Below, one piece after another: positions 1 through 64,000 of a stretch of DNA of 64,000 bases. The position numbers and the translations under genes were made by a program. The stretch spans positions 1-64,000 of the forward strand of contig PWYW01000020.1 in assembly GCA_003567685.1 (NCBI GenBank), given 5' to 3'. Below the pieces are notes generated by a model. The model was given only the letters and a program-made list of their open reading frames with translations. It made no database searches and was not told the DNA's origin. How positions within the stretch are numbered: the stretch's first letter is position 1; the number at the start of each line of letters is the position of its first letter. This DNA is from Gammaproteobacteria bacterium (GTDB taxonomy: Bacteria > Pseudomonadota > Gammaproteobacteria > Xanthomonadales > Wenzhouxiangellaceae).

Positions 1-1906
1 CGAATGCCGCCCGCAGGGCAACCTCGGTCTTGCCGAAGCCAACGTCACCGCAGACTACCCGGTCCATCGGCTGGTCCGAGGCAAGGTCAGCCAGGACGGC
101 GCGAATGGCCTTGTCCTGATCTTCGGTTTCCTCGTACTGGAAGCCGGCGGCAAAACGGGCGTAAAGGCCCGCATCCAGACCATAGGCATGGCCGTGCCGG
201 GCGGCTCGACGCGCCTGCAGGTTCAACAGTTCGGCCGCCACGTCACGCACTTTTTCCGCGGCCTTGCGCCGGGTCTTGCGCCATTGCTCCGAGCCCAGGC
301 GGCTCAGCGTGACGTGGTCCGGATCCGCTCCGGTATAGCGGCTCACCAAGTGGAGGTCAGTGACCGGCACATACAGCTTGTCGCCACCGTCGTATTCGAG
401 CGTCAGGTACTCGCCGGTTGCATCGCCAACGTCCAGCACCTCCAGGCCCAGGTAGCGCCCGATGCCATGTTCCAGGTGGACGACGAGGGCGCCGGCCTGC
501 AAGTCGGCCAGGCTTTTGACCAGGCTTTCAGGGTCCTGGCCGGTGCGACGCTCTCGGCGCTGGTTGCGCGTATGACCGGGGAATAGTTCGTTTTCGCTGA
601 ATACCATCAGCTTGCGCTCGGCCAGGTGACAGCCGCTGGACACTGGCATGACCACCAGCGCCAGCCTGTCGTCGCCACTGATGAAGGCCGACCAGCTTTC
701 AAGCGGTTTGATGTCGAGGCCGGACTTGCGGAAGGCAGCGAGCAGCATTTCCCGTCGGCCAGTGGTATCGGCGGCAATCAGGCATCGGCCGGGCAGTTGC
801 TCCAGGATTTTGATGGAGGCTTCAAGTTGATGGTCGAAGTCAAGGGCCGGCAGCTCCCCGACAACTCCCTTGGCTGGGGCACGTCGGGTGATGCGTGCCG
901 TGCTGGCGGCGGACAGGCGCTTGGCCGTCTGGTGATGGTCGAAAAACAGTTCCTCTGGTCTGAGCGCCGGCCGACTGATGTCACCGCTGCGTTGTTCGTG
1001 CCGGAACTGCACCTGTTCCCAATGCTCTTTGGCCGCCTGGTCGGTGTCGGGAGCCAGTATCAGGCGGAATTTTTCGGGCAGGTGATCGAGAAAATGGCTG
1101 GTGTCGTCGAAAAATAACGGCAGGTACTGCTCAAGCCCCTGGCCATGAATGCCCTCGCCAACCTCCACGTAGGGCAGGGCGCGTCTGAGATCCATATCGA
1201 AGCGCATCCGGAACCGCCGCCGGAAGGCCTGCCTGGCGTCTTCGTCGAAGGGATACTCGCGTGCCGGCAGCATGTCGATCTGCTGGATTTTTTCGATTGA
1301 TCGCTGACTTTCCGGGTCGAACAGTCGGATCGAATCAATCTCGTCATCGAAAAATTCAACACGAAACGGCGATGGACGGCCCATTGGCCACAAATCAATC
1401 ACCGAGCCGCGCAGCGCGAACTGTCCAGGTTGCCAGACCTGATCGGAGGACTGGTAACCAGCGGCGCCGAGTTGGTCTCGAAAGACAATCGGGTCCAGAG
1501 TTTGGCCGCTTTTCAGGGACAAGCTCTGGCCGCGAATCCAGGCGGGCGGCGGCAAGCGTTGCATCAGCGCACTGACAGAGACCACGATGACCGCGTTGGC
1601 CCGCTGGACCAGACCGGCGAGCAGCGCCATTCGTCGCGAAATCAGATCGGGGTGCGGTGAATACAAATCATAGGGCAGTATTTCCCAGTCGGGGAACAGC
1701 TCGGCACTGGGGCCGTCCAACTGGTTCAAGTCATCCCGGAGCTGGCGGGCGGAATAGTTGTCGGGCGTCACGACCACCAGGGGGCCGCCCTTGCGACGGG
1801 CTTCGGCAGAAATTGCCAGTGCCAGCGGCAGGCCGTCGAGTTGCGGCCAGTCAGCCGGTGCGCCCGCCTCTGATCGGGGCGGGTTGAACAGGGAAAAACC
1901 TTGCAT
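1..1906 (-). CDS. mfd: Transcription-repair coupling factor Mfd, N-terminal two-thirds (runs off window)
   Basis: Mfd is an ATP-driven translocase that removes RNA polymerase stalled at DNA lesions and recruits UvrA. About 635 residues are in the window, starting at an ATG at 1906. The N-terminal UvrB-homology part is followed by the RNA-polymerase-interaction region (VVHLEHGIGRYLGL, near base 470), and the start of the helicase module with Walker A (GDVGFGKTE) lies at the very edge. The C-terminal helicase half and the TRG motif lie outside. No in-frame stop interrupts the part I read. Upstream on the minus strand there is a TACAAT-like -10 but no convincing -35. It is divergent from the tRNA-Val/thrS block. 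Confidence 0.96.
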   Translation of the reverse strand, partial: MQGFSLFNPPRSEAGAPADWPQLDGLPLALAISAEARRKGGPLVVVTPDNYSARQLRDDLNQLDGPSAELFPDWEILPYDLYSPHPDLISRRMALLAGLVQRANAVIVVSVSALMQRLPPPAWIRGQSLSLKSGQTLDPIVFRDQLGAAGYQSSDQVWQPGQFALRGSVIDLWPMGRPSPFRVEFFDDEIDSIRLFDPESQRSIEKIQQIDMLPAREYPFDEDARQAFRRRFRMRFDMDLRRALPYVEVGEGIHGQGLEQYLPLFFDDTSHFLDHLPEKFRLILAPDTDQAAKEHWEQVQFRHEQRSGDISRPALRPEELFFDHHQTAKRLSAASTARITRRAPAKGVVGELPALDFDHQLEASIKILEQLPGRCLIAADTTGRREMLLAAFRKSGLDIKPLESWSAFISGDDRLALVVMPVSSGCHLAERKLMVFSENELFPGHTRNQRRERRTGQDPESLVKSLADLQAGALVVHLEHGIGRYLGLEVLDVGDATGEYLTLEYDGGDKLYVPVTDLHLVSRYTGADPDHVTLSRLGSEQWRKTRRKAAEKVRDVAAELLNLQARRAARHGHAYGLDAGLYARFAAGFQYEETEDQDKAIRAVLADLASDQPMDRVVCGDVGFGKTEVALRAAF

Positions 1907-2085
1907 TGGATACCGCTTGGAAATCGCTCGCGCCTGAGCGGGGGCGATATTGTATCAACCGAGAGTGTGGCCAAGGCCGATGGTCGCCGCCGGATGCGCT
2001 TGTGCAGAATCGCCCATTCCGGGCCTGTTGTGTTCGCTTCATGCGGGCTGAATGCGACTTTGAGGAGGGATGTTCCGTTGAAAGC

Positions 2086-2114
2086 TTGACGGACTTGGTT
2101 TCGTGGTTAATAAT
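2086..2114 (+). promoter_or_regulatory. Sigma-70 promoter of tRNA-Val
   Basis: The -35 box TTGACG (2086-2091) and -10 box AATAAT (2109-2114) are separated by exactly 17 bp, each matching consensus at five of six positions. A GC-rich discriminator (GCTCGG) follows the -10, as is usual for growth-rate and stringently controlled stable-RNA promoters. The tRNA begins 18 bases after the -10. Confidence 0.8.
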
Positions 2115-2131
2115 GCTCGGCTTGATGGCAA

Positions 2132-2208
2132 GGGCGATTAGCTCAGTTGGTTAGAGCGCTGTCTTGACATGGCAGAGGTCACTAGTTCGAATCTAGTATC
2201 GCCCACCA
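2132..2208 (+). tRNA. tRNA-Val (anticodon GAC)
   Basis: A complete 77-nt cloverleaf can be drawn. The acceptor stem is GGGCGAT paired with ATCGCCC, the D arm GCTC/GAGC, and the anticodon stem CTGTC/GGCAG with loop TTGACAT giving anticodon GAC. The T arm is ACTAG/CTAGT around TTCGAAT. The 3' ACCA is genome-encoded. It is transcribed alone from its own promoter and followed by an intrinsic terminator. Confidence 0.97.
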
Positions 2209-2268
2209 AAAACCTGCCTGGATGGCTCTGTGTATCGATACATGGCAATCCAGGCAGGTTTTTTGTTT
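2209..2268 (+). terminator. Intrinsic terminator after tRNA-Val
   Basis: A long inverted repeat pairs AAAACCTGCCTGGAT with ATCCAGGCAGGTTTT, followed by a T-rich run to about 2270. The loop itself contains a second palindrome (TGTATCGATACA), so the hairpin can extend. It abuts the tRNA CCA end and insulates tRNA-Val from thrS. Confidence 0.9.
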
Positions 2269-2397
2269 TTCGGCCATGCCTCCGGGGCCCCGAGATGTTG
2301 TGCCGAGGCGGTCGCCGAGCGGAACATTCCCACCGGCCCTGGCCAAAATTCTTTATAATTCCAGCTTTTGCCAAGCCCTTCCGGCAGGTTTTTGTTC

Positions 2398-4332
2398 ATG
2401 GTTCAGATCACGCTCCCAGATGGCAGTCAGAAATCCTTTGACGGACCCGTTTCGGTCCATGAGGTAGCCGAGTCGATTGGTTCGGGTCTTGCCAAGGCAA
2501 CACTGGCAGGCGAAGTGAACGGTCGCCTGGTCGACGCCAGCCACACAATCGACAGCGACGCCGATCTGCGCATCATTACCGGGCGCGATGAAGAAGGCCT
2601 GGATCTGATTCGCCACTCTACGGCGCACTTGATGGCCCAGGCCGTCCAGCGCCTGTTTCCTGGTACCCAGGTCACAATCGGCCCGGTCATCGACAACGGC
2701 TTTTACTATGATTTTGCAAGGGAAGAGCCCTTCAAGCCGGAAGATCTCGAAAAGATCGAGCAGGAAATGAGCCGCATCGTCAAGGAGGACCTGCCGGTGT
2801 TTCGGGAACTCATGGACAGAGACGACGCGATTCGTTTTTTCCGTGAGATGGGCGAGGAGTACAAGGCAGAAATTATCGGCTCTATTCCGGAAGGCGAAGA
2901 GATTTCCCTCTATCGCCAGGGCGATTTTATCGACCTGTGCCGCGGTCCACACATTCCGTCGACCGGCAAGCTGGGTGCCTTCAAGCTGACCAAGCTGGCT
3001 GGAGCCTACTGGCGTGGCGACTCGAACAACGAGATGCTTCAGCGCATTTACGGCACCGCCTGGGGCGACAAGAAACAGCTGAAAGCCTATTTGCATCGTC
3101 TTGAGGAAGCTGAAAAGCGCGACCACCGTCGCCTCGGTCGTCAACTTGACCTGTTCCACTTCGAAGACTACGCCCCGGGCGCCGTGTTCTGGCATCCGCG
3201 TGGCTGGACGCTGTTCCGCAAGCTGGTGGATTACGTCCGAAGCCGCCACGATGAGTCTGGCTACATCGAAGTGAACACGCCTGATGTGATGGACAGGGCG
3301 CTGTGGGAAACCTCGGGTCACTGGGGCAACTACCGCGAAAACATGTTCACCACCCAGACCGAGGACGAGCGCGTGTTCGCCCTGAAGCCCATGAATTGCC
3401 CCGGTTCGGTGGCCATGTTCAAGCAGGGTCTGAAAAGCTATCGCGATCTGCCAATTCGCATGGCGGAATTCGGCAAGGTGCACCGTTATGAGCCTTCAGG
3501 TGCCCTGCATGGCCTCATGCGCGTCCGACACTTCACTCAGGATGATGCACACATCTACTGCACCGAGGACCAGATGCAGGAAGAGTGTCGCAAGGTCATC
3601 GAGCTGAATCTTTCGGTCTATCGGGATTTCGGTTTCGACGATGTGCGGTTGAAATTTGCAGACCGCCCCGAAAATCGAATAGGCGACGATCAAACCTGGG
3701 ATAAATTGGAAGGTGCACTCAAAGGTGCCATCGATGCCATGGGTCTTGACTACACCTACAATCCCGGAGAGGGTGCCTTCTACGGTCCGAAGATTGAGTT
3801 CGTTTTGCGCGATGCCATCGGCCGGGACTGGCAATGCGGCACGCTTCAGGTTGATCTGAACCTGCCGGAGCGCTTCGATGCGACTTACCGGAGCGCTGAC
3901 GGCGGCGACCGTCGACCGGTCATGCTGCACAGGGCCTTGCTGGGGTCGCTGGAGCGATTTACCGGAATACTCATCGAACACTTCGCCGGACAGTTCCCGC
4001 TCTGGCTGGCACCCGTGCAAGCCGTAGTCATGAACATCACCGATGCCCAGGCCGACTACGTCCAGAGCGTGGCCGAGCAACTGCGTGCGGCTGGTTTGCG
4101 CGTCGATACCGACTTGAGAAACGAGAAGATTGGCTATAAAATCCGCGGCCGCACGCTGGAGAAGATTCCCTATCTCCTGGTGGTTGGCGATCGTGAAGTG
4201 GAGCAGGGCAAGGTCGCTGTTCGCAAGCGTGACGGTACCGATCTGGGCAGCATGCCACTGGACGACCTGAAAGCCCTTTTGCTCGAAGAGGTGGCGCAGC
4301 GCGGCGTCTTGAACGATAATTCGGGCCACTGA
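2398..4332 (+). CDS. thrS: Threonine--tRNA ligase
   Basis: Class II aminoacyl-tRNA synthetase charging tRNA-Thr. It is 644 residues from the ATG at 2398 ([10 protein letters not shown]). An upstream in-frame start at 2368 would add ten residues that do not resemble the family. Domain order is TGS (about 1-60), SAD editing domain (about 170-220), class II core, and anticodon-binding domain (about 540-640). The zinc ligands fall at Cys334, His385 and His511, the same numbers as in E. coli ThrRS. Motif 2 is seen in [21 protein letters not shown] consensus -10 (TATAAT, 2354-2359) lies upstream, but no good -35. It heads the infC-rpmI-rplT-pheST operon. Confidence 0.98.
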
Positions 4333-4346
4333 ACCTTTTAATCAGC

Positions 4347-4362
4347 AGGAGAAGCACCCATC
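4347..4362 (+). promoter_or_regulatory. Shine-Dalgarno and AUC start of infC
   Basis: AGGAG (4347-4351) sits 8 nt before an ATC codon at 4360-4362. The in-frame stop TAA at 4339-4341 closes the frame upstream. No ATG, GTG or TTG lies between that stop and the codons for the conserved IF3 N-terminus (TRRNEDI). In E. coli, infC starts at AUU and IF3 discriminates against it, giving autogenous repression. AUC is in the same discriminated class. Confidence 0.85.
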
Positions 4363-4878
4363 GCAAGCGAAAAACAGACCCGGCGCAACGAGGACATTAG
4401 TGCCCCTCAAGTGCGCGTTGTGGGTTCCGACGGTGAACAAGTCGGGGTTATGGGCATCAGGGATGCCCTTGCCAAGGCCGAAGAAGAAGGCATGGATCTG
4501 GTGGAAATTGCACCGCAAGCCGATCCGCCCGTATGCCGGATCATGGATTGGGGCAAGTTCCGCTTCGAGGCTCAGAAAAAGTCTCAGGCTGCTCGAAAGA
4601 AGCAGAAGCAGATCCAGGTCAAGGAAGTGAAATTCCGGCCAGGCACCGAAGACCATGACTACGACGTCAAGATGCGCAATCTCCGTCGGTTCATCGAGGA
4701 AGGCAACAAGGTCAAGGTAACGCTGCGCTTCCGCGGTCGCGAAATGGCTCACCAGGAGCTGGGTCGTGATCTGCTCAAGCGCGTCGAGGGTGATATGGGC
4801 GACGAGATTACCGTGGAGCAGTACCCCCGGATGGAAGGTCGCCAAATGGTGATGATGATTTCGCCGAAGAAGACCTGA
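4360..4878 (+). CDS. infC: Translation initiation factor IF-3
   Basis: IF3 binds the 30S subunit, prevents premature 50S joining and checks start-codon and initiator-tRNA pairing. The 172-residue product has the N-terminal domain with [17 protein letters not shown], a lysine-rich linker (about 75-90) and the C-terminal domain [20 protein letters not shown] place the start at ATC 4360 because of the ideal Shine-Dalgarno spacing and because a GTG start at 4411 would remove the conserved RRNEDI segment. It is 27 bp after thrS in the same operon. Confidence 0.95.
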
Positions 4879-5037
4879 CTTGCGCCCAGCCGCAGTCAGG
4901 GGTTAACGTTTTTGTGCAGGCAGGCTAATACCCTTCCCGCAATTTTGGCCCGAACGCAGCCAGACAAGTTTTGTCGGGGACGGCATCCCGACGAACGCTG
5001 CCCAGGGCGACATTGGTAAGTCAACAAGGAGAATGAA
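4879..5037 (+). promoter_or_regulatory. Leader of rpmI-rplT with stem-loop
   Basis: This 159-bp gap in an otherwise tight operon holds a hairpin (GTCGGG 4973-4978 with CCCGAC 4987-4992). There is also a weak promoter-like pair, TTAACG (4903-4908) and TAATAC (4926-4931), 17 bp apart. In E. coli and Bacillus, L20 represses its own operon by binding leader RNA here. The position suits such a site, but I could not establish a conserved L20-binding structure by eye. Confidence 0.4.
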
Positions 5038-5235
5038 ATGCCGAAGATGAAGAGTAACCGGGGCGCGGCCAAGCGCTTCCGGGCCACCGGTAGTGGCAAA
5101 ATCAAGCGCAAGCGCGCTTTCCACAGCCATATCCTCACCAAGAAGGACACCAAGCGCAAGCGTCGTCTGCGCTCGACTGTTCTGGTTGCCAAGTCTGACG
5201 AGAAGTCCGTTCGTCAGATGTTGCCCAAGCTTTGA
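5038..5235 (+). CDS. rpmI: 50S ribosomal protein L35 (bL35)
   Basis: A 65-residue, strongly basic protein beginning [14 protein letters not shown], with the family's [16 protein letters not shown] segment. The length equals the usual L35. A strong Shine-Dalgarno (AAGGAG) lies 7-8 bases upstream of the ATG. It is co-transcribed with infC upstream and rplT 20 bp downstream. Confidence 0.98.
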
Positions 5236-5255
5236 TTTCGCGGAGGATATGAAGA

Positions 5256-6624
<1,369 letters not shown>

Positions 6625-6644
6625 AGATCCAAAGGGAGTTTGTC

Positions 6645-9020
6645 TTGAAGATCAGCTATCGCTGGCTTAAGCAGTGGGTGACACTCGATCTCGACCCCGA
6701 ACAGGTCGCTGAACGATTTACCCTGGCTGGCCTGGAGGTCGACCAGGTTAGCCCCGTGGCACCGCCGCTGGATGGGGTCGTGGTCGGCGAAATCCTCACC
6801 GCCGAGCAGCACCCTGACGCCGATCGCCTGAAGGTTTGCACGGTAGCCGGTGATCAACAGGTCCGTACGATTGTCTGCGGCGCACCAAATGCTCGCGTCG
6901 GGCTGAAGGTGCCGTTGGCGACCGTTGGCACTATTCTGCCGGGCGGCTTGAAGATCAAGCCGGCGAAACTCCGCGGCGTGCGTTCCGAGGGAATGTTGTG
7001 CTCGGAGCCCGAGTTGGGTCTGGGTGAAGAAAGCGGTGGCCTGCTGGAATTGCCAAGCGACGCCCCGACGGGTGAGGCCTTGACTGATTACCTTGGGCTT
7101 GATGATCAGATACTGGATATCGATCTGACGCCCAACCGGGCCGATTGCCTGTCGGTGCGCGGATTGGCCCGCGAACTGGCCGCCTTGACCGGTGGGAAGT
7201 TGACGCCGCTGTCGATTGATCCGGTCGAGCCGGTTATTGACAACAGGCCGGTTATCCACCTCAAAGCTGCGGCTGACTGTCCCCGCTACATCGGGCGAAT
7301 CGTCAGGGATGTTGATGTCCAGGCGGCCACGCCGGGCTGGATGGTCGAAGCGCTGCGCCGCAGCGGAATCCGAAGTCTGGGTCCGATCGTTGACGTGACC
7401 AACTTCGTGTTGCTGGAATTGGGTCAGCCGATGCACGCTTTCGATCTGGCGACCCTGAAGGGAGACATTCGCGTTCGTCGTGCCACCAAGGGAGAGCCGC
7501 TGCAGCTGCTTGACGGACGTGATATTGCCTTGGATGATGACATGCTGGTTATCGCCGACGAGCAAAAGCCGATTGCCCTGGGTGGGGTCATGGGCGGTCT
7601 GCCGACAGCGGTATCGGATGCGACCAGGGATATTTTGCTTGAGTCGGCCTGGTTTGATCCTCGTGTCATAGCGGGACGTGCTCGGCGCCTCGGGCTGGCT
7701 ACCGAGTCGGCCCATCGCTTCGAGCGCGGTGTCGATCCGGAGCTGCAACGCGAAGCAATCGAGCGGGCGACGGCACTGATCGTGGAGATTGCAGGCGGCC
7801 AGCCCGGGCCGGTAGAAGAAAGCGTGAGCACGGCTGATTTGCCGGTTCAGCCAACCGTCCGTTTGCGAATGAATCGGCTTAACCGTCTGCTGGGGTCGGA
7901 CCTCGACGTGACAACCGTCGAGCGCATTTTGCTTGGGTTAGGGATGAGTCTGGAGCGAGACGGTGAAGATTTCCTCGTTCAGGCGCCCAGTGCTCGACGT
8001 GATATCGCCATTGAAGTCGACCTGATCGAGGAGGTGGCGAGGGTTTTTGGCTACGACAATCTGCCGTCCAGGCGGCCCGGCGGCGGGCTGAATATCGAGG
8101 TGAGCAGTGAAAGTCAGCTGCCGGAACAAACTCTGCGGACGCAACTGATTGCCAGAGGGTTTCAGGAGATTCTTACCTGGAGCTTCGTGAGCGAGGAAGT
8201 TCTGGATCGGCTCGATCTGATGGACGGCGCCCAGCCGCTTGCCAACCCGCTGAGCCGGGACATGGCGGTTTTGCGAACCAGTTTGCTGCCCGGCCTGCTG
8301 GAGACCGCAAGCGGTAATCTGCGCCGGCAACATCCGGATTTTCGCTTGTTTGAAACCGGCGTCTGTTTTCAACGTGGCGATGAAGGCTTCAGCGAGACCA
8401 GGCGTCTGGGCTTGCTGATGACCGGCCTGGCCGAGGGCGAGCATTTCAGTGCGCGTCCGCGAAGCCTGGACTTTTTCGATCTTAAGGGCGAGGTCGAACA
8501 ACTGCTTGAGCTGAACGCTTGTGCCGGAGATTTCCGCTTTGAGCGTAGCGAGCATTCATGGCTGCACCCTGGCCAGAGTGCGGACCTGATCTGCGATGGG
8601 CAGCGGGTAGGGTGGCTCGGACAACTCCATCCGATGCTCCTGGACCAATTGGATTGGTCGCAGACCGCCTTCGTTGCCGAAATAGATATGACTGCGCTGA
8701 TCCGGCGGCAATTGCCGCAGGCGTCCCCTTCGTCTCGCTACCCACAGGTTCGCCGGGATATCTCGTTTGTAATTGAGGACAGTGTGCCGGCAAGCGACAT
8801 CCTGGAGGTTGTACGAACCGCGGGCGGCGGGTTGCTGCACCGAGCGGCAATTTTCGACGAATACCGTGGTCAGGGTGTGGATTCGGGTGGCCGTAGTTTG
8901 TCAATCAGCTTGATTCTTCGGCATTTTTCGCGCACTCTAAGTGATACGGAAATCGAGGAAGTAGTACAGTCGGTACTGCTGGCGCTTCGGTCCCGGTACA
9001 ACATAAAGATGAGAGGGTAG
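6645..9020 (+). CDS. pheT: Phenylalanine--tRNA ligase beta subunit
   Basis: Editing and tRNA-binding subunit of PheRS, 791 residues. It starts at TTG 6645 (encoding MKISYRWLKQW), with AAGGGAG six bases upstream; no ATG fits the conserved N-terminus. Domains in order are the EMAP/OB tRNA-binding domain (about 40-150), B3/B4 editing domain (about 210-390), B5 (about 400-475), class II-like core and C-terminal FDX-ACB domain (about 700-791, from RYPQVRRDISFVI). ihfA begins 6 bp after its stop. Confidence 0.98.
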   Translation: MKISYRWLKQWVTLDLDPEQVAERFTLAGLEVDQVSPVAPPLDGVVVGEILTAEQHPDADRLKVCTVAGDQQVRTIVCGAPNARVGLKVPLATVGTILPGGLKIKPAKLRGVRSEGMLCSEPELGLGEESGGLLELPSDAPTGEALTDYLGLDDQILDIDLTPNRADCLSVRGLARELAALTGGKLTPLSIDPVEPVIDNRPVIHLKAAADCPRYIGRIVRDVDVQAATPGWMVEALRRSGIRSLGPIVDVTNFVLLELGQPMHAFDLATLKGDIRVRRATKGEPLQLLDGRDIALDDDMLVIADEQKPIALGGVMGGLPTAVSDATRDILLESAWFDPRVIAGRARRLGLATESAHRFERGVDPELQREAIERATALIVEIAGGQPGPVEESVSTADLPVQPTVRLRMNRLNRLLGSDLDVTTVERILLGLGMSLERDGEDFLVQAPSARRDIAIEVDLIEEVARVFGYDNLPSRRPGGGLNIEVSSESQLPEQTLRTQLIARGFQEILTWSFVSEEVLDRLDLMDGAQPLANPLSRDMAVLRTSLLPGLLETASGNLRRQHPDFRLFETGVCFQRGDEGFSETRRLGLLMTGLAEGEHFSARPRSLDFFDLKGEVEQLLELNACAGDFRFERSEHSWLHPGQSADLICDGQRVGWLGQLHPMLLDQLDWSQTAFVAEIDMTALIRRQLPQASPSSRYPQVRRDISFVIEDSVPASDILEVVRTAGGGLLHRAAIFDEYRGQGVDSGGRSLSISLILRHFSRTLSDTEIEEVVQSVLLALRSRYNIKMRG

Positions 9021-9026
9021 AAGGGG

Positions 9027-9326
9027 ATGGCGCTGACTAAAGCGGATCTGGCAGATTGTTTGTTTGATGAGGTGGGGTTGAACAAACGGGAAGCCAAGGA
9101 ATTTGTCGATGCCTGGTTCGAGATGATTCGTGGCTCGCTCGAGGACGGGGAGCCGGTCAAGCTGTCGGGTTTTGGCAATTTCCAGCTGCGCGACAAGAAT
9201 GAACGACCAGGACGCAACCCAAAAACAGGTGAAGAGATACCGATTTCGGCTCGCCGGGTGGTAACCTTCAAACCGGGACAGAAACTGAGGGCACGAGTCG
9301 AAGCATATGCTGGATCCGGGGAGTAA
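9027..9326 (+). CDS. ihfA: Integration host factor alpha subunit
   Basis: Nucleoid DNA-bending protein that pairs with IhfB. It is 99 residues, with the HU/IHF signature [20 protein letters not shown] carrying the beta-arm Pro used for intercalation. [13 protein letters not shown] is typical of IHF-alpha rather than HU. It is placed directly after pheT, the classical gammaproteobacterial location. Its 3' end overlaps the next gene by 20 bp. Confidence 0.96.
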
Positions 9327-9663
9327 TCAGGAGTTACCGCCGATTCCGGCGAAACGCTACTTCACGATCGGTGAAGTCAGTGACTTGTGCGCGGTCAAAC
9401 CGCATGTTCTGCGCTACTGGGAGCAGGAGTTCCCGCAACTCAAGCCAGTCAAACGCAGGGGTAACCGGCGCTATTATCAACGCCACGATGTGCTGATGGT
9501 CCGCCAGATACGCTCGCTTCTTCACGAACAGGGATTTACCATCATGGGCGCTCGCCAGCGACTGGAGGGTGAAGAAGCCCAGGACGATGTGTCCATGAGT
9601 CATCAACTCGTTCGCCAGATTCGGCTGGAACTCGAAGACGTATTGCAATTGCTTCGACGTTGA
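9307..9663 (+). CDS. MerR-family transcriptional regulator (ihfA-linked)
   Basis: A 118-residue protein with an N-terminal winged-helix MerR DNA-binding domain ([25 protein letters not shown], about 18-42, then [13 protein letters not shown]) and a short helical tail. It lacks the extended ligand-binding cysteines of metal sensors. An equivalent small MerR gene follows ihfA in many gammaproteobacteria. Its target and effector are unknown to me. The start overlaps ihfA, so the two are translationally coupled. It is the last gene of the operon. Confidence 0.88.
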
Positions 9664-9720
9664 TTGCGACGATCAGCGCTAGTATTTGGGTTATAATCTC
9701 GCCTCGAAAAGCTCTTCGGT

Positions 9721-9797
9721 CGGAGCGTAGCGCAGCCTGGTAGCGCACCACAATGGGGTTGTGGGGGTCGGAGGTTCGAATCCTCTCGCTCCGACCA
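9721..9797 (+). tRNA. tRNA-Pro (anticodon GGG)
   Basis: A 77-nt cloverleaf with acceptor stem CGGAGCG/CGCTCCG, D stem GCGC/GCGC, anticodon stem CCACA/TGTGG with loop ATGGGGT (anticodon GGG), T stem GGAGG/CCTCT around TTCGAAT, and encoded ACCA. A perfect TATAAT -10 lies at 9692-9697, with no recognisable -35 at normal spacing. No T-run terminator follows, so transcription may continue toward folE2. Confidence 0.96.
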
Positions 9798-9864
9798 ATT
9801 TTCTTCTCTCTTCCATCGCTTGCTTGGCGTCTGATTGCTCACGCTTTCTTTATTGGTCTGCGGT

Positions 9865-9880
9865 GTAATCATTATGTTAC
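9865..9880 (+). promoter_or_regulatory. Imperfect inverted repeat just upstream of folE2
   Basis: GTAATCATTATGTTAC has matching ends (GTAA and TTAC) around 8 bp, overlaps a TGTAAT -10-like sequence, and ends one base before the folE2 Shine-Dalgarno. In several proteobacteria folE2 is repressed by the zinc regulator Zur at AT-rich palindromes near the start codon. The sequence is only loosely similar to known Zur sites, so this is a candidate operator only. Confidence 0.3.
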
Positions 9881-9896
9881 CAAGGAGTTAAAACCG

Positions 9897-10871
9897 ATGA
9901 CCAAACACCCTTCCACCATCGCCCGGATGCCAGACATTGCGAGCCACGACAAGGTCCAGGTGGCCGGCACCCTGGACTGGGTAGGCATGAATCACATCGA
10001 ACTGCCTATTTTTCTTGATGGGCCGGACGGTGATCGGGTTCAGACTACCGCTCGTGTCAGCGCCTTTGTCGATCTCGACAAACCGGACAAGCGTGGTATT
10101 CACATGTCGCGCCTTTATTTGCATCTGGACAGGGCACTGGCTGAACACAGTGTCACTCCGGCTGCGCTGAGACATTTGCTGCGTGATTTTCTGGCCTCGC
10201 ACGAAGACTTGAGCACCCGTGCAATGGTGCGCCTGGACTTTGACTACATGATCCGCAGAAAATCGCTGGTGAGCGACAATACCGGCTGGAAGCGTTATCC
10301 CATCAGCCTGATTGCATCAATGGAAGGCAGGGACTTCAACCTGGAAATGGCATTTCAGGTGGTCTATTCCAGCACGTGCCCGTGTTCGGCGGCCCTTGCA
10401 CGCCAGCTTATTCAAGAGCAATTCAAGAAGGATTTTGCTGGCCAGGACGCTCCGTCAGCGGAGGCCGTGCTGGCGTGGTTGGGTTCCGAGCAAGGCATCG
10501 TGGCGACGCCACATAGTCAGCGCAGCCATGCAGACATCCGATTGTTGCTCGCCCCGAGCTTCGAGGCCGTGCCGTTCATCACGATGATCGACGCGATTGA
10601 GGATTCGCTCAAGACGCCGGTACAAACGGCGGTCAAGCGCGAAGACGAGCAGGCATTCGCTTTATTGAATGGCCAGAACCTGATGTTCTGCGAGGATGCC
10701 GCGAGGCGTGTTCAGGTGGCCATGAATGGCCAGGATCGGGTGCTGGATTTTTGGGCACGTTGCAGTCACTTCGAGAGTCTGCATCCGCACAACGCCGTTG
10801 CCATCGTGACCAAGGGTGTGGAAGATGGCTATGAACCCATTGATGGTCACCAGAGTGTCTGGATGGAGTGA
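9897..10871 (+). CDS. folE2: GTP cyclohydrolase I, type IB (FolE2)
   Basis: Converts GTP to 7,8-dihydroneopterin triphosphate, the entry step to folate and queuosine. It is 324 residues from the ATG at 9897, which has AAGGAG 9 bases upstream; the earlier start at 9753 lies inside tRNA-Pro and is rejected. It carries the FolE2 T-fold pattern, with the metal-binding cysteine motif SSTCPCS (Cys161) and the downstream SQRSHADIRLL segment. FolE2 works with metals other than zinc and often backs up zinc-dependent FolE. It stands alone between tRNA-Pro and a bidirectional terminator. Confidence 0.95.
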   Translation: MTKHPSTIARMPDIASHDKVQVAGTLDWVGMNHIELPIFLDGPDGDRVQTTARVSAFVDLDKPDKRGIHMSRLYLHLDRALAEHSVTPAALRHLLRDFLASHEDLSTRAMVRLDFDYMIRRKSLVSDNTGWKRYPISLIASMEGRDFNLEMAFQVVYSSTCPCSAALARQLIQEQFKKDFAGQDAPSAEAVLAWLGSEQGIVATPHSQRSHADIRLLLAPSFEAVPFITMIDAIEDSLKTPVQTAVKREDEQAFALLNGQNLMFCEDAARRVQVAMNGQDRVLDFWARCSHFESLHPHNAVAIVTKGVEDGYEPIDGHQSVWME

Positions 10872-10906
10872 CTTCCCTGCAGTGATTTCCAGACTTGCCA
10901 ACTGCC

Positions 10907-10942
10907 AAAAGCCCGGCGTTCAAACCCCGGGCTTTTGTTTTT
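10907..10942. terminator. Bidirectional intrinsic terminator between folE2 and the lipoprotein gene
   Basis: A hairpin pairs AAAAGCCCGG (10907-10916) with CCGGGCTTTT (10927-10936). It continues into TGTTTTT on the plus strand and has an A tract on the other side. It sits between convergent genes and can serve both. Confidence 0.88.
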
Positions 10943-10951
10943 CTGCCTTGT

Positions 10952-11839
10952 TTATCTCAAACGTTGCAAGGCGACTTCGAAATTCTCGGTAACAATACCA
11001 AGCGCGGCAGATTCATGATCGCCCCAGCCTTCCGCGACGGCTTCGCCCTGATCATCAAGAACGGTCAACCTGAGCACCACGGCGTTGTTGCTTAGCTGGT
11101 AGTAGCGTAACTGCAACTGAAACGGCAAGCTCATGCCTGCTGCGTCGCTAGGGGTAACGCTGTGACCAGACGTGTCGATGGAAGCAGGTTCCGCCAGCCT
11201 TTGGCCGCCGTCGCTTTGGTCGACCGCTTGCAGTTCGAAATGGCTCCGGCGAAACAGCCGTAGCACCACGTCATCCTGAATTGGTTGGCTGTCCTGGGCC
11301 GATAGTACTCGATCCGCAATCACCAGCTGGTCGCCATCCAGGGCGATTTCCTTGTGCAAGGCAATTCTGGACGCGCCTTCGCCAAACAGACATTCTTCTA
11401 CCTGGGTTTCGGCCTGCAAACCCGTGTTCCCTAATCGAGTCATCAGCGGACAGCGACCTAATGCCTGGCCATCGCTCGGGTTCAGCGGAGCGAAGAACGC
11501 CTGGCTCGGCTGGCCCTGCTGGTCAAGCTGCCAGTAGAGAAGAAACGGCCGCTCGTTGCCCGAGGCGTCGCGCTGTCGCAGCAACAAGGCCTGGCCAGGT
11601 TCGTCCGCATCCTCGAAGGCAGCCTCGGCATGGAACTCGATAGCCAGTTCCAGGCCATGTCCCTGGCCAGCTTGGCGGGCCTGGTCATAAACTCCCTCGA
11701 AACCGACTAGCTGGCGACTGGTTGCATCCCTGTGCGCTTCTTGCTCAGCGGTGGCCGGCAAGCGCCCCTGAGAACTTGCACAGGCAGCCATCAGCCCAAT
11801 GGCGACAATCGCCAGCGTGCTGCGAAGGGCGGGATTCAT
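10952..11839 (-). CDS. Putative outer-membrane lipoprotein, weakly CpcT/CpeT-like
   Basis: A 295-residue protein with a lipoprotein signal (hydrophobic core to LMAAC, Cys20) followed by a soluble domain. I do not recognise it firmly. A GVYDQARQA segment near the start and a C...G....ET...C spacing around residues 142-165 faintly recall the CpcT/CpeT chromophore-lyase fold, which also occurs outside cyanobacteria; this is a guess. It overlaps the M23 gene by 4 bp (ATGA) and is the last gene of a cell-wall operon, so a periplasmic or outer-membrane role is likely. Confidence 0.7.
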   Translation of the reverse strand: MNPALRSTLAIVAIGLMAACASSQGRLPATAEQEAHRDATSRQLVGFEGVYDQARQAGQGHGLELAIEFHAEAAFEDADEPGQALLLRQRDASGNERPFLLYWQLDQQGQPSQAFFAPLNPSDGQALGRCPLMTRLGNTGLQAETQVEECLFGEGASRIALHKEIALDGDQLVIADRVLSAQDSQPIQDDVVLRLFRRSHFELQAVDQSDGGQRLAEPASIDTSGHSVTPSDAAGMSLPFQLQLRYYQLSNNAVVLRLTVLDDQGEAVAEGWGDHESAALGIVTENFEVALQRLR

Positions 11840-12678
11840 GGGCCTTCCCGGGGCGGGAGAAGCAGCTTGGGATCAACCCGACGGTCGCCGATATTGATTC
11901 GCCAGTCCAGGTGCGGTCCGGTTGCGCGACCGGTTGCACCGATTCGCCCGATCAAGTCGCCCTGTTCGACTCGTTGGCCTTCGTCGACGAGCAACTCGCT
12001 CAAGTGAAGAAAGGCCGACACCAGGCCGTGTCCGTGATCAATGAACAAGGTGCCCCCGGAAAAGTACAGATCGGGTTCTGCCAGGGTGATGATTCCCCCG
12101 GCCGGAGCGATGACCGCTGTGCCGGTCGGCGCTGCAATATCCAGACCCCAATGGGGGGCGCGAGGTTCGCCATTGAGAATGCGTTGGCTGCCATAAACAC
12201 CGGTGATTCGCCCTTCAGCCGGCCAAATCCAGCCTTCCAGCCAGTCGGTACGCTGGTCGCGACGCTCCCGGGCGAGGCGGGTCAGGCGTGCATCATCGCG
12301 AATGCGTTGCAGCACGGCAGGCGGTGGTGAAACGTGTGCCTGGTCAAGCCCATCAATTCGCTGAATGTCGAATTCGCGCTGCTCAGGGCGCAGAGATTGG
12401 CGCCAGGTCCGGCCGTCGGGTTTGTGTACCTCAAGTTGACGTTCAGCCGTTTCATCGCGCCCGAAACCCAGCACGAAGTGACCGCCCGAACTGACCATCA
12501 ACTCTTCACCATCGACGGTCACCAGGCTGCCTGCGGGGGCCTTTCCGAACACCAGGCCGCCCTGGACAATGTCGCCGTCCAACCTGACTGGGTCATCGCT
12601 GCTGCTGCTGGCCAGAGGAATCCAGAACAACAGCGAGATCAGCAACAGTCTTGGGGGCGCGGCGGTTGAGCGATTCAT
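11836..12678 (-). CDS. M23-family (LytM/Gly-Gly endopeptidase) peptidase with HxD variant
   Basis: A 280-residue exported protein with an N-terminal hydrophobic signal (about 10-24), a beta-rich region and a C-terminal LytM domain (about 150-275). The metal motif H-x3-D is present (HWGLD, His176 and Asp180) and so is the upstream His225. The usual HxH is HLD (His256-x-Asp258), so one zinc ligand is replaced by Asp. Such proteins may be active on peptidoglycan cross-links or act as amidase activators. The gene lies between mltD (6 bp upstream) and the lipoprotein gene (4-bp overlap). Confidence 0.88.
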   Translation of the reverse strand: MNRSTAAPPRLLLISLLFWIPLASSSSDDPVRLDGDIVQGGLVFGKAPAGSLVTVDGEELMVSSGGHFVLGFGRDETAERQLEVHKPDGRTWRQSLRPEQREFDIQRIDGLDQAHVSPPPAVLQRIRDDARLTRLARERRDQRTDWLEGWIWPAEGRITGVYGSQRILNGEPRAPHWGLDIAAPTGTAVIAPAGGIITLAEPDLYFSGGTLFIDHGHGLVSAFLHLSELLVDEGQRVEQGDLIGRIGATGRATGPHLDWRINIGDRRVDPKLLLPPREGP

Positions 12679-12684
12679 GTCGAC

Positions 12685-14325
12685 TTAGCTTCGCTGGATG
12701 GTCAGAGTCTGGCCGGGACGCAGCACCGCACCTTCCCGAAGCTGGTTCCAGCGCATGAGGTCAGCAACCCGAACATTGTGACGACGGGCGATCAGCCACA
12801 AGGAGTCACCGCTTCGAACGGTATAGGAAATGGTGCTGCTGGCCGCGCTCGCTGCTGTTCCTCCGGACGGCGGGTCGAGGTGGATCAGCAAGCGCTGGCC
12901 GGGACGGATCATGCTGCTTTGCCCCAAATTGTTCCAGCGCTGAATGTCTGCGACGCGAACCTGGTAGTTCCGGGCAATCAGCCAGAGGTTTTCGCCGGGA
13001 CGGACCTGGTGCTGGAAGCGACGAGTCGGTAGCAGTTGCTGCTGCAGCGAGGCCAGCTCCTGGTAGAGCGCCTGATGCTCGGAGGCCGCTGGTATTTCGG
13101 CCGGCGCGGACAGTCGCAGTGTCTGGCCGACGCGCAGCAGGTCGCCATTGATGTCATTGACCGTGCGTAATTCATTCAGGCTCACCTGATGTCTTGCAGC
13201 CAGGCCTGATAGCGTATCGCCGGGACGAACGGTGATCTCGCGATACGCCATTTCCGGCAATTCGGGCAGCGATTGCAGGCTGGCTTGAACCTCATCGGCG
13301 CGATCAATCGGCACGATCAGATGGTGGGGTCCGCTGGGCGAGGTCACATGGCCATTCAGGCCGGCATTCAGAACGACCAATTCGCCGAGCTCGAGATCAG
13401 CCTTGAGCGAAACCTGCACGATATCGATTGGGCCATCAAGTTCGATCCTGGCGATGCTGGGCAGGTTTTCCCATGTTGGCAACTCCAGGCCAAACCGTTC
13501 GGGTGCCTGGAACAAGCAGCCAAGGCCATTCATCTTGGGGACATAGGCCCTTGTCTCGCGGGGCAGTGGCAGCGCTTCCCAGTCTGTCGGTCGCCCTCGG
13601 GCAGCGTTGCGGCGCATCGCGCGCTGCACGCGCCCTTGTCCAGCGTTGTAGGCCGCCAGTGCGAGGTTCCAGTCGCCGTCAAAGAGCCCGCCCAGGTAAG
13701 CGAGATAATCAAGAGCGGCCCGGGTTGCGGCGTACACGTCACGGCGCCCGTCGTAGGCGTCATTGATTTCGATGCCGAAGTCGCGCGCGGTCCCACTGAG
13801 GAACTGCCAGGTGCCCGACGCCCGCCCGTGGGAATAGGCAAAAGGGTCGTAGGCGCTTTCGACGATGGGCAATAGAATCAATTCGCCCGGCAGATCACGT
13901 GCTTCAATCTCGCCGAGAATGTCATAGAGCCAGGGTTGGGCGCGATCAAGAACCCGGTTCATGTATTCCGGTCGTTCGCCGTACCACTGCGCCCAGCGGG
14001 CAGCGCGGCTGCCGTCCGGGCAGTCGGCGAAGCTGAATCGCTCAACCGCCCGGCCCAATAAATCGATTTCGGCAGGAGGCGGGTCAATTCTGGCCACTTC
14101 GCTGGCCGTTGGCTGGGCACTGCCAACACGGCGTATGGCATCGTCAACAAGCTCGAAAGGGTTGGTCAGGCCAGCCCGGAAAAGCAACGGTGGCTCAGTT
14201 GTCGAATCATCGGCTGGCGTGTCGCTGGGCTCTGGCGTAATGGCACAGGCTGATGCGAACAAGACAATGCCGATCGAGAGTAGTAGTTTCGGCGATTTTC
14301 GGGATAGCTCAGAAGAGACTGGCAA
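12685..14325 (-). CDS. mltD: Membrane-bound lytic transglycosylase D with three LysM repeats
   Basis: Cleaves peptidoglycan glycan strands to anhydromuropeptides. It is 546 residues. Starting at TTG 14325 gives a lipoprotein signal with Cys27 (LFASAC). The transglycosylase domain follows, with catalytic Glu156 in PIVESAYDPFAYSHGRASGT and the NLALAAYNAGQGRV motif. Three LysM peptidoglycan-binding modules lie at about 366-409, 440-482 and 500-546. GAGG lies 8 bases upstream of the TTG. It is the first gene of a three-gene cell-wall operon and divergent from rnr. Confidence 0.95.
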   Translation of the reverse strand: MPVSSELSRKSPKLLLSIGIVLFASACAITPEPSDTPADDSTTEPPLLFRAGLTNPFELVDDAIRRVGSAQPTASEVARIDPPPAEIDLLGRAVERFSFADCPDGSRAARWAQWYGERPEYMNRVLDRAQPWLYDILGEIEARDLPGELILLPIVESAYDPFAYSHGRASGTWQFLSGTARDFGIEINDAYDGRRDVYAATRAALDYLAYLGGLFDGDWNLALAAYNAGQGRVQRAMRRNAARGRPTDWEALPLPRETRAYVPKMNGLGCLFQAPERFGLELPTWENLPSIARIELDGPIDIVQVSLKADLELGELVVLNAGLNGHVTSPSGPHHLIVPIDRADEVQASLQSLPELPEMAYREITVRPGDTLSGLAARHQVSLNELRTVNDINGDLLRVGQTLRLSAPAEIPAASEHQALYQELASLQQQLLPTRRFQHQVRPGENLWLIARNYQVRVADIQRWNNLGQSSMIRPGQRLLIHLDPPSGGTAASAASSTISYTVRSGDSLWLIARRHNVRVADLMRWNQLREGAVLRPGQTLTIQRS

Positions 14326-14465
14326 GGGGAGACCTCATCTCGAATTCGGGATAGTACGGGCTGATTAACGCTGCCCTCGGGCAAAAGTATCCTTCCAGAA
14401 CAAAGCGCTCTGGTTGGCGCGGACGATACAATGCCAACTCAGACTATACAAGGAATCCAAGGTTC

Positions 14466-16607
14466 ATGTCTCAGGATGAACACACTGTGGTAACGGCAAC
14501 CGACATCCGCCGGTTGCTGGAAGCATCGAACAAGCCTCTGACGCGACGGCAGTTATCGGCTTCCCTTGGCATGGACAAGGAGTCTTCCGACCAGCACATT
14601 CGCCCGGTCTTGCAGGCCATGATGGCCACAGGCGAGGTCGTGCGCAACCGCCGTGCAGCCTATGGTCTGGCGACCGACATGGCGCTGATCCGCGGCCGTA
14701 TCAGCGCGCATAGCGACGGCTTTGGATTCGTCGTCCCCGACGAGGGTGGCGACGACTTGTACTTGTCGCCGCGTCAGATGCGCCAGGTGTTCAATGGTGA
14801 CAAGGTTCTCGCGGCGGTTACCGGCGTGGACCGTCGCGGTCGCCGTGAGGGCGCCATTGTAGAAGTGGTCGAGCGGGCGCACCGCCAGGTTGTTGGGCGT
14901 TTGCTGCTGGAAAGCGGCGTTGCCATGGTGGTACCTGATGACCCCCGCCTGACCCAGGATGTGTTGGTCCCAATGGACCGCGTGGGGAATGCCTCGCCCG
15001 GCCAGATCGTGGTCGCCCGTATTGACAAGCCGCCCACGCTGGAGCGGGCAGCGGTTGGTGAAATTACGGCGGTGCTTGGCAAGGCGGACGAGCCGGGTAT
15101 TGCCACTGACATGGCGATTTTCAGCCACGACCTGCCGGCTGAATTTGATCCTGCCGTTATTGACGAGGCCAAGGCCTTTGGTGCGACGATTGACGCGGCC
15201 ATTGCCGAGCGCCGCAAGGATCTGCGCGATCTGGCGCTGCTGACCATTGACGGTGCCGATGCGCGCGACTTTGACGATGCGGTCTATGCTGAGCGAACCC
15301 GCCAGGGCTGGCGAGTGATCGTGGCCATTGCAGACGTCGCCGAATATGTCCGGCCCGGTCGTCCGTTGGACGATGAGGCCTACAAGCGTGGCACCTCGGT
15401 GTATTTCCCGGATCGCGTGATACCGATGTTGCCGGAGAGCTTGTCAAACGGGCTGTGTTCCCTGGTGCCCGATCAGGATCGCCTGGCCGTCGTCTGCGAC
15501 ATGAGGCTTGATGAGCGCGGCAAGGTTCAGGGTAGTCGGTTTTACGAGGCTGTCATTCGCTCCCATGCTCGCCTGACTTACGACCAGGCACAACGCATTG
15601 GGCGTGGTCGTGATCCCGCGCTGCGCGAGCGGTTTGCCGGTGTCTGCGACAACATCGACAGCCTGTTCGATGCCTTCGATACCCTGTTTGCCCATCGCCA
15701 GCGTCGAGGTGCCCTGGATTTTGACTCGCAGGAAGTCTATTTCCAGTTCGATCCCGAAGGCCGGGTGGACACGATCCGGCGTCGATCCCGTCTGGATGCC
15801 CACCGGCTGATCGAAGAATGCATGATTGCCGCCAACGTTGAGGCCGCCCGCTTTGTTGGCAATGGTGAGTTGCCACTGCTTTACCGGGTGCATGAGCCGC
15901 CACCGGCCGAAAAATTGGAGAATCTCGAGGCCTTTTTGCGGGCCCAGGGCTTGAAGGTCAACTGGAAGGAAGCTCCGGAGCCGGCTCAGTATGCATCCTT
16001 GCAAAAACAAGTCAGCGGTCGCGATAACGAGGCCTTGCTCAATGCGGTGCTCCTGAGGAGCCTCAGCCTGGCGGTGTATCAGCCTGAAAACAAAGGGCAC
16101 TTCGGGCTGGCCCTGGCTCACTATGCCCATTTCACGTCGCCCATTCGTCGCTATCCGGATCTGTTGCTGCACCGGGCCATCAAGCATCTTTGCCGGCGTC
16201 AGCCGCTTGATCAGTTCCCGCACGGGGAGAAGGCCATGGTTGAATTCGGCCGCCATTGCTCCTGGACCGAGCGGCGCGCCGAGGATGCCAGCCGAGACGT
16301 GGACGAACGACTGAAATGTCAGTTCATGCTCCGCCACCTCGGCGAGCAATTCGATGCAGTGGTAACCGGCGTAACCAGCTTTGGACTGTTTGTCGAAATC
16401 GTTGAGTTTGGTATCAGTGGCCTGGTTCACGTCAGTGCCGTGCCGGGTGATTATTACAACTTCGACCCGGTCAGCCACCGGCTGGTCGGCAAACGGCGAG
16501 GTCTGAGTTACAGCCTGGCCGACAGGGTCAGGGTGAGCGTGCAGGCCGTCAGCGTGGAAGAGCGCAAGGTCGACCTCGGCTTGGCAGGGAATGACCGTGA
16601 AGCGTGA
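14466..16607 (+). CDS. rnr: Ribonuclease R
   Basis: Processive 3'-5' exoribonuclease that degrades structured RNA. It is 713 residues: an N-terminal winged helix (about 10-75), cold-shock domains (about 75-240), the RNB catalytic domain with the metal-binding aspartates in DGADARDFDDAV (near residue 262), and a C-terminal S1 domain (about 620-705). The C-terminal lysine-rich tail of E. coli RNase R is absent. The last 17 bp overlap rlmB, as in the classical rnr-rlmB pair. Confidence 0.97.
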   Translation: MSQDEHTVVTATDIRRLLEASNKPLTRRQLSASLGMDKESSDQHIRPVLQAMMATGEVVRNRRAAYGLATDMALIRGRISAHSDGFGFVVPDEGGDDLYLSPRQMRQVFNGDKVLAAVTGVDRRGRREGAIVEVVERAHRQVVGRLLLESGVAMVVPDDPRLTQDVLVPMDRVGNASPGQIVVARIDKPPTLERAAVGEITAVLGKADEPGIATDMAIFSHDLPAEFDPAVIDEAKAFGATIDAAIAERRKDLRDLALLTIDGADARDFDDAVYAERTRQGWRVIVAIADVAEYVRPGRPLDDEAYKRGTSVYFPDRVIPMLPESLSNGLCSLVPDQDRLAVVCDMRLDERGKVQGSRFYEAVIRSHARLTYDQAQRIGRGRDPALRERFAGVCDNIDSLFDAFDTLFAHRQRRGALDFDSQEVYFQFDPEGRVDTIRRRSRLDAHRLIEECMIAANVEAARFVGNGELPLLYRVHEPPPAEKLENLEAFLRAQGLKVNWKEAPEPAQYASLQKQVSGRDNEALLNAVLLRSLSLAVYQPENKGHFGLALAHYAHFTSPIRRYPDLLLHRAIKHLCRRQPLDQFPHGEKAMVEFGRHCSWTERRAEDASRDVDERLKCQFMLRHLGEQFDAVVTGVTSFGLFVEIVEFGISGLVHVSAVPGDYYNFDPVSHRLVGKRRGLSYSLADRVRVSVQAVSVEERKVDLGLAGNDREA

Positions 16608-17334
16608 GTTGATTGGTGGCGTCAATGCCGTCGAAGGTCTGCTGGAGGGCTCGCCCGAACGAATTGTGCGGGTCTGGCTGAAACCTGCCGGCCGCCGCCT
16701 TGAAGCCTTGGGGCAACGGCTGAAGGCGGCCGGTGTCGCGGTCGAGCAGTGCGAGGACCGCACCCTGGACCGCCGTGCCGGCGGATTGCGGCACCAGGGG
16801 GTTCTGGCAGAGTGCCTGCCGGCACCCAGTCTGGACGAAAACGACCTTGACGCGCTGCTGGATGGCTCTGATCAATCACCGCTGTTGCTGGTTCTGGACC
16901 AGGTACAAGATCCACATAACCTGGGTGCTTGCCTGAGAACGGCTCTCGCCGCTGGTGCACTGGCTGTCATCGTGCCAAAAGACCGGGCGGCCAGCTTGAC
17001 TCCGGCTGCCCGTCGGTCTGCCGCCGGCGCAGCCGAGCACCTGCCATTGATAGTGGTAACCAACCTGTCTCGTACCCTCGGTGCTCTGGCCGAGCGGGGC
17101 ATCTGGCTGGTCGGGCTTGCCGGTGAGGCGGATGACTCGCTGTTCAATTGTCGTCTTGATGGGCCGTTGGCCCTGGTGCTGGGCAGTGAGGAGAAAGGGC
17201 TTCGACGCCTGACTCGTGAGCGTTGCGACCAGCTGGTGAAAATTCCGATGGCCGGCAATAGCGAAAGCCTGAACGTTTCCGTGGCTGCAGGTATCGCTCT
17301 GTTCAGCGCGGTGCAAGCGAGGATTCCCCAATGA
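16591..17334 (+). CDS. rlmB: 23S rRNA (guanosine-2'-O-)-methyltransferase RlmB
   Basis: SPOUT methyltransferase modifying G2251 of 23S rRNA. It is 247 residues: an N-terminal L30e-like RNA-binding domain (IGGVNAVEGLLEG) and a C-terminal knotted domain with the three SpoU motifs (LDQVQDPHNLGACLRTA; LVLGSEEKGLRRL; IPMAGNSESLNVSVA). It is translationally coupled to rnr by a 17-bp overlap and to the deaminase gene by a 4-bp overlap (ATGA). Confidence 0.96.
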   Translation: MTVKRELIGGVNAVEGLLEGSPERIVRVWLKPAGRRLEALGQRLKAAGVAVEQCEDRTLDRRAGGLRHQGVLAECLPAPSLDENDLDALLDGSDQSPLLLVLDQVQDPHNLGACLRTALAAGALAVIVPKDRAASLTPAARRSAAGAAEHLPLIVVTNLSRTLGALAERGIWLVGLAGEADDSLFNCRLDGPLALVLGSEEKGLRRLTRERCDQLVKIPMAGNSESLNVSVAAGIALFSAVQARIPQ

Positions 17335-17915
17335 AAATGAATGACAGCGTGCGGATTGATATGCCGTCATGGCTGCGGGGCTTTGCCGAGCAATTGCCGC
17401 AGAGCCTGTCGACCCCGGAGTTGCGCATGGCAGTGGCGGTCAGCCTGTCGCGAGAGAACCTGCGCCATGGCAGTGGAGGCCCGTTCGGCGCCCTGGTGGT
17501 TGATCGCCGGGACGGCCGTTGGTTGTCGCTGGGCGTCAACCGGGTCGAGCCGTCGCATTGTTCCTGTGCGCACGCAGAAATCATGGCGCTTAGCCTGGCG
17601 CAGCAGCGCCTGGCCAACTGGAACCTGGGGCGAGTTGCCTCCGGGGACCTTGAACTGGTCAGTTCCTGTGAGCCCTGCGCGATGTGCCTGGGTGCAATAC
17701 CCTGGTCGGGCGTGCGCTCGCTGGTGTGTGGCGCTACCAAGGAAGACGCCGAGTCGGCGGGTTTTGATGAAGGTGACCGGCCCGAGGCCTGGGTAGATAA
17801 GCTGCAAGCTCGCGGAATTGCTGTGACGCTCGGGGTCGCTCGCCAGGACGCGGCCGCGGTGCTTGGTCGATATGCCCGAAGCGGGCAAGCAATCTATAAC
17901 CCCGTTCGACCATGA
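17331..17915 (+). CDS. Nucleoside/base deaminase, guanine-deaminase-like
   Basis: A 194-residue cytidine-deaminase-fold enzyme. The zinc site is visible as HAE (in CAHAEIMAL, about 82-90) and PCAMC (in SCEPCAMCLGAIPWSGV, about 113-122). The GGPFGALVVD start and the segment ATKEDAESAGFDEG resemble Bacillus GuaD-type guanine deaminases more than TadA, whose tRNA-binding C-terminus is not evident. The likely reaction is guanine to xanthine, or another purine deamination; the substrate is unproven. It is the last gene of the rnr-rlmB operon. Confidence 0.82.
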   Translation: MKMNDSVRIDMPSWLRGFAEQLPQSLSTPELRMAVAVSLSRENLRHGSGGPFGALVVDRRDGRWLSLGVNRVEPSHCSCAHAEIMALSLAQQRLANWNLGRVASGDLELVSSCEPCAMCLGAIPWSGVRSLVCGATKEDAESAGFDEGDRPEAWVDKLQARGIAVTLGVARQDAAAVLGRYARSGQAIYNPVRP

Positions 17916-17949
17916 AAAAATTCCCGGCCGGGAGGCCCGGCCGGGATTT
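17914..17949 (-). terminator. Intrinsic terminator for the DUF4168 gene
   Basis: TCCCGGCCGGG and its complement CCCGGCCGGGA (17922-17946) form a very stable hairpin with a three-base loop. On the minus strand it is followed by AATTTTTT. On the plus strand there is no T-run, so it mainly serves the minus-strand gene at 18010-18387. Confidence 0.82.
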
Positions 17950-18009
17950 GACGTTCATGCCTGTCCGCTCAGGCCACGATTGCCTTTTGAGCGGTGGGCA
18001 TGGTCAGCT

Positions 18010-18387
18010 TCAGCTGCGCTCCTGGAGAAGGGCGGTCAGGCGCTGCTGCAGTTCCGGATCATTCTGGATGGCCATGGCGATTTCATTGAAATCCTGGACG
18101 CTCAGGCCAATCTCTTCGACCGCTTCGGTCATTTCTTCATTGGCTTGAACCTGCAGTTCATGCGCCTGCTCCGGATCATCGACCTCTTGCAGGCGACCGG
18201 CAAAATCCTGCTGGATTTCCGTGATCTGGATCTGGGCATCAGCAAACTGTTCCAACTGGTGATCGGACACTTCCACGGTCTGCGGCGGTGCCGGCGGCTG
18301 CTGTTGCATTTCCTGAGCCGTAAGGCTGGTTGCAAAGGCAAAAGTGGCGGCGGTAGCGATCAGGGTCAGCGTTTTACGAAGATTCAT
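18010..18387 (-). CDS. Secreted DUF4168-type small protein
   Basis: A 125-residue exported protein. The signal peptide MNLRKTLTLIATAATFAFA ends near ATSLTAQ. The mature part is acidic and helical, with QLEQFADAQIQITEIQQDF and a repeat-like ELQQRLTALLQ end, which resembles the DUF4168 family. I use the second of two tandem ATG codons (18387) because AAGGAG is then six bases away; 18390 is the alternative. The frame is open to 18507, but the extra residues are not signal-like. Function unknown. It has its own terminator and is transcribed divergently from the sensor kinase gene. Confidence 0.75.
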   Translation of the reverse strand: MNLRKTLTLIATAATFAFATSLTAQEMQQQPPAPPQTVEVSDHQLEQFADAQIQITEIQQDFAGRLQEVDDPEQAHELQVQANEEMTEAVEEIGLSVQDFNEIAMAIQNDPELQQRLTALLQERS

Positions 18388-18551
18388 CATGTTCTCCTTT
18401 TCTGGTTTGGTACAAAAACACGCGGTAATGGATATGCAATAAATATGCCAATCGAAAAATGGACCGATAGAAGGGGTTTTCCGTGCAAGTTTGGCGAATT
18501 GCCCCATTTTGGTGTGTCACAATGGCGCATGTGCCGGGAAAGGTAGGATGC

Positions 18552-19994
18552 ATGAACAGCCTTCGATCACAACTTTTGCTGCAAGTCTTTATGCCTCTGG
18601 CCCTGGTGGGTTCCCTGGCTGTCTGGGCCAGTTTCAACACCGTAGAGGGCCTGATTGAACATCGGCTTGAGAAAGAGATCGAGTTGGTGGCACGTGCTCT
18701 GCGCCTGCCAATTCAGCGCGCCCTGGTTGAACAGGATCTTGGCCGGATTGAGCAAACGTTGGCGGCCGTCTTCGATATCAGCCAGGTTTATGGGGCCTAT
18801 GTTTTCGACGCCGAAGGACGGCGAATTGCCACGGCTGGCGAACGACGACCGGGTTGGCAAGAGCAGATTGAAGCGGCTGAGGTCGTTGCATTGGGCGAAG
18901 AGCTGGGCCGCTATGCCGAACTGGCTGGCGAGGAGGTGTATTCCTATTTCATTCCGTTGACCGGGCCGACGGGGCGAATCGAGGGACTGTTCCAGGTGGT
19001 TCGACTGGAAAGCGAGATTGCCCAGCGACTGGAATCGATCAAGGCGCGTGCCTGGTTGACCTGGACGGCGGTGATCCTGCTCGTGTTGGGCATACTCCTG
19101 TTTGGCCATCGCCGCGCGGTACACGACCCTGTTGAAGCCTTGCTGGCCAGCATGCGCAAGGTGGAAGGTGGCCAGGCCAGCCATCGTGCCGCCTTGAGCG
19201 GACCGCGAGAAATGGCGGCCCTGGCCTCAGGCCTGAACCGGATGCTGGACGGTCTTGAGCAGATGCAAAGCCAGCTGGAACATCAGCGAGAACGCGAGCG
19301 GAATATGCACGATCGGCTTCGCGAGCAGGAAAGCCTGGCCACGCTTGGCCGATTCTCCTCGGGGGTAGCGCACGAACTGGGAGCACCTCTGACCGTCATT
19401 GATGGTGACGCCCGCCGTCTCGAACCGCTGGCAGGAAGTGACCCGGATGCCGGTCGTCGATTGCGGCGGATTCGCGGGCAGGTCGAGCGTACCCGCCAAC
19501 TCATCCGACAGCTCATGGAGTTTGTCCGCAGCGACAACCAGCAGGCCGAGTCCGTGCCGTTGCACCGGCTATTGTCCAAGGTGGTCGCTGGCGTATCGCC
19601 CCAGGCCGATGCCTCCTCGGTCACCCTGGAACAAAGTCTGCCGTCTGAAGATCAGGTGCTTATGGGTTATGAGATCAGGCTGGAGCATGCTTTGCTGAAC
19701 CTTGCCCGGAATGCGGTTCAGGCGGCCAGCACCCGGGTGCGCCTGTCGGCAGGCCGTGCAGATTTTGGGCTTTGGCTTGCCGTCGAGGACGATGGACCCG
19801 GTGTTCCCGAAGACGCCAGAACACGCATATTCCAGCCCTTCGAAAGCAGCCGCGACGAGGGCGAGGGCACCGGTCTGGGGCTCGCCATTGTTCAGAGCGT
19901 GGCCCGTGAACACGGTGCCAGTATTCACGTTGGGCGTAGTCAGGAACTGGGCGGCAGCCGATTCGAGTTGCGCTTTCCGGAGAAAGACGAATGA
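18552..19994 (+). CDS. Membrane histidine kinase of an NtrB/NtrC-type pair
   Basis: A sensor kinase of 480 residues from the ATG at 18552 (MNSLRSQLLLQVF). It has TM1 (about 8-28), a periplasmic sensor (about 30-165), TM2 (about 170-195), HAMP, and a HisKA dimerisation domain with the phosphoacceptor in SSGVAHELGAPLTVI. The HATPase domain shows the N box (NLARNAVQA), DDGPGVP and GTGLGLAI. The stimulus is unknown. It overlaps the response regulator by 4 bp, so the two form a dedicated pair. Confidence 0.9.
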   Translation: MNSLRSQLLLQVFMPLALVGSLAVWASFNTVEGLIEHRLEKEIELVARALRLPIQRALVEQDLGRIEQTLAAVFDISQVYGAYVFDAEGRRIATAGERRPGWQEQIEAAEVVALGEELGRYAELAGEEVYSYFIPLTGPTGRIEGLFQVVRLESEIAQRLESIKARAWLTWTAVILLVLGILLFGHRRAVHDPVEALLASMRKVEGGQASHRAALSGPREMAALASGLNRMLDGLEQMQSQLEHQRERERNMHDRLREQESLATLGRFSSGVAHELGAPLTVIDGDARRLEPLAGSDPDAGRRLRRIRGQVERTRQLIRQLMEFVRSDNQQAESVPLHRLLSKVVAGVSPQADASSVTLEQSLPSEDQVLMGYEIRLEHALLNLARNAVQAASTRVRLSAGRADFGLWLAVEDDGPGVPEDARTRIFQPFESSRDEGEGTGLGLAIVQSVAREHGASIHVGRSQELGGSRFELRFPEKDE

Positions 19995-21400
19995 GCGCAA
20001 CGAAAGAGAAAGGCAAGGTCCTGCTCGTGGAGGACGACCAGAAACTTCTCGAACTTCTGGTTGAGGAAATCGAAGCCGAGGGTTATTCCGTGCAGGCTTG
20101 TTCCAGCGCTGAAAAGGCGCTGGCCGTAATGGACGAGGTCGATCCCGATGTGGTGGTAACCGATCTGCAATTGCCGGGCCTTGATGGTTTGGCGTTGTTG
20201 GAGCGGTTGCGTTCGCGTCCGTTACCGCCCAGTGTTCTGATGATCAGTGCGTTCGGCACGATCGACCGGGCAGTCGCCGCCCTCAAGGCCGGGGCCGACA
20301 ACTTTCTGACCAAGCCGCTGGATATGGACCATTTCATCCTGACGCTTGAGCGTCTGCTGTCGGTACGTGCACTGCAGGCTCAAGTTGAGCGCTTTCGGCA
20401 GGCGCTGCCCAGTGAAGCCTTCCATGGCCTGGTCGGGAGCAGCCCTTTGATGCGTGCGCTGTTCGATCGCATCGGGCGCATTGCGCGCGCCGACGGGCCG
20501 GTCCTGGTGATTGGGGAGTCGGGGACCGGCAAGGATCTGGTCGCCCGGGCCCTTCACGCCGAAAGCCCTCGTGCTGATCGGAATTTCCTGGCGGTCAACT
20601 GTGCCGGCGTGCCGGCGGACTTGCTTGAGAGCGAGTTTTTCGGTCATGCCGAGGGGGCTTTTTCAGGGGCCGATCGCGCCCGGCCCGGGCTGTTCCGTGA
20701 GGCCGATGGAGGCACGCTCTTCCTAGACGAAATTGGTGAAATGCCGGCGGCACTTCAGGCCAAGCTGCTGCGCGCTTTGCAGGATGGACGCATTCGACCG
20801 GTCGGCGCTGATCGCGAGCACCGGGTCGATGTCCGCCTGGTAGCGGCAACGAATGTGAACCTTCTCGACAAGGTCGCCGCCGGCGAATTTCGCGAAGATT
20901 TGTATTACCGACTCGAGGCGTTCCAGGTGGACGTGCCGCCATTGCGGGAACGGGGTGAAGACCGGGAGCTTCTTGCCATGAATTTTATCGCCACGTTTGC
21001 CGCGGCTCGTTCCCGTCCGGCCCGCCGCCTGTCGGAAAGCGCTCTGGAGGCCATTCAGGCGTATCAATGGCCAGGGAACGTCAGGGAGCTACGTAATGCC
21101 ATGGAGCGGGCCGTGACCTTTTGTGAAGATGAGGCTATTGCCCCTGCCCATTTGCCCGAACGCGTTCGCCAGGCGCGCAGCCAACTGGCCTCGCCGGTCG
21201 CCTCGCCGGACAAGGCCTTGCCTGCGGAGCTTCTGGCCGGCGATGTGCTGCCCAGCATGGAGGAAATCAAACTGCGTTACGCGCGTTACGTGCTGGACCG
21301 GGTAGACGGCAACAAGCGTCGGGCGGCGGCTCTGCTTGGCGTTGGCCGGCGCAGCTTGTACCGCTGGATTGACCAGGATCAGGATCAAGGCCAGGAATAG
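19991..21400 (+). CDS. Sigma-54-dependent response regulator (NtrC family)
   Basis: 469 residues: a REC domain (about 8-120) with the phosphoacceptor Asp in VVTDLQLPG, an AAA+ domain (about 140-375) with Walker A GESGTGKD, Walker B GGTLFLDEIGEM and R-finger region YYRLEAFQVDVPPLRER, and a C-terminal Fis-type HTH (about 425-460, GNKRRAAALLGVGRRSLYRW). The sigma-54 contact loop reads GAFSGA instead of GAFTGA. It should activate sigma-54 promoters on phosphorylation by the adjacent kinase. No -24/-12 promoter was identified nearby. Confidence 0.92.
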   Translation: MSATKEKGKVLLVEDDQKLLELLVEEIEAEGYSVQACSSAEKALAVMDEVDPDVVVTDLQLPGLDGLALLERLRSRPLPPSVLMISAFGTIDRAVAALKAGADNFLTKPLDMDHFILTLERLLSVRALQAQVERFRQALPSEAFHGLVGSSPLMRALFDRIGRIARADGPVLVIGESGTGKDLVARALHAESPRADRNFLAVNCAGVPADLLESEFFGHAEGAFSGADRARPGLFREADGGTLFLDEIGEMPAALQAKLLRALQDGRIRPVGADREHRVDVRLVAATNVNLLDKVAAGEFREDLYYRLEAFQVDVPPLRERGEDRELLAMNFIATFAAARSRPARRLSESALEAIQAYQWPGNVRELRNAMERAVTFCEDEAIAPAHLPERVRQARSQLASPVASPDKALPAELLAGDVLPSMEEIKLRYARYVLDRVDGNKRRAAALLGVGRRSLYRWIDQDQDQGQE

Positions 21401-21495
21401 CTTGCTTTGACTTGTTCAGCTGCGGTTGGCTTATTGATCGCATGCTTGCACCATCAGTCGTTATGCTTTCAGCATCACTTACTCAGGAGATTTCC

Positions 21496-22167
21496 ATGCC
21501 CCGATCATCGCGATTCAAGACTTTGCTTCTCAGCCTGCCACTGGCTGCCCTGTTGACGGCCTGCGCTACCACCTCTGACCCTTGGACCGGCGAAGAGCGA
21601 ACCACCCGAACGGGGCAGGGTGCGGCCGTGGGAGCAGGTATCGGCGCGGTCATCGGTGCCATCAGCGGCGGCGACCGCGTCAAACGGGCGGCCATTGGTG
21701 CTGGTATCGGCGCGTTGGGTGGTGCCGCCGTCGGCAGTTACCAGGACCGCCAGGAAGAAGCGCTTCGTCGCCAGCTCCGCGGAACCGGCGTCAGTGTTAC
21801 CCGGCGTGGCGATGACATCATCTTGAACATGCCCGGCAACGTCACCTTCGACATTGATAGTGATGCGCTTCGCCCCGGCTTTTTCGATGTGCTGAATTCA
21901 GTGGCGCTTGTGGTCAACGAATTCGATCAGACCGTGCTGGTCGTGGAGGGCCATACCGACATTACCGGTCCGCGGGCGCACAACATGAATCTCTCACTGC
22001 GTCGGGCCGAGACGGTCAGTCGCTACCTGATTGCACAAGGCGTCGCGCCGGTGCGGATAGATAGCCATGGTTTTGGTCCGGATTACCCGATAGCCAGCAA
22101 TGACACCGCTGAGGGCCGTGCCGCCAACCGCCGGGTCGAATTGACCCTGATGCCGATCACCCGCTGA
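21496..22167 (+). CDS. OmpA-domain lipoprotein with glycine-zipper (YiaD-like)
   Basis: A 223-residue lipoprotein. The start at 21496 has CAGGAG 6 bases upstream and gives a signal ending LLTAC (Cys23). A glycine-zipper segment (about 45-85, GAAVGAGIGAVIGAISGG) is followed by an OmpA C-terminal peptidoglycan-binding domain (about 105-220) with VEGHTDITG and the NxxLSxxRA-type motif NLSLRRAETV. It probably links the outer membrane to peptidoglycan. It is convergent with rluB, with only 10 bp between. Confidence 0.9.
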   Translation: MPRSSRFKTLLLSLPLAALLTACATTSDPWTGEERTTRTGQGAAVGAGIGAVIGAISGGDRVKRAAIGAGIGALGGAAVGSYQDRQEEALRRQLRGTGVSVTRRGDDIILNMPGNVTFDIDSDALRPGFFDVLNSVALVVNEFDQTVLVVEGHTDITGPRAHNMNLSLRRAETVSRYLIAQGVAPVRIDSHGFGPDYPIASNDTAEGRAANRRVELTLMPITR

Positions 22168-22177
22168 TCGGCAGCGT

Positions 22178-23170
22178 TCAGCGTGCTCGACGTCCGGTTT
22201 TGCGCCGGGCCGGCGTCGAGCGCACATTCCTGCCCTCGCTGCTGCGGGCTGATACCAGGGTCAGGCCCTGACTGAGCGGCGGCAGGCCGACATCTTCGCG
22301 CAGGATCTGATGATCACGACCGGTCAGTTCCTCGTACTTTCCGCTGCGTACCCGGGATGGCAAAAACACCGGCCCGAACCGAACACGCTTCAGGCGGGCG
22401 ACCTGGGCACCCACGGTTTCCCACAAGCGCCGCACTTCGCGGTTGCGGCCCTCCATGATCGTGACGGTGTACCAGGCATGTCCGGCGGTGACTTCACCGG
22501 GTACCAGGTCACTGAATGCCGCCATCCCGTCGTCCAGCTTCACCCCTTTCAGCAGTTGTTCGATCTGTTCCTCGCTGACCGCGCCGCGAATCCGGCACAA
22601 GTACTCTCGGTCGACCTGGCCGGATGGGTGCATCATGCGGTTGGCGAGTTCACCGTCGGTGGTCAGAAGCAGCAGACCGGCGGTGTTCAAGTCAAGGCGA
22701 CCAATGGCAATCCAGCGTCCGTCCCGCAGTTTGGGCAGTCGGTCAAACACTGTTTTGCGTCCCTCGGGATCGTTGCGGGTGGTTACCTCGCCTTCGGGTT
22801 TGTGGTAAATCAGCGTGCGCTGTTCGCCCCCTTCAACCGTTACGGTCCAGTCACGTTCATTGAAACTGATTTTGTCGCCAGGGCTGACGGTGGCACCCAG
22901 CTCCGCCGCGCGGCCATTGAGTTGCACTTGCCCGTCGGCAATCAATTGCTCAAGTCCGCGGCGCGAACCCAGCCCCGCATTGGCCATGACTTTTTGCAGT
23001 CGCTCGCTCGCCGGGTTGCTGGCTGATTCAGTCGCGCGGTTCTGGCGCCCGCTCTGGGGGGTCCGCTTGGCTGAGCGGGTCTTCTTGCTGGGTCGCCGGC
23101 GGTTCGTCCTGCTGGCCGTCTCGTCGCTCGTTCTGCTCGCCGTTTTCGGCCTGCGTGTTGGTTTGTTCAT
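22178..23170 (-). CDS. rluB: 23S rRNA pseudouridine synthase RluB family, with basic N-terminal extension
   Basis: Makes pseudouridine in 23S rRNA (E. coli RluB: position 2605). It is 330 residues. A 54-residue Arg/Lys/Ser/Thr-rich tail is followed by an S4 RNA-binding domain (SERLQKVMANAGLGSRRGLE) and the RsuA-type catalytic domain with the catalytic Asp in IGRLDLNTAGLLLLTTDG. No ATG, GTG or TTG lies between 23170 and the S4 domain, so the extension must be translated. Its first 143 bp lie inside the scpB frame. Confidence 0.93.
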   Translation of the reverse strand: MNKPTRRPKTASRTSDETASRTNRRRPSKKTRSAKRTPQSGRQNRATESASNPASERLQKVMANAGLGSRRGLEQLIADGQVQLNGRAAELGATVSPGDKISFNERDWTVTVEGGEQRTLIYHKPEGEVTTRNDPEGRKTVFDRLPKLRDGRWIAIGRLDLNTAGLLLLTTDGELANRMMHPSGQVDREYLCRIRGAVSEEQIEQLLKGVKLDDGMAAFSDLVPGEVTAGHAWYTVTIMEGRNREVRRLWETVGAQVARLKRVRFGPVFLPSRVRSGKYEELTGRDHQILREDVGLPPLSQGLTLVSARSSEGRNVRSTPARRKTGRRAR

Positions 23171-23771
23171 CGTCTTGCCTGTCTTCCGGCGCCCGATCCG
23201 TGGACGCCTCTGGGTGGGTCAGCTGGAGTTCTGGCTCAAGATTGTCAAGGTCCTTGATTTCGGCCAGCGTCGGGAGTTCATCCAGTGACTTGAGATTGAA
23301 GTAATCCAGAAACTGCTTGCTGGTTCCCAGCAGTTCCGGGCGGCCTGGTACATCGCGGTGGCCAACCACCTTGATCCACTGGCGTTCCTGAAGTGTCCGC
23401 AGAATGTTTCCGCTTAAAGAAACGCCGCGGATCTGTTCGATCTCGCCGCGCGTAATGGGTTGTCGATAGGCAATGATCGCCAGGGTTTCGAGCAGCGCGC
23501 GCGAGTATTTCGGCGGCTTCTCGGTCCACAGGTTGGCGATCACCGGCATCAGGGTCGTTCGAATCTGCAACCGGTAGCCACTGCCGACTTCCTTCAGCTC
23601 GACAGCCCGATCGGCCAGCTCGCCGTCGAGCGCGGCCAGCGCTTCCTTCAAGGCGCCATGTCCGGGCTTTTCGTCATCCGGGAACAGTGCATTGAGCTGG
23701 TTCAGGGAGAGTGGCTCGCCGGCGGCAAGCAATGCGCCTTCGACAATGATTTTAAGTGCGTTTATATCCAT
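23028..23771 (-). CDS. scpB: Segregation and condensation protein B
   Basis: A winged-helix kleisin-associated subunit of the SMC-ScpAB condensin. It is 247 residues, with the two-winged-helix core to about residue 170 (LETLAIIAYRQPITRGEIEQIRG is diagnostic), then an acidic, Gln/Glu/Asp-rich disordered tail (about 190-247). The tail is encoded by the DNA that, in another frame, encodes the basic N-terminus of RluB. It lies 18 bp after scpA, and the smc gene is about 2 kb away. Confidence 0.95.
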   Translation of the reverse strand: MDINALKIIVEGALLAAGEPLSLNQLNALFPDDEKPGHGALKEALAALDGELADRAVELKEVGSGYRLQIRTTLMPVIANLWTEKPPKYSRALLETLAIIAYRQPITRGEIEQIRGVSLSGNILRTLQERQWIKVVGHRDVPGRPELLGTSKQFLDYFNLKSLDELPTLAEIKDLDNLEPELQLTHPEASTDRAPEDRQDDEQTNTQAENGEQNERRDGQQDEPPATQQEDPLSQADPPERAPEPRD

Positions 23772-23789
23772 TGGATGCTGGCAAAAATG

Positions 23790-24650
23790 TCAGGACTGAA
23801 CCGGGCTGCGAACATAGATCTGGCCGAACAGCTCTTGCTGGACCAGATCGACCAGGTGCTCGCGCAGAAGCTCGAGCAGGGCAAGGAACGTCACCACGGC
23901 ACCGATCCGTCCCTCGGCCAGGTCAAAACATTCCTGAAAGGCGACGAAGGGCTTGCGCGAAACCAGATCGGTGATGCGGCTCATTCGCTCGCGAACGGAC
24001 AACGGTTCGGACTGCACCTGATGGTGGGCAAAAACCTCGGCCCTTGCCATGACGTCACGCAGGGCGAGTAGCACTTCGCGCAAGTCGATTTCCGGCGGCA
24101 GCTGCACCGGGCCGCGTTCTTCAAGGGCGGCCGATGCGATGGCAATGTCGCGCTCTTCGCGCGGCAGGGCATCCACGTCTTCAGCGGCCTGCTTGAACCG
24201 TTCGTATTCCTGCAGGCGGCGAATCAACTCGGCGCGCGGATCGCCTTCATCGTCTTCCTCGGGCTCGGGCCTTGGCAGCAACATGCGGGACTTGATCTCG
24301 GCCAGAATGGCAGCCATGACCAGATACTCGGCGGCCAACTCCAGTTTCATGCCGGACATCATTTCTATGTAACCGGTGTACTGACGGGTGATTTCGGCGA
24401 TGGGAATGTCGAGGATTTCCAGGTTCTGGCGCCGAATCAGGTAGAGCAAAAGGTCAAGGGGGCCTTCAAAAGCCTCCAGGAAGACTTCCAACGCGTCGGG
24501 CGGAATGTAAAGGTCATCGGGCAGCTTGAGCAGCGGTTTGCCTTGCACAACGGCAAACGGCATTTCCACCTGGCTGGCAGTGACAGTGCTGGAGGTGTCA
24601 GTCATGGGCAAAGTGTAGCGGCTTCCGGGCATCACTGTCCCGTTATTCAT
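23790..24650 (-). CDS. scpA: Segregation and condensation protein A (kleisin)
   Basis: The kleisin subunit that bridges SMC heads. It is 286 residues, with the family core beginning FLEAFEGPLDLLLYLIRRQNLEILDIP, a central acidic linker and the C-terminal winged helix (about 225-280). The start at ATG 24650 has AGGA 9 bases upstream. ATG 24605 (MTDTSSTVT) is an alternative if transcription starts at a TACACT -10-like sequence just upstream of it. It heads scpA-scpB-rluB. Confidence 0.93.
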   Translation of the reverse strand: MNNGTVMPGSRYTLPMTDTSSTVTASQVEMPFAVVQGKPLLKLPDDLYIPPDALEVFLEAFEGPLDLLLYLIRRQNLEILDIPIAEITRQYTGYIEMMSGMKLELAAEYLVMAAILAEIKSRMLLPRPEPEEDDEGDPRAELIRRLQEYERFKQAAEDVDALPREERDIAIASAALEERGPVQLPPEIDLREVLLALRDVMARAEVFAHHQVQSEPLSVRERMSRITDLVSRKPFVAFQECFDLAEGRIGAVVTFLALLELLREHLVDLVQQELFGQIYVRSPVQS

Positions 24651-24728
24651 TCGCGCAGGTCCTGATGCCCGGGCGGGATACGGGCGCTACAATGCTATTT
24701 GGCTATTCAAGATTGCTGTATCGAGACC

Positions 24729-25028
24729 ATGTATTACATGATTCTTGGCCAGGAGGCCGATGATGCCCTTGAAATCAGGCAGAAGGTCAGGCCGGCCCAT
24801 GTCGACCGGTTGAAGACGCTGTCGGAGCAGGGGCGGTTGCTGCTGGCCGGACCACTGCCTGCGATCGATGCGGCGGATCCGGGGCCGGCAGGCTTCAGCG
24901 GTTCGCTGCTGGTTGCCGAATTCGACTCGCTGGGGGCTGCGCAGGCCTGGGCCGATGATGAGCCGTACCTGACAGCCGGCGCCTGGTCGGGCGTTGATGT
25001 CCGGCCATTCGTGAAGGTGCTGCCATGA
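24729..25028 (+). CDS. yciI: YciI-family protein
   Basis: A 99-residue ferredoxin-like-fold protein (MYYMILGQEADDALEIRQKVRPAHVDRLKTLSEQGRL) with the family's His in RPAHVDRL and the AWADDEPYLTAGAW segment. It is a small cytoplasmic protein, probably enzymatic, of unsettled function. The longer frame from 24699 adds residues that do not match the family. It overlaps the bolA gene by 4 bp. Confidence 0.88.
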   Translation: MYYMILGQEADDALEIRQKVRPAHVDRLKTLSEQGRLLLAGPLPAIDAADPGPAGFSGSLLVAEFDSLGAAQAWADDEPYLTAGAWSGVDVRPFVKVLP

Positions 25029-25297
25029 CAGCCGAACGCGTGGCCATGATTGAGGATCGTTTGCAAGCCGCGCTATCTCCGGTAACGCTGGAGGTTGTCG
25101 ACGAGTCCCATTTGCACGTCGGGCATCCGGGTGCGCGTGACGGTCGCGGACATTTCCGGGTGCGGATCGTCAGTGGCCTGTTCCATGGGCTGCCCCGGCT
25201 GGCCCGTCATCGCCGGGTGTATGCGGCACTGGGAGAATTAATGCAAACGGACATACATGCATTGACTATTGAGGCGTTTTCTGAAAATGGTTCGTAA
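25025..25297 (+). CDS. bolA: BolA-family protein
   Basis: A 90-residue BolA/IbaG-type protein with the conserved HLHVGHPGARDGRGHFRVRIVS segment and the C-terminal HALTIEAF. BolA proteins bind monothiol glutaredoxins and 2Fe-2S clusters, and some bind DNA. The start overlaps yciI (ATGA), and the end overlaps the following lipoprotein gene by 11 bp. This yciI-bolA-isomerase order looks like one operon. Confidence 0.9.
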   Translation: MTAERVAMIEDRLQAALSPVTLEVVDESHLHVGHPGARDGRGHFRVRIVSGLFHGLPRLARHRRVYAALGELMQTDIHALTIEAFSENGS

Positions 25298-26114
25298 CAT
25301 ATTATTTTTAATGCTAATAATTGCTTTAGGTGCTTGCCAGTCTGATCGCCAGTCGGGTCTTGTGAGTAGCGATGACACATTGCTGGTGTTGGTTGATGGG
25401 CAGCCGATCACCTTGCCGATGCTCGAGTACATGATGAAAATGCGTGGCATTGACGAGGACGATCACGAGGGGATGCGCGAACTGCTTGATGAACTGATTC
25501 GCCTGCGCGCCGTGGCCAACGCGGCCATCGATGAGGGCCTGGATGCGGAACCGGAAGTTCGTGCCCGCCGCATGGTGCGTGACCTTGAAGCCCTGCAGCT
25601 TCGCTATTTCGACCAGATCTACCGCGACCACCCGGTCACAGAAGACGACATTCTTGCGGTGTATCAAGGCCAGCTCGACCGCGCTGGCGATCGCCAGTAC
25701 CAGATCGAGACGCTGTTTTTCCCCAGTCAGGAACAGGCGCTGGTCAATCTTGCCCGTATCGAAGATGGTGAGCTCGACTTTGATGCCATGGCAGCCCAGG
25801 TCAGTGAGCTGGGCGGGCGGCACGATCCTCATTTGTGGGTCGATCGAAGCCAGGTGCCCGAATCGATTGCGGCGCTATTGGTCGAAGCGGAACAGGGCGA
25901 GGTGCTCAGCCTGCCGCTGCAAACACCTCAGGGTTGGCGCCTGTTGCGTTTGGTTGGTACTCGCGCGGTTGAAGCGCCGCCGCTGGACGATGTCCGCGAG
26001 GGAATTGCCCGTCAGCTGGTCCGTCAACGCCTGGAAGCGCTGGTCGAAGACCTTTATCAGGGTGCCGAAATCACCCCGATGCTGCCGCTTGATGAGGTCC
26101 CGGAAGAGCCATGA
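25287..26114 (+). CDS. Parvulin-type peptidyl-prolyl isomerase lipoprotein
   Basis: A 275-residue periplasmic chaperone/isomerase. From ATG 25287 the signal peptide is MVRNILFLMLIIALGAC with Cys17 as the lipidation site; a TTG at 25269 would add six residues. A SurA/PrsA-like helical N-terminal region (about 35-120) precedes a PpiC domain (about 125-225), which lacks some canonical parvulin residues, so its isomerase activity is uncertain. It is the last gene of the yciI-bolA operon. Confidence 0.8.
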   Translation: MVRNILFLMLIIALGACQSDRQSGLVSSDDTLLVLVDGQPITLPMLEYMMKMRGIDEDDHEGMRELLDELIRLRAVANAAIDEGLDAEPEVRARRMVRDLEALQLRYFDQIYRDHPVTEDDILAVYQGQLDRAGDRQYQIETLFFPSQEQALVNLARIEDGELDFDAMAAQVSELGGRHDPHLWVDRSQVPESIAALLVEAEQGEVLSLPLQTPQGWRLLRLVGTRAVEAPPLDDVREGIARQLVRQRLEALVEDLYQGAEITPMLPLDEVPEEP

Positions 26115-26139
26115 CAGGTTTTCCGTACAAGCATTTTCT

Positions 26140-26173
26140 GAAAACAAACCCCCGGTCGGTTTGCGACCGGGGT
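26140..26173 (-). terminator. Intrinsic terminator of queF
   Basis: CCCCGGTCG (26150-26158) pairs with CGACCGGGG (26164-26172) around a five-base loop. Read on the minus strand it is followed by TTTGTTTT. It lies between convergent genes. The plus strand has no T-run, so it is assigned to queF. Confidence 0.7.
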
Positions 26174-26208
26174 GGACGCTGATTCGCTGAAGGGAATGTG
26201 CTGCGGCG

Positions 26209-26598
26209 TCAGGGCAGGTCAACCCGAACCGGTGGCTGCCAGTCTTTCGCCCGATGTTCGGCAACGACCTTCGTGTAAATGCCGCCGCGAACGTTGAAGT
26301 CTGCCGTCAAGCGCATGAAGCGGGGTTCAGTGGCATCGACGATATCCGCCAGGATGCGGTTGGTCACGGCTTCATGGAAGGCGCCTTCGTCGCGGAAACT
26401 CCAGACGTAGTTTTTCAGTGCCTTGAGTTCGACGCAGAATCTCTCCGGGACGTACTCCAGGATCAGCTCGGCGAAATCGGGCTGACCGGTTTTCGGGCAC
26501 AAGCAGGTAAACTCGGGAATTCGAATGTGAATGGTATAATCACGTTCGGGATTGGGGTTGGGAAATACTTCCAGGTCCCGACTGGGCTGGCTAGGCAT
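26209..26598 (-). CDS. queF: NADPH-dependent 7-cyano-7-deazaguanine reductase (short QueF)
   Basis: Reduces preQ0 to preQ1 in queuosine synthesis. It is a 129-residue, unimodular QueF. The catalytic Cys lies in [13 protein letters not shown] and the QueF signature in [21 protein letters not shown] Shine-Dalgarno (AAGGA) lies 9 bases before the ATG. It is a T-fold relative of FolE2, the enzyme that starts the same deazaguanine pathway at 9.9 kb. It is divergent from smc and convergent with the yciI-bolA operon. Confidence 0.95.
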
Positions 26599-26670
26599 CG
26601 CGGCGATCCTTTTGTTGGCAATGGGCGAGACGCGGTAGATTAAAACAAAAACAACAGGGAATCGGCGTCA

Positions 26671-29600
26671 ATGCGCTTGACTGCAATCAAACTGTCGGGC
26701 TTCAAGTCTTTTGTCGAGCCCACGCACGTCCGTTTTCCATCGAATCTCATGGGCATAGTCGGGCCAAACGGCTGTGGCAAATCCAACATCATCGATGCCG
26801 TCCGCTGGGTGATGGGCGAAAGCTCCGCGCGCCAGTTGCGCGGCGAATCCATGACGGACGTGATCTTTTCAGGCTCCAGTGCCCGCAAACCTGTTTCCAC
26901 GGCTACGGTCGAGCTTATTTTTGACAACAGCGATGGTCGAGCCGGGGGCGAATACGCCAGTTACAGCGAAATTTCGGTCAAGCGCCAGGTCAGTCGTGAC
27001 GGCCAGTCGGGATACTTTCTGAACGGTTCCCGTTGCCGGCGCAAGGATATTACGGATTTGTTCCTTGGTACCGGCCTCGGCCCTCGAAGCTACGCCATCA
27101 TCGAACAGGGCATGATTTCGCAGATTGTCGAGGCTCGTCCCGAAGAGTTGCGCGCCTTCCTCGAGGAAGCTGCTGGCATTTCCAAGTACAAGGAGCGGCG
27201 GCGGGAAACCGAGAACCGTATTCGCCACACGCGCGAAAACCTTGAGCGGCTGGCTGACCTTCGCGATGAAGTGAGCAAACAGCTGGAAAAGCTCAAGCGT
27301 CAGGCGAGGGCGGCGGAACGGTACCGCGAGCTTAAAGGCCGCTACCGCGAAGATGAAGCGCGCCTGCTGGCACTTCGCTGGCGTGAGGTATCGCGCCAGG
27401 TCGAGCGGGACCAGCAGCAAGCAAAGGAAATCGAAACGGCTCTGCAGGAAGCGCTGTCGAGGCAGCGATCGGCTGAAAATGAGCTGGAGAAACTGCGCCA
27501 GGACCAGCACCAGGCCAGCGAACTGACGTCATCGATTCAGGGTGAGCTTTACGAGGTGGCGGGTGAAATTGCTCGTCTCGAACAGGCGATTGAACACCAA
27601 CGCGAAATCCGCCAGCGGCAGCAGGCCGAGTATGAGGAAACAGAAGGCCGGCTGAATGAGTTGAAGCAGCATCTCGTTCTCGACAAGGCCCAAGTAAAGG
27701 AAACCACGGAGCTCCTGGCTGAATTGACACCGCAGCTTGATGAGGCGAGGGCTGATGAGCAAGCCGCGCTGGAAGCTCTGGAAACGGCCGAGCAAGGACT
27801 TTCTGCGTGGCAGCAACGCTGGCAAGAGCACCAGTCATCGGCCAACCAGGCGCGAAACCGTGCCGACTTGCTGCGCCAGCGCATCGAGCATCTGGACGAC
27901 CGCATGAGTCGTGCCAGCGATCGCCTCAAAAGCCTGGATCAACAATCAGGCGCTGCGGCAGTCGAAAGCCTGGCGGGTGAGCGAGAGCAGGCACAGCAGG
28001 CCCATGAACAGGCCGAGCACGCTCTGAAGGAAGCCCAGTCCAATGCAGAGAAGCTGCGCCAAAGGGCCAGTACGCAGCGAGTCGAGATCGAACAGCTTCG
28101 CAACCAACTCGAACAAGTGCGTGCCCAACGCCATGCGCGGCAGGGCCGGATGGATTCCCTGCGCCTGCTCAATCAACCCACTGACGAATCCAAAGACACT
28201 CAGCGATGGCTGGAAAAGGCTGGCCTGAAAGACCAACCGCGCCTGCTGGCATCGCTGGAAGTGAAGGATGCGCGCTGGACGGGAGCGTTGGAAGCCGTTC
28301 TGGACGAGTGGCTGAAGGCGGTTCCCGTCGACAATCTTGACGCCTTGCTGGACGCGCCGCTGCCGTCTGCGGGGCTTGGTCTGTGTGGCAGCCATGAAAT
28401 GGCCGCGCCAGCGGGCACGCTGGCCGAGCAGGTTGACGGAGCCGGCGCGCTTGGCGTGCTGCTGGCTGGCATTCATTGTGCGGATAATCTGAACATGGCG
28501 CGTGCCAGGCTGGCTGCTTTGTCTCCCGGGCAGTCCGTGGTGACGCCTGAAGGCGTTTGGATGGGGCAGGGCTGGTTGAAAACGCCCCGTCAGGGCAATA
28601 GCGAGGCCGGTGTGCTGGCTCGCGAGCGAGAAATTCGTGATCTTGTCCGACAGCTCGAGGAGGATAAGCAGGCCCAGGAGGATACCGAGACGGCCCTGGT
28701 CGATGCCCGGGAGGCACTCGAGAAATCTGAGGAGACGTTGCGACAGGGCGAGCGCGAAATCAGTGAGCTGCAGCGACAGCGGGCCCAGATTCATGGCCAG
28801 CTCAGCGCGATAGACGGGCGCATTGAAACGCTGGAGAAGCAGCGCAAGGCCGCTGCGCAAGAGCGTGAGCAGTTGGCGCAGCGCCAGACCGAAGATCAGT
28901 CGGCGGTGGGCCAGGCACGTGCTGACATGCAAGAAGTTCTGGCCTTGATGGAGCAGGCCGAATCGGCCCGCGAACCGCTTCGGCTGGAAAAGCAAACGCT
29001 GGATGAGGCACGCGAACAGGGGCGTGGGCGACAACGTGCTGCCCGCGATCGACGAGAGTCGCTCTCCCTCAAGCTTGAAGCCAGCCGCGCCAGTCTCAAT
29101 TCGCTGCGTCAGTCGATTGAGCGCATGGACGGTCAGGTGGGCCAGTTGCAGTCGCGCTTCCTGGAGTTGAGCACGGCGCTGGCCGAGGGCGATGCACCCG
29201 TCAAGCAGCAGCAGGCCCAGCGAGATGCCTTGCTGGAAAAACGTCTGGCCGTTGAGTCGCGTTTACGCGAAGCCCGTGTCGCCCTCGAAGCGCTGGAAGC
29301 AGAATGGCGCGGCCAGGATCAGGCGCGTCAACAGGCTGCAGCCGATGCCGACGAAGTGCGTAGTCGCCAATCCGCTCACCAGCTGGCTTTGCGTGAAAAG
29401 CAATTGAATGCCGAAAATCTGCATTCCCGCATTCAGGCGCTGTCGGCCGATCTGGACGAATTGCTTGCCGAGTTGCCGGAAGATGCCAAGACCCAGGCCT
29501 TCCAACAGGGCCTTGAAGCCCTTGAAGAAAAGATTCGCCGCCTGGAGCCGGTCAATCTGGCCGCGATCCAGGAGGCCGAAAGTGAAGCCGAGCGCAAGGA

Positions 29601-30156
29601 GTACCTGGATCGCCAGCACGCTGATCTGGAAGAAGCGCTGGAGACGCTGGAAAAAGCGATTGAGCGAATTGACCGAGATTCACGCACTCGCTTCCGCGAG
29701 ACCTTCGAAAAGGTCAACAAGAATATGGAAACGCTGTTTCCACGCCTGTTCGGCGGCGGTCATGGTCACCTGGAAATGGTTGGTGACGACTGGTTGACCG
29801 CCGGGGTCGCCATCATGGCCAGGCCGCCAGGCAAGAGAATTGCGCGCATCCACCTGATGTCAGGCGGCGAGAAAGCACTCACAGCGGTGTCTTTCGTGTT
29901 CTCGATTTTCAATTTGAACCCTGCGCCCTTCTGTCTGCTGGACGAGGTGGATGCACCGCTCGATGACGCCAATGTGGGACGCTTTTCCGAAATGGTCCGG
30001 GAAATGTCAGAGCAGGTGCAGTTCCTGATAGTGACGCATAACAAGGTCACAATGGAGGTCGCCCAGCAGATGTTGGGCGTAACGATGAGAGAGCCCGGCG
30101 TTTCCCGCCTGGTTAGCGTTGATCTTGACAAGGCCGTGGCTCTGGCAGAGGCTTGA
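26671..30156 (+). CDS. smc: Chromosome partition ATPase SMC
   Basis: Large condensin ATPase, 1161 residues. The N-terminal head has Walker A GPNGCGKSN (31-39). Two long coiled coils flank a hinge (about 510-640). The C-terminal head has the ABC signature SGGEKALTAV and Walker B CLLDEVDAPLDDANV (about 1060-1100). With scpA and scpB nearby this gives a complete SMC-ScpAB complex, arguing for a lineage outside the MukBEF-bearing gammaproteobacteria. zipA and ligA follow closely. Confidence 0.98.
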   Translation: MRLTAIKLSGFKSFVEPTHVRFPSNLMGIVGPNGCGKSNIIDAVRWVMGESSARQLRGESMTDVIFSGSSARKPVSTATVELIFDNSDGRAGGEYASYSEISVKRQVSRDGQSGYFLNGSRCRRKDITDLFLGTGLGPRSYAIIEQGMISQIVEARPEELRAFLEEAAGISKYKERRRETENRIRHTRENLERLADLRDEVSKQLEKLKRQARAAERYRELKGRYREDEARLLALRWREVSRQVERDQQQAKEIETALQEALSRQRSAENELEKLRQDQHQASELTSSIQGELYEVAGEIARLEQAIEHQREIRQRQQAEYEETEGRLNELKQHLVLDKAQVKETTELLAELTPQLDEARADEQAALEALETAEQGLSAWQQRWQEHQSSANQARNRADLLRQRIEHLDDRMSRASDRLKSLDQQSGAAAVESLAGEREQAQQAHEQAEHALKEAQSNAEKLRQRASTQRVEIEQLRNQLEQVRAQRHARQGRMDSLRLLNQPTDESKDTQRWLEKAGLKDQPRLLASLEVKDARWTGALEAVLDEWLKAVPVDNLDALLDAPLPSAGLGLCGSHEMAAPAGTLAEQVDGAGALGVLLAGIHCADNLNMARARLAALSPGQSVVTPEGVWMGQGWLKTPRQGNSEAGVLAREREIRDLVRQLEEDKQAQEDTETALVDAREALEKSEETLRQGEREISELQRQRAQIHGQLSAIDGRIETLEKQRKAAAQEREQLAQRQTEDQSAVGQARADMQEVLALMEQAESAREPLRLEKQTLDEAREQGRGRQRAARDRRESLSLKLEASRASLNSLRQSIERMDGQVGQLQSRFLELSTALAEGDAPVKQQQAQRDALLEKRLAVESRLREARVALEALEAEWRGQDQARQQAAADADEVRSRQSAHQLALREKQLNAENLHSRIQALSADLDELLAELPEDAKTQAFQQGLEALEEKIRRLEPVNLAAIQEAESEAERKEYLDRQHADLEEALETLEKAIERIDRDSRTRFRETFEKVNKNMETLFPRLFGGGHGHLEMVGDDWLTAGVAIMARPPGKRIARIHLMSGGEKALTAVSFVFSIFNLNPAPFCLLDEVDAPLDDANVGRFSEMVREMSEQVQFLIVTHNKVTMEVAQQMLGVTMREPGVSRLVSVDLDKAVALAEA

Positions 30157-30195
30157 GCTGCCAGACTGAAAGACTCTAGGAGAGTTTGCATAGAC

Positions 30196-31029
30196 GTGGA
30201 TACGCTGCGCCTGATTTTGATCGTCATTGGAGTGCTCATACTCGCCGCCATGGTTTTGTTTCACCGTCCGGCCGGCGAAAGCAAGCGCAACCATGCCCGA
30301 TGGCTTAATAGCCGCAGAGAGCCAAGCCTGGGGGACCTCGACGATGCGTCGGCGGATGCCGAGCAAGCGGATGTTGAGGCTGCGCCTGGAAGCCGTGCGG
30401 AGCGGACCCGGGAGGCTGGAGTAACGAGTGACGGTTCAATCCCTGGCTCGATCAGGCCCACCGGCCCCGACCGACGTGCCGCGGCTTCGACTTTGGCCGC
30501 TGGTCTGGTTTCCGGTCGCGCCGGGCTTGATGACGATGCTCAAACCGCGGCCGATATGAAGGCCGCCGATCACTCCAGACGGGGGCATCGTCAGGGCGCA
30601 GCCGACAAGATTGTTACGTTGTACGTTCAGCGCAAACAAGAGCGCCGTCTTGGTGGTAACGAGTTGCACGATGCAGCGCGCAAGGCCGGCCTGGATTTTG
30701 GCGAAATGAACATCTTCCACCGGCTGCAGGAGGGCGCCAGCGAGCCGGTGTTCAGTATGGCCAATTTAACCGCCCCCGGACATTTTGATCCCGCGCACTG
30801 GTCGAGCTTCGATACCCCGGGCGTGACCTTCTTTCTGACGTTGCCCGCACCTGTGAGCGCATTGGACGCCTGGGACGCCATGTTGGCCACCGCGCGGCGA
30901 ATGGCTGAACTGCTTGATGCTGAAGTGCTCGATGACGCGCGTTGCCAGGTCAGCCGGCAACGAATTGCCCAGATGCGTGATGAAATGCGGGACTATGACC
31001 GCAAGCATGGTCTCGGTAGCGGTTTCTGA
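30196..31029 (+). CDS. zipA: Cell division protein ZipA
   Basis: Anchors FtsZ to the inner membrane. It is 277 residues from a GTG at 30196: one N-terminal membrane segment (MDTLRLILIVIGVLILAAMV), a charged Ala/Asp/Gly/Arg-rich linker (about 30-135) rather than the Pro/Gln-rich linker of E. coli, and the C-terminal FtsZ-binding domain (about 140-270) with GLDFGEMNIFHRL. AGGAG lies 13 bases upstream, rather far. The smc-zipA-ligA order is common where SMC replaces MukB. It stops 3 bp before ligA. Confidence 0.93.
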   Translation: MDTLRLILIVIGVLILAAMVLFHRPAGESKRNHARWLNSRREPSLGDLDDASADAEQADVEAAPGSRAERTREAGVTSDGSIPGSIRPTGPDRRAAASTLAAGLVSGRAGLDDDAQTAADMKAADHSRRGHRQGAADKIVTLYVQRKQERRLGGNELHDAARKAGLDFGEMNIFHRLQEGASEPVFSMANLTAPGHFDPAHWSSFDTPGVTFFLTLPAPVSALDAWDAMLATARRMAELLDAEVLDDARCQVSRQRIAQMRDEMRDYDRKHGLGSGF

Positions 31030-33054
<2,025 letters not shown>

Positions 33055-33074
33055 ACATAGGAACGCGCTTGGGT

Positions 33075-33101
33075 CCGCCCAACCCAGGCAATGGGTTGGG
33101 C
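33075..33101. repeat. Perfect hairpin between ligA and the Usp gene
   Basis: CGCCCAACCC and GGGTTGGGCG (10 bp each) flank a seven-base loop. No T-run follows on the plus strand, so it is not a standard intrinsic terminator. It may stabilise the ligA 3' end or act with Rho. A TACAAT -10-like sequence lies 9 bp downstream, before the usp start. Confidence 0.6.
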
Positions 33102-33149
33102 GAAAGCGTTTACAATGAAAACTCGACCTTCCAGTGGGAGCACATAGGC

Positions 33150-33590
33150 ATGTCTGAAAAAATCAAGGAAATTCTGGTGCCGGTTGACGGCTCGGAAAAC
33201 GCCATCCGCGCAGCCCGGTTTGCAATGTCCATGGCCAAGGCAATGGATATCGGTGTTCGCCTGTTTTATGTTTTCCCGGCAGCCTCTGTCGAGGTGATCG
33301 GTATGGCCGGCATGTCGCGCGCCGATATCGACCAGGCCGCGCAGGCCGCTGCCCAGCGCGCTTTTGACCAGACCCGCGACGCCCTTGGTGAGGATCTGAT
33401 TGAACGAGTCGAACAGGAAACCTCCATTGGTGATCCGGCGGAAGAGATCATCCGTTACACGGAAGATGACAACACGGTGCTGGTTGTGCTGGGCCGTCGG
33501 GGATTGTCGAGGATGAAATCCCTGCTACTGGGTAGCGTTAGCGACAAGGTACTGCGCTACGCCCGGTCGCCGGTTTCGGTCATCACCTGA
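33150..33590 (+). CDS. Universal stress protein (UspA family)
   Basis: A 146-residue alpha/beta protein starting MSEKIKEILVPVDGSENA, with GGGAG upstream. The C-terminal ATP-binding pattern G-x2-G-x9-GS is present (GRRGLSRMKSLLLGSVSDK), so it is a nucleotide-binding type. Usp proteins respond to starvation and stress; the exact role here is unknown. It stands alone between ligA and aceK. The longer frame from 33069 includes hairpin sequence and is unlikely. Confidence 0.92.
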   Translation: MSEKIKEILVPVDGSENAIRAARFAMSMAKAMDIGVRLFYVFPAASVEVIGMAGMSRADIDQAAQAAAQRAFDQTRDALGEDLIERVEQETSIGDPAEEIIRYTEDDNTVLVVLGRRGLSRMKSLLLGSVSDKVLRYARSPVSVIT

Positions 33591-33668
33591 TTTGAACCTG
33601 GCTCGTCCCGCCCGTCGTCATTTTCGGTGGGCAGGGTGCGGGTCCGGTAGCAACAAGAGTTCCAGCCC

Positions 33669-35423
33669 TTGGCACAAGCCTCCAATACGCCGCTGGCCGA
33701 AACAACGGCCTCGGCTGCAGAGCTGCTGATCCGCGGTTTTGACGACTATAACGCCAGTTTTTCCGATCTCACCCGCAGGGCGAAGCGGCGATTTCGGAAA
33801 GGAGACCGGGTTGGCATGCGCTCAGACGGCATTGCCCGCCAGGATCTTTACGAGCGAAGCGTCAATACCCAGATCGACAAGCTTGAAGCGCTGCTTGGCA
33901 ATCGCCTGTTTTCCCGCTCGGTCTGGAAATCCATCCGCCAGCTTTATGCTGACGGAATCAGCCAGCGCCTGGATGCTGAACTCTACAAGACGTATTTCAA
34001 CACCATCGTCAGGCGCGTTTTCAGAACCCGCTCCGTCGACTCGGCGGTTGAATTCGTGGCTATCGAGATCGAACCAACCGATCGCATCACCCACCCGGTT
34101 TCGCGTCATGTCTACGCTGTTGGCGATGATCTGACCGGCACTTTTGAACGCCTCCTGGCAGATTACGAGTTCGGCATCGACTACGCCGATATTCGAAATG
34201 ATGCCGAGCGCCTGGCGGCGCGAATGTGGCAGACCTTCGGTGAACTGGATGGCTTGCCCATCAGCAATATCGAATTGCTGGAAACAGTCTTTTATCGCGA
34301 AGGCCGAGCCTACCTTGTCGGTCGGGCTTTCGGCCGGGATCGCTACCGGCCCTGCGTGATTGCGTTGAAGCAGGCCGATGGCCAGGTCATCGTCGATGCC
34401 CTGTTGACCACCCGCCTCCAGGTCAGCATTTTGTTCGGATACACCTTCAATTATTTTCATGCAGATCTGCCCACCGTCGGCGATGCGGTGGTTTTTTTGC
34501 GGACCTTGCTCCCGGACAAGCCGATTGATGAGCTTTACACCGTACTGGGCCGGGCCAAGCAGGGCAAGACAGATCGCTATCGAGTGTTCTTTCGACAACT
34601 GCAGCAACGCCCTGAGGAAAAGTTGGTGCTCGCTGAAGGCAAGCCGGGCATGGTGATGGTGGTTTTTACGCTGCCGTCGTATCCGCTGGTGTTCAAATTG
34701 CTCCGTGATCGTTTCGACCCCGACAAAACCGTTGCTCGAGACGAGGTGCACGAGCGCTATCGCATGGTTTACCGGCATGATCGTGTCGGGCGTCTGTTGG
34801 ATGCACAGGAGTTTCGCGATTTGCGCTTTCCGATCGATCGCCTGTCAGAACCTTTATTGCGAGAGCTTACCGAAGCGTGCGCTCGGCTGGTTGAGGTCGA
34901 GGATGACAGCATCGTCATTCGACATTGTTACGTCGAGAGGCGCGTGAGGCCTCTCAATCTCTACCTGAGCGAGGTCGACGGCGAGCTGGCAGAGCAGGCT
35001 GTGATTGGAATGGGCCAGGCACTCAAGGACCTGGCCCGGTCCAATATTTTTGCCGGCGATCTGCTGCCGAAGAATTTCGGCGTTACCCGATCAGGCCGGG
35101 TGGTCTTCTATGACTACGATGAGCTGATGTTGCTGACCGAATGCCGGTTCCGCCACATGCCCGTGGCAACGGATTTCGACGATATCTACAGCCCTCAACC
35201 CTGGTACCCCGTCGATGAGAATGACATTTTCCCTGTTGAGTTCGAGCGTTTCCTGGGCCTGAGCGCCAACCATATGGCGGTGCTCAAGCGTGAGCATCCA
35301 GAGTTGTTCGAAGTGGATTGGTGGCTTGAAGTACAACGGCGAATCCACCGTGGCGAGTCGCTCGATGTACCACCTTACACCCAGGACGCTTGTCTCGACC
35401 GATCAAGCGCCCTGGCAGAGTGA
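33669..35423 (+). CDS. aceK: Isocitrate dehydrogenase kinase/phosphatase
   Basis: A bifunctional enzyme that inactivates isocitrate dehydrogenase by phosphorylation and reactivates it, setting flux into the glyoxylate shunt. It is 584 residues from TTG 33669, with a regulatory N-terminal half and a kinase-fold C-terminal half. Family segments include ARSNIFAGDLLPKNFGVTR, VVFYDYDEL and FPVEFERFLGL. No aceA or aceB neighbours it here, unlike in enterobacteria. The Shine-Dalgarno is weak, and the start is chosen from the frame limit and family length. Confidence 0.96.
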   Translation: MAQASNTPLAETTASAAELLIRGFDDYNASFSDLTRRAKRRFRKGDRVGMRSDGIARQDLYERSVNTQIDKLEALLGNRLFSRSVWKSIRQLYADGISQRLDAELYKTYFNTIVRRVFRTRSVDSAVEFVAIEIEPTDRITHPVSRHVYAVGDDLTGTFERLLADYEFGIDYADIRNDAERLAARMWQTFGELDGLPISNIELLETVFYREGRAYLVGRAFGRDRYRPCVIALKQADGQVIVDALLTTRLQVSILFGYTFNYFHADLPTVGDAVVFLRTLLPDKPIDELYTVLGRAKQGKTDRYRVFFRQLQQRPEEKLVLAEGKPGMVMVVFTLPSYPLVFKLLRDRFDPDKTVARDEVHERYRMVYRHDRVGRLLDAQEFRDLRFPIDRLSEPLLRELTEACARLVEVEDDSIVIRHCYVERRVRPLNLYLSEVDGELAEQAVIGMGQALKDLARSNIFAGDLLPKNFGVTRSGRVVFYDYDELMLLTECRFRHMPVATDFDDIYSPQPWYPVDENDIFPVEFERFLGLSANHMAVLKREHPELFEVDWWLEVQRRIHRGESLDVPPYTQDACLDRSSALAE

Positions 35424-35465
35424 GGCCCCTGATTTTCCCATCCCCGCGGTGCCGGTAGCCGCTGC

Positions 35466-35541
35466 CTAGGAAATTTCCTAGATCTTAGCGCCGAACTTTC
35501 CTATCGCCAACGCCTTGTCTGACGCCGAGAATGCTAGGAAA
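35466..35541. repeat. 16-bp perfect palindrome plus two half-sites (TAGGAAA family)
   Basis: CTAGGAAATTTCCTAG (35466-35481) is a perfect palindrome. A single TTTCCTA lies at 35497-35503 and its inverse TAGGAAA at 35535-35541. The last copy ends 17 bases before the ATG of the 66-codon ORF. Three copies of one heptamer in 76 bp look like a multi-site operator. I do not recognise the regulator. Confidence 0.55.
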
Positions 35542-35558
35542 CAAGACGAGGCAAAAGT

Positions 35559-35759
35559 ATGCAGGCGAGAAATCTTGAACAGCTTCCCACTGCGGACTTG
35601 CTTGAATTGATTGAACAGCTCGATAACGCTCGTCAACGCGCCGAAGCTGTCCTCGCTCAGCGCATCGGCGACGAACTCACCGAACTGGGCAACATCTGCC
35701 ACCGCAGCCACTTGCAACATGCCGCCTTAAACAAGGAAACGGCAAAGTTTCCCCGTTGA
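35559..35759 (+). CDS. Small hypothetical protein (66 aa, coiled coil)
   Basis: MQARNLEQLPTADLLELIEQ opens a predicted helical, leucine-rich segment to about residue 45, loosely like the oligomerisation helix of H-NS-type proteins; the DNA-binding end of H-NS is missing. GAGG lies 7-8 bases before the ATG, and wobble positions are mostly G or C, which favour coding. It follows the palindrome cluster and could be autoregulated. Function unknown. It may be a small regulator or a remnant. Confidence 0.45.
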   Translation: MQARNLEQLPTADLLELIEQLDNARQRAEAVLAQRIGDELTELGNICHRSHLQHAALNKETAKFPR

Positions 35760-35886
35760 ATCCGGCCGACTGTCCGGGTTGGTCTCGACTGCAGGGTGGT
35801 AAGACGGTTTTCGACCTCGAAAACAATCCTCTCTTCATCAGTCATTTGTCTGCCTTGCTTATGCAGGCACTCGTATCAAACAGAGC

Positions 35887-35927
35887 AAAAAGAAAAAGGC
35901 CCTGCCGGTAAAACCTGCAGGGCCTTT
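35887..35927 (-). terminator. Intrinsic terminator of tRNA-Asn
   Basis: On the minus strand AAAGGCCCTG pairs with CAGGGCCTTT, followed by TTCTTTTT. In window coordinates the arms are 35895-35904 and 35918-35927. It lies just past the tRNA 3' end. Confidence 0.85.
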
Positions 35928-35932
35928 GAATC

Positions 35933-36009
35933 TGGCTCCCCGGGACGGATTCGAACCGCCGACCTAGTGATTAACAGTCACCCGCTCTAACCAGCTGAGC
36001 TACCGGGGA
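35933..36009 (-). tRNA. tRNA-Asn (anticodon GTT)
   Basis: A 77-nt cloverleaf on the minus strand with acceptor stem TCCCCGG/CCGGGGA, D stem GCTC/GAGC, anticodon stem GGTGA/TCACT with loop CTGTTAA (anticodon GTT), T stem GGCGG/CCGTC around TTCGAAT, discriminator G and encoded CCA. It has its own promoter and terminator. Confidence 0.97.
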
Positions 36010-36023
36010 ATAGAGAAGCGCGT

Positions 36024-36052
36024 ATTGTGCCGGGGGGCTGGACGATCGTCAA
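36024..36052 (-). promoter_or_regulatory. Sigma-70 promoter of tRNA-Asn
   Basis: On the minus strand TTGACG (36052-36047) and CACAAT (36029-36024) are 17 bp apart. The tRNA 5' end lies 14 bases beyond the -10. The -35 hexamer is identical to that of the tRNA-Val promoter. Confidence 0.75.
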
Positions 36053-36069
36053 GCCCTCGGCGGGATTTT

Positions 36070-36681
36070 TTAGTCACCGAATTCGTCGTGGTAGTCGGCA
36101 ATCGAGGCATCCACCACTTTCAGCGCGTGTTCGCGACCGTAGATGTTGTCGATCGAAATGTCGCTGGTTTCACCCGGCAGCAGTTTGTAGGTCAGGAAGT
36201 AGTGGCGTAGCCGCTCAGTCAGGTTGCTGGGCAATTCGGAGACGTCGTTCACGTCGCCCCACAGGCTATCGTTTTCGAGTACGGCGACGATCTTGTCGTC
36301 GGCCTCACCGTTGTCCACCATTTGCAGACCGCCGATCACCCGGGTATTCAGCAGCACCTCGCTGCGCGAAATCGGTCGCTCGCTGAAGACGCAGATATCA
36401 AGCGGATCACCGTCGCCTTTCTTGGCCTGCGGCATCAACTTGCCTACCCGGCTTCCACAGAAGGTGCGGGGGATGAAACCGTACAGGGTGGGCGGCTGCG
36501 ACGAGGTGCGCTGCGGCCGGTCGACCAGCAGGTAACCGGTTTTCTTGTCGATCTCGTATTTCACCGTGTCGAACGGGGTGATTTCGATGTAAGCGTGCAC
36601 AAGGCCGGGCGGTTTGCGCCCGGTTTCAAGGCCATGCCAGGGGTGCGGACGCCAGCGGTAGAACGGTTGGGGAAACGGCAT
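36070..36681 (-). CDS. ppa: Inorganic pyrophosphatase, family I
   Basis: Hydrolyses pyrophosphate, pulling biosynthetic reactions. It is 203 residues from ATG 36681 ([15 protein letters not shown]). The family I signature [10 protein letters not shown] carries the metal-binding aspartates. An in-frame ATG at 36711 lies inside a TATAAT box and so would be upstream of the transcript start; 36681 is therefore preferred, with AAGAG seven bases upstream. It is a single gene next to tRNA-Asn. Confidence 0.93.
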
Positions 36682-36709
36682 GTCGAGACTCTTTGCGAAA
36701 CAAGTCGAC

Positions 36710-36715
36710 ATTATA
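36710..36715 (-). promoter_or_regulatory. -10 box of ppa
   Basis: A perfect TATAAT on the minus strand, about 29 bases upstream of the chosen ppa start. No good -35 at 16-18 bp was found. It overlaps an in-frame ATG that longer gene models would use. Confidence 0.6.
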
Positions 36716-36788
36716 CGAGCAGATGACCGCCGTTTCGTCCGACATTGGTGGCATGTCAGCGATTGGATCTAGTGGGCCATGCGGCAAA

Positions 36789-38153
36789 TTAGCGTTTGTC
36801 GGCTTGTCTCAACAGCCGCCAGGCCAGCGTGACCACCAGCAATCCACCGGCCAGCAACACCAGCCAGAGCAGCCATTGGGCCCAGTCGGTGGGGGGCTCC
36901 GGCTCGACCAGCGCGCCGGGGCCGCCGCTGGGTGTCATTGCACCCGGATGCACCTGGGGCAGCGTCCACGCGGCCTCCGCGCCGCCTGGCAGGCCCATCG
37001 AGCCGGCCCCGGTGGTCTGCAAGCCGCGGGTTTCCCGGCTACCGGCCAACAGGCGCCAGGGCGGTTCGCCCTGGTGAAGGAATACCAGGCTGTCAGGGGT
37101 TACGGTGACGGCCAGGCTGGCCGGATTGACAATCGGTGGTTCGAAGGTGAGCTTCCAGTGTCTGCTGCGTGGCGCATCGGCCGGGATGCCAATCTCGATT
37201 CGAGGTTGTTTCAGCGCGCTCTTCTGGTAGCGGCCCAGCAACAGCCAGGGCCCATTCGGCTGGGCGGCGGTGTGCACGCCAAGCCGACCGGACCAGCTTT
37301 CGTTACCCAGCTCAAGCTGAACCTGGTTCAGACGCCAGGGGCCTGGCATGGAAAACTGGAGCGTATCGTCGGCTTGTTGGGCTTCCTTGACGGCAAGCGC
37401 AATTGAGGCTGAGTGGTTGACGCGTTGCTCGGTCAGCAGCAAGGCCGCAAAGCGGTCTTGATCGCCCGGCGTTCTCTGGCCAAAGCAGTGAAGTTGCACA
37501 GCATCAGGAAGCGGACCGGACAACGGATGAACGGCCCGATACTGGCGGGGAAAGCCGTCTTGCAGCAATCGGGGGATCAAGCGGACGGTGGCCGCCTGGC
37601 CCTCGGTGGCATCACCAAGCCAGCAGGTCAGGTTCAGGGGCCGTTCGGTCCACCAATCCATTTGAAGTTCATGGGCATTGCCTGATAGCTCCTCCGTCGG
37701 CAAGGCCATCAGCGCCTCGAAGCGTAGCGGTTGTTGTTCGGGCGGTCGTGGCGACTGGCCGTGAATCAGCAGCGTTTGCTCCCCCTGTTCCAATCGAAGG
37801 AAAAGCGGTGATGAGTCGCTCGGCGGCGATCCGTCCAGCCAGCGACTGGTGAACGCCAGCGACTGCTCATCGTGACGGGTTTCGATAAGCGCCTCGTGGC
37901 CGAGGCGATACAGGCTGATCGGGCGGTTGTGTCGATCCACCAGCGCCAAGTCACGACCTTCAGGGTCGGACAGAGCGTTCATGATTTCCGGGGTGAGCTC
38001 GATGCGATAGGCGGGCGCTCGATCGGCCGGCTGGATGGGCCAGGCGCTGACGAATTGTTGAGGCGAGAGGCCAGAGCGGGTGTCCGCCCAGGCAGCGCTG
38101 CCCAGGTTCACGAAAAGGATGACAACAAGGGCCTGAACGAGACTTTTGCTCAT
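36789..38153 (-). CDS. DUF3999 exported membrane-anchored protein
   Basis: A 454-residue protein with a signal peptide (about 1-23, cleaved after AWA), a large periplasmic beta-rich region and one C-terminal membrane segment (WLLWLVLLAGGLLVVTLAWRL, about 425-447) followed by a short basic tail. The pattern and its coupling to a DUF2339 gene fit DUF3999. Function unknown. It overlaps the upstream DUF2339 gene by 4 bp (ATGA), indicating obligate co-expression. Confidence 0.85.
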   Translation of the reverse strand: MSKSLVQALVVILFVNLGSAAWADTRSGLSPQQFVSAWPIQPADRAPAYRIELTPEIMNALSDPEGRDLALVDRHNRPISLYRLGHEALIETRHDEQSLAFTSRWLDGSPPSDSSPLFLRLEQGEQTLLIHGQSPRPPEQQPLRFEALMALPTEELSGNAHELQMDWWTERPLNLTCWLGDATEGQAATVRLIPRLLQDGFPRQYRAVHPLSGPLPDAVQLHCFGQRTPGDQDRFAALLLTEQRVNHSASIALAVKEAQQADDTLQFSMPGPWRLNQVQLELGNESWSGRLGVHTAAQPNGPWLLLGRYQKSALKQPRIEIGIPADAPRSRHWKLTFEPPIVNPASLAVTVTPDSLVFLHQGEPPWRLLAGSRETRGLQTTGAGSMGLPGGAEAAWTLPQVHPGAMTPSGGPGALVEPEPPTDWAQWLLWLVLLAGGLLVVTLAWRLLRQADKR

Positions 38154-40822
38154 GGGGTGCTCTCCCGGGTGGTGCGCTGAGTGGGCGGCGCAGGCGCAAG
38201 ATAGCCAATCACCATCGACAAAACGCCAAAGGCAAGGAAGGACAGGATGCCTGCAATGTTGCCCAGGTAGCTGCGGTCAATTAGCAGCAATTTGAGCAGC
38301 ACCAGGGCCATCAAGACCAGCCCGGCCAGCCAGGTGGGGTAGCTTCGGCGGCGCGAGCCCAGCAACCAGGCGCTGGCGCCAGCCACGGTCCACAGCACGC
38401 TGAGACTGGCCTGCACCGCTGCACTGCGCCACAGTGCCAGGGGTTGCCAGGCGATATCGCTCAACTGGTGCACGCTGCGAACCACGAACAGACTGGCCAG
38501 CAGCAGAGCAAGCAGCGCCAGCACGGGACCAGGTAGCGGATAGGCTGCACGTTTGGCCAACAGGGCAATGATCAGCAGGGTGGCCAGCTGCGCCAGCTCC
38601 AGTGGATTGATTAGCGGCAGCCAGGGCAGGGGGGCGGAATTGCCCGGCAAGGGCAGACTGACCAGCCAGCCAAGCGACAGCAGAACCCCCAGCGCCAGTG
38701 AGACCACGCGTGTCGAGCCCCGGCGGGGTTCGGCGGGGCTCAGCGGCGGCCATCGCCCGGCCGCCAGCCAGGTCCCCAGCAACAGGAAGGGCGCGGCGGC
38801 GGCGAGTGGTTTCCAGCCGTTGCCGACCGAGTCAATCAGGCTGAGTCCGTGCAGGGCGGAGTGGCTGAACGCCAGCAGAACCGCCAGGTGCGCTGTCACG
38901 GACAAGCCATGACGCCAGAGGCCATCTTCCCGGGCCAGTTGCCGATCCAGCAAGACGGCGGCCACACCGAATGCCAGCCAGGCCAGGGCGCTCACCTCCG
39001 TGAACAGAAGGGTGTTCAGCGGGGTCTCAAGGACGCCCGCGACGAGCAGCAAGGGGAACAGGGCGGCCAGCGTGATCAGGGCATGGCTGGGTAGCGTGCC
39101 AAGCAGAAAGCGGATCACCAGCAGGGTCACTGCGACAAGTCCCACCCAGGCATTGAGCTGGTGGTTGATCGGCAAGCCGCTGATTTCTCCAGCAAAAGCC
39201 AGCAGCCAGAAAAGGGCGCTGGTGAAGGCGATTAGCCAGACCCTGACATTATTGCGCCCGACACCCGCCTGGTAGTAAAAGCATGCGCTGGCCATCGCGG
39301 CCACGCTGATGGCGATTGCACCAACGAAGTCGGCGTTCAAAAACATCACGTCCGACTGGCTGAAAAAGAACGCGCTGACCAACCAGGTGGGGACAGCCAG
39401 TGCCTGCAGCCCGAGGCCGGCAAGTCGCGTCCAGCGCCCCGCATGGCGGCAACCCAGCCAGACCAGCGCGGCGCCTTCAATGGCCCATACAGCGGCGATC
39501 ACCGGGCCGCTGAAGGCAAAAGGAATCGCCAGGGTGGCCAGTCCAATGGCGAGTACCGCGTGGATGGCCGAGAGTGGTTGCCCATCCGACTGTTGGCGCA
39601 GCCAGGCGGCGGCCGCCAGGTACAGTCCTGAAACGCCCAGCAGAATCAGTGCGATGGTCAGCGGGGCATTGGGGATCAGCGCAATTTGCAGCGGGAAGGC
39701 CAGCAGCGGCAGGCCGAACAACAACAGCACGTTCAGCACGCGTCCGCCAGGCTGACCGGCTCGACCTTCGACCAGGGGGATCAGGAAGAACAGCAGGAAG
39801 TAGGCGGCCAGGAAACTCTGGGCCATCAGCTGGTGCGTCGGGTGCCAGGCCAGCACGCCCCAGAGTGCGGCAATCAGGAAGGTGAATACCAGCGCGAGGC
39901 GACTGAGCAATGGCCAACGTTTGAACAGGCTGATGGCAAACACACCCAGGTTCAATACCAGGTACCAGCTGAACAGAATCACCGGTGGGCCCTGTCCATC
40001 ACCCAGTGCCGGGGGCGCGGCAAAGCCTGCGACCAGTGCCAGCACGGCCAGCGCCAGGCTGCCCTGGCGGACCGCGAGAACAGCGGTGGCGGCCACGATC
40101 AAGCTGACCATGAGAAAAGCGGGCAGGGTGGGGAGTAGCCCGTAAAGTCGTTCACTGGCGAACAGCGTGAGGATGAGAATCCCGACCCCACCGCCCTGGA
40201 GACAAAGGCCGAAAATCCGGCGCTTGTAGCGCTCTTTCCAGCCGAACAGCAACAGCCCAACGCCAGCCAGGCCAACTGCGGCAACTCTTGCGCCCAGCGG
40301 AAACACCAGCCAGCCCTGATCGCTGACGTAGCGCAGCAGAGCGGCGATGGCGATGAGCGAAATCAGGACCCCCACCTTGACAGGTAAATTGTCGGTCAGC
40401 CCTCTCAGCCAGTCGGGCCGGCTGCTTCTTGAAGGGCTCTCCTCCCGCGCCGCCTGCTGCGCCGGTTGAATTTCTTCGAGCTCACGGGTCGGGATTGACC
40501 GGGCTTCGGTTGCGGGCATCGAGGCTGCGGCCGGTCGCTCGACACGCCCGGCCGTCGCGTCGCTGGCCGAACTTGCGGTCGGTTGGGGGAGCGGATCAGA
40601 CGTTTGTTTGCTCGATTCAGCGGCTGTTCCCTCGAGCCGCTTTTGCAGGTTGTCCACGCGACGGTGGAGCGATATGAGTTGGGCAAGCACGATACCGAAC
40701 AGGGCGCCGAACAGGAGGCCCTGCCAGCGATCACTCCCAATCATCAAGCCGAGAAGGCCACCCTTGGCAATCAAGGCGCCAATGATTGCGCCAGCCGCGC
40801 CAAGCAAGGCACTCAACTTCAT
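38150..40822 (-). CDS. DUF2339 polytopic membrane protein
   Basis: An 890-residue inner-membrane protein from ATG 40822. An N-terminal glycine-rich hairpin (AAGAIIGALIAKGGLLG), a coiled coil and Pro/Ser/Ala-rich linker (about 55-140) lead into more than twenty hydrophobic segments. The family is often found with DUF3999 and has been suggested to act in envelope processes, but no function is established that I know of. The 105 bp upstream of 40822 is shared with the divergent sulfotransferase. Confidence 0.85.
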   Translation of the reverse strand: MKLSALLGAAGAIIGALIAKGGLLGLMIGSDRWQGLLFGALFGIVLAQLISLHRRVDNLQKRLEGTAAESSKQTSDPLPQPTASSASDATAGRVERPAAASMPATEARSIPTRELEEIQPAQQAAREESPSRSSRPDWLRGLTDNLPVKVGVLISLIAIAALLRYVSDQGWLVFPLGARVAAVGLAGVGLLLFGWKERYKRRIFGLCLQGGGVGILILTLFASERLYGLLPTLPAFLMVSLIVAATAVLAVRQGSLALAVLALVAGFAAPPALGDGQGPPVILFSWYLVLNLGVFAISLFKRWPLLSRLALVFTFLIAALWGVLAWHPTHQLMAQSFLAAYFLLFFLIPLVEGRAGQPGGRVLNVLLLFGLPLLAFPLQIALIPNAPLTIALILLGVSGLYLAAAAWLRQQSDGQPLSAIHAVLAIGLATLAIPFAFSGPVIAAVWAIEGAALVWLGCRHAGRWTRLAGLGLQALAVPTWLVSAFFFSQSDVMFLNADFVGAIAISVAAMASACFYYQAGVGRNNVRVWLIAFTSALFWLLAFAGEISGLPINHQLNAWVGLVAVTLLVIRFLLGTLPSHALITLAALFPLLLVAGVLETPLNTLLFTEVSALAWLAFGVAAVLLDRQLAREDGLWRHGLSVTAHLAVLLAFSHSALHGLSLIDSVGNGWKPLAAAAPFLLLGTWLAAGRWPPLSPAEPRRGSTRVVSLALGVLLSLGWLVSLPLPGNSAPLPWLPLINPLELAQLATLLIIALLAKRAAYPLPGPVLALLALLLASLFVVRSVHQLSDIAWQPLALWRSAAVQASLSVLWTVAGASAWLLGSRRRSYPTWLAGLVLMALVLLKLLLIDRSYLGNIAGILSFLAFGVLSMVIGYLAPAPPTQRTTRESTP

Positions 40823-40955
40823 AAAGAATGGTTCCGCTTGAGTTCGCCTTTCGTCATTTCGCGCTCCCGGTTTTTGCCAGTCTGCGGCACGCCTGGACGT
40901 CGCGCCACCTGCCCTCCAGCAGTACAATAGCGGATTACCTTATCGCGACGCCACA

Positions 40956-41852
40956 ATGAATCGATTTCGTTTGCTAAGGGCAGGTATCTGGGCATTGACT
41001 GCGCCGTTGCCCAAGCAGCGCCGAATTGCTGCGCGCCACCGTTTACGTGCGGGGCTGGATAATCGGCAGGTGCTGTCGGCCGACATGGTCGTGTTGTCAC
41101 GAGCCAAAAGCGGGCGCACCTGGCTTCGCGCCATGTTTTCCCGCCTGTACCAGCGGAAATACGGTCTGGCCGAGAACCAGTTGCTGGAGTACGACAACTT
41201 CCACAAACAGAATGCCCAGGTTCCGGTGGTTGCCATGACCCATGGTCATTACCTGGAAAACCTGGCCCGGCATCCGCGCCATGGTGGGCCCTTGAAAGCC
41301 ATGCCGGTGGTGTTCCTGCTGCGCGACCCGCGCGATGTGGCGGTTTCGGAGTTCTTCCAGTCCACCCGCCGGGCCAGTGCCTACAAGCGAGAGCTCTACC
41401 AGGTGGATGAAGCCGGCTCGATGTTCGAGTTCGTGATGCAGTCGCCGCTGGGCTTGCCGGCCATTTGTGACTACCTCAATCACTGGCACCGCGAGCTGCA
41501 GGGCTGGGATCGCGTGCATTACCTGTTCTACGAAAAGCTTCGGGCAGAGCCGCAGTCGCAGATGGCCGACCTGCTGGCGTTTCTCGGCCAGGACTTTTCG
41601 GCTGACGACATCGCCGAGGCGGTGGAATTCTGCTCCTTCGAGGCGCTCAAGCGCAAGGAACGCGACAACTACTTCAACAACAGTCGTCTCAAGGCCAAGA
41701 ACGTTGAAGACCCGGACTCCTACAAGGTTCGGCGCGGCAAGGTGGGCGGCTACCGGGACTATTTCAGCGATTCGGAGGCCGAACGCATCGACCGATACGT
41801 GGCTGACCGCCTGGACCCGGCGCTGCACGAGGCTTTCGGGCTGACGGCATAA
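40956..41852 (+). CDS. PAPS-dependent sulfotransferase
   Basis: 298 residues. The PAPS-binding 5'-phosphosulfate loop is SRAKSGRTWLRAM (48-60), the 3'-phosphate motif RDPRDVAVSEFF (123-134), and the C-terminal KVRRGKVGGYRDYFS matches the cosubstrate-binding RKG-type loop. It probably transfers sulfate to a surface glycan or lipid, given the neighbours. The first gene of a plus-strand cassette; the next gene starts 1 bp after its stop. It is divergent from DUF2339. Confidence 0.87.
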   Translation: MNRFRLLRAGIWALTAPLPKQRRIAARHRLRAGLDNRQVLSADMVVLSRAKSGRTWLRAMFSRLYQRKYGLAENQLLEYDNFHKQNAQVPVVAMTHGHYLENLARHPRHGGPLKAMPVVFLLRDPRDVAVSEFFQSTRRASAYKRELYQVDEAGSMFEFVMQSPLGLPAICDYLNHWHRELQGWDRVHYLFYEKLRAEPQSQMADLLAFLGQDFSADDIAEAVEFCSFEALKRKERDNYFNNSRLKAKNVEDPDSYKVRRGKVGGYRDYFSDSEAERIDRYVADRLDPALHEAFGLTA

Positions 41853-41853
41853 G

Positions 41854-43209
41854 ATGCGCTGCCTGATTCTGCCGTGCGAGACCCGGGTTCGCGAGTTTCG
41901 CGCCAAGCTGTTGCTGGCGCTGGTGGCTGCCAGCCGTGGCATTCCGGCAATCGTCGGTGCCAAGAAAGCCATTGATCTCGATCTTGATCGCTACCCCTCG
42001 GGTGTTTACGTTGGCAAGAGCGTCACGGCCCGCTCGCGGCATAACCTGCTGCTGGCTCGTGCCTGCGGTCATCGCGTGGCGCTGTGGGATGAAGAAGGCC
42101 TGGTCTGGGCATCACGCGAGGTTTACTGGCGCACCAAGGTGGACGCCGCCACGCTGAACACGCCCGAACTGCTGCTGGCCTGGGGCGAGATGAACGCGGC
42201 GGCCTGGACTGAGCATCCGGATTACGCCGGCGGGCCGGTGAAGGCGGCCGGCAACCCCCGTGCCGACCTGCTAAAACCGGCTCTGCGCCCCTTGTTCGAC
42301 GACGAAGTGGCCAGTATCCGAGAGCGTTTTGGCGAGTTCGTTCTGGTCAACACCAATTTTTCCAGGGTCAATCATGTGCAACCGCGCCAGAATCGCCACC
42401 TGAAATGGTTGCGCGAACAGCGGCCGGATGACCCGCGCGGCGGCTTTGCCGCCCACAAGTACGAACTGTTCAAAGCGTTCAGTGAGGCCTTGCCGGCACT
42501 GGCCCGCGCCATGCCGGATCGCCGCTTCGTGATTCGTCCGCACCCCAGCGAAAAAGCCGACACCTGGCGCGAGCTGGTGGCCGGCCTGGACAACGTCAGC
42601 GTCACCCACGAAGGGAACGTCGTGGCCTGGCTGCTGGCCTGCCAGGGCCTGGTCCATAACGGCTGCACCACGGCCATTGAGGCCTACCAGGTGGGCCGGC
42701 CGGCACTGGCCTACACCCCGCTGCCGCCATCGGACTTTGATCATCCGCTGCCTAACGGCGTCAGCCTGGACTGCCCGAGCTTTGACCAGCTGAAGGCGCG
42801 CGTCTTGCAGGCTTTTGACCGTTCCGAGGCGCTGTTTGTCGAACAGCAGGCCGGAGAGGCCGGCGAGATGATGCGCCAGGCCCTGGCCGGCGTGGACCGA
42901 CCGGGGCTGGATAGCGAAGCCTTGCTGGACGCGATGGCACCGCTGCTGGCACTGCCTGCCGAGGCGCCAGCCCGACGCTCACGGCTGGCGCTCGCGCTTC
43001 GCCGGGCCCTGCGGCCGATTGAAAGCCGCCTGCCCGGAACCGCCAACTACGGGCCGTATCTGGCCCATATGTTCGCCCCGGTCAGTGATGTTGATCTGCG
43101 CCGGGAGCTTGAGCGCATGGGCGCCTGCCTGGGGTTCACCGGGCTGCCCGAGTGGCAGCGCATTGGCGATAACGTCTTCAAGCTGGAGCCGATGGCGTCA
43201 GTGGCTTAA
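41854..43209 (+). CDS. Surface carbohydrate biosynthesis protein (GT-B-like)
   Basis: 451 residues with a Rossmann-like N-terminal half (MRCLILPCETRVREFRAKLLLA) and a C-terminal half with FVIRPHPSEKADTWRE, a His/Glu-containing motif typical of GT-B or capsule-type transferases, then GLVHNGCTTAIEAYQVGRP, a nucleotide-sugar-binding-like loop. It resembles the surface-polysaccharide protein family found beside NeuB-like genes. The substrate is unknown. It lies directly after the sulfotransferase gene. Confidence 0.72.
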   Translation: MRCLILPCETRVREFRAKLLLALVAASRGIPAIVGAKKAIDLDLDRYPSGVYVGKSVTARSRHNLLLARACGHRVALWDEEGLVWASREVYWRTKVDAATLNTPELLLAWGEMNAAAWTEHPDYAGGPVKAAGNPRADLLKPALRPLFDDEVASIRERFGEFVLVNTNFSRVNHVQPRQNRHLKWLREQRPDDPRGGFAAHKYELFKAFSEALPALARAMPDRRFVIRPHPSEKADTWRELVAGLDNVSVTHEGNVVAWLLACQGLVHNGCTTAIEAYQVGRPALAYTPLPPSDFDHPLPNGVSLDCPSFDQLKARVLQAFDRSEALFVEQQAGEAGEMMRQALAGVDRPGLDSEALLDAMAPLLALPAEAPARRSRLALALRRALRPIESRLPGTANYGPYLAHMFAPVSDVDLRRELERMGACLGFTGLPEWQRIGDNVFKLEPMASVA

Positions 43210-43239
43210 GTATTCACCTTCAGATGGAGTGCTAATTCC

Positions 43240-44310
43240 ATGAAAAAAGTAAAAATCTTTGGTGCAGGATCAATTGGTAACCATCTGGCGCATGGCTGTC
43301 GCCAGCAGGGTTGGCAGGTCACGATCTGCGATATCGACCCCGATGCGCTGGCCCGCACGCGTGACGACATCTACCCGGCACGCTACGGCGCCTGGGACGA
43401 GGCCATTCGTCTGAGCGCGCCGGAGGCGGTTGCCGACGAAGCCTTTGACCTGGTCATCATCGGCACGCCGCCCGACAGCCATATCCCCATTGCCATTGAT
43501 CAGATGCAGCGCTGTCCGCCGCGCGTGATACTGATCGAAAAGCCGCTGTGTCCACCGGACCTGGCGCCGTGCGCCGAACTGATTCGGCTGGCCGACGAGA
43601 CATCCACCCGCTTGCTGGTGGCATACAACCACCGCCTGACCACCCATACCCGTCTGGCCGAGGCGTGGTTGCAGTCGCCCGGTATTGGCCAAGTCACCAC
43701 GCTGCGCGCCATGACACGGGAGCACTGGGGCGGTATCTTTGCTGCCCACCCTTGGCTGGCCGGACCGTCCGACAGCTACCTGGGCTTTACCGCCAAGGGC
43801 GGCGGCGCGCTGGCCGAGCATAGCCATGCCATCAATATCTGGCAGCACTTCGCCGACCTGGCCGGGTTGGGTCGAATCAGCCAGGTTCAGGCCATGCTGG
43901 ACGAGGTTGAGCAAGACGGTGCCGCCTACGACCGCATCGCCCAGTTATCGGTCCGTACCGACCGCGGCCTGGTTGGCACCATTGTCCAGGACGTGGTGAC
44001 CCAGCCAGCCCAGAAGTGGCTTCGCATGGAAGGCACCGAGGGCTACCTTGAATGGCAGGTGAGCATTGACGCCCAGCACGATCTGGTGCGCCTGGTTCGC
44101 CATGATGGCGAGACGCTGGAAGAGAAGGTCAAGAAAACCCGGCCGGATGATTTCCGTGGCGAAATCGAGCACATCGGCGATTTGCTCGACAAGCCCGATC
44201 TGGCCTCGCCCCTGGACCTGGAGGCCGGGCTGGACACCATGCGCGTGGTGGTTGCCGCCATCGACTCCTCCCGCAAGGGCCGCCTGGTCGAGGTTGACCG
44301 CTCCTCATGA
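43240..44310 (+). CDS. Gfo/Idh/MocA-family oxidoreductase
   Basis: 356 residues. The N-terminal Rossmann fold has GAGSIGNHLA (8-17). The EKP motif (IEKPLCPPDLA, about 99) positions the catalytic Lys, and a C-terminal alpha/beta domain carries GGGALAEHSHAINIW, where His is the usual acid/base. It acts on a sugar or nucleotide sugar with NAD(P). In this cassette it may make or modify the sugar precursor. It overlaps the following gene by 4 bp. Confidence 0.88.
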   Translation: MKKVKIFGAGSIGNHLAHGCRQQGWQVTICDIDPDALARTRDDIYPARYGAWDEAIRLSAPEAVADEAFDLVIIGTPPDSHIPIAIDQMQRCPPRVILIEKPLCPPDLAPCAELIRLADETSTRLLVAYNHRLTTHTRLAEAWLQSPGIGQVTTLRAMTREHWGGIFAAHPWLAGPSDSYLGFTAKGGGALAEHSHAINIWQHFADLAGLGRISQVQAMLDEVEQDGAAYDRIAQLSVRTDRGLVGTIVQDVVTQPAQKWLRMEGTEGYLEWQVSIDAQHDLVRLVRHDGETLEEKVKKTRPDDFRGEIEHIGDLLDKPDLASPLDLEAGLDTMRVVVAAIDSSRKGRLVEVDRSS

Positions 44311-45395
44311 TCGGCTCGCATCGCATTCTGGTGGTGGTGCCGGCGCGCGGCGGCAGCAAGGGCATTCCGATGAAGAACCTGCTGCCGGTCGCCGGCAAGC
44401 CGCTGCTGGTGCACACGGCTGAACTGATCACCAAGCTCGGCTGGGTCGACCGCGCGGTGGTGTCGACCGATCACCTGGTGATTCGCGATACCGCGCTGGA
44501 TCATGGTCTGGATGTGCCCTTCATGCGCCCGACCGAGCTGTCCGGCGACCGGATTGGCGATGTGGACGTCCTGGTTCACGCACTTCAAGCTACCGAGCAG
44601 GACGATGGCCAGCACTACGACGTGGTGGTAATGCTGCAGCCGACCTCACCGCTGCGCCAGGCCCGCCACGTTGAAGCCACCGTCCGCAAACTCATCGACG
44701 AGAAGCTCGATGCGGTCTGGACTGTCAGCCCGACCGATCTCAAGGCGCATCCACTAAAGCAGTTGAACGTGGATGACAACGGCCAGATGAGTTACTACGA
44801 CCCGGCGGGTGCCGCCATCATTGCCCGCCAGCAGCTCAAGCCGGTTTATCACCGCAACGGGGTGGCCTATGCGCTGCGGCGCGAAACCCTGCTGGAGCAG
44901 GCCGCCTTGATGGGTGAGCGGAACGGGGCGGTGATCATCGATGAGCCCCAGATCAGCATTGATACGCTGGATGACGTCAAGCGGGTCGAGCACTTTCTTG
45001 CCGCGCAGGCCCTGGATGTGCCCGCGGCTGACCCTGTGCCAGCCCGACCCAAGACGATGGTGATTGATATTGATGGCGTGCTGGCAGAGCCCGTCCCGGC
45101 GTTGGACTACGCCCAAGCTGGACCGCTGAAAGACAACATCGCCCGGGTCAATGCGTTGTTTGACCTGGGCTGCCATATCACCTTGTTCACGGCCCGGGGC
45201 TCGGGCACCGGCAAGGACTGGTCGGAAGTCACGCGTGAGCAGATGCAACGATGGGGAGTGCGGTACCATGAGTTGCGCTTTGGCAAGCCACCGGCAGACT
45301 ACTACGTGGACGACCGGTTGGTCACCCTGGCCCAGGCCGTTGCGCTGTGTGGGCTAACCGATCCAACGGCTGATGACCGCATTTCAAACGATTGA
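44307..45395 (+). CDS. CMP-sugar synthetase (NeuA-like) fused to a HAD phosphatase
   Basis: 362 residues, two domains. Residues 1-232 are an acylneuraminate-type cytidylyltransferase (VVPARGGSKGIPMKNL, QPTSPLRQARH, HRNGVAYALRRE, PQISIDTLDD). Residues 248-350 are a small HAD phosphatase: nucleophile and acid Asp254/Asp256 in VIDIDGVLAEP, TARGSGTGKDW, Lys327 in FGKPPA, and DYYVDDRL. The fusion suggests dephosphorylation of a nonulosonate-phosphate followed by CMP activation on one polypeptide. It is coupled to the oxidoreductase gene and 13 bp before the NeuB-like gene. Confidence 0.88.
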   Translation: MIGSHRILVVVPARGGSKGIPMKNLLPVAGKPLLVHTAELITKLGWVDRAVVSTDHLVIRDTALDHGLDVPFMRPTELSGDRIGDVDVLVHALQATEQDDGQHYDVVVMLQPTSPLRQARHVEATVRKLIDEKLDAVWTVSPTDLKAHPLKQLNVDDNGQMSYYDPAGAAIIARQQLKPVYHRNGVAYALRRETLLEQAALMGERNGAVIIDEPQISIDTLDDVKRVEHFLAAQALDVPAADPVPARPKTMVIDIDGVLAEPVPALDYAQAGPLKDNIARVNALFDLGCHITLFTARGSGTGKDWSEVTREQMQRWGVRYHELRFGKPPADYYVDDRLVTLAQAVALCGLTDPTADDRISND

Positions 45396-45408
45396 TTACA
45401 GGTGTTCG

Positions 45409-46905
45409 ATGAGCAAGATTTTTGATGAGCTTTTCATCTTCGAGATGGCCAACAACCATCAGGGTGATGTCAAACACGGTCTGAAGATCGTCGACGCGGC
45501 CGCTCGGTTGGCGCGCGAACATCGAGTGCGAGCCGCCGTCAAGCTGCAGTTCCGCGAACTCGACAGCTTTATTCACCCGGCCGCCAAGGGGCGGGATGAC
45601 ATCATGCACATCCCGCGCTTCGAGAGCACCCGTTTCGATGAAGGACAGTTTCGCCAGCTGGTCGAAGCCACTCGTGCCGCCGGCATGGTCACCATTGCCA
45701 CGCCGTTTGACGAAGCCTCGGTCGGGCTTTGTCAGGCGCTGGGTATCGACATCATCAAGGTAGCCAGCTGCTCGGCCAGCGACTGGCCGCTGATCGAAGC
45801 CATCGCCGAGACCAAAAAGCCGGTGATTGCCTCGACCGGCGGTCTCTCGATTTACGAGATCGACAACCTGGTCACCTATCTGAGCAAGCGCGTGCCGGAG
45901 TTGGCCGTGATGCATTGCATCTCGGTCTACCCGACGCCGGCTGAAGATCACTCCATGAATTTCATGGCCAAGATGATCAAGCGCTACCCCTATGTCACCA
46001 TCGGCTACTCCGGCCACGAAGCCCCGGACAACACCGACGTCGTCATGGTGGCGCTGGCCCAGGGTGCCAAGCTGCTGGAACGCCATTTCGGCGTTGAGAC
46101 CGACACCATTTCGCTGAACAAGTATTCGATGAACCCGGACCAGGCCGGTGAATGGATCCAGGCGGCCAAACGCGCGCGGGCCATTATGGGCGAGGACGAT
46201 AGCAAGCACGTCTCGCAAAAAGAATACGAATCGCTGCTGCAGCTCCAGCGCGGGGTGTTTGCCAAGCGCGCGATCAAGCAGGGTGAAACGCTCTCGCGCG
46301 ACGATGTCTATTTCGCCATGCCGTGCCAGGATGGCCAACTGACGAGCGGTCAGTTTGGCCAGTACCGCGCCAGTTTTGTCGCCTCGCGCGACTACGCGGC
46401 GGACGAGGGCGTGTTCGAGCAGGCCCAGCCCGACAAGTACAGCCAGATTCGCGGCATCCTGCACGATGCCAAGGGTCAGCTCTACGAGGCGGGCATTGCC
46501 CTGGGCGATGACATCAGCATTGAAATTTCACACCACTACGGCATTGATCGGTTCCGTGAAACCGGCTGCGTTCTGATCAACTCGATCAACCGCGAATACT
46601 GCAACAAGTTCCTGATCATGCTGCCCGGTCAGGCTCATCCGCACCACAAGCACAAGGCCAAGGAAGAAACCTTCCACGTGCTGTGGGGCGATCTGGAAGT
46701 CGATCTGGACGGTGACATCCTGCACTTGAAAGCCGGCGACAAGTTGCTGGTCGAGCGTGACCAGCTGCATGCCTTCAGCAGTCGAAAAGGCTGCATCTTC
46801 GCCGAGATCTCGACGCGGTCAATCCGCAGTGATTCCTACTACGCTGACGAAAAGATCGCCGCCATGGATCCGCTGGAGCGCAAGACCCTGGTTGACTCCT
46901 GGTAA
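45409..46905 (+). CDS. NeuB-type nonulosonate synthase with SAF and C-terminal cupin domain
   Basis: 498 residues from ATG 45409. Residues 1-255 form a NeuB TIM barrel (FEMANNHQGD, KLQFRELDSF, KVASCSASDWPLI, IGYSGHE), which condenses an aldose with phosphoenolpyruvate. Residues 280-345 are a SAF/antifreeze-like domain (RGVFAKRAIKQGETL). Residues 375-480 form a cupin with a metal-binding HPHHKHKAKEE segment and His454, resembling D-lyxose/mannose isomerase cupins. The three-domain architecture is unusual. It is the last gene of the cassette and convergent with the ceramide genes. Confidence 0.87.
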   Translation: MSKIFDELFIFEMANNHQGDVKHGLKIVDAAARLAREHRVRAAVKLQFRELDSFIHPAAKGRDDIMHIPRFESTRFDEGQFRQLVEATRAAGMVTIATPFDEASVGLCQALGIDIIKVASCSASDWPLIEAIAETKKPVIASTGGLSIYEIDNLVTYLSKRVPELAVMHCISVYPTPAEDHSMNFMAKMIKRYPYVTIGYSGHEAPDNTDVVMVALAQGAKLLERHFGVETDTISLNKYSMNPDQAGEWIQAAKRARAIMGEDDSKHVSQKEYESLLQLQRGVFAKRAIKQGETLSRDDVYFAMPCQDGQLTSGQFGQYRASFVASRDYAADEGVFEQAQPDKYSQIRGILHDAKGQLYEAGIALGDDISIEISHHYGIDRFRETGCVLINSINREYCNKFLIMLPGQAHPHHKHKAKEETFHVLWGDLEVDLDGDILHLKAGDKLLVERDQLHAFSSRKGCIFAEISTRSIRSDSYYADEKIAAMDPLERKTLVDSW

Positions 46906-46972
46906 CGGCTCGATTGATAGCGTTCTCCGCGCCATTTGTGGGGTGGCTCTGATCGGTTTTTGGAGCACGATC

Positions 46973-47210
46973 GGTCAGGACAGCCGCGGTCGGGGGTAGT
47001 CGTTCCGGGCCCAAGGTTCGTCGCCCGCCTTGTCAGGCGGGCGATACCCTGCAGTGCTACGGTTCAGGCGGGGTCCGCCGAACTCACTACGCGCCCGTTT
47101 GGGCGCTTCGCTCAGACAGGCGGCGGCCCTGTTTCCGCCTGACCCTCCGCGCTTCGGCTTCACCTTGAACTGGCCCGGAACGACTACCCCCGACCACAGC
47201 CGCCCTGACC
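46973..47210. repeat. Large inverted-repeat element (39-bp arms, internal hairpins)
   Basis: The 388-bp gap 46906-47293 contains no supported gene. Arms 46973-47011 and 47172-47210 are reverse complements at 35 of 39 positions. Inside are at least four further hairpins: CGCCCGCCT/AGGCGGGCG (47022-47043), TTC.GGCGG/CCGCCGAA (47063-47082), GCGCCC/GGGCGC (47091-47106) and AGGCGG/CCGCCT (47118-47140). All four arm mismatches become G-U pairs in a minus-strand RNA. It may be a dispersed MITE- or REP-like element or a structured RNA. It lies between convergent genes, so it could also stop transcription. Confidence 0.8.
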
Positions 47211-47293
47211 GATGTCAGGGCGCAGTGGAAGAGTCAGTGAACGAGCCTCACTGCCGCTTGCTTGTTGGGCAAACTTCCAGTGAGGAGTGGGAC

Positions 47294-48487
47294 TCAGGCT
47301 GCTTCGAGATGCCTTTTCACGTTGTCCAGTGCCGACAGGATCTGATCCAGGTCGTCGTCGGTGTGGGCAGCGCTGAGCGAAATTCTCAGCAGGTTAAGGC
47401 CCGACGGCGTGGCCGGTGGAATCATCAGGTTGGCATACACACCGGCATCCAGCAGGCCACGCCAATGGGCCAGGGCGGTAGCGCGGTCTGGCAGGATGAT
47501 GGCCGCCACCGGTCCGGGAATCTCGCTGCCCATCTGGTAACCCATGTCACGCGCGCCGCTGTACAGCCGTTCGATGTTGCGGTGAAGCTGGCGGCGCAAG
47601 TCCTGGCCGGCGAGCGTCAGCCGCAGGGCCTCGCGGGTTGCCGCCATGATGGCTGGTGACGGCGAGGCGGTGAAGATATAGGGCCGGGAGGCCAATCGCA
47701 GCAGCTCCATTTCGGCATGGGCGCTGACGCAGAAACCGCCGATGCCGGCCAGGCTCTTGGAGAATGTGCCGACGATGAAGTCGATCTGGTCCAGCAGGCC
47801 GGTCTGCTCGCACAGGCCAAGTCCGCGCTCGCCGAACACGCCGAAGGAATGGGCTTCGTCAACCAGCAGCCAGGCACCGTGCTTGTTCTTGACCTCGACA
47901 AACTCGGCCAGCGGTGGCTGGTCGCCCATCATCGAGTACAGGCCCTCGACCACAACCAGCGCCTTTTTGGCATCGTCGCCCAGGCGTTCCAGGCGGCGGT
48001 CGAGGTTGTCCGGATCGTTGTGGCGGAAGCGGATAGTCTGGGCATTGCTCAAGCGGCAGCCGTCGTAGATGCTGGCATGCGAGTCCGAATCGACCAGCAG
48101 GTATTCGCCCTGGCCAGCCAGCCCCGACAGGGCGCCCAGGTTGGCCTGGTAGCCGGTTGAAAAGACCATAGCCGAGGGCCAGCCGAAGGCGCCGGCCAGT
48201 TCGCACTCGAGCTGACGGTGCAGATCGTAGCTGCCGTTGGCCATGCGCGAGCCGGTGGTGCCGCTGCCCAGTGATTCCAAAGCGTCGCAGCCAGCCTTGA
48301 CCACGTCTTCGTGGAAAGTCAGGCCCAGGTAGTTGTTGGTGCCGGCCAGGATCACTTCCTTGCCGTCGATGGTGCCGCGCGTGGCCGAGCGAACCGATTC
48401 GATGGGGGTGGCGATGGGCGCCACGCGATCGTTGCCGAGGGTGGCACGGGCCTGGGCTGCCGCCTGGAATTTGTCGAACAGGCTCAT
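47294..48487 (-). CDS. spt: Serine palmitoyltransferase (alpha-oxoamine synthase family)
   Basis: A PLP enzyme that condenses serine with a fatty acyl thioester to 3-oxosphinganine. It is 397 residues. PLP Lys244 lies in GTFSKSLAG, Asp210 and His213 in VDEAHSFG, and His137 in DSHAS. The N-terminus MSLFDKF and GTNNYLGLTF...GSGTTGSRMANG are much closer to bacterial Spt than to BioF or Kbl. It is the last gene of a four-gene minus operon and overlaps the ACP gene by 4 bp, which suits an acyl-ACP donor. Confidence 0.87.
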   Translation of the reverse strand: MSLFDKFQAAAQARATLGNDRVAPIATPIESVRSATRGTIDGKEVILAGTNNYLGLTFHEDVVKAGCDALESLGSGTTGSRMANGSYDLHRQLECELAGAFGWPSAMVFSTGYQANLGALSGLAGQGEYLLVDSDSHASIYDGCRLSNAQTIRFRHNDPDNLDRRLERLGDDAKKALVVVEGLYSMMGDQPPLAEFVEVKNKHGAWLLVDEAHSFGVFGERGLGLCEQTGLLDQIDFIVGTFSKSLAGIGGFCVSAHAEMELLRLASRPYIFTASPSPAIMAATREALRLTLAGQDLRRQLHRNIERLYSGARDMGYQMGSEIPGPVAAIILPDRATALAHWRGLLDAGVYANLMIPPATPSGLNLLRISLSAAHTDDDLDQILSALDNVKRHLEAA

Positions 48488-48741
48488 GAGTTTTCCGATT
48501 CCTTGATTGTCGTCAGGCGCTCGGCCAGTTGGTTGAGCGTCTGGACTTCGGCCAGCACGTCCACCGGAACGGATACGTCCAGTTCGTCCTCGATTTCCAT
48601 CACCAGGTTCATGATCTGGACCGAATCCAGGCCAATATCGCTGGTCAACGCGGCATCCCGGTCGACTGATTCCAGCTCGGGCAGCGCAATGGACAAGGCT
48701 TTGCCAATGGCGGCATCCACCTGGCTTCTTTGGTCGCTCAT
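48484..48741 (-). CDS. Acyl carrier protein of the ceramide cluster
   Basis: An 85-residue acidic ACP (MSDQRSQVDAAIGKALSIAL) with Ser40 in IGLDSVQIMNL as the phosphopantetheine site. The true start is ATG 48741, which overlaps the cerR stop by one base (TGATG); the longer frame from 48804 lies inside cerR. It is a dedicated carrier, distinct from the FabF-linked AcpP. It probably receives the acyl chain from the adjacent ligase and delivers it to Spt. Confidence 0.9.
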   Translation of the reverse strand: MSDQRSQVDAAIGKALSIALPELESVDRDAALTSDIGLDSVQIMNLVMEIEDELDVSVPVDVLAEVQTLNQLAERLTTIKESENS

Positions 48742-49730
48742 CAGGCTTTTCTCCAGCCGGGCAGGGTGTTGAGACTGTCGCGCAGGGTCATGGTGGGTTT
48801 CCATTCCGGGCAGTAGGTCAATTGGCTATTATCCGCATTTTTACCGGACTCGGTGTCGATATGGGGCCGACAGCGCCAGTCCGGGTGCAGCAGTTCGCGG
48901 GCTTTTCCGGCTGAAAACACGGGTGGTGGACCCAATCGCAGTCGGCTTATCAGGCTGGCTGACTGTCCGGCTGCTCGCACCAGCAGGCCGGGTAGCCGCA
49001 TTCGGCGCACACGGCGACCGCTGACGTCTTCGGCGATGCGGGCAACATCAGCCCAACTGTAGCCGCCGGGGTGGAGGTCGTCCGGGCTGACGATGTCGCC
49101 GCCCAGCATGGGTGCGCGTACGGCCTCGAGCAGGGCGCGGGCCAGATCGTCGACGTGGATCAGCGAAAAACGAGCCTGATCGCTGCCCAGCTGAGGCATC
49201 CAACCGCGGGCAAGGCCGCGCCATAGGGGCGCCAGGGCCGGGTCATCAGGGCCATAAACGGCGGGCGGGCGAACGATGACGTAGTCAAGGCCACTGGCTT
49301 CCACTCGCTGCTCGGCCGACCGCTTGCTGGCAGCGTAGTCAGACAGCGCAGGCTCCCGGGCGGCCAGGCTGGAAACATGAACCAACCGGGCAGGCGCAGG
49401 CTGCTCAAGCATGGCGGCCAGCAGGCCTTCAGTGCCAGCCACGTTGACTTGGTGGAAATCGTCCAGGGTCCGGCCGGCAATGGCGCCGGCCACATGGACC
49501 ACTGCCCGGCAGCCGTCAACCAGTCGCTTGAGGCTGTGCTGGTCTTCGAGTGAACCGGGCACCAGTGTCAGCCTGGGATGCGCGTCCAGCGTCTTGCACG
49601 GGCGGACCAGGGCGTTGACGGGATAACCGGCCTGCAGCAGGGCTTGCAAGGTTGCCTGACCGACAAAGCCAGTGGCTCCGGTCAGCGCAACCTTGCCCGG
49701 GCGATCGTTCTCAGCTTTCGCGATCGTCAA
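48741..49730 (-). CDS. cerR: NAD-dependent epimerase/dehydratase, predicted 3-oxo-ceramide reductase
   Basis: A 329-residue extended SDR. The cofactor loop is TGATGFVG (17-24) and the catalytic pair Tyr132/Lys136 lies in DYAASK. In Caulobacter the equivalent protein (CerR), encoded between spt-acp and the acyl ligase as here, reduces 3-oxo-dihydroceramide to dihydroceramide. The assignment rests on this gene order. The start is TTG 49730, the only start codon before the Rossmann loop. It overlaps the ligase gene by 20 bp. Confidence 0.8.
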   Translation of the reverse strand: MTIAKAENDRPGKVALTGATGFVGQATLQALLQAGYPVNALVRPCKTLDAHPRLTLVPGSLEDQHSLKRLVDGCRAVVHVAGAIAGRTLDDFHQVNVAGTEGLLAAMLEQPAPARLVHVSSLAAREPALSDYAASKRSAEQRVEASGLDYVIVRPPAVYGPDDPALAPLWRGLARGWMPQLGSDQARFSLIHVDDLARALLEAVRAPMLGGDIVSPDDLHPGGYSWADVARIAEDVSGRRVRRMRLPGLLVRAAGQSASLISRLRLGPPPVFSAGKARELLHPDWRCRPHIDTESGKNADNSQLTYCPEWKPTMTLRDSLNTLPGWRKA

Positions 49731-51504
49731 CAGCTTCGGTATGGGGCGTGCGGTTGACCAGCTCCTGGGTGAGCACCGGGCGGTCTTCCAGGCCGTTGCG
49801 CTTCAGGAAATCAAGGCGCGCGCCACTGCGGGAGAGTTTGCCGGAAGAGGTTCGCGGCAAGGTATGCAGCGGCACCAGCTCGATCAGGCAGGCAATGCCG
49901 AACTCGGTCTGAATGCGCTGCTTCAGGCGTTCAACCAGGCTGGCCTGGCGGAAGGCGTCGCGCTCTCGGCACTGAACCACCAGCACGGCCACTTCGCTGC
50001 CGTCTTCGCCGGGGATCGAGAACGCCGAGGCGTCTTCCGGTCGAACTTCCGGCTGCTGCTCGGCAATGTACTCAAGATCCTGTGGCCAGATGTTGCGGCC
50101 GTTGATGATCAGCAGATCCTTGGCACGTCCAGTAATGAACAGCGAGTCGCCGGCCCGGTAGCCAACATCACCCGTGTTCAGCCAACCGTCGTCTGACAGT
50201 GCGGCCTGGCTGGCTTCCGGATTGTTGGCGTAGCCCGACATTACGCTGGGGCCGCGCAGGAAAATCACGCCGCAATGGCGTTCCGGCACCAGGCTGCCGT
50301 CGGCGGCCCGAATCTCGACCTCGTACTCGGGCAGCGGACGCCCGCAGTTGACGAATTCGCTGTCACGGATGGCCTTGTCGGTCGGACCCAGCGGGCGAGC
50401 AATGCGGTCATGGGCCAGCAGGTCGGCATCCAGACGGTCGACTTCCAGGCCCTGGCCCAGCGGGGCAAAACTGACGGCGAGTGAGCATTCGGCCATGCCA
50501 TAGCAGGGCAGGAACGCCGAGGCCGGAAAACCGGCGGGGGCGAGCGTTTCGGCAAAGCGACGCAGCCAGCCGGCGCGGATCATTTCGGCACCCACACCGG
50601 CCACCCGCCACGAAGAAAGGTCGAAGCGGTCCAGATCGCTGTCGCGCAGGCGACGGGCGCACAGCGCGTAACCGAACGGCGGGCTGAACGAGATGGTCGA
50701 GCGGTTGCGCGACATCAGGTTCAGCCACAGGCGCGGGCGCATGGCGAATTCGCGCGTGCCGAGGTAATCGACCGACAGCTGCGACACCACCGGTCCCAGG
50801 ATCAGGCCAACCAGGCCCATGTCGTGGTAGTAGGGCAGCCAGGACATGAAACGATCACCGCGACGAATCTGAACACCGAACTGGAGGATGCCGGTCAGAT
50901 TGGTCAGAACGGCCTTCTGGGTGATCATGGTGCCGCGCGGGAAGCGGGTGCTGCCGGAGGTGTACTGAAGATAGGCCAGTTCATCGGAACGCGGCGGCTC
51001 TGGCAGTTCATCGGCAGCCGGCAGTGCCTCGAAAACCGATAGGGGGCCGCAGACCCGCAGATCCAGTCCATCGGCTGCTTCGGCCAGGAAAGATTCGAAC
51101 GATTCCGGCGCGAAGGCCGCCTGTGCGCGGCAATCGACCAGCATGGCCCGCAAATGCGCGACGAAAGCTTCGCGGCCGCCCAGGTGAACAGCCGCTGGCA
51201 GCGGTACGGGTACCAGGCCGGCATACTGGCAGGCAAAGAAAAGTACCAGGAAGTGCGGATGTGTATCGGCGACCAAAGCAACCGTGCTGCCACGCTCAAG
51301 CCCGAGGCCATGCAGGCGATGGGCGAGTGCGACGGCCTGGTTACGGAGGTCGGAGTAGGGCAGGACGCAGGTCAAATCGCCGCGACCATTGTAGAAATTG
51401 CATCCGGTGGTCCCGGTGGCCGCGTAGTCCAGCGCTTCGGCCAGGCTTTGGTAGCCAGCCGTTTTCAGCGGCAGGGAATTATTCGTCGGAGTAGGATGCT
51501 GCAT
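49711..51504 (-). CDS. Fatty acyl-AMP ligase / acyl-ACP synthetase of the ceramide cluster
   Basis: About 597 residues of the ANL superfamily (FAAL-like). The adenylate loop reads YTSGSTRFPRGTM, a variant of TSGSTGxPKG. Also seen are YGMAECSLAV, GYANNPEASQ, LNTGDVGYRAGDSLFITGRAKDLLI and the C-terminal PRTSSGKLSRSGAR with the catalytic Lys. It should activate a fatty acid and load the adjacent ACP. The start is placed at ATG 51504 (51543 possible); upstream in-frame ATGs overlap the promoter. It is the first gene of the four-gene minus operon. Confidence 0.85.
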   Translation of the reverse strand: MQHPTPTNNSLPLKTAGYQSLAEALDYAATGTTGCNFYNGRGDLTCVLPYSDLRNQAVALAHRLHGLGLERGSTVALVADTHPHFLVLFFACQYAGLVPVPLPAAVHLGGREAFVAHLRAMLVDCRAQAAFAPESFESFLAEAADGLDLRVCGPLSVFEALPAADELPEPPRSDELAYLQYTSGSTRFPRGTMITQKAVLTNLTGILQFGVQIRRGDRFMSWLPYYHDMGLVGLILGPVVSQLSVDYLGTREFAMRPRLWLNLMSRNRSTISFSPPFGYALCARRLRDSDLDRFDLSSWRVAGVGAEMIRAGWLRRFAETLAPAGFPASAFLPCYGMAECSLAVSFAPLGQGLEVDRLDADLLAHDRIARPLGPTDKAIRDSEFVNCGRPLPEYEVEIRAADGSLVPERHCGVIFLRGPSVMSGYANNPEASQAALSDDGWLNTGDVGYRAGDSLFITGRAKDLLIINGRNIWPQDLEYIAEQQPEVRPEDASAFSIPGEDGSEVAVLVVQCRERDAFRQASLVERLKQRIQTEFGIACLIELVPLHTLPRTSSGKLSRSGARLDFLKRNGLEDRPVLTQELVNRTPHTEAVDDRES

Positions 51505-51577
51505 GAAAGTCGTGGAGTCCCTTCTTGTTGTAGCGTCCCGCATGGGATTCTTGTTTTGGATCGCGCAATAACCTGTC

Positions 51578-51606
51578 ATTATAAGCCGGCCGCTATCCGA
51601 TGAAAA
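51578..51606. promoter_or_regulatory. Divergent promoter of the ceramide cluster with shared -10
   Basis: On the minus strand TTTTCA (51606-51601), 17 bp and TATAAT (51583-51578) form a good promoter for the ligase operon. The same AT block read on plus gives TATAAG (51580-51585), with TTGGAT 18 bp upstream, for the GNAT-like gene at 51600. The two -10 elements overlap almost completely. Confidence 0.6.
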
Positions 51607-52889
51607 CCAGCAATTTGAACAGAAGCGATTCTCCTGTGTCAAAATCAGGATTTCCCACCACTCAAGACTGTGACGCCGTTAACGTTCCAGCCACTGCTCG
51701 GCTTGATGATTCTCGTCCCCCGGATATGCGACCGCGTTCGTCGATGAGGACGGATTCTTGTGCATTAAAGGTTGCCAGGGTGAGCAGCCGCCGGGATTGG
51801 CGTGAGTTTCTGGCCCTTGCGGGTCAGGTCCAGTCGGCCGACCCCTGCTGGGTAAGCCCGTTGCGCCATGAGCGCCAACGCCAATGGTCACCTCGTCATC
51901 CCGCCTTCAGGACGATGGAAGCCCAGGCCTTTGTCGCCCGCCTTGGCAATCGCCCGGTAGGTACCATCAGCGCGCAGGTTGACCGGCTATTGCAGCCGGT
52001 CGATGGCCAGCGCATTGGCTACTTCGGACAGTTTGAGTGCATTGATGATCAGGCGGTTGCCGACGCCTTGCTGTCGAGTGCGCGCGAATGGCTGGGCAAG
52101 GCAGGCTGCGATCAGATGCAAGGGCCTTTCGATCTGAACGTCAACCAGCAATGCGGACTGCTGATTGACGGCTTCGATACCCCGCCCATGATGTTGATGA
52201 ACCATGCGCCGCCTCGCTATGCCGAGCATCTCCAGACCTACGGTTTGTCGCCGGCCATGCGGCTTTATGCCTATCGAGTTGCGCCGAATTTCGAGGCACC
52301 CGCAGCGATGAGCCGCCTGTTGGCCAGGAGCGCACGCCGCATTCGCTTCAGGCCAATGGATTTTTCGCGATTCGGGCAGGAAGTGTCATTGATTCGCGAG
52401 TTGTTCAATGATGCCTGGGCAAAGAACTGGGGGTTCTCGCCGCTGACACCCGAGGTGTTTGCCCGGAGTGGGCGCGATTTGAAGCAGATTCTCAAGCCGG
52501 CCCATAGCTGCATTGCCGAGGTCGATGATGAACCGGCAGGTTTCATCGTCGCGCTGCCCAACATCAATGAGCTCATTCAGGATCTTGATGGCAAATTACT
52601 GCCCTTCGGCTGGGCGAAATTGCTGTGGCGGCTGAAACGCCAGGCGGCGACCACGGCTCGGGTTCCCCTGATGGGCGTGGTGCAGCGCTATCAGCGGGGG
52701 CCCATGGGGGCGGCAATCAGCTTCGGCATGATCGACAGCATCCGGCATGCGCTTCATGAGGACGGCATTCGCAGCGTGGAATTGTCGTGGATTCTTGAGA
52801 CCAACGACGGCATGAATTCGCTGATCGAGGCCATGGGTGGCGAGCGCTACAAGACCTACGCCATTTTCGAGGGGGCTTGCCGTGGATAA
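51600..52889 (+). CDS. bcerS: GNAT-fold N-acyltransferase, predicted bacterial ceramide synthase
   Basis: 429 residues. After a variable N-terminus (about 1-55) the conserved part runs from DWREFLALAGQVQSADPCWVSPLRHERQ, through GRISAQVDR-like and GQFECIDDQ segments, to SVELSWILETNDGMN near the C-terminus, typical of the large acyltransferase family that includes bacterial ceramide synthase. It should N-acylate 3-oxosphinganine. The location, divergent from ligase-cerR-acp-spt, supports this. The start is uncertain: 51600 lacks a Shine-Dalgarno, and ATGs at 51726 and 51744 are alternatives. Confidence 0.75.
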   Translation: MKTSNLNRSDSPVSKSGFPTTQDCDAVNVPATARLDDSRPPDMRPRSSMRTDSCALKVARVSSRRDWREFLALAGQVQSADPCWVSPLRHERQRQWSPRHPAFRTMEAQAFVARLGNRPVGTISAQVDRLLQPVDGQRIGYFGQFECIDDQAVADALLSSAREWLGKAGCDQMQGPFDLNVNQQCGLLIDGFDTPPMMLMNHAPPRYAEHLQTYGLSPAMRLYAYRVAPNFEAPAAMSRLLARSARRIRFRPMDFSRFGQEVSLIRELFNDAWAKNWGFSPLTPEVFARSGRDLKQILKPAHSCIAEVDDEPAGFIVALPNINELIQDLDGKLLPFGWAKLLWRLKRQAATTARVPLMGVVQRYQRGPMGAAISFGMIDSIRHALHEDGIRSVELSWILETNDGMNSLIEAMGGERYKTYAIFEGACRG

Positions 52890-53682
52890 CGGTGACTCCC
52901 TGACGGTCGTGCTGTTGGCGGGCGATCGCGGTCCGGATGACCCCCTGGCTGTCCATGCCTCCGTGATTGGCAAAACCCTTGTGCCAGTCGGCGGTCGGGC
53001 GATGCTCACCTGCGTGCTCGATACACTGGCGGCCTGGCAGCGGCTCGCGCGTGTTGTGCTGGTGGCACCCGATCAACCCGATTATCGGCAGGCAGTCGAA
53101 CAGAGTGCGCTCGACTCGAACCGCCTGGCTTGGCAAGCACCCAGGTCATCTCTGTGTGGCTCGGTCGCTGCCGGGCTTGAGTGCGCCGGCCCGACGCGAC
53201 CGGTCTTGTTGCTAACGGCTGATCACCCATTGATCGACATCGCCTGGTTGGAGGCCCTGTTGGCCGAACGCTCCAGCGCCGATTTGCGCATCGGGCTCGC
53301 CGACTGGACGCGGGTGATGGCGCGCTTTCCCGGTTCGCGGCGGACTCGCTACCGCTTTTCCGACCGGTCGATTTGCGGCACAAATCTGTTTGTATTCCAG
53401 CGGCCCGAGGCCGACCGGCTGCTGGACACGTGGCGCCGGATTGAAAGTGAGCGCAAAAAACCCTGGAAAATCGTTGCCTTGCTTGGATGGAGCAACCTGG
53501 CGCGCTACCTGGCTGGCCGCTTGAGTCTGACCGATGCCTTTGCTGCCCTTTCGCGGTCGCTGGAAGTGAAGGTCGAGCCCGTGCTGATTGATGATCCGCT
53601 TGCTGCGGTTGACGTGGACAGCCTCGAGGATCTTCGCCTGGTCACCGGCGTCATCCGTCAGCGAGGCGAACCATGCTGCTGA
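52882..53682 (+). CDS. Nucleotidyltransferase (MobA/IspD-like NTP transferase)
   Basis: 266 residues from GTG 52882, with GAGGGGG seven bases upstream and an 8-bp overlap with the ceramide synthase gene. The N-terminal VVLLAGDRG replaces the usual LAGGxGxR loop, PVGGRAML follows, and TADHPLID supplies the metal-binding Asp. It is probably a nucleotidyltransferase acting on a small phosphate, alcohol or sugar. Its tight coupling to the ceramide gene suggests head-group activation, which is inference. It overlaps lptF by 10 bp. Confidence 0.75.
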   Translation: MDNGDSLTVVLLAGDRGPDDPLAVHASVIGKTLVPVGGRAMLTCVLDTLAAWQRLARVVLVAPDQPDYRQAVEQSALDSNRLAWQAPRSSLCGSVAAGLECAGPTRPVLLLTADHPLIDIAWLEALLAERSSADLRIGLADWTRVMARFPGSRRTRYRFSDRSICGTNLFVFQRPEADRLLDTWRRIESERKKPWKIVALLGWSNLARYLAGRLSLTDAFAALSRSLEVKVEPVLIDDPLAAVDVDSLEDLRLVTGVIRQRGEPCC

Positions 53683-54740
53683 TCGAGCGATATCTGGCGC
53701 GCGAAATCCTGCGCCCGGTTCTGGGTGTATTCACCTTCCTGCTGGTCGTCGTTCTGGTGTTCTACGCCAGTCGGCTGCTTGCCAGTGCCGCCGTCGAGAA
53801 CCTGCCGATGGATCTGGTTTTGAGAATGGCTGGCCTGCGCCTGGGCTTGTTCCTCGATACCTTGCTCCCGATCGCCCTGTTGCTGGGGGTTGTTATTGGT
53901 CTCGGTCGGTTGCAGAATGCGCACGAAATCGTGGCCTTGGCAGCGGTGGGTGCGGGCCGTCGCCGGATTCTGATGGCCCTGGGTCTTTGGGTATTGTTGC
54001 TGGCTCTTGTCGCTGCCGCCTTGTCCATGGTGTTCCGTCCCTGGGCCTACGCCACGATTTACGAGTTGGAGCGGCAGGCGGCGGCGGAATTCAGTCTTGA
54101 CCGGGTCGAGCCGGGGCGCTTTCAAGTCGGCGACCAGCAGTGGTTGATCTACGCGGCCGGGCGTGAGGGTAACCAGCTGACCGAGGTAATGGTCCACCAG
54201 CGTCACCCTGATTACAGCGGTGTGATGCGGGCTCAGCGCTTGAGCCAGATTGATGAAGAGGATGGTCTGATCCGCCTGAGATTTGACGGCGAGGTGAGAA
54301 GTTACCGCATCAGCCAGTCTGGCGAGAGAGATCTGACCTCGCGTTTCGAGCAATTCGACGTGGTGTTTCAGGGGCGCGAGCCACCGCGCCGTGATCAGCT
54401 CCGCAGGGCGATGTCGACGAAGGCGTTGTGGGACAGCGATCTCCCGATTGAGCAGGCAGAGCTTCACTGGCGCCTGGTAAGTCCCTTGTCGGTCATGGTG
54501 CTTGCGCTGGCCGGTGTCGCCATGAGCCGGGTCAACCCTCGACTGGGACAGTCGACTCGCGTACTGACCGCCTCATTAATCGGCACGCTGTATTTTTCCG
54601 GCCTGGGCGTCGTGATCAATTGGCTTGAGCAAGGCAGCTGGCCCACTTGGCCTGGCGCTTTCATTTTGCCGATGGCCGTCTTGTTGCTGTTGGGTATTCG
54701 CTATTGGGTGGTTCAGCGCGGCCCGGGAGCGCCGCTGTGA
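53673..54740 (+). CDS. lptF: LPS export permease LptF
   Basis: An inner-membrane subunit of the LptB2FG ABC transporter that extracts LPS. It is 355 residues with membrane segments near both ends (about 12-35, 55-75, 98-120, then 268-288, 300-320, 328-348) and a periplasmic beta-jellyroll between. The start MLLIERYLAREILRPVLGVF is typical. GAGG lies 6 bases upstream of the ATG. It is coupled to the NTP-transferase gene and overlaps lptG by 4 bp. Confidence 0.95.
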   Translation: MLLIERYLAREILRPVLGVFTFLLVVVLVFYASRLLASAAVENLPMDLVLRMAGLRLGLFLDTLLPIALLLGVVIGLGRLQNAHEIVALAAVGAGRRRILMALGLWVLLLALVAAALSMVFRPWAYATIYELERQAAAEFSLDRVEPGRFQVGDQQWLIYAAGREGNQLTEVMVHQRHPDYSGVMRAQRLSQIDEEDGLIRLRFDGEVRSYRISQSGERDLTSRFEQFDVVFQGREPPRRDQLRRAMSTKALWDSDLPIEQAELHWRLVSPLSVMVLALAGVAMSRVNPRLGQSTRVLTASLIGTLYFSGLGVVINWLEQGSWPTWPGAFILPMAVLLLLGIRYWVVQRGPGAPL

Positions 54741-55807
54741 GCATTCTGAAAACGTATTTGTTCCGCTTGCTGCTGCGCGCTTATGCCGTGGCGGCTGTTG
54801 CCCTGGGAGGCCTGCTATGGTTGCTGGCCATGCTCAACGGACTGGAGGAGGGTGTCGGCAACGCGGGCGATCTGCTGCTTCTGGCGCTCTCGGCATTGCA
54901 AGGCGTGCCCGAAGGCCTGATCGACTTGTTGCCGGTGATTACAGTGCTGGCAACGGCCGCAGCCATGAGTGGCCTCCAGGCCAGGAGTGAGTTGACGATC
55001 CTGCGAGCCTCGGGTCTGTCAATTTGGCGGCTGACCAGTATTGTGCTGGTGCCAGGCATCCTGGTTGCGCTGCTTGGATTGGCTGCCTTGCAGTGGGTCA
55101 CTCCAATGATCCAGCAGGGTCCTGAGCGCATGATGGGTGCCTCGCTTGGTGAAAATGGCTTGTGGCATCCCTGGCATGGGCTTTGGGTACGTCAGGGCGA
55201 TGAATTCCTGAACGTGCAGAGCTTGCATCTGGGCCGTATTCCGACCGATATCAATCTTTACCGATTTGATGAGGATGGTGCCTTGCGTGAGCACATTCAG
55301 GCCAACGAAGCACTGGTGATGTCTGATGGCGCCTGGCGCATGGAGGGCGTGACGCAGCGGCGCTTCGATGACCAGGGGTCGCGCCGCCTCGAGCAGTTGC
55401 CGGTGTTCACCTGGGATGCCTTCCTGACGGCTCGCCAGCTTGAGTTATTGCTTAGCCCGCCAGCCAGCCTGGCCCTGAGCGATCTATGGCAATACGTCGA
55501 CGGCCTGAAACAGCGGCAGCAGGAATCCGCCGAGTTTGAAATGATCCTGTGGCGAAGGCTGGCACTGCCGCTGGCCTGTATAGGAATGGTCCTGGCAGCC
55601 ATGGCCACTTCGGCGGTGCCGTTGAAAAGTCGCGCGGCCAGCGTGCGCGTTGTTGGTGCGCTGACGCTCGGGCTGGGCTTTCAATTACTGGCCGAGCTGA
55701 CCAGCTATACCGGACTGGTTCTAGGCTTGCCGGTTATTCCAGTTGCGCTAGCCCCGCCGCTGCTATTGCTGATGGTGACCTGGTGGTTGTTGCACAAAGC
55801 GCGGTGA
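54737..55807 (+). CDS. lptG: LPS export permease LptG
   Basis: Partner permease of LptF, 356 residues. It starts at GTG 54737, overlapping the lptF stop (GTGA), with GGGAG upstream; the frame is open further upstream, but those codons lie inside lptF. The layout matches LptF: three N-terminal membrane segments, a periplasmic jellyroll domain and three C-terminal segments. LPVITVLATAAAMSGLQARSE is typical. It is the last gene before a bidirectional terminator. Confidence 0.95.
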   Translation: MSILKTYLFRLLLRAYAVAAVALGGLLWLLAMLNGLEEGVGNAGDLLLLALSALQGVPEGLIDLLPVITVLATAAAMSGLQARSELTILRASGLSIWRLTSIVLVPGILVALLGLAALQWVTPMIQQGPERMMGASLGENGLWHPWHGLWVRQGDEFLNVQSLHLGRIPTDINLYRFDEDGALREHIQANEALVMSDGAWRMEGVTQRRFDDQGSRRLEQLPVFTWDAFLTARQLELLLSPPASLALSDLWQYVDGLKQRQQESAEFEMILWRRLALPLACIGMVLAAMATSAVPLKSRAASVRVVGALTLGLGFQLLAELTSYTGLVLGLPVIPVALAPPLLLLMVTWWLLHKAR

Positions 55808-55814
55808 GTCCATG

Positions 55815-55844
55815 AAAAAAAGGCCGGCGAGGGCCGGCCTTTTC
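55815..55844. terminator. Bidirectional terminator between lptG and the HiPIP gene
   Basis: AAAAGGCCGGC (55818-55828) pairs with GCCGGCCTTTT (55833-55843) around a four-base loop, with an A tract on one side and a T tract on the other. It lies between convergent genes. Confidence 0.9.
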
Positions 55845-55865
55845 ATCGGTTTCCCTGGCTGGGAA

Positions 55866-56201
55866 TCAGCCTTGGCGTTGAACCCAGGCGTTGCACCAGC
55901 CGGGACCGGCAACCAATTTGCCCGGGAAGATGCTGCAGCCCATCCAGTCCGCACTCATGTCGCCCTGCGCGAGCTGGCAGTTGGCGCAAATCTGCCCTTC
56001 GGCGTAACGCGGCCAACGTTCGGCGTCGACCTCGGAATAATGGTGGACATAACCCAGCGCCTTGGCTTGCGGGCTTTCCGGGTCGAGCTTCTCATCGGCC
56101 CAGGCCTGCCCGGCTTGCATGCGGGTGAGGGTCGGCAGGAGCAGAGCCAGCGAACCGGCACCTGCCAGCTTGAAAACATCACGGCGCGAACATTTCTTCA
56201 T
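55866..56201 (-). CDS. High-potential iron-sulfur protein (HiPIP) with Tat signal
   Basis: 111 residues. The twin-arginine signal SRRDVFKLAGAGSLALLLP exports the folded protein. The mature domain carries four cysteines for a 4Fe-4S cluster (CANCQ, GCSIF, WCNAW), with the HiPIP spacing and terminal pattern. It is a periplasmic electron carrier, in phototrophs to the reaction centre and elsewhere to terminal oxidases or thiosulfate-linked enzymes. GGAG lies 8 bases before the ATG. It is a single gene with no redox partner adjacent. Confidence 0.93.
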   Translation of the reverse strand: MKKCSRRDVFKLAGAGSLALLLPTLTRMQAGQAWADEKLDPESPQAKALGYVHHYSEVDAERWPRYAEGQICANCQLAQGDMSADWMGCSIFPGKLVAGPGWCNAWVQRQG

Positions 56202-56269
56202 GGTTAATCTCCAGTGGTCAGCATTCTGATTTGAATGCTAGCACCAGCGGATGTGATTCGGGTAAATTT

Positions 56270-56297
56270 TTGAAATATCAGCATGTTGGATGATAAT
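56270..56297 (+). promoter_or_regulatory. Promoter-like pair at the alkB start
   Basis: TTGAAA (56270-56275) and GATAAT (56292-56297) are 16 bp apart, each matching consensus at five of six positions. The annotated alkB ATG (56283) lies between the two boxes. If the promoter is real, translation must begin downstream, for example at TTG 56307, close to the predicted transcript start. Confidence 0.45.
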
Positions 56298-56882
56298 TGT
56301 TCGCAGTTGAGTCGGCTGGAGCCAGGCGGTTGGATAGGTTTCTGGCGACGTCCCTTTCCATATCTCGATCATTCTGCGCTGTTTTGCGCTTTGAGCGACC
56401 AACTGGACTGGGAAGAACGAGAAATCGTGATGTTTGGACGCCGGATCAGGCAGCCACGTTTGGTGGCCTTTCACGGTGAACCAGGCGTGTCCTACGCCTA
56501 TTCCGGCCAGTCCCTGCTGGCCATGCCCTGGGGCAGTGCCTTGTCGGCCTTGCGGGTCCGCATCGAATCGTTGTGCGAGGCCCAATTCAACAGCGTTCTG
56601 TGCAATCTCTACCGGGATGGGCAGGATTCCATGGGCTGGCATGCCGATGACGAAGCGTCGCTGGGCCCGCGTCCGTTGATTGCCTCGTTCAGCCTGGGTG
56701 AAACGCGTCGCTTTTCTTTCAAGTCACGCTTGACCAGTGAACGGCGCGACATCGACCTGACGGATGGCAGTTTGCTGCTGATGGGCGGAGAGCTGCAGCG
56801 TCATTGGCTGCATCAATTGCCGAAAACGCGCCGACCCGTTGGGCCCAGGATCAATCTAACCTTTCGACAGGTAAGAGATTGA
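56283..56882 (+). CDS. alkB: AlkB-like Fe(II)/2-oxoglutarate-dependent dioxygenase
   Basis: 199 residues. AlkB-family enzymes remove alkyl groups from DNA or RNA bases. The iron ligands are His and Asp in GWHADDE and His in RHWLHQLPK, and the 2-oxoglutarate-binding arginines lie in GPRINLTFR. NLYRDGQDSMGWHADDE is typical of the ALKBH2/3-like bacterial clade. ATG 56283 has no Shine-Dalgarno and may be too far upstream. It is convergent with xseB, 4 bp apart. Confidence 0.9.
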   Translation: MLDDNCSQLSRLEPGGWIGFWRRPFPYLDHSALFCALSDQLDWEEREIVMFGRRIRQPRLVAFHGEPGVSYAYSGQSLLAMPWGSALSALRVRIESLCEAQFNSVLCNLYRDGQDSMGWHADDEASLGPRPLIASFSLGETRRFSFKSRLTSERRDIDLTDGSLLLMGGELQRHWLHQLPKTRRPVGPRINLTFRQVRD

Positions 56883-56886
56883 CGCC

Positions 56887-57159
56887 TCATCGGCTGTCGT
56901 CGTCGCCAGAATCTTCAAACGCTTGAGCTTGCCCATCAATCAGGATTTCCACAGATTGTCGCGCCTGGTCCAGCATGTCATGGCATTGCCGGCTTAGCTG
57001 GATGCCCTGCTCGAATTCCTTCAGTGAATCCGCAAGTCCCAGTTCGCCGGATTCGAGTTTTTCAACGACGCCCTCCAGCGCGTTGAGCGCCTGCTCAAAG
57101 TCCATCGCAGGTGCCGCGGCTTTCTCGCCAGCCGCTTTCTTCGGGGGCTTGTCAGTCAT
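56887..57159 (-). CDS. xseB: Exodeoxyribonuclease VII small subunit
   Basis: A 90-residue helical subunit of exonuclease VII (DFEQALNALEGVVEKLESGEL, with GLADSLKEFEQGIQLSRQCHDML). The frame is open far upstream because it runs through tilS, but the family start MTDKPPKK at ATG 57159 has AAGGA ten bases upstream. It overlaps tilS by 8 bp and is the last gene of accA-tilS-xseB. The large subunit gene xseA is not in the window. Confidence 0.93.
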   Translation of the reverse strand: MTDKPPKKAAGEKAAAPAMDFEQALNALEGVVEKLESGELGLADSLKEFEQGIQLSRQCHDMLDQARQSVEILIDGQAQAFEDSGDDDSR

Positions 57160-58492
57160 TGCTTGAAGTCCTTGGGAAGAGTAAATGCTTGAGGTCGCCG
57201 TGCCATTCGAGGCGACTGTTACTGGTTCGAAGATCGGTGGCAAAACCGGGATCAAGCCACCGATCGCCAAGCGCCAGGATGCGCCCCTGGCCGACCAGTC
57301 GTGGGCAAGAGTTTCGCCACCAGGGTGGAATACCGGCTTCGTGCAACAAGGCGTTGAGCGGCTGTGCCGTGCCTCCCGGGTGCAACCGCATGCGATCACC
57401 CGGTCGGCCGTCACGCACCTGCATCTTCGGTAGCTTATCAGCGTCCACGCCGGTAATGACCAGCCTTCCCAGCGTGCCCGGCAGCGACAGTGGGAACGCC
57501 GGCTGCCAGTCCAGCGACCAGTCTTTTGCTGTCGGTTCAGTTGTCCGTTCAAGCCACAGGCCAGCGCGATAATTACGCAGTACCAGGCCGTTCCATTGCA
57601 GTGCAGGGTGACGATCCGGACGGTGTTGCTGGACCTGGCGAACAAACTCATCCAGCGGTGGGCCGGGCGGGGTGCTCTGGACCACTTCCCGGGTCCATTG
57701 ACGAATGAATTCCGCCAGCCCGAAGTGATTCTCTGCCAGCCCCGGCGGGATGGCGCGCTGGTCGGGCAAGTCGCCTGACCGAGGCGATCCATGCGAACTC
57801 AGCCGGGACAGTTCCGCAGCGCTTTCTCGGCAGAGCCTGGCGCTTCTCAATACGCTTTGGCAGGCGCCAGGCCAGCGTTGCTCGAGCCGGGGCAGGATTT
57901 GGTGACGCAAGTAGTTGCGGTCAAGGTCCGATCGCTGGTTATGCGGGTCGTTCAGTCCGGTCAAGCCGCGCCGATTGAGTTCCTCGATAATGTCTTCTCG
58001 CCGCCAGCCGAGCAGGGGACGATAGAGTTGCCCGTGACCCAACCGGCGGCTTACCGGCATGCCGCCCAGCCCGGCTGGTCCAGAGCCTCGCAACAGGCGA
58101 AGTAGCACGGTTTCGGCCTGGTCATCGGCGTGGTGAGCCATCAGCAGCGTGTCGTCGTGGTCCAGTTCCCTCTCGAAGGCCTCGTAGCGCGCTCGACGGG
58201 CGGCTGCCTCTGGTCCGCCTTCACTGGTCAACTGAACGCGAACCAATTTGTGCGCAAGGCCCAGCTGCTCGGCGAGGCCTGCCGCCTTGCTGGCCCGTTG
58301 GCGGCTGCCTTCATCCTGGCCGTGGTCTACGTGAATGGCCAGCAGCGGCCATTCCCGCCAATGCTCGCAGGCCAGCGCGGCCAGGCACAGTGAGTCCGGG
58401 CCGCCTGAAAAAGCGATTAGCACCCGTCCCTGGCCGGGCGGACGGGTCGGGAAAGACGGGTAATCGAGCGCAGGGAAGGGGGCCTGGTTCAC
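57152..58492 (-). CDS. tilS: tRNA(Ile)-lysidine synthase
   Basis: Converts the wobble C of tRNA-Ile(CAU) to lysidine so that it reads AUA. It is 446 residues from GTG 58492. The PP-loop SGGPDS (29-34) is in the N-terminal ATPase domain, with [10 protein letters not shown] and [19 protein letters not shown]; the C-terminal TilS domains follow (about 240-446). The start overlaps the accA stop by 4 bp (GTGA). The order accA-tilS is common in gammaproteobacteria. Confidence 0.95.
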
Positions 58493-59448
58493 ACCTTCTG
58501 CGCGCTGGTGTAGCCCATGAAGCGTTGGTAACGCTCGGCAATCAGTTGTTCTGGCTCCAGCTGGCTCAGGCGTTCGATCTGGGCGTTGATGGTTTCCTTG
58601 AGTTTGACCGCGACGGCCGGTGGCGAACGATGGGCACCGCCCAGAGGTTCTTTGATGACCTTGTCCACGAGCTTCAATTCGTGCAGACGCCCGGCGGTCA
58701 GGCCCAACGCTTCGGCGGCCGATTCGGCCTTGTTGGCATCTTTCCAGAGAATGGATGCACAGCCCTCCGGTGAAATGACCGAGTAGATGCTGTACTGGAG
58801 CATGTTGGTGCGATCACCGACGCCGATAGCGAGTGCGCCGCCCGAGCCGCCTTCGCCAATCACGTTGCAGACGATGGGGACTTTCAGCCGCGCCATGACC
58901 GCCAGGTTACGGGCGATGGCTTCGGACTGGCCGCGCTCTTCCGCGCCCACGCCGGGGTAGGCGCCGGGGGTGTCGATGAACGTAACGATAGGCAACTTGA
59001 AGCGTTCAGCCGTTTCCATCAGGCGTTGCGCCTTGCGGTAGCCTTCGGGACGAGGCATACCAAAATTGCGATAAACCTTTTCGCGCGTATCGCGACCTTT
59101 CTGATGCCCGATCACCATGATGCCGCGCCCGTTCAGGCTGGCCAGACCACCGACGATGGCGTGGTCGTCACCGTAATGACGGTCCCCGTGCAGTTCTTCG
59201 AACCGGTCGAAGATCATGGGAATGTAGTCCAGCGTGTAAGGACGCTGCGGGTGGCGGGCGAGCTGGGAAATTTGCCACTCGCTCAGCTCGGAAAAAATGG
59301 CGCGAGTTTTCTCGTCGCATTTCTCTTCAAGGCGCTTGATTTCTTCTTCGATATTGAGCGCGTTGTCGGAGCTCACGTTGCGCAATTCACGAATTTTGGC
59401 TTCCATTTCCGCGATTGGCTGTTCGAAGTCGAGGTAATTCGAATTCAT
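58489..59448 (-). CDS. accA: Acetyl-CoA carboxylase carboxyltransferase alpha subunit
   Basis: With AccD it transfers carboxyl from biotin to acetyl-CoA, making malonyl-CoA for fatty acid synthesis. It is 319 residues, beginning [19 protein letters not shown], with the crotonase-fold core ([54 protein letters not shown]). Length and pattern match the usual protein. It is the first gene of accA-tilS-xseB. Confidence 0.97.
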
Positions 59449-59488
59449 CGGATGCAGACCGTTAAAACATCAATCCGGCAGTATAGCC

Positions 59489-60400
59489 TCAGCGCACGGC
59501 GGCTTGCATGCCGACGGCCACGGGACCCCTTGGAACCCGGTCGAGCTGCCAGTGCTCGAGCGCCCAGTTCCATTGCGAGCCTATTGTCCGGCAATCAGCC
59601 GGGGGCTCATGGCCGAGCGCCCGGAGCGCCAGCCTGAGCGCTTCGCCGGGCGGGTACTTGGCCACCGGATCGTCGGCGTCCGATTTTGATAATTTGCGGC
59701 CGTTTTCGTCGGTCACCAGAGGCAGGTGACAATAACTCGGTGGCGTCCATCCCAGGGCCTCAAAGAGCAGGATCTGGCGTCCGGTTGATTCCATCAGATC
59801 GGCCCCCCGAACGACTTCGGTGACGCCGGCAATGGCATCGTCAACGACGACGGCAAGCTGGTAGGCAATCAGGCCATCTGCGCGCCGGATGATGAAATCC
59901 CCACTGTCGAGCGTTGGCTGCTGGCATTGCCGACCCTGAATTCTGTCGTCAAATTCGATGGCCCGGTTTGGCAGGCGGAAACGAATGCTGCGTGGTTTGC
60001 GACCCTCAGGGATTCCGTCGCGACAAGTGCCTGGGTAGACGCCGTTGGCCGGCAGCTGTTTGCGGGTGCAGCCGCAGAAGTAGGCCATGCCGGCCTGCAG
60101 CAGACTGGCCAGGGCAATGTCGTGCTGCTGGCGCAGACGGCTCTGACGGATGACTGGCTGATCGGAGACAAGGCCGAAGCTGGCCAGTGTGTCCAGTTGG
60201 CGTTCGGCGGCACCAGCGACCTCGCGTGGTGGATCGATATCCTCGATGCGGACGATCCACCGGCCCTGGCGGCTGCGTGCCTCCAGCCAGGAACCGGCGG
60301 CCGCGACCAGGGAACCGAAATGTAGTTCGCCGGTCGGAGAGGGCGCAAAACGTCCCAGCACCGCCGGCTGCTCCCTCGAGTTCATCTTGCAATCAGCCAT
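59489..60400 (-). CDS. gluQ: Glutamyl-Q tRNA(Asp) synthetase
   Basis: A truncated GluRS-like enzyme that attaches glutamate to queuosine of tRNA-Asp. It is 303 residues and lacks the anticodon-binding domain of GluRS. HIGH-like motif in GRFAPSPTGELHFGSLV, KMSKS-like KLSKSD, and a zinc site from FCGCTR plus the downstream Tyr/Cys in VYPGTCR. ATG 60385 (MNSREQP) is an alternative start. Its queuosine substrate links it to queF and folE2 in this window. Confidence 0.94.
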   Translation of the reverse strand: MADCKMNSREQPAVLGRFAPSPTGELHFGSLVAAAGSWLEARSRQGRWIVRIEDIDPPREVAGAAERQLDTLASFGLVSDQPVIRQSRLRQQHDIALASLLQAGMAYFCGCTRKQLPANGVYPGTCRDGIPEGRKPRSIRFRLPNRAIEFDDRIQGRQCQQPTLDSGDFIIRRADGLIAYQLAVVVDDAIAGVTEVVRGADLMESTGRQILLFEALGWTPPSYCHLPLVTDENGRKLSKSDADDPVAKYPPGEALRLALRALGHEPPADCRTIGSQWNWALEHWQLDRVPRGPVAVGMQAAVR

Positions 60401-60509
60401 GCGTGGACGTATTTATTCATGGAACGCTGAACAGGGCGAGGCGATACTTGAAACGTTGAGAAAGCTTGCCTCAGCCATTGATCTGACACCTTAAGGATGC
60501 TTTGAAGCG

Positions 60510-61385
60510 ATGCAAAGAATAGCGCTGTTTTTGATGACCAACCTGGCCATTCTGGTTGTGCTGGGTATCGTCATGTCCTTGCTCGAGCCATGGCTGGTCA
60601 GTCAGGGCATCAATGTCAATCATGCCACGATTCTGATCATCGCCCTGGTTTTCGGTATGGGTGGTTCGATCGTATCGTTGCTGTTATCCAAGCGCATGGC
60701 GCTGATGAGCACGCGAGCCCGAATTATCAACAATGCCTCGGGCGCTACAGAGCGCTGGTTGGTTGACACCGTTGCCCGCCAGGCCCGCGAGGCCGGCATC
60801 GGCATGCCGGACGTGGCGATTTACGATGCGCCGGAGCCCAATGCCTTCGCCACCGGTGCCTCGCGCAACAAGTCGCTGGTGGCGGTCAGCACCGGCTTGC
60901 TGCGCAATATGCGCCAGAATGAAGTCGAGGCCGTACTGGGTCATGAAGTTGCTCACGTGGCCAACGGCGACATGATTACGCTGACCTTGCTTCAGGGCGT
61001 GCTTAACACCTTTGTCCTGATCCTCTCGCGGGTACTTGGCCAGCTGATTGATCGGGTGGTATTCAAGAGTGAACGTGGCTACGGCCCGGGCTATTTCATC
61101 AGCGTGATTGTGCTGCAGATTGTTCTCGGTATTCTGGCCAGCATGATCGTCATGGCGTTCTCGCGTTGGCGAGAGTTCCGCGCTGACGAGGGCGGGGCAC
61201 GTCTGGCCGGCCGGGAAAACATGGTGGCTGCTCTCCGTCGCTTGCAGTCCGGTCAGTCTTCCAGCCTGCCGGAATCGGTCGAAGCCTTTGGTATCAGCGG
61301 CCGGGTCGGCTCTGGCTTCAAGCGCCTGATGATGAGCCACCCGCCTCTGGAAGAGCGGATAAAGGCGCTCCAGGGCGGCCGCTAA
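60510..61385 (+). CDS. htpX: Inner-membrane zinc protease HtpX
   Basis: A stress-induced membrane metalloprotease that degrades misfolded membrane proteins. It is 291 residues, with two N-terminal membrane segments (about 7-27 and 38-60), the zinc motif HEVAH (145-149), further hydrophobic segments (about 158-180 and 195-215) and the third ligand Glu in RADEGG. A CTTGAAA heptamer (60447-60453) resembles a sigma-32 -35 box, but no convincing matching -10 was found. It stands alone. Confidence 0.95.
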   Translation: MQRIALFLMTNLAILVVLGIVMSLLEPWLVSQGINVNHATILIIALVFGMGGSIVSLLLSKRMALMSTRARIINNASGATERWLVDTVARQAREAGIGMPDVAIYDAPEPNAFATGASRNKSLVAVSTGLLRNMRQNEVEAVLGHEVAHVANGDMITLTLLQGVLNTFVLILSRVLGQLIDRVVFKSERGYGPGYFISVIVLQIVLGILASMIVMAFSRWREFRADEGGARLAGRENMVAALRRLQSGQSSSLPESVEAFGISGRVGSGFKRLMMSHPPLEERIKALQGGR

Positions 61386-61431
61386 GCCCCGAGCTCCACC
61401 GGAACCATTGACCCGGTCGGGTAATGGCATG

Positions 61432-61457
61432 AAAAAGCCCGCCTTGAGGCGGGCTTG
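61432..61457. terminator. Intrinsic terminator between htpX and the FimX-like gene
   Basis: AAGCCCGCC and GGCGGGCTT form a hairpin (61435-61456). The minus-strand tail is TTTTT, so it serves mainly the convergent FimX-like gene. The plus-strand tail TTGTTGG is weak for htpX. Confidence 0.75.
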
Positions 61458-61494
61458 TTGGTCAGGGCTGGTTGATCGAATCAGCCTTAAGCGG

Positions 61495-63555
61495 CTAAAC
61501 CGACGTTTCCTCACGCACGAAATCGCCCTGGACCAGCGTAATGCCGAACTGCCACAGGGTCGCAAGGTCGCCGGTGTGCTCTACCTTGGGCGAAATGACC
61601 CGGACATGGTGTTCGCTGCTCATTTCCGCCATGTCTGCCAGCTGCTTGCGCAAGGTGTCGTTGCCGCTCATGTTTTGGACCATTTCCGGCGCCAGTCGAA
61701 TGAAATCAATATCCAGGTGTTTCAGCAGTGGGTCGATGTCAGACTCCGGGCCGACATCACACAGAGCGAATCGGGTGCCCATGGGCTTGAATATCTCGAT
61801 AAAGGACTGAACCCGGCGCAGCTTGTCCCGAATTTCAGGCTCTCTCAACCCCCAGATTAGACGGGTAGGTTCTATATCGTTCTGCTTGAGAAGATTGGCC
61901 AGTTGATGAACGGCAGATTGTTCGCCAATGGTGTCGACACAAAGGGTTACAAGCCAGTGATGGCCCACATTGCCGCGTCGCTCGCCAAGCCCGGCGACCA
62001 GGCGTCGAATCATGTCCTGGTCGAGACGCACGGCCATGCCCAGCTTCATCGCCGCAGGTAGATACACCGATGGCACGAGAACCTCGTCCGAACCCTCGCT
62101 GCGAAGGCGGGTCTCGACCTCGTTGATCTGGAACTCATCGTCGTCCATGCTGGTGATCGGTGATGTCACCAGGCGGAATTCATCGTGGTCCAGCGCATGT
62201 CGCAGTTTTTCTTCCCAAGCGGCGTCGTCCTCGTTGCCGTCCGCCGAAATGCGCGGTCGATACCGGACGTAGGCATTGCCGCCGGCATGCAATGCTTCGC
62301 TGAGAGCGATATCGGCCTGGCCAACCAGAACGTCGGCGCTGGGTGCATCACTGCCAGCCATCGCCAGGCCTGCGCTTGCCGAGACGGTCAGGCTGGTATC
62401 TCGAATGTCCAGAATTCGCCCCGAGCAATGATCGACAATTCGAGCGGCAATCGTCTCGGCCGCTTCGCGCGAGGCGACCTCGGCGAGTATTCCGAAGCTG
62501 TGGTCGCTCAGGCGTCCCATGGCCAGGCAATCGCCGGCCGCCTCGGTAAACAGATCAGCGGTTTCCTTGATCAAGGAATCGCTGGCTCCGAGGCCAACCT
62601 TGGTTTTCAGCTCGTTGTGCTTGTCAAGGCTGCACAGCACCAGGCTAAGGGACGAAGTGTCGTCGCGGCTGGCGGTTTCCATGCTGATTCGGTCCAGGAA
62701 GGCGGCGCGATTCAGTAGGCCCGTCACCTGGTCGATGGTCTTGAGTTTTTCCAGCTCTGCCGAGAGGGCTGGATCGGCCTGTGATACTTGCTCTCTCACG
62801 AGCATCTGGGCGCAGTTTTCGCCACCGTAGCGGGCCGGCGAGAAATCGACGGTAGCCAGAAACTCGGAACCGTCCTGTCGCACCGCTTTGAGCGTGATGG
62901 CCTGCTCCGGCATCTCGTCACGGGCCAGGTCCTTGAGGATTTTCTTCAGGTCGGTTGCACCGTCCTCCGCAGCCAGCAAATCCAGCATTGACAGGCCTTC
63001 GAGCTCGTCAAAGTCCTGATAATCGAAGAGTGTCAGATAGGCGTGGTTGGCATAGATATGCAGTCCTTCGTGGATATAGGCAATCGCCTCACTCGAACTG
63101 TCAAGCAGCAGGGTATAGCGTTCCTCGATTTCCTCCAGCCGCTTGACTGCGCTGCTCGCATCGCGACGGGCGCGGACAGACTCGAGGATGAAAAGGCCCA
63201 GCCGCTTGATCTGGCGAGGGTTGGTTGCCAGTACGATGCCCTCAGCGGAACGGTCGGCGACCCGCAGCGCGCATTGGCTGTCGTCAGCACGGATGATGGC
63301 CAGGACCGGAATGGGCGGATTGGCTTCATGGGCCAGCTGGCATGTCAGATCGAACAGTTCAAAATCGTTGCGATCCACCTGGATCACGACCATGTCGACG
63401 GTTTCGTTCTCGAAGGTTCTGCTGACCGCGTTTGAGGTGTCAGAAAACAGGGTCTTGGCGCCGGATTCTTCACCAAGGAGCTGGCTGAGTTCTCGTGGCG
63501 CGCTGGGGTCATCCGTGACGACGAGGATGCGAATTTCCTTTTTGTTCTTTGCCAT
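61495..63555 (-). CDS. Degenerate REC-PAS-GGDEF-EAL protein, FimX-like
   Basis: 686 residues: REC-like (about 7-125), PAS (about 145-265), GGDEF (about 275-430) and EAL (about 440-686). The GGDEF active site reads SDHSF (in MGRLSDHSFGIL) and the EAL motif is EVETRL, so neither cyclase nor phosphodiesterase activity is expected. Length, domain order and double degeneracy match FimX (about 690 residues), a c-di-GMP receptor controlling type IV pilus assembly and twitching. The REC domain lacks a clear phosphoacceptor Asp. It is a single gene upstream of epmB. Confidence 0.78.
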   Translation of the reverse strand: MAKNKKEIRILVVTDDPSAPRELSQLLGEESGAKTLFSDTSNAVSRTFENETVDMVVIQVDRNDFELFDLTCQLAHEANPPIPVLAIIRADDSQCALRVADRSAEGIVLATNPRQIKRLGLFILESVRARRDASSAVKRLEEIEERYTLLLDSSSEAIAYIHEGLHIYANHAYLTLFDYQDFDELEGLSMLDLLAAEDGATDLKKILKDLARDEMPEQAITLKAVRQDGSEFLATVDFSPARYGGENCAQMLVREQVSQADPALSAELEKLKTIDQVTGLLNRAAFLDRISMETASRDDTSSLSLVLCSLDKHNELKTKVGLGASDSLIKETADLFTEAAGDCLAMGRLSDHSFGILAEVASREAAETIAARIVDHCSGRILDIRDTSLTVSASAGLAMAGSDAPSADVLVGQADIALSEALHAGGNAYVRYRPRISADGNEDDAAWEEKLRHALDHDEFRLVTSPITSMDDDEFQINEVETRLRSEGSDEVLVPSVYLPAAMKLGMAVRLDQDMIRRLVAGLGERRGNVGHHWLVTLCVDTIGEQSAVHQLANLLKQNDIEPTRLIWGLREPEIRDKLRRVQSFIEIFKPMGTRFALCDVGPESDIDPLLKHLDIDFIRLAPEMVQNMSGNDTLRKQLADMAEMSSEHHVRVISPKVEHTGDLATLWQFGITLVQGDFVREETSV

Positions 63556-63673
63556 TCTTCGTTCAATCCTGCTCTAGCCGCGTGGCGGGTCTTCCCTTTG
63601 GTACAGATTGGCCCGGTGCAGGTGTGAAACACCGGAGATATCCCTTGTTCGATTGACTTGACGTCATGTGTTC

Positions 63674-64000
63674 TCAGATCAACGGTAGCTTGTAGGGGTG
63701 TCCGGCAACCTCTCTGACCAGTTTAGGCACCAGATATCCCGATAAACGTACCCGCAACTGATCAACCAGATCAATTGCATCCTGGTCTCGTCGCTCAAAG
63801 CGTTGCGCCCCCGACACCCGATCCAGAACATGCAGATAGTAAGGTATCACGCGTGCGGCCAGGCTGCGCTCCATCAACGCTGCCAATGCGTCGACGGAAT
63901 CATTGATTCCCGCCAAAAGGACCGCCTGGTTCAGCAGGCGCACATCGGCAAGGGTCAGCCGCTTCATTGCCTGGTCGACGGCCGAGTCGAATTCGTTGGC
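63674..64000 (-). CDS. epmB: EF-P beta-lysylation protein EpmB, C-terminal part (runs off window)
   Basis: The last 109 codons of a radical-SAM lysine 2,3-aminomutase-like protein. The visible part includes NEFDSAVDQAMKRL, LLNQAVLLAGINDSVDAL, IPYYLHVLDRVSGAQRF and YLVPKLVREVAGHPYKLP, close to EpmB (YjeK), which makes beta-lysine for EF-P. The catalytic CxxxCxxC lies outside the window. ATG 63967 seen in isolation is internal. Confidence 0.9.
   Translation of the reverse strand, partial: ANEFDSAVDQAMKRLTLADVRLLNQAVLLAGINDSVDALAALMERSLAARVIPYYLHVLDRVSGAQRFERRDQDAIDLVDQLRVRLSGYLVPKLVREVAGHPYKLPLI

Follow-up and report, generated by a model that had tools for sequence, protein, structure and literature searches.

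The window, that is, the whole 64,000-nucleotide stretch of DNA that was analysed, contains a probable five-gene operon, predicted to serve the synthesis of a surface sugar (Table 1). The two fusion genes described by the first-pass annotation are both present as open reading frames where it had placed them, and the Gfo/Idh gene lies directly upstream of the NeuA-HAD gene. The second fusion is likelier to begin at 45409 than at 45373. This is because an AGGTG just upstream of 45409 favours that start, and 498-residue reading frames in five relatives (L032, L034, L037, L038 and L039) agree with it. The pairing of the two fusions is not a chance arrangement, since a NeuA-HAD fusion lies at most 7 kb from the NeuB-cupin fusion in 49 of the 80 related loci compared. 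These are the best 80 of 123 loci, to which all counts out of 80 refer. Homologues of the sulfotransferase and of the TIGR04396 protein are also found near NeuB-cupin in several relatives.

Table 1. Features of the probable operon and of its two fusion proteins.
Feature	Position	Strand	Remarks
Sulfotransferase (Sulfotransfer_1)	40956..41852	+	Pfam E 2.6e-27; first gene of the probable five-gene operon
Surface carbohydrate biosynthesis protein TIGR04396, possible glycosyltransferase	41854..43209	+	NCBIfam 284.1 bits, cut-off 125
Gfo/Idh/MocA oxidoreductase, possible tailoring enzyme	43240..44310	+	PF01408 E 7.1e-10; model pLDDT 94.3
NeuA-HAD fusion	44307-45395	+	362 aa
NeuA-type cytidylyltransferase domain	44307..45002	+	Residues 1-232; CTP_transf_3; PDB 6ifd 9.8e-28
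BcbF-type HAD phosphatase domain	45024..45356	+	About residues 240-350 of the NeuA-HAD protein; borders set by analogy with L031
NeuB-SAF-cupin open reading frame	45373-46905	+	510 aa; probable start 45409
NeuB-SAF-cupin from probable start	45409..46905	+	Reading frame opens at 45373
NeuB barrel and SAF domain	45421..46419	+	Residues 17-349; NeuB E 2.9e-44; 3g8r structure match
Met316, at the place of meningococcal NeuB Arg314	46318..46320	+	Family column
Cupin, D-lyxose/D-mannose isomerase type	46435..46902	+	Residues 355-510; Foldseek and profile matches
His425, His427, Lys430, Glu432 (H75, H77, K86, E88 of Thermofilum D-lyxose isomerase)	46645..46668	+	Alignment
His466 (H143), Glu478 (E156)	46768..46806	+	79/80 each

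The N-terminal part of the NeuA-HAD protein matches CTP_transf_3 of Pfam over residues 9-207 (E 2.2e-20, 73.9 bits against a cut-off of 22.6) and carries the motifs ARGGSKGIPMKN and QPTSPLR. The NCBIfam model for PseF scores 129.9 bits on this protein, below its cut-off of 205.7. In the C-terminal part, residues 251-341 match PDB 9iqw, a "Capsule biosynthesis protein" (E 1.5e-7), and there is a weak match to PDB 1xpj (0.0023); we take both chains to be BcbF-type HADs. The motifs DIDGV, LfTARG, fGKP and YiDDr are found here, with the capital letters at least 90% conserved across 50 aligned relatives of the domain. No KdsC model is among the Pfam and NCBIfam matches at E 0.001. It may be observed that other HAD chains did match, and that the absence of KdsC matches, as far as these libraries cover KdsC, agrees with the first-pass remark that the domain is not of the KdsC type.

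The synthase part of the second protein keeps the catalytic residues of NeuB and differs on the acceptor side. The structure model (mean pLDDT 93.7) aligns through residues 2-336 with 3g8r (Z 39.7, rmsd 1.6 over 334 residues). The Pfam SAF model gives no match to this protein; the presence of a SAF domain after the barrel is seen from the model, which aligns with 3g8r and 1xuu through that region. Eleven PEP, metal and catalytic residues of meningococcal NeuB (E25, K53, T110, K129, S132, S154, Y186, S213, H215, E234 and H236) have counterparts kept in 78-80 of the 80 sequences, two of which are truncated. By comparison, the acceptor-side residues N74, N184 and F288 differ, which says that the acceptor is different without saying which it is. 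Arg314 contacts the N-acetyl group of ManNAc and cannot be replaced by Ala, according to the accessible part of PMC6795526. Its column holds Met in 66, Phe in 12, Ile in one and Trp in one of the best 80 sequences, and neither Arg nor Lys in any; Arg is also absent from 11 cupin-fused sequences of a second set. Outside the cupin lineage, the 23 readable sequences have Arg (12), Lys (1), Asn (5), Ser (3), Gln (1) or Gly (1) at this place. The NCBIfam scores of the protein fall short of the cut-offs for both the NeuB equivalog (161.9 against 399.65) and PseI (144.9 against 340.25). The change of Arg314 to Met and the score below the NeuB equivalog cut-off both speak against a ManNAc-type (Neu5Ac) synthase.

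When the whole genome was searched with PF02350, PF02719 and PF01041, none of the matches fell in the window, which bears out the earlier observation that no NeuC, PseB or PseC gene is nearby. The first-pass annotation had also held that precursor genes elsewhere in the genome would speak against its reading, and this point is divided. A bona fide NeuC is encoded (at C7; 409.9 bits against a cut-off of 235.9), as are a WbpM/CapD-like protein and a DegT aminotransferase. On that view, the NeuB of the window would be an ordinary Neu/Leg-type synthase fed by NeuC from a distance, the cupin being structural or regulatory. However, the three genes are on different contigs, the neighbours of NeuC are, judged by eye, not sugar genes, and NeuC is missing from 10 of the 11 genus genomes that have NeuB-cupin (5 of those 10 being less than 90% complete). 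Together with the loss of Arg314 in all of the best 80 sequences and the conserved isomerase residues of the cupin, this makes such a synthase extremely improbable.

The cupin, which the first-pass annotation had called isomerase-like, indeed has the fold of D-lyxose/D-mannose isomerases and keeps the metal residues and most of the catalytic ones. Pfam matches are to Cupin_2 (1.8e-9) and Lyx_isomer (1.3e-4, 21.7 bits against a cut-off of 20.8). Foldseek finds 2y0o (E 1.8e-11, 163 columns, rmsd 1.9) and 7nzp (6.9e-11), profile searches find 2y0o (6.9e-16) and 7nzo (1.7e-13), and L-ribose isomerases come further down the match lists, below the D-lyxose isomerases. A helix before the barrel (model residues 339-357) is placed as in the D-lyxose/D-mannose isomerase family. 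Six of the seven named metal and catalytic residues of the Thermofilum enzyme are aligned and conserved: three metal His (His425, His427, His466), the metal Glu (Glu432), and the essential Lys and Glu (Lys430, Glu478). His425 is kept in 72 of the 80 sequences (Gln in 7, a gap in one), and His427, Lys430 and Glu432 in 79. A conserved Asp487 is two columns off the counterpart of the essential TsLI D163. Additional positions are conserved in the family itself, i.e., Ser386 (80/80), and His387, His388, Arg503 and Lys504 (78/80). From this fold and these residues, we predict a metal-dependent aldose-ketose isomerase.

The nearest structures of the cupin leave two other substrates to be considered. 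As they are D-lyxose isomerases, the same chemistry could run on another chain length, with a lyxose-type pentose phosphate giving an eight-carbon product or a heptose phosphate a ten-carbon one. A GmhA-like SIS-domain protein is encoded directly upstream of NeuB-cupin in L103 (by Pfam); L094 has a relative of it in the same position, and L098 one at a distance of about 5 kb. Such proteins are near in only 3 of the 80 loci, though, the characterised enzymes of Bacteroides thetaiotaomicron, Prymnesium parvum and human use Man-6-P (PMC6200933, in the part available), and the Serratia analogue discussed below accompanies KDN, so that we regard another chain length as improbable. Alternatively, the cupin could act on a free sugar, as does the D-lyxose isomerase in the available part of PMC8378251, or on the nonulosonate itself, with NeuB taking an unphosphorylated aldose and the HAD acting elsewhere. 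The distribution of the phosphatase makes this quite improbable. Of the 68 loci (among the best 80) with NeuA within 7 kb, 62 have a HAD of one or other of two unrelated types, either fused or nearby, against none of 20 ordinary NeuB loci, the HAD models having been trained on cupin loci. Thus, the HAD does belong with the module, as first proposed, and genes for synthase, phosphatase and cytidylyltransferase occur together in the window as in these 62 loci.

Among the 68 loci, the BcbF-type HAD is fused to NeuA in 49 and alone in one, and 12 have only the unrelated type, which in 9 of the 12 is fused or within about 420 bases and in one case (L102) is fused to NeuB-cupin itself. Neither type is found in the remaining six (L047, L062, L083, L089, L094 and L098). 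Pfam HAD_2 is not among the matches listed within 7 kb of the 20 ordinary NeuB genes. A second set, of 12 more distantly related loci, includes one with NeuA and six with one of the HAD types within 7 kb. Four loci with a TIM-type or long NeuB (L181-L184, one near a contig end) have neither HAD type. Relatives of the module occur in several bacterial phyla. In 12 loci, a NeuB of the cupin lineage stands beside a thiamine-diphosphate enzyme, and NeuA is seen in none of them. In L132 and L143, NeuB is fused to AP_endonuc_2 instead, and both have Ser at the place of Arg314.

The claim that the pathway is complete in two proteins is supported only in part. Synthase, isomerase-like, HAD and NeuA parts are all present, but the next gene upstream encodes a Gfo/Idh enzyme. 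Of the 68 loci with NeuA, 30 have such a gene no more than 7 kb away, in most cases together with a NeuA from a clade of its own. This clade (27 sequences, 26 with Gfo) has 100/100 support, and the association draws on a small number of independent events (3 pairs; median p 0.25). The Gfo/Idh model matches 50 structures at Z 30.8-35.0 among the matches listed, including RgNanOx and YjhC. The adjacency and the link to the NeuA clade suggest that the sugar may be a modified KDN and that the product may depend in part on a third enzyme. Conversely, the two fusions alone could make plain CMP-KDN, with Gfo/Idh acting on a different sugar in the glycan. In 38 of the 68 loci no Gfo is encoded within 7 kb, and as 30 of these 38 still pair a NeuA-HAD fusion with NeuB-cupin, the two fusions need not be accompanied by Gfo; KDN in Serratia likewise accompanies neuA and neuB (PMC9000132, in the part available). 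Given the position of Gfo immediately upstream in the window, its retention in distant phyla and its usual pairing with a separate NeuA clade, we consider plain CMP-KDN unlikely here.

With little more than even confidence, we suggest that the two proteins form a phosphate-type, KDN-class route to a CMP-nonulosonate, the substrate and product being deduced from sequence. The cupin, from its fold and residues, would convert fructose-6-phosphate to mannose-6-phosphate, for which a ManC-like protein encoded in the genome may be a further source. NeuB would then join mannose-6-phosphate and PEP to a nonulosonate-9-phosphate. An aldose-ketose isomerase upstream implies an aldose with a C2 hydroxyl, and hence a probable C5 hydroxyl in the product. 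The HAD domain, as its co-occurrence supports, would take off the phosphate, and the NeuA domain would form the CMP-sugar. In the branch of the window, an oxidation or epimerisation by Gfo/Idh probably precedes or accompanies activation of the sugar. The end product may thus be derived from KDN, and the TIGR04396 protein and sulfotransferase may then use or decorate it. More tentatively, and at rather less than even odds, NeuB-SAF-cupin could be a self-feeding module over several phyla, with isomerase and PEP condensation in one chain and varied back ends. HAD and NeuA would lead to CMP-KDN; Gfo/Idh and a special NeuA, as here, to an undescribed KDN derivative; and, where NeuA is not seen, a thiamine-diphosphate enzyme would act on the alpha-keto acid. 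In that case, the sugar of the window would be a hitherto undescribed nonulosonate.

To predict nonulosonates in bacteria, one usually looks for NeuC, PseB/PseC or LegB/LegC genes. As this operon is without the NeuC, PseB and PseC families, pathways of its kind could go unnoticed or be annotated as "N-acetylneuraminate synthase". From their sequences, the two neighbouring fusions look capable of converting a common sugar phosphate to an activated surface sugar that resembles sialic acid. The combination of a NeuB-isomerase fusion, no Arg at 314 and a HAD phosphatase is a search signature for KDN-type sugars in environmental bacteria. In addition, the Gfo and thiamine-diphosphate branches point to two chemistries.

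Several parts of the system resemble known proteins. The closest solved NeuB-SAF structure is 3g8r of Chromobacterium violaceum ("spore coat polysaccharide biosynthesis protein E", 44% identity), which has Phe where the window has Met at the Arg314 place, and whose 350-residue solved chain lacks a cupin. The D-lyxose isomerases 2y0o, 7nzo-7nzq and 3kmh share with our cupin the fold and the HxH, KxE, H and E residues. They are, however, free-standing, only 16-23% identical and active on free sugars; the Ser386-His387-His388 run is unmatched in their alignments, and Arg503-Lys504 lie outside the aligned part. RgNanOx, a single Gfo/Idh enzyme that can oxidise and then re-reduce a nonulosonate (PMC7535918, in the part available), and YjhC are of the same superfamily as our Gfo/Idh enzyme. 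The match is a general structural one (Z 33.1 and 33.9, tied with many), and these sialic-acid enzymes are catabolic, unlike the proposed tailoring role.

The KDN route itself is known, and a cupin-fused NeuB with a NeuA-HAD fusion would be a variant form of it. In B. thetaiotaomicron and P. parvum, Man-6-P and PEP give KDN-9-P, followed by a phosphatase and a CMP-KDN synthetase, the same steps as proposed here. These are separate proteins in the available part of the source, which mentions no fused isomerase and reports that a homologue of the phosphatase was not found in P. parvum (PMC6200933). The KL1/KL2 loci of Serratia marcescens have, like the window, a NeuB-isomerase-type fusion beside NeuA. 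There, NeuB carries a COG1082 domain, which would be a TIM barrel if it resembles that of L132 and L143, whereas ours is a cupin, and neither a fused HAD nor a Gfo is mentioned in the accessible text. Serratia neuB mutants have four-fold lower sialic acid, and the capsules contain KDN and Neu5Ac at about 20:1, KDN being the main sialic acid (PMC9000132). As far as these partly available sources go, the parallel with the KDN route drawn by the first-pass annotation is sound, and in Serratia an analogous NeuB-isomerase fusion accompanies KDN.

The five plus-strand genes listed in the table probably form one operon, which we class as a variant of the KDN-type CMP-nonulosonate pathway. A KDN-class, phosphate-type reading is the best explanation for these genes, and we favor it with slightly better than even confidence. 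In the KDN route, Man-6-P and PEP give KDN-9-P, which is converted to KDN and then to CMP-KDN, and the P. parvum synthase used Man-6-P as its sole substrate among seven sugars tested (PMC6200933). The first-pass annotation had proposed that two fusion proteins, NeuA-HAD and NeuB-SAF-cupin, make up a complete pathway of this kind. Both fusions are indeed present and the interpretation holds in part, but it is doubtful that two proteins suffice here, because of the Gfo/Idh oxidoreductase encoded next to them.

Features of the window: the probable operon and the adjoining minus-strand genes
Feature	Coordinates	Strand	Placement
Sulfotransferase	40956-41852	+	member of the probable operon
TIGR04396 surface carbohydrate protein	41854-43209	+	member of the probable operon
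Gfo/Idh oxidoreductase	43240-44310	+	member of the probable operon
NeuA-HAD	44307-45395	+	member of the probable operon
NeuB-SAF-cupin	45373-46905 (ORF; likely start 45409)	+	member of the probable operon
Probable sphingolipid genes: serine palmitoyltransferase, small ACP-like protein (by eye), NAD epimerase-type, fatty acyl-AMP ligase	47294-51642	-	

The closest named relatives (78-87% identity) come from MAGs that carry the labels Wenzhouxiangella, Wenzhouxiangellaceae or Gammaproteobacteria, and the source of the window is accordingly likely to be Wenzhouxiangella or a near relative. The operon's NeuB is the single match to its family in the host assembly (2.74 Mb, 107 contigs, 99.64% complete). 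At E 1e-5 the full NeuB-cupin was found neither on plasmids (91 records matched, none over more than 80% of the query) nor in phages (3 records). The probable sphingolipid genes adjoin the NeuB operon as a block only in Wenzhouxiangellaceae-type loci. Since no such block occurs in the Nitrosomonas or Myxococcota loci, a functional link was rejected and this neighborhood is regarded as plain synteny.

The Pfam D-lyxose isomerase match of the cupin is barely above the cut-off. The AlphaFold model of NeuB-SAF-cupin has a mean pLDDT of 93.7, and in Foldseek the D-lyxose isomerases come next after the NeuB structures. These are 2y0o (E 1.8e-11, rmsd 1.9, 163 columns) and 7nzp, 7nzq and 7nzo, the last three being structures of the enzyme alone, with fructose or with mannose. 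A profile built from 25 cupin domains ranks 2y0o first (6.9e-16) and 7nzo fourth (1.7e-13); quercetin dioxygenases fill the ranks in between, and L-ribose isomerases follow further down. The cupin matches come from Foldseek and sequence profiles; VIA, queried with the complete model, listed NeuB and related barrels only. In the Thermofilum D-lyxose isomerase, whose printed chain numbering is offset by 24, the metal ligands are H75, H77, H143 and E88, and activity is lost in mutants of residues corresponding to K86, E156 and D163 (PMC8378251). The window cupin has counterparts in His425, His427, His466, Glu432, Lys430 and Glu478. Among the best 80 of 123 loci, His425 is conserved in 72 and each of the other five in 79. 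Gln replaces His425 in seven loci (L057, L061, L064, L065, L067, L068, L072), and the sequence of L091 is truncated. The alignment of Asp487, conserved in the cupin family, with Asp163 of the Thermofilum enzyme is not exact.

In the NeuB part, the PEP-binding, metal-binding and catalytic residues of the meningococcal enzyme are conserved, but not its acceptor-side N74, N184 and F288. Arg61, Arg82 and Arg293 of NeuB-cupin are kept in 78, 78 and 80 of the best 80 of 123 loci, respectively. In meningococcal NeuB, Arg314 contacts ManNAc and is the sole SAF-domain residue that reaches the active site; the R314A change abolishes activity, R314K retains it, and mannose is not accepted (PMC6795526). 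At this place the same 80 loci have Met (66), Phe (12), Ile (1) or Trp (1), and 11 cupin-fused NeuB proteins of a second set (described below) have Ile (9), Met (1) or Phe (1). The absence of Arg is not peculiar to the fusions, because NeuB proteins outside the cupin lineage vary here too: the 23 readable rows have Arg (12), Lys (1), Asn (5), Ser (3), Gln (1) or Gly (1), three more rows with a gap being left out. The rows with Ser are L132, L140 and L143. Pfam places AP_endonuc_2 after NeuB-SAF in L132 and L143, and L140 is as long as L143. In these three (among loci L181-L184), NeuB-SAF is joined to a xylose-isomerase-like TIM barrel (by Pfam in L132 and L143) and NeuA adjoins; L132 also has a CBS domain. 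Another fusion, an 805-aa open frame at L142:1396-3810 on the minus strand, carries a flavin amine-oxidase/GLF-like domain ahead of NeuB-SAF.

The neighbors of NeuB-cupin were surveyed in the best 80 of 123 confirmed loci, ranked by their similarity to the window. Many come from MAGs, and taxon labels may be wrong: L042, for example, is labelled Verrucomicrobia yet shares 71% identity with the window protein. Sixty-eight of these 80 loci have NeuA within 7 kb, and 54 have it within 200 bases, mostly upstream. Of the 12 in which NeuA is missing, seven (L044, L049, L052, L069, L090, L104, L105) have less than 2 kb of upstream sequence, L104 and L105 having short flanks at both ends. Among the 68 NeuA-bearing loci, NeuA carries a fused BcbF-type HAD in 49, and this HAD type stands separately in one (L103). 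An unrelated HAD_2-type protein, near or fused, is the sole HAD in 12, in nine of which it is fused or within about 420 bases; both types are present in two of the 49 (L084, L085) and neither in six of the 68. In one case NeuB, cupin and a HAD_2-type domain form a single 760-aa protein (L102:10001-12283). The most telling evidence for a phosphorylated synthase product is that two unrelated HADs occupy this one position. A NeuA-HAD back end predominates in the loci closest to the window but, judging by the second set described below, not across the whole lineage.

By the same models, none of 20 ordinary NeuB loci of the phylum, chosen by hand among 52 lower-scoring matches, has either HAD type or Gfo within 7 kb. 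The comparison for either HAD type (62/68 versus 0/20) gives a Fisher p of 7.5e-15. That value treats related loci as if they were independent, and the cupin loci served as training set for the HAD, NeuA and Gfo models, which puts the controls at a disadvantage. An independent Pfam HAD_2 search, covering the 20 control genomes only, placed none of the matches listed (the weakest being left off) within 7 kb of their NeuB genes, the nearest being about 11 kb away (genome G524). Two Runella loci (L067, L068), with about 10 kb on each side, have no NeuA, HAD type, Gfo or thiamine-diphosphate enzyme within 7 kb. A SIS-domain (GmhA-like) protein is encoded directly upstream of NeuB-cupin at L103:9299-9901 and L094:9151-9960, and 5 kb off at L098:4199-4768 (minus strand), hinting at a heptose-based variant.

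Gfo/Idh is a neighbor of NeuB-cupin, at 7 kb or less, in 30 of the 68 loci that have NeuA and in one where none is seen (best 80 of 123). Among cultured organisms with the cluster, Nitrosomonas halophila (L048) has Gfo and Rhodocytophaga aerolata (L056) does not. Trees were built from 67 rows (66 loci and the window), each required to have 180 aa or more of NeuA and an intact start of NeuB, criteria that removed L042 and L087. On a 64-row NeuA tree, which omits the three long NeuA rows L094, L103 and L099, 27 rows form a single clade (support 100/100). Of these, 26 have Gfo, the exception (L043) being on a truncated contig, and Gfo presence takes 3 changes. With all 67 rows and a quick method, the NeuA tree requires 4 such changes and the NeuB tree 7. 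Three loci with a distant NeuB (L101, L106, L102; Salinisphaera, a Gemmatimonadales MAG) nevertheless have the Gfo-clade NeuA type and Gfo. These patterns suggest adaptation of NeuA to a sugar modified by Gfo. Four candidate-phyla rows (L083, L086, L089, L093) have Gfo with a NeuA outside this clade, and an independent-pairs test found 3 pairs only and has no power. The fold does not single out a Gfo substrate, all 50 listed structures being within Z 30.8-35.0. As for precedents, RgNanOx, a single Gfo/Idh enzyme with bound NAD, oxidizes and then re-reduces C4 of a nonulosonate (PMC7535918), and 8-epipseudaminic acid is made by an oxidoreductase paired with a NeuA-reductase fusion (PMC12053666).

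The first-pass annotation held that no PseB, PseC or NeuC gene was needed. Candidate genes of this kind do lie elsewhere in the genome, all on contigs other than the operon's: NeuC (TIGR03568, 409.9 bits; L185:8650-9897, contig C7), a 654-aa protein that we take to be WbpM/CapD-like, and one nearly full-length DegT-type match. A NeuC-fed pathway was rejected, since NeuC is isolated, with FG-GAP/ASPIC-like proteins (named by eye) on either side, and is missing from 10 of the 11 NeuB-cupin genomes of the genus, five of the ten being less than 90% complete. Among 28 genomes of the genus, 11 have NeuB-cupin and seven NeuC, both occurring in the window's genome only, and the other six NeuC genomes have no NeuB-domain match; this mutual exclusion is not significant (Fisher p 0.19). 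The host genome has no match to PMI type I (PF20511) or bact-PGI_C. It does have a MannoseP_isomer domain (139.5 bits) in a 518-aa frame that, judging from its length, is probably ManC, and the cupin as sole source of Man-6-P was rejected because of this ManC-like protein.

A possible second back end appears in loci where no NeuA is seen. NeuB-cupin adjoins a thiamine-diphosphate enzyme in L104, L105 and L108-L110 (by Pfam for L109). NeuA was not found in L108-L110, where the flanks are long enough; those of L104 and L105 are too short to tell. The partner is acetolactate synthase-like. A radical SAM-type protein (by Pfam for L109) is also encoded in L108-L110, of which two are labelled Lachnospiraceae and one Patescibacteria. 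The second set comprised 12 further loci of the phylum (L169-L180), of which L179 has a NeuB of the lineage without cupin. NeuA is within 7 kb in one of the 12 (L169, also with Gfo and the HAD_2-type protein) and either HAD type in six. A thiamine-diphosphate enzyme adjoins NeuB in seven (L171, L172, L174, L177-L180), none of them with NeuA, and L173, L175 and L176 have neither NeuA, the HAD types nor this enzyme. In L171, L174, L177 and L180 the fusion partner of the BcbF-type HAD is not NeuA but an NAD epimerase-like protein (by Pfam for L177). NeuB yields an alpha-keto acid, on which a decarboxylase or carboligase could plausibly act. Loci with the thiamine-diphosphate enzyme could possibly encode a sugar pathway in which this keto acid is itself the substrate.

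We found no paper on the NeuB-cupin fusion among the open PMC papers searched. A parallel is Serratia marcescens UMH9 (KL1), where NeuB has a COG1082 sugar-phosphate isomerase/epimerase domain in addition and loss of neuB makes sialic acid 4-fold lower; the ratio of KDN to Neu5Ac in the KL1 and KL2 capsules is about 20:1 (PMC9000132). By analogy, the window cupin looks like another isomerase, unrelated to the COG1082 domain, that serves the same purpose in its fusion to NeuB.
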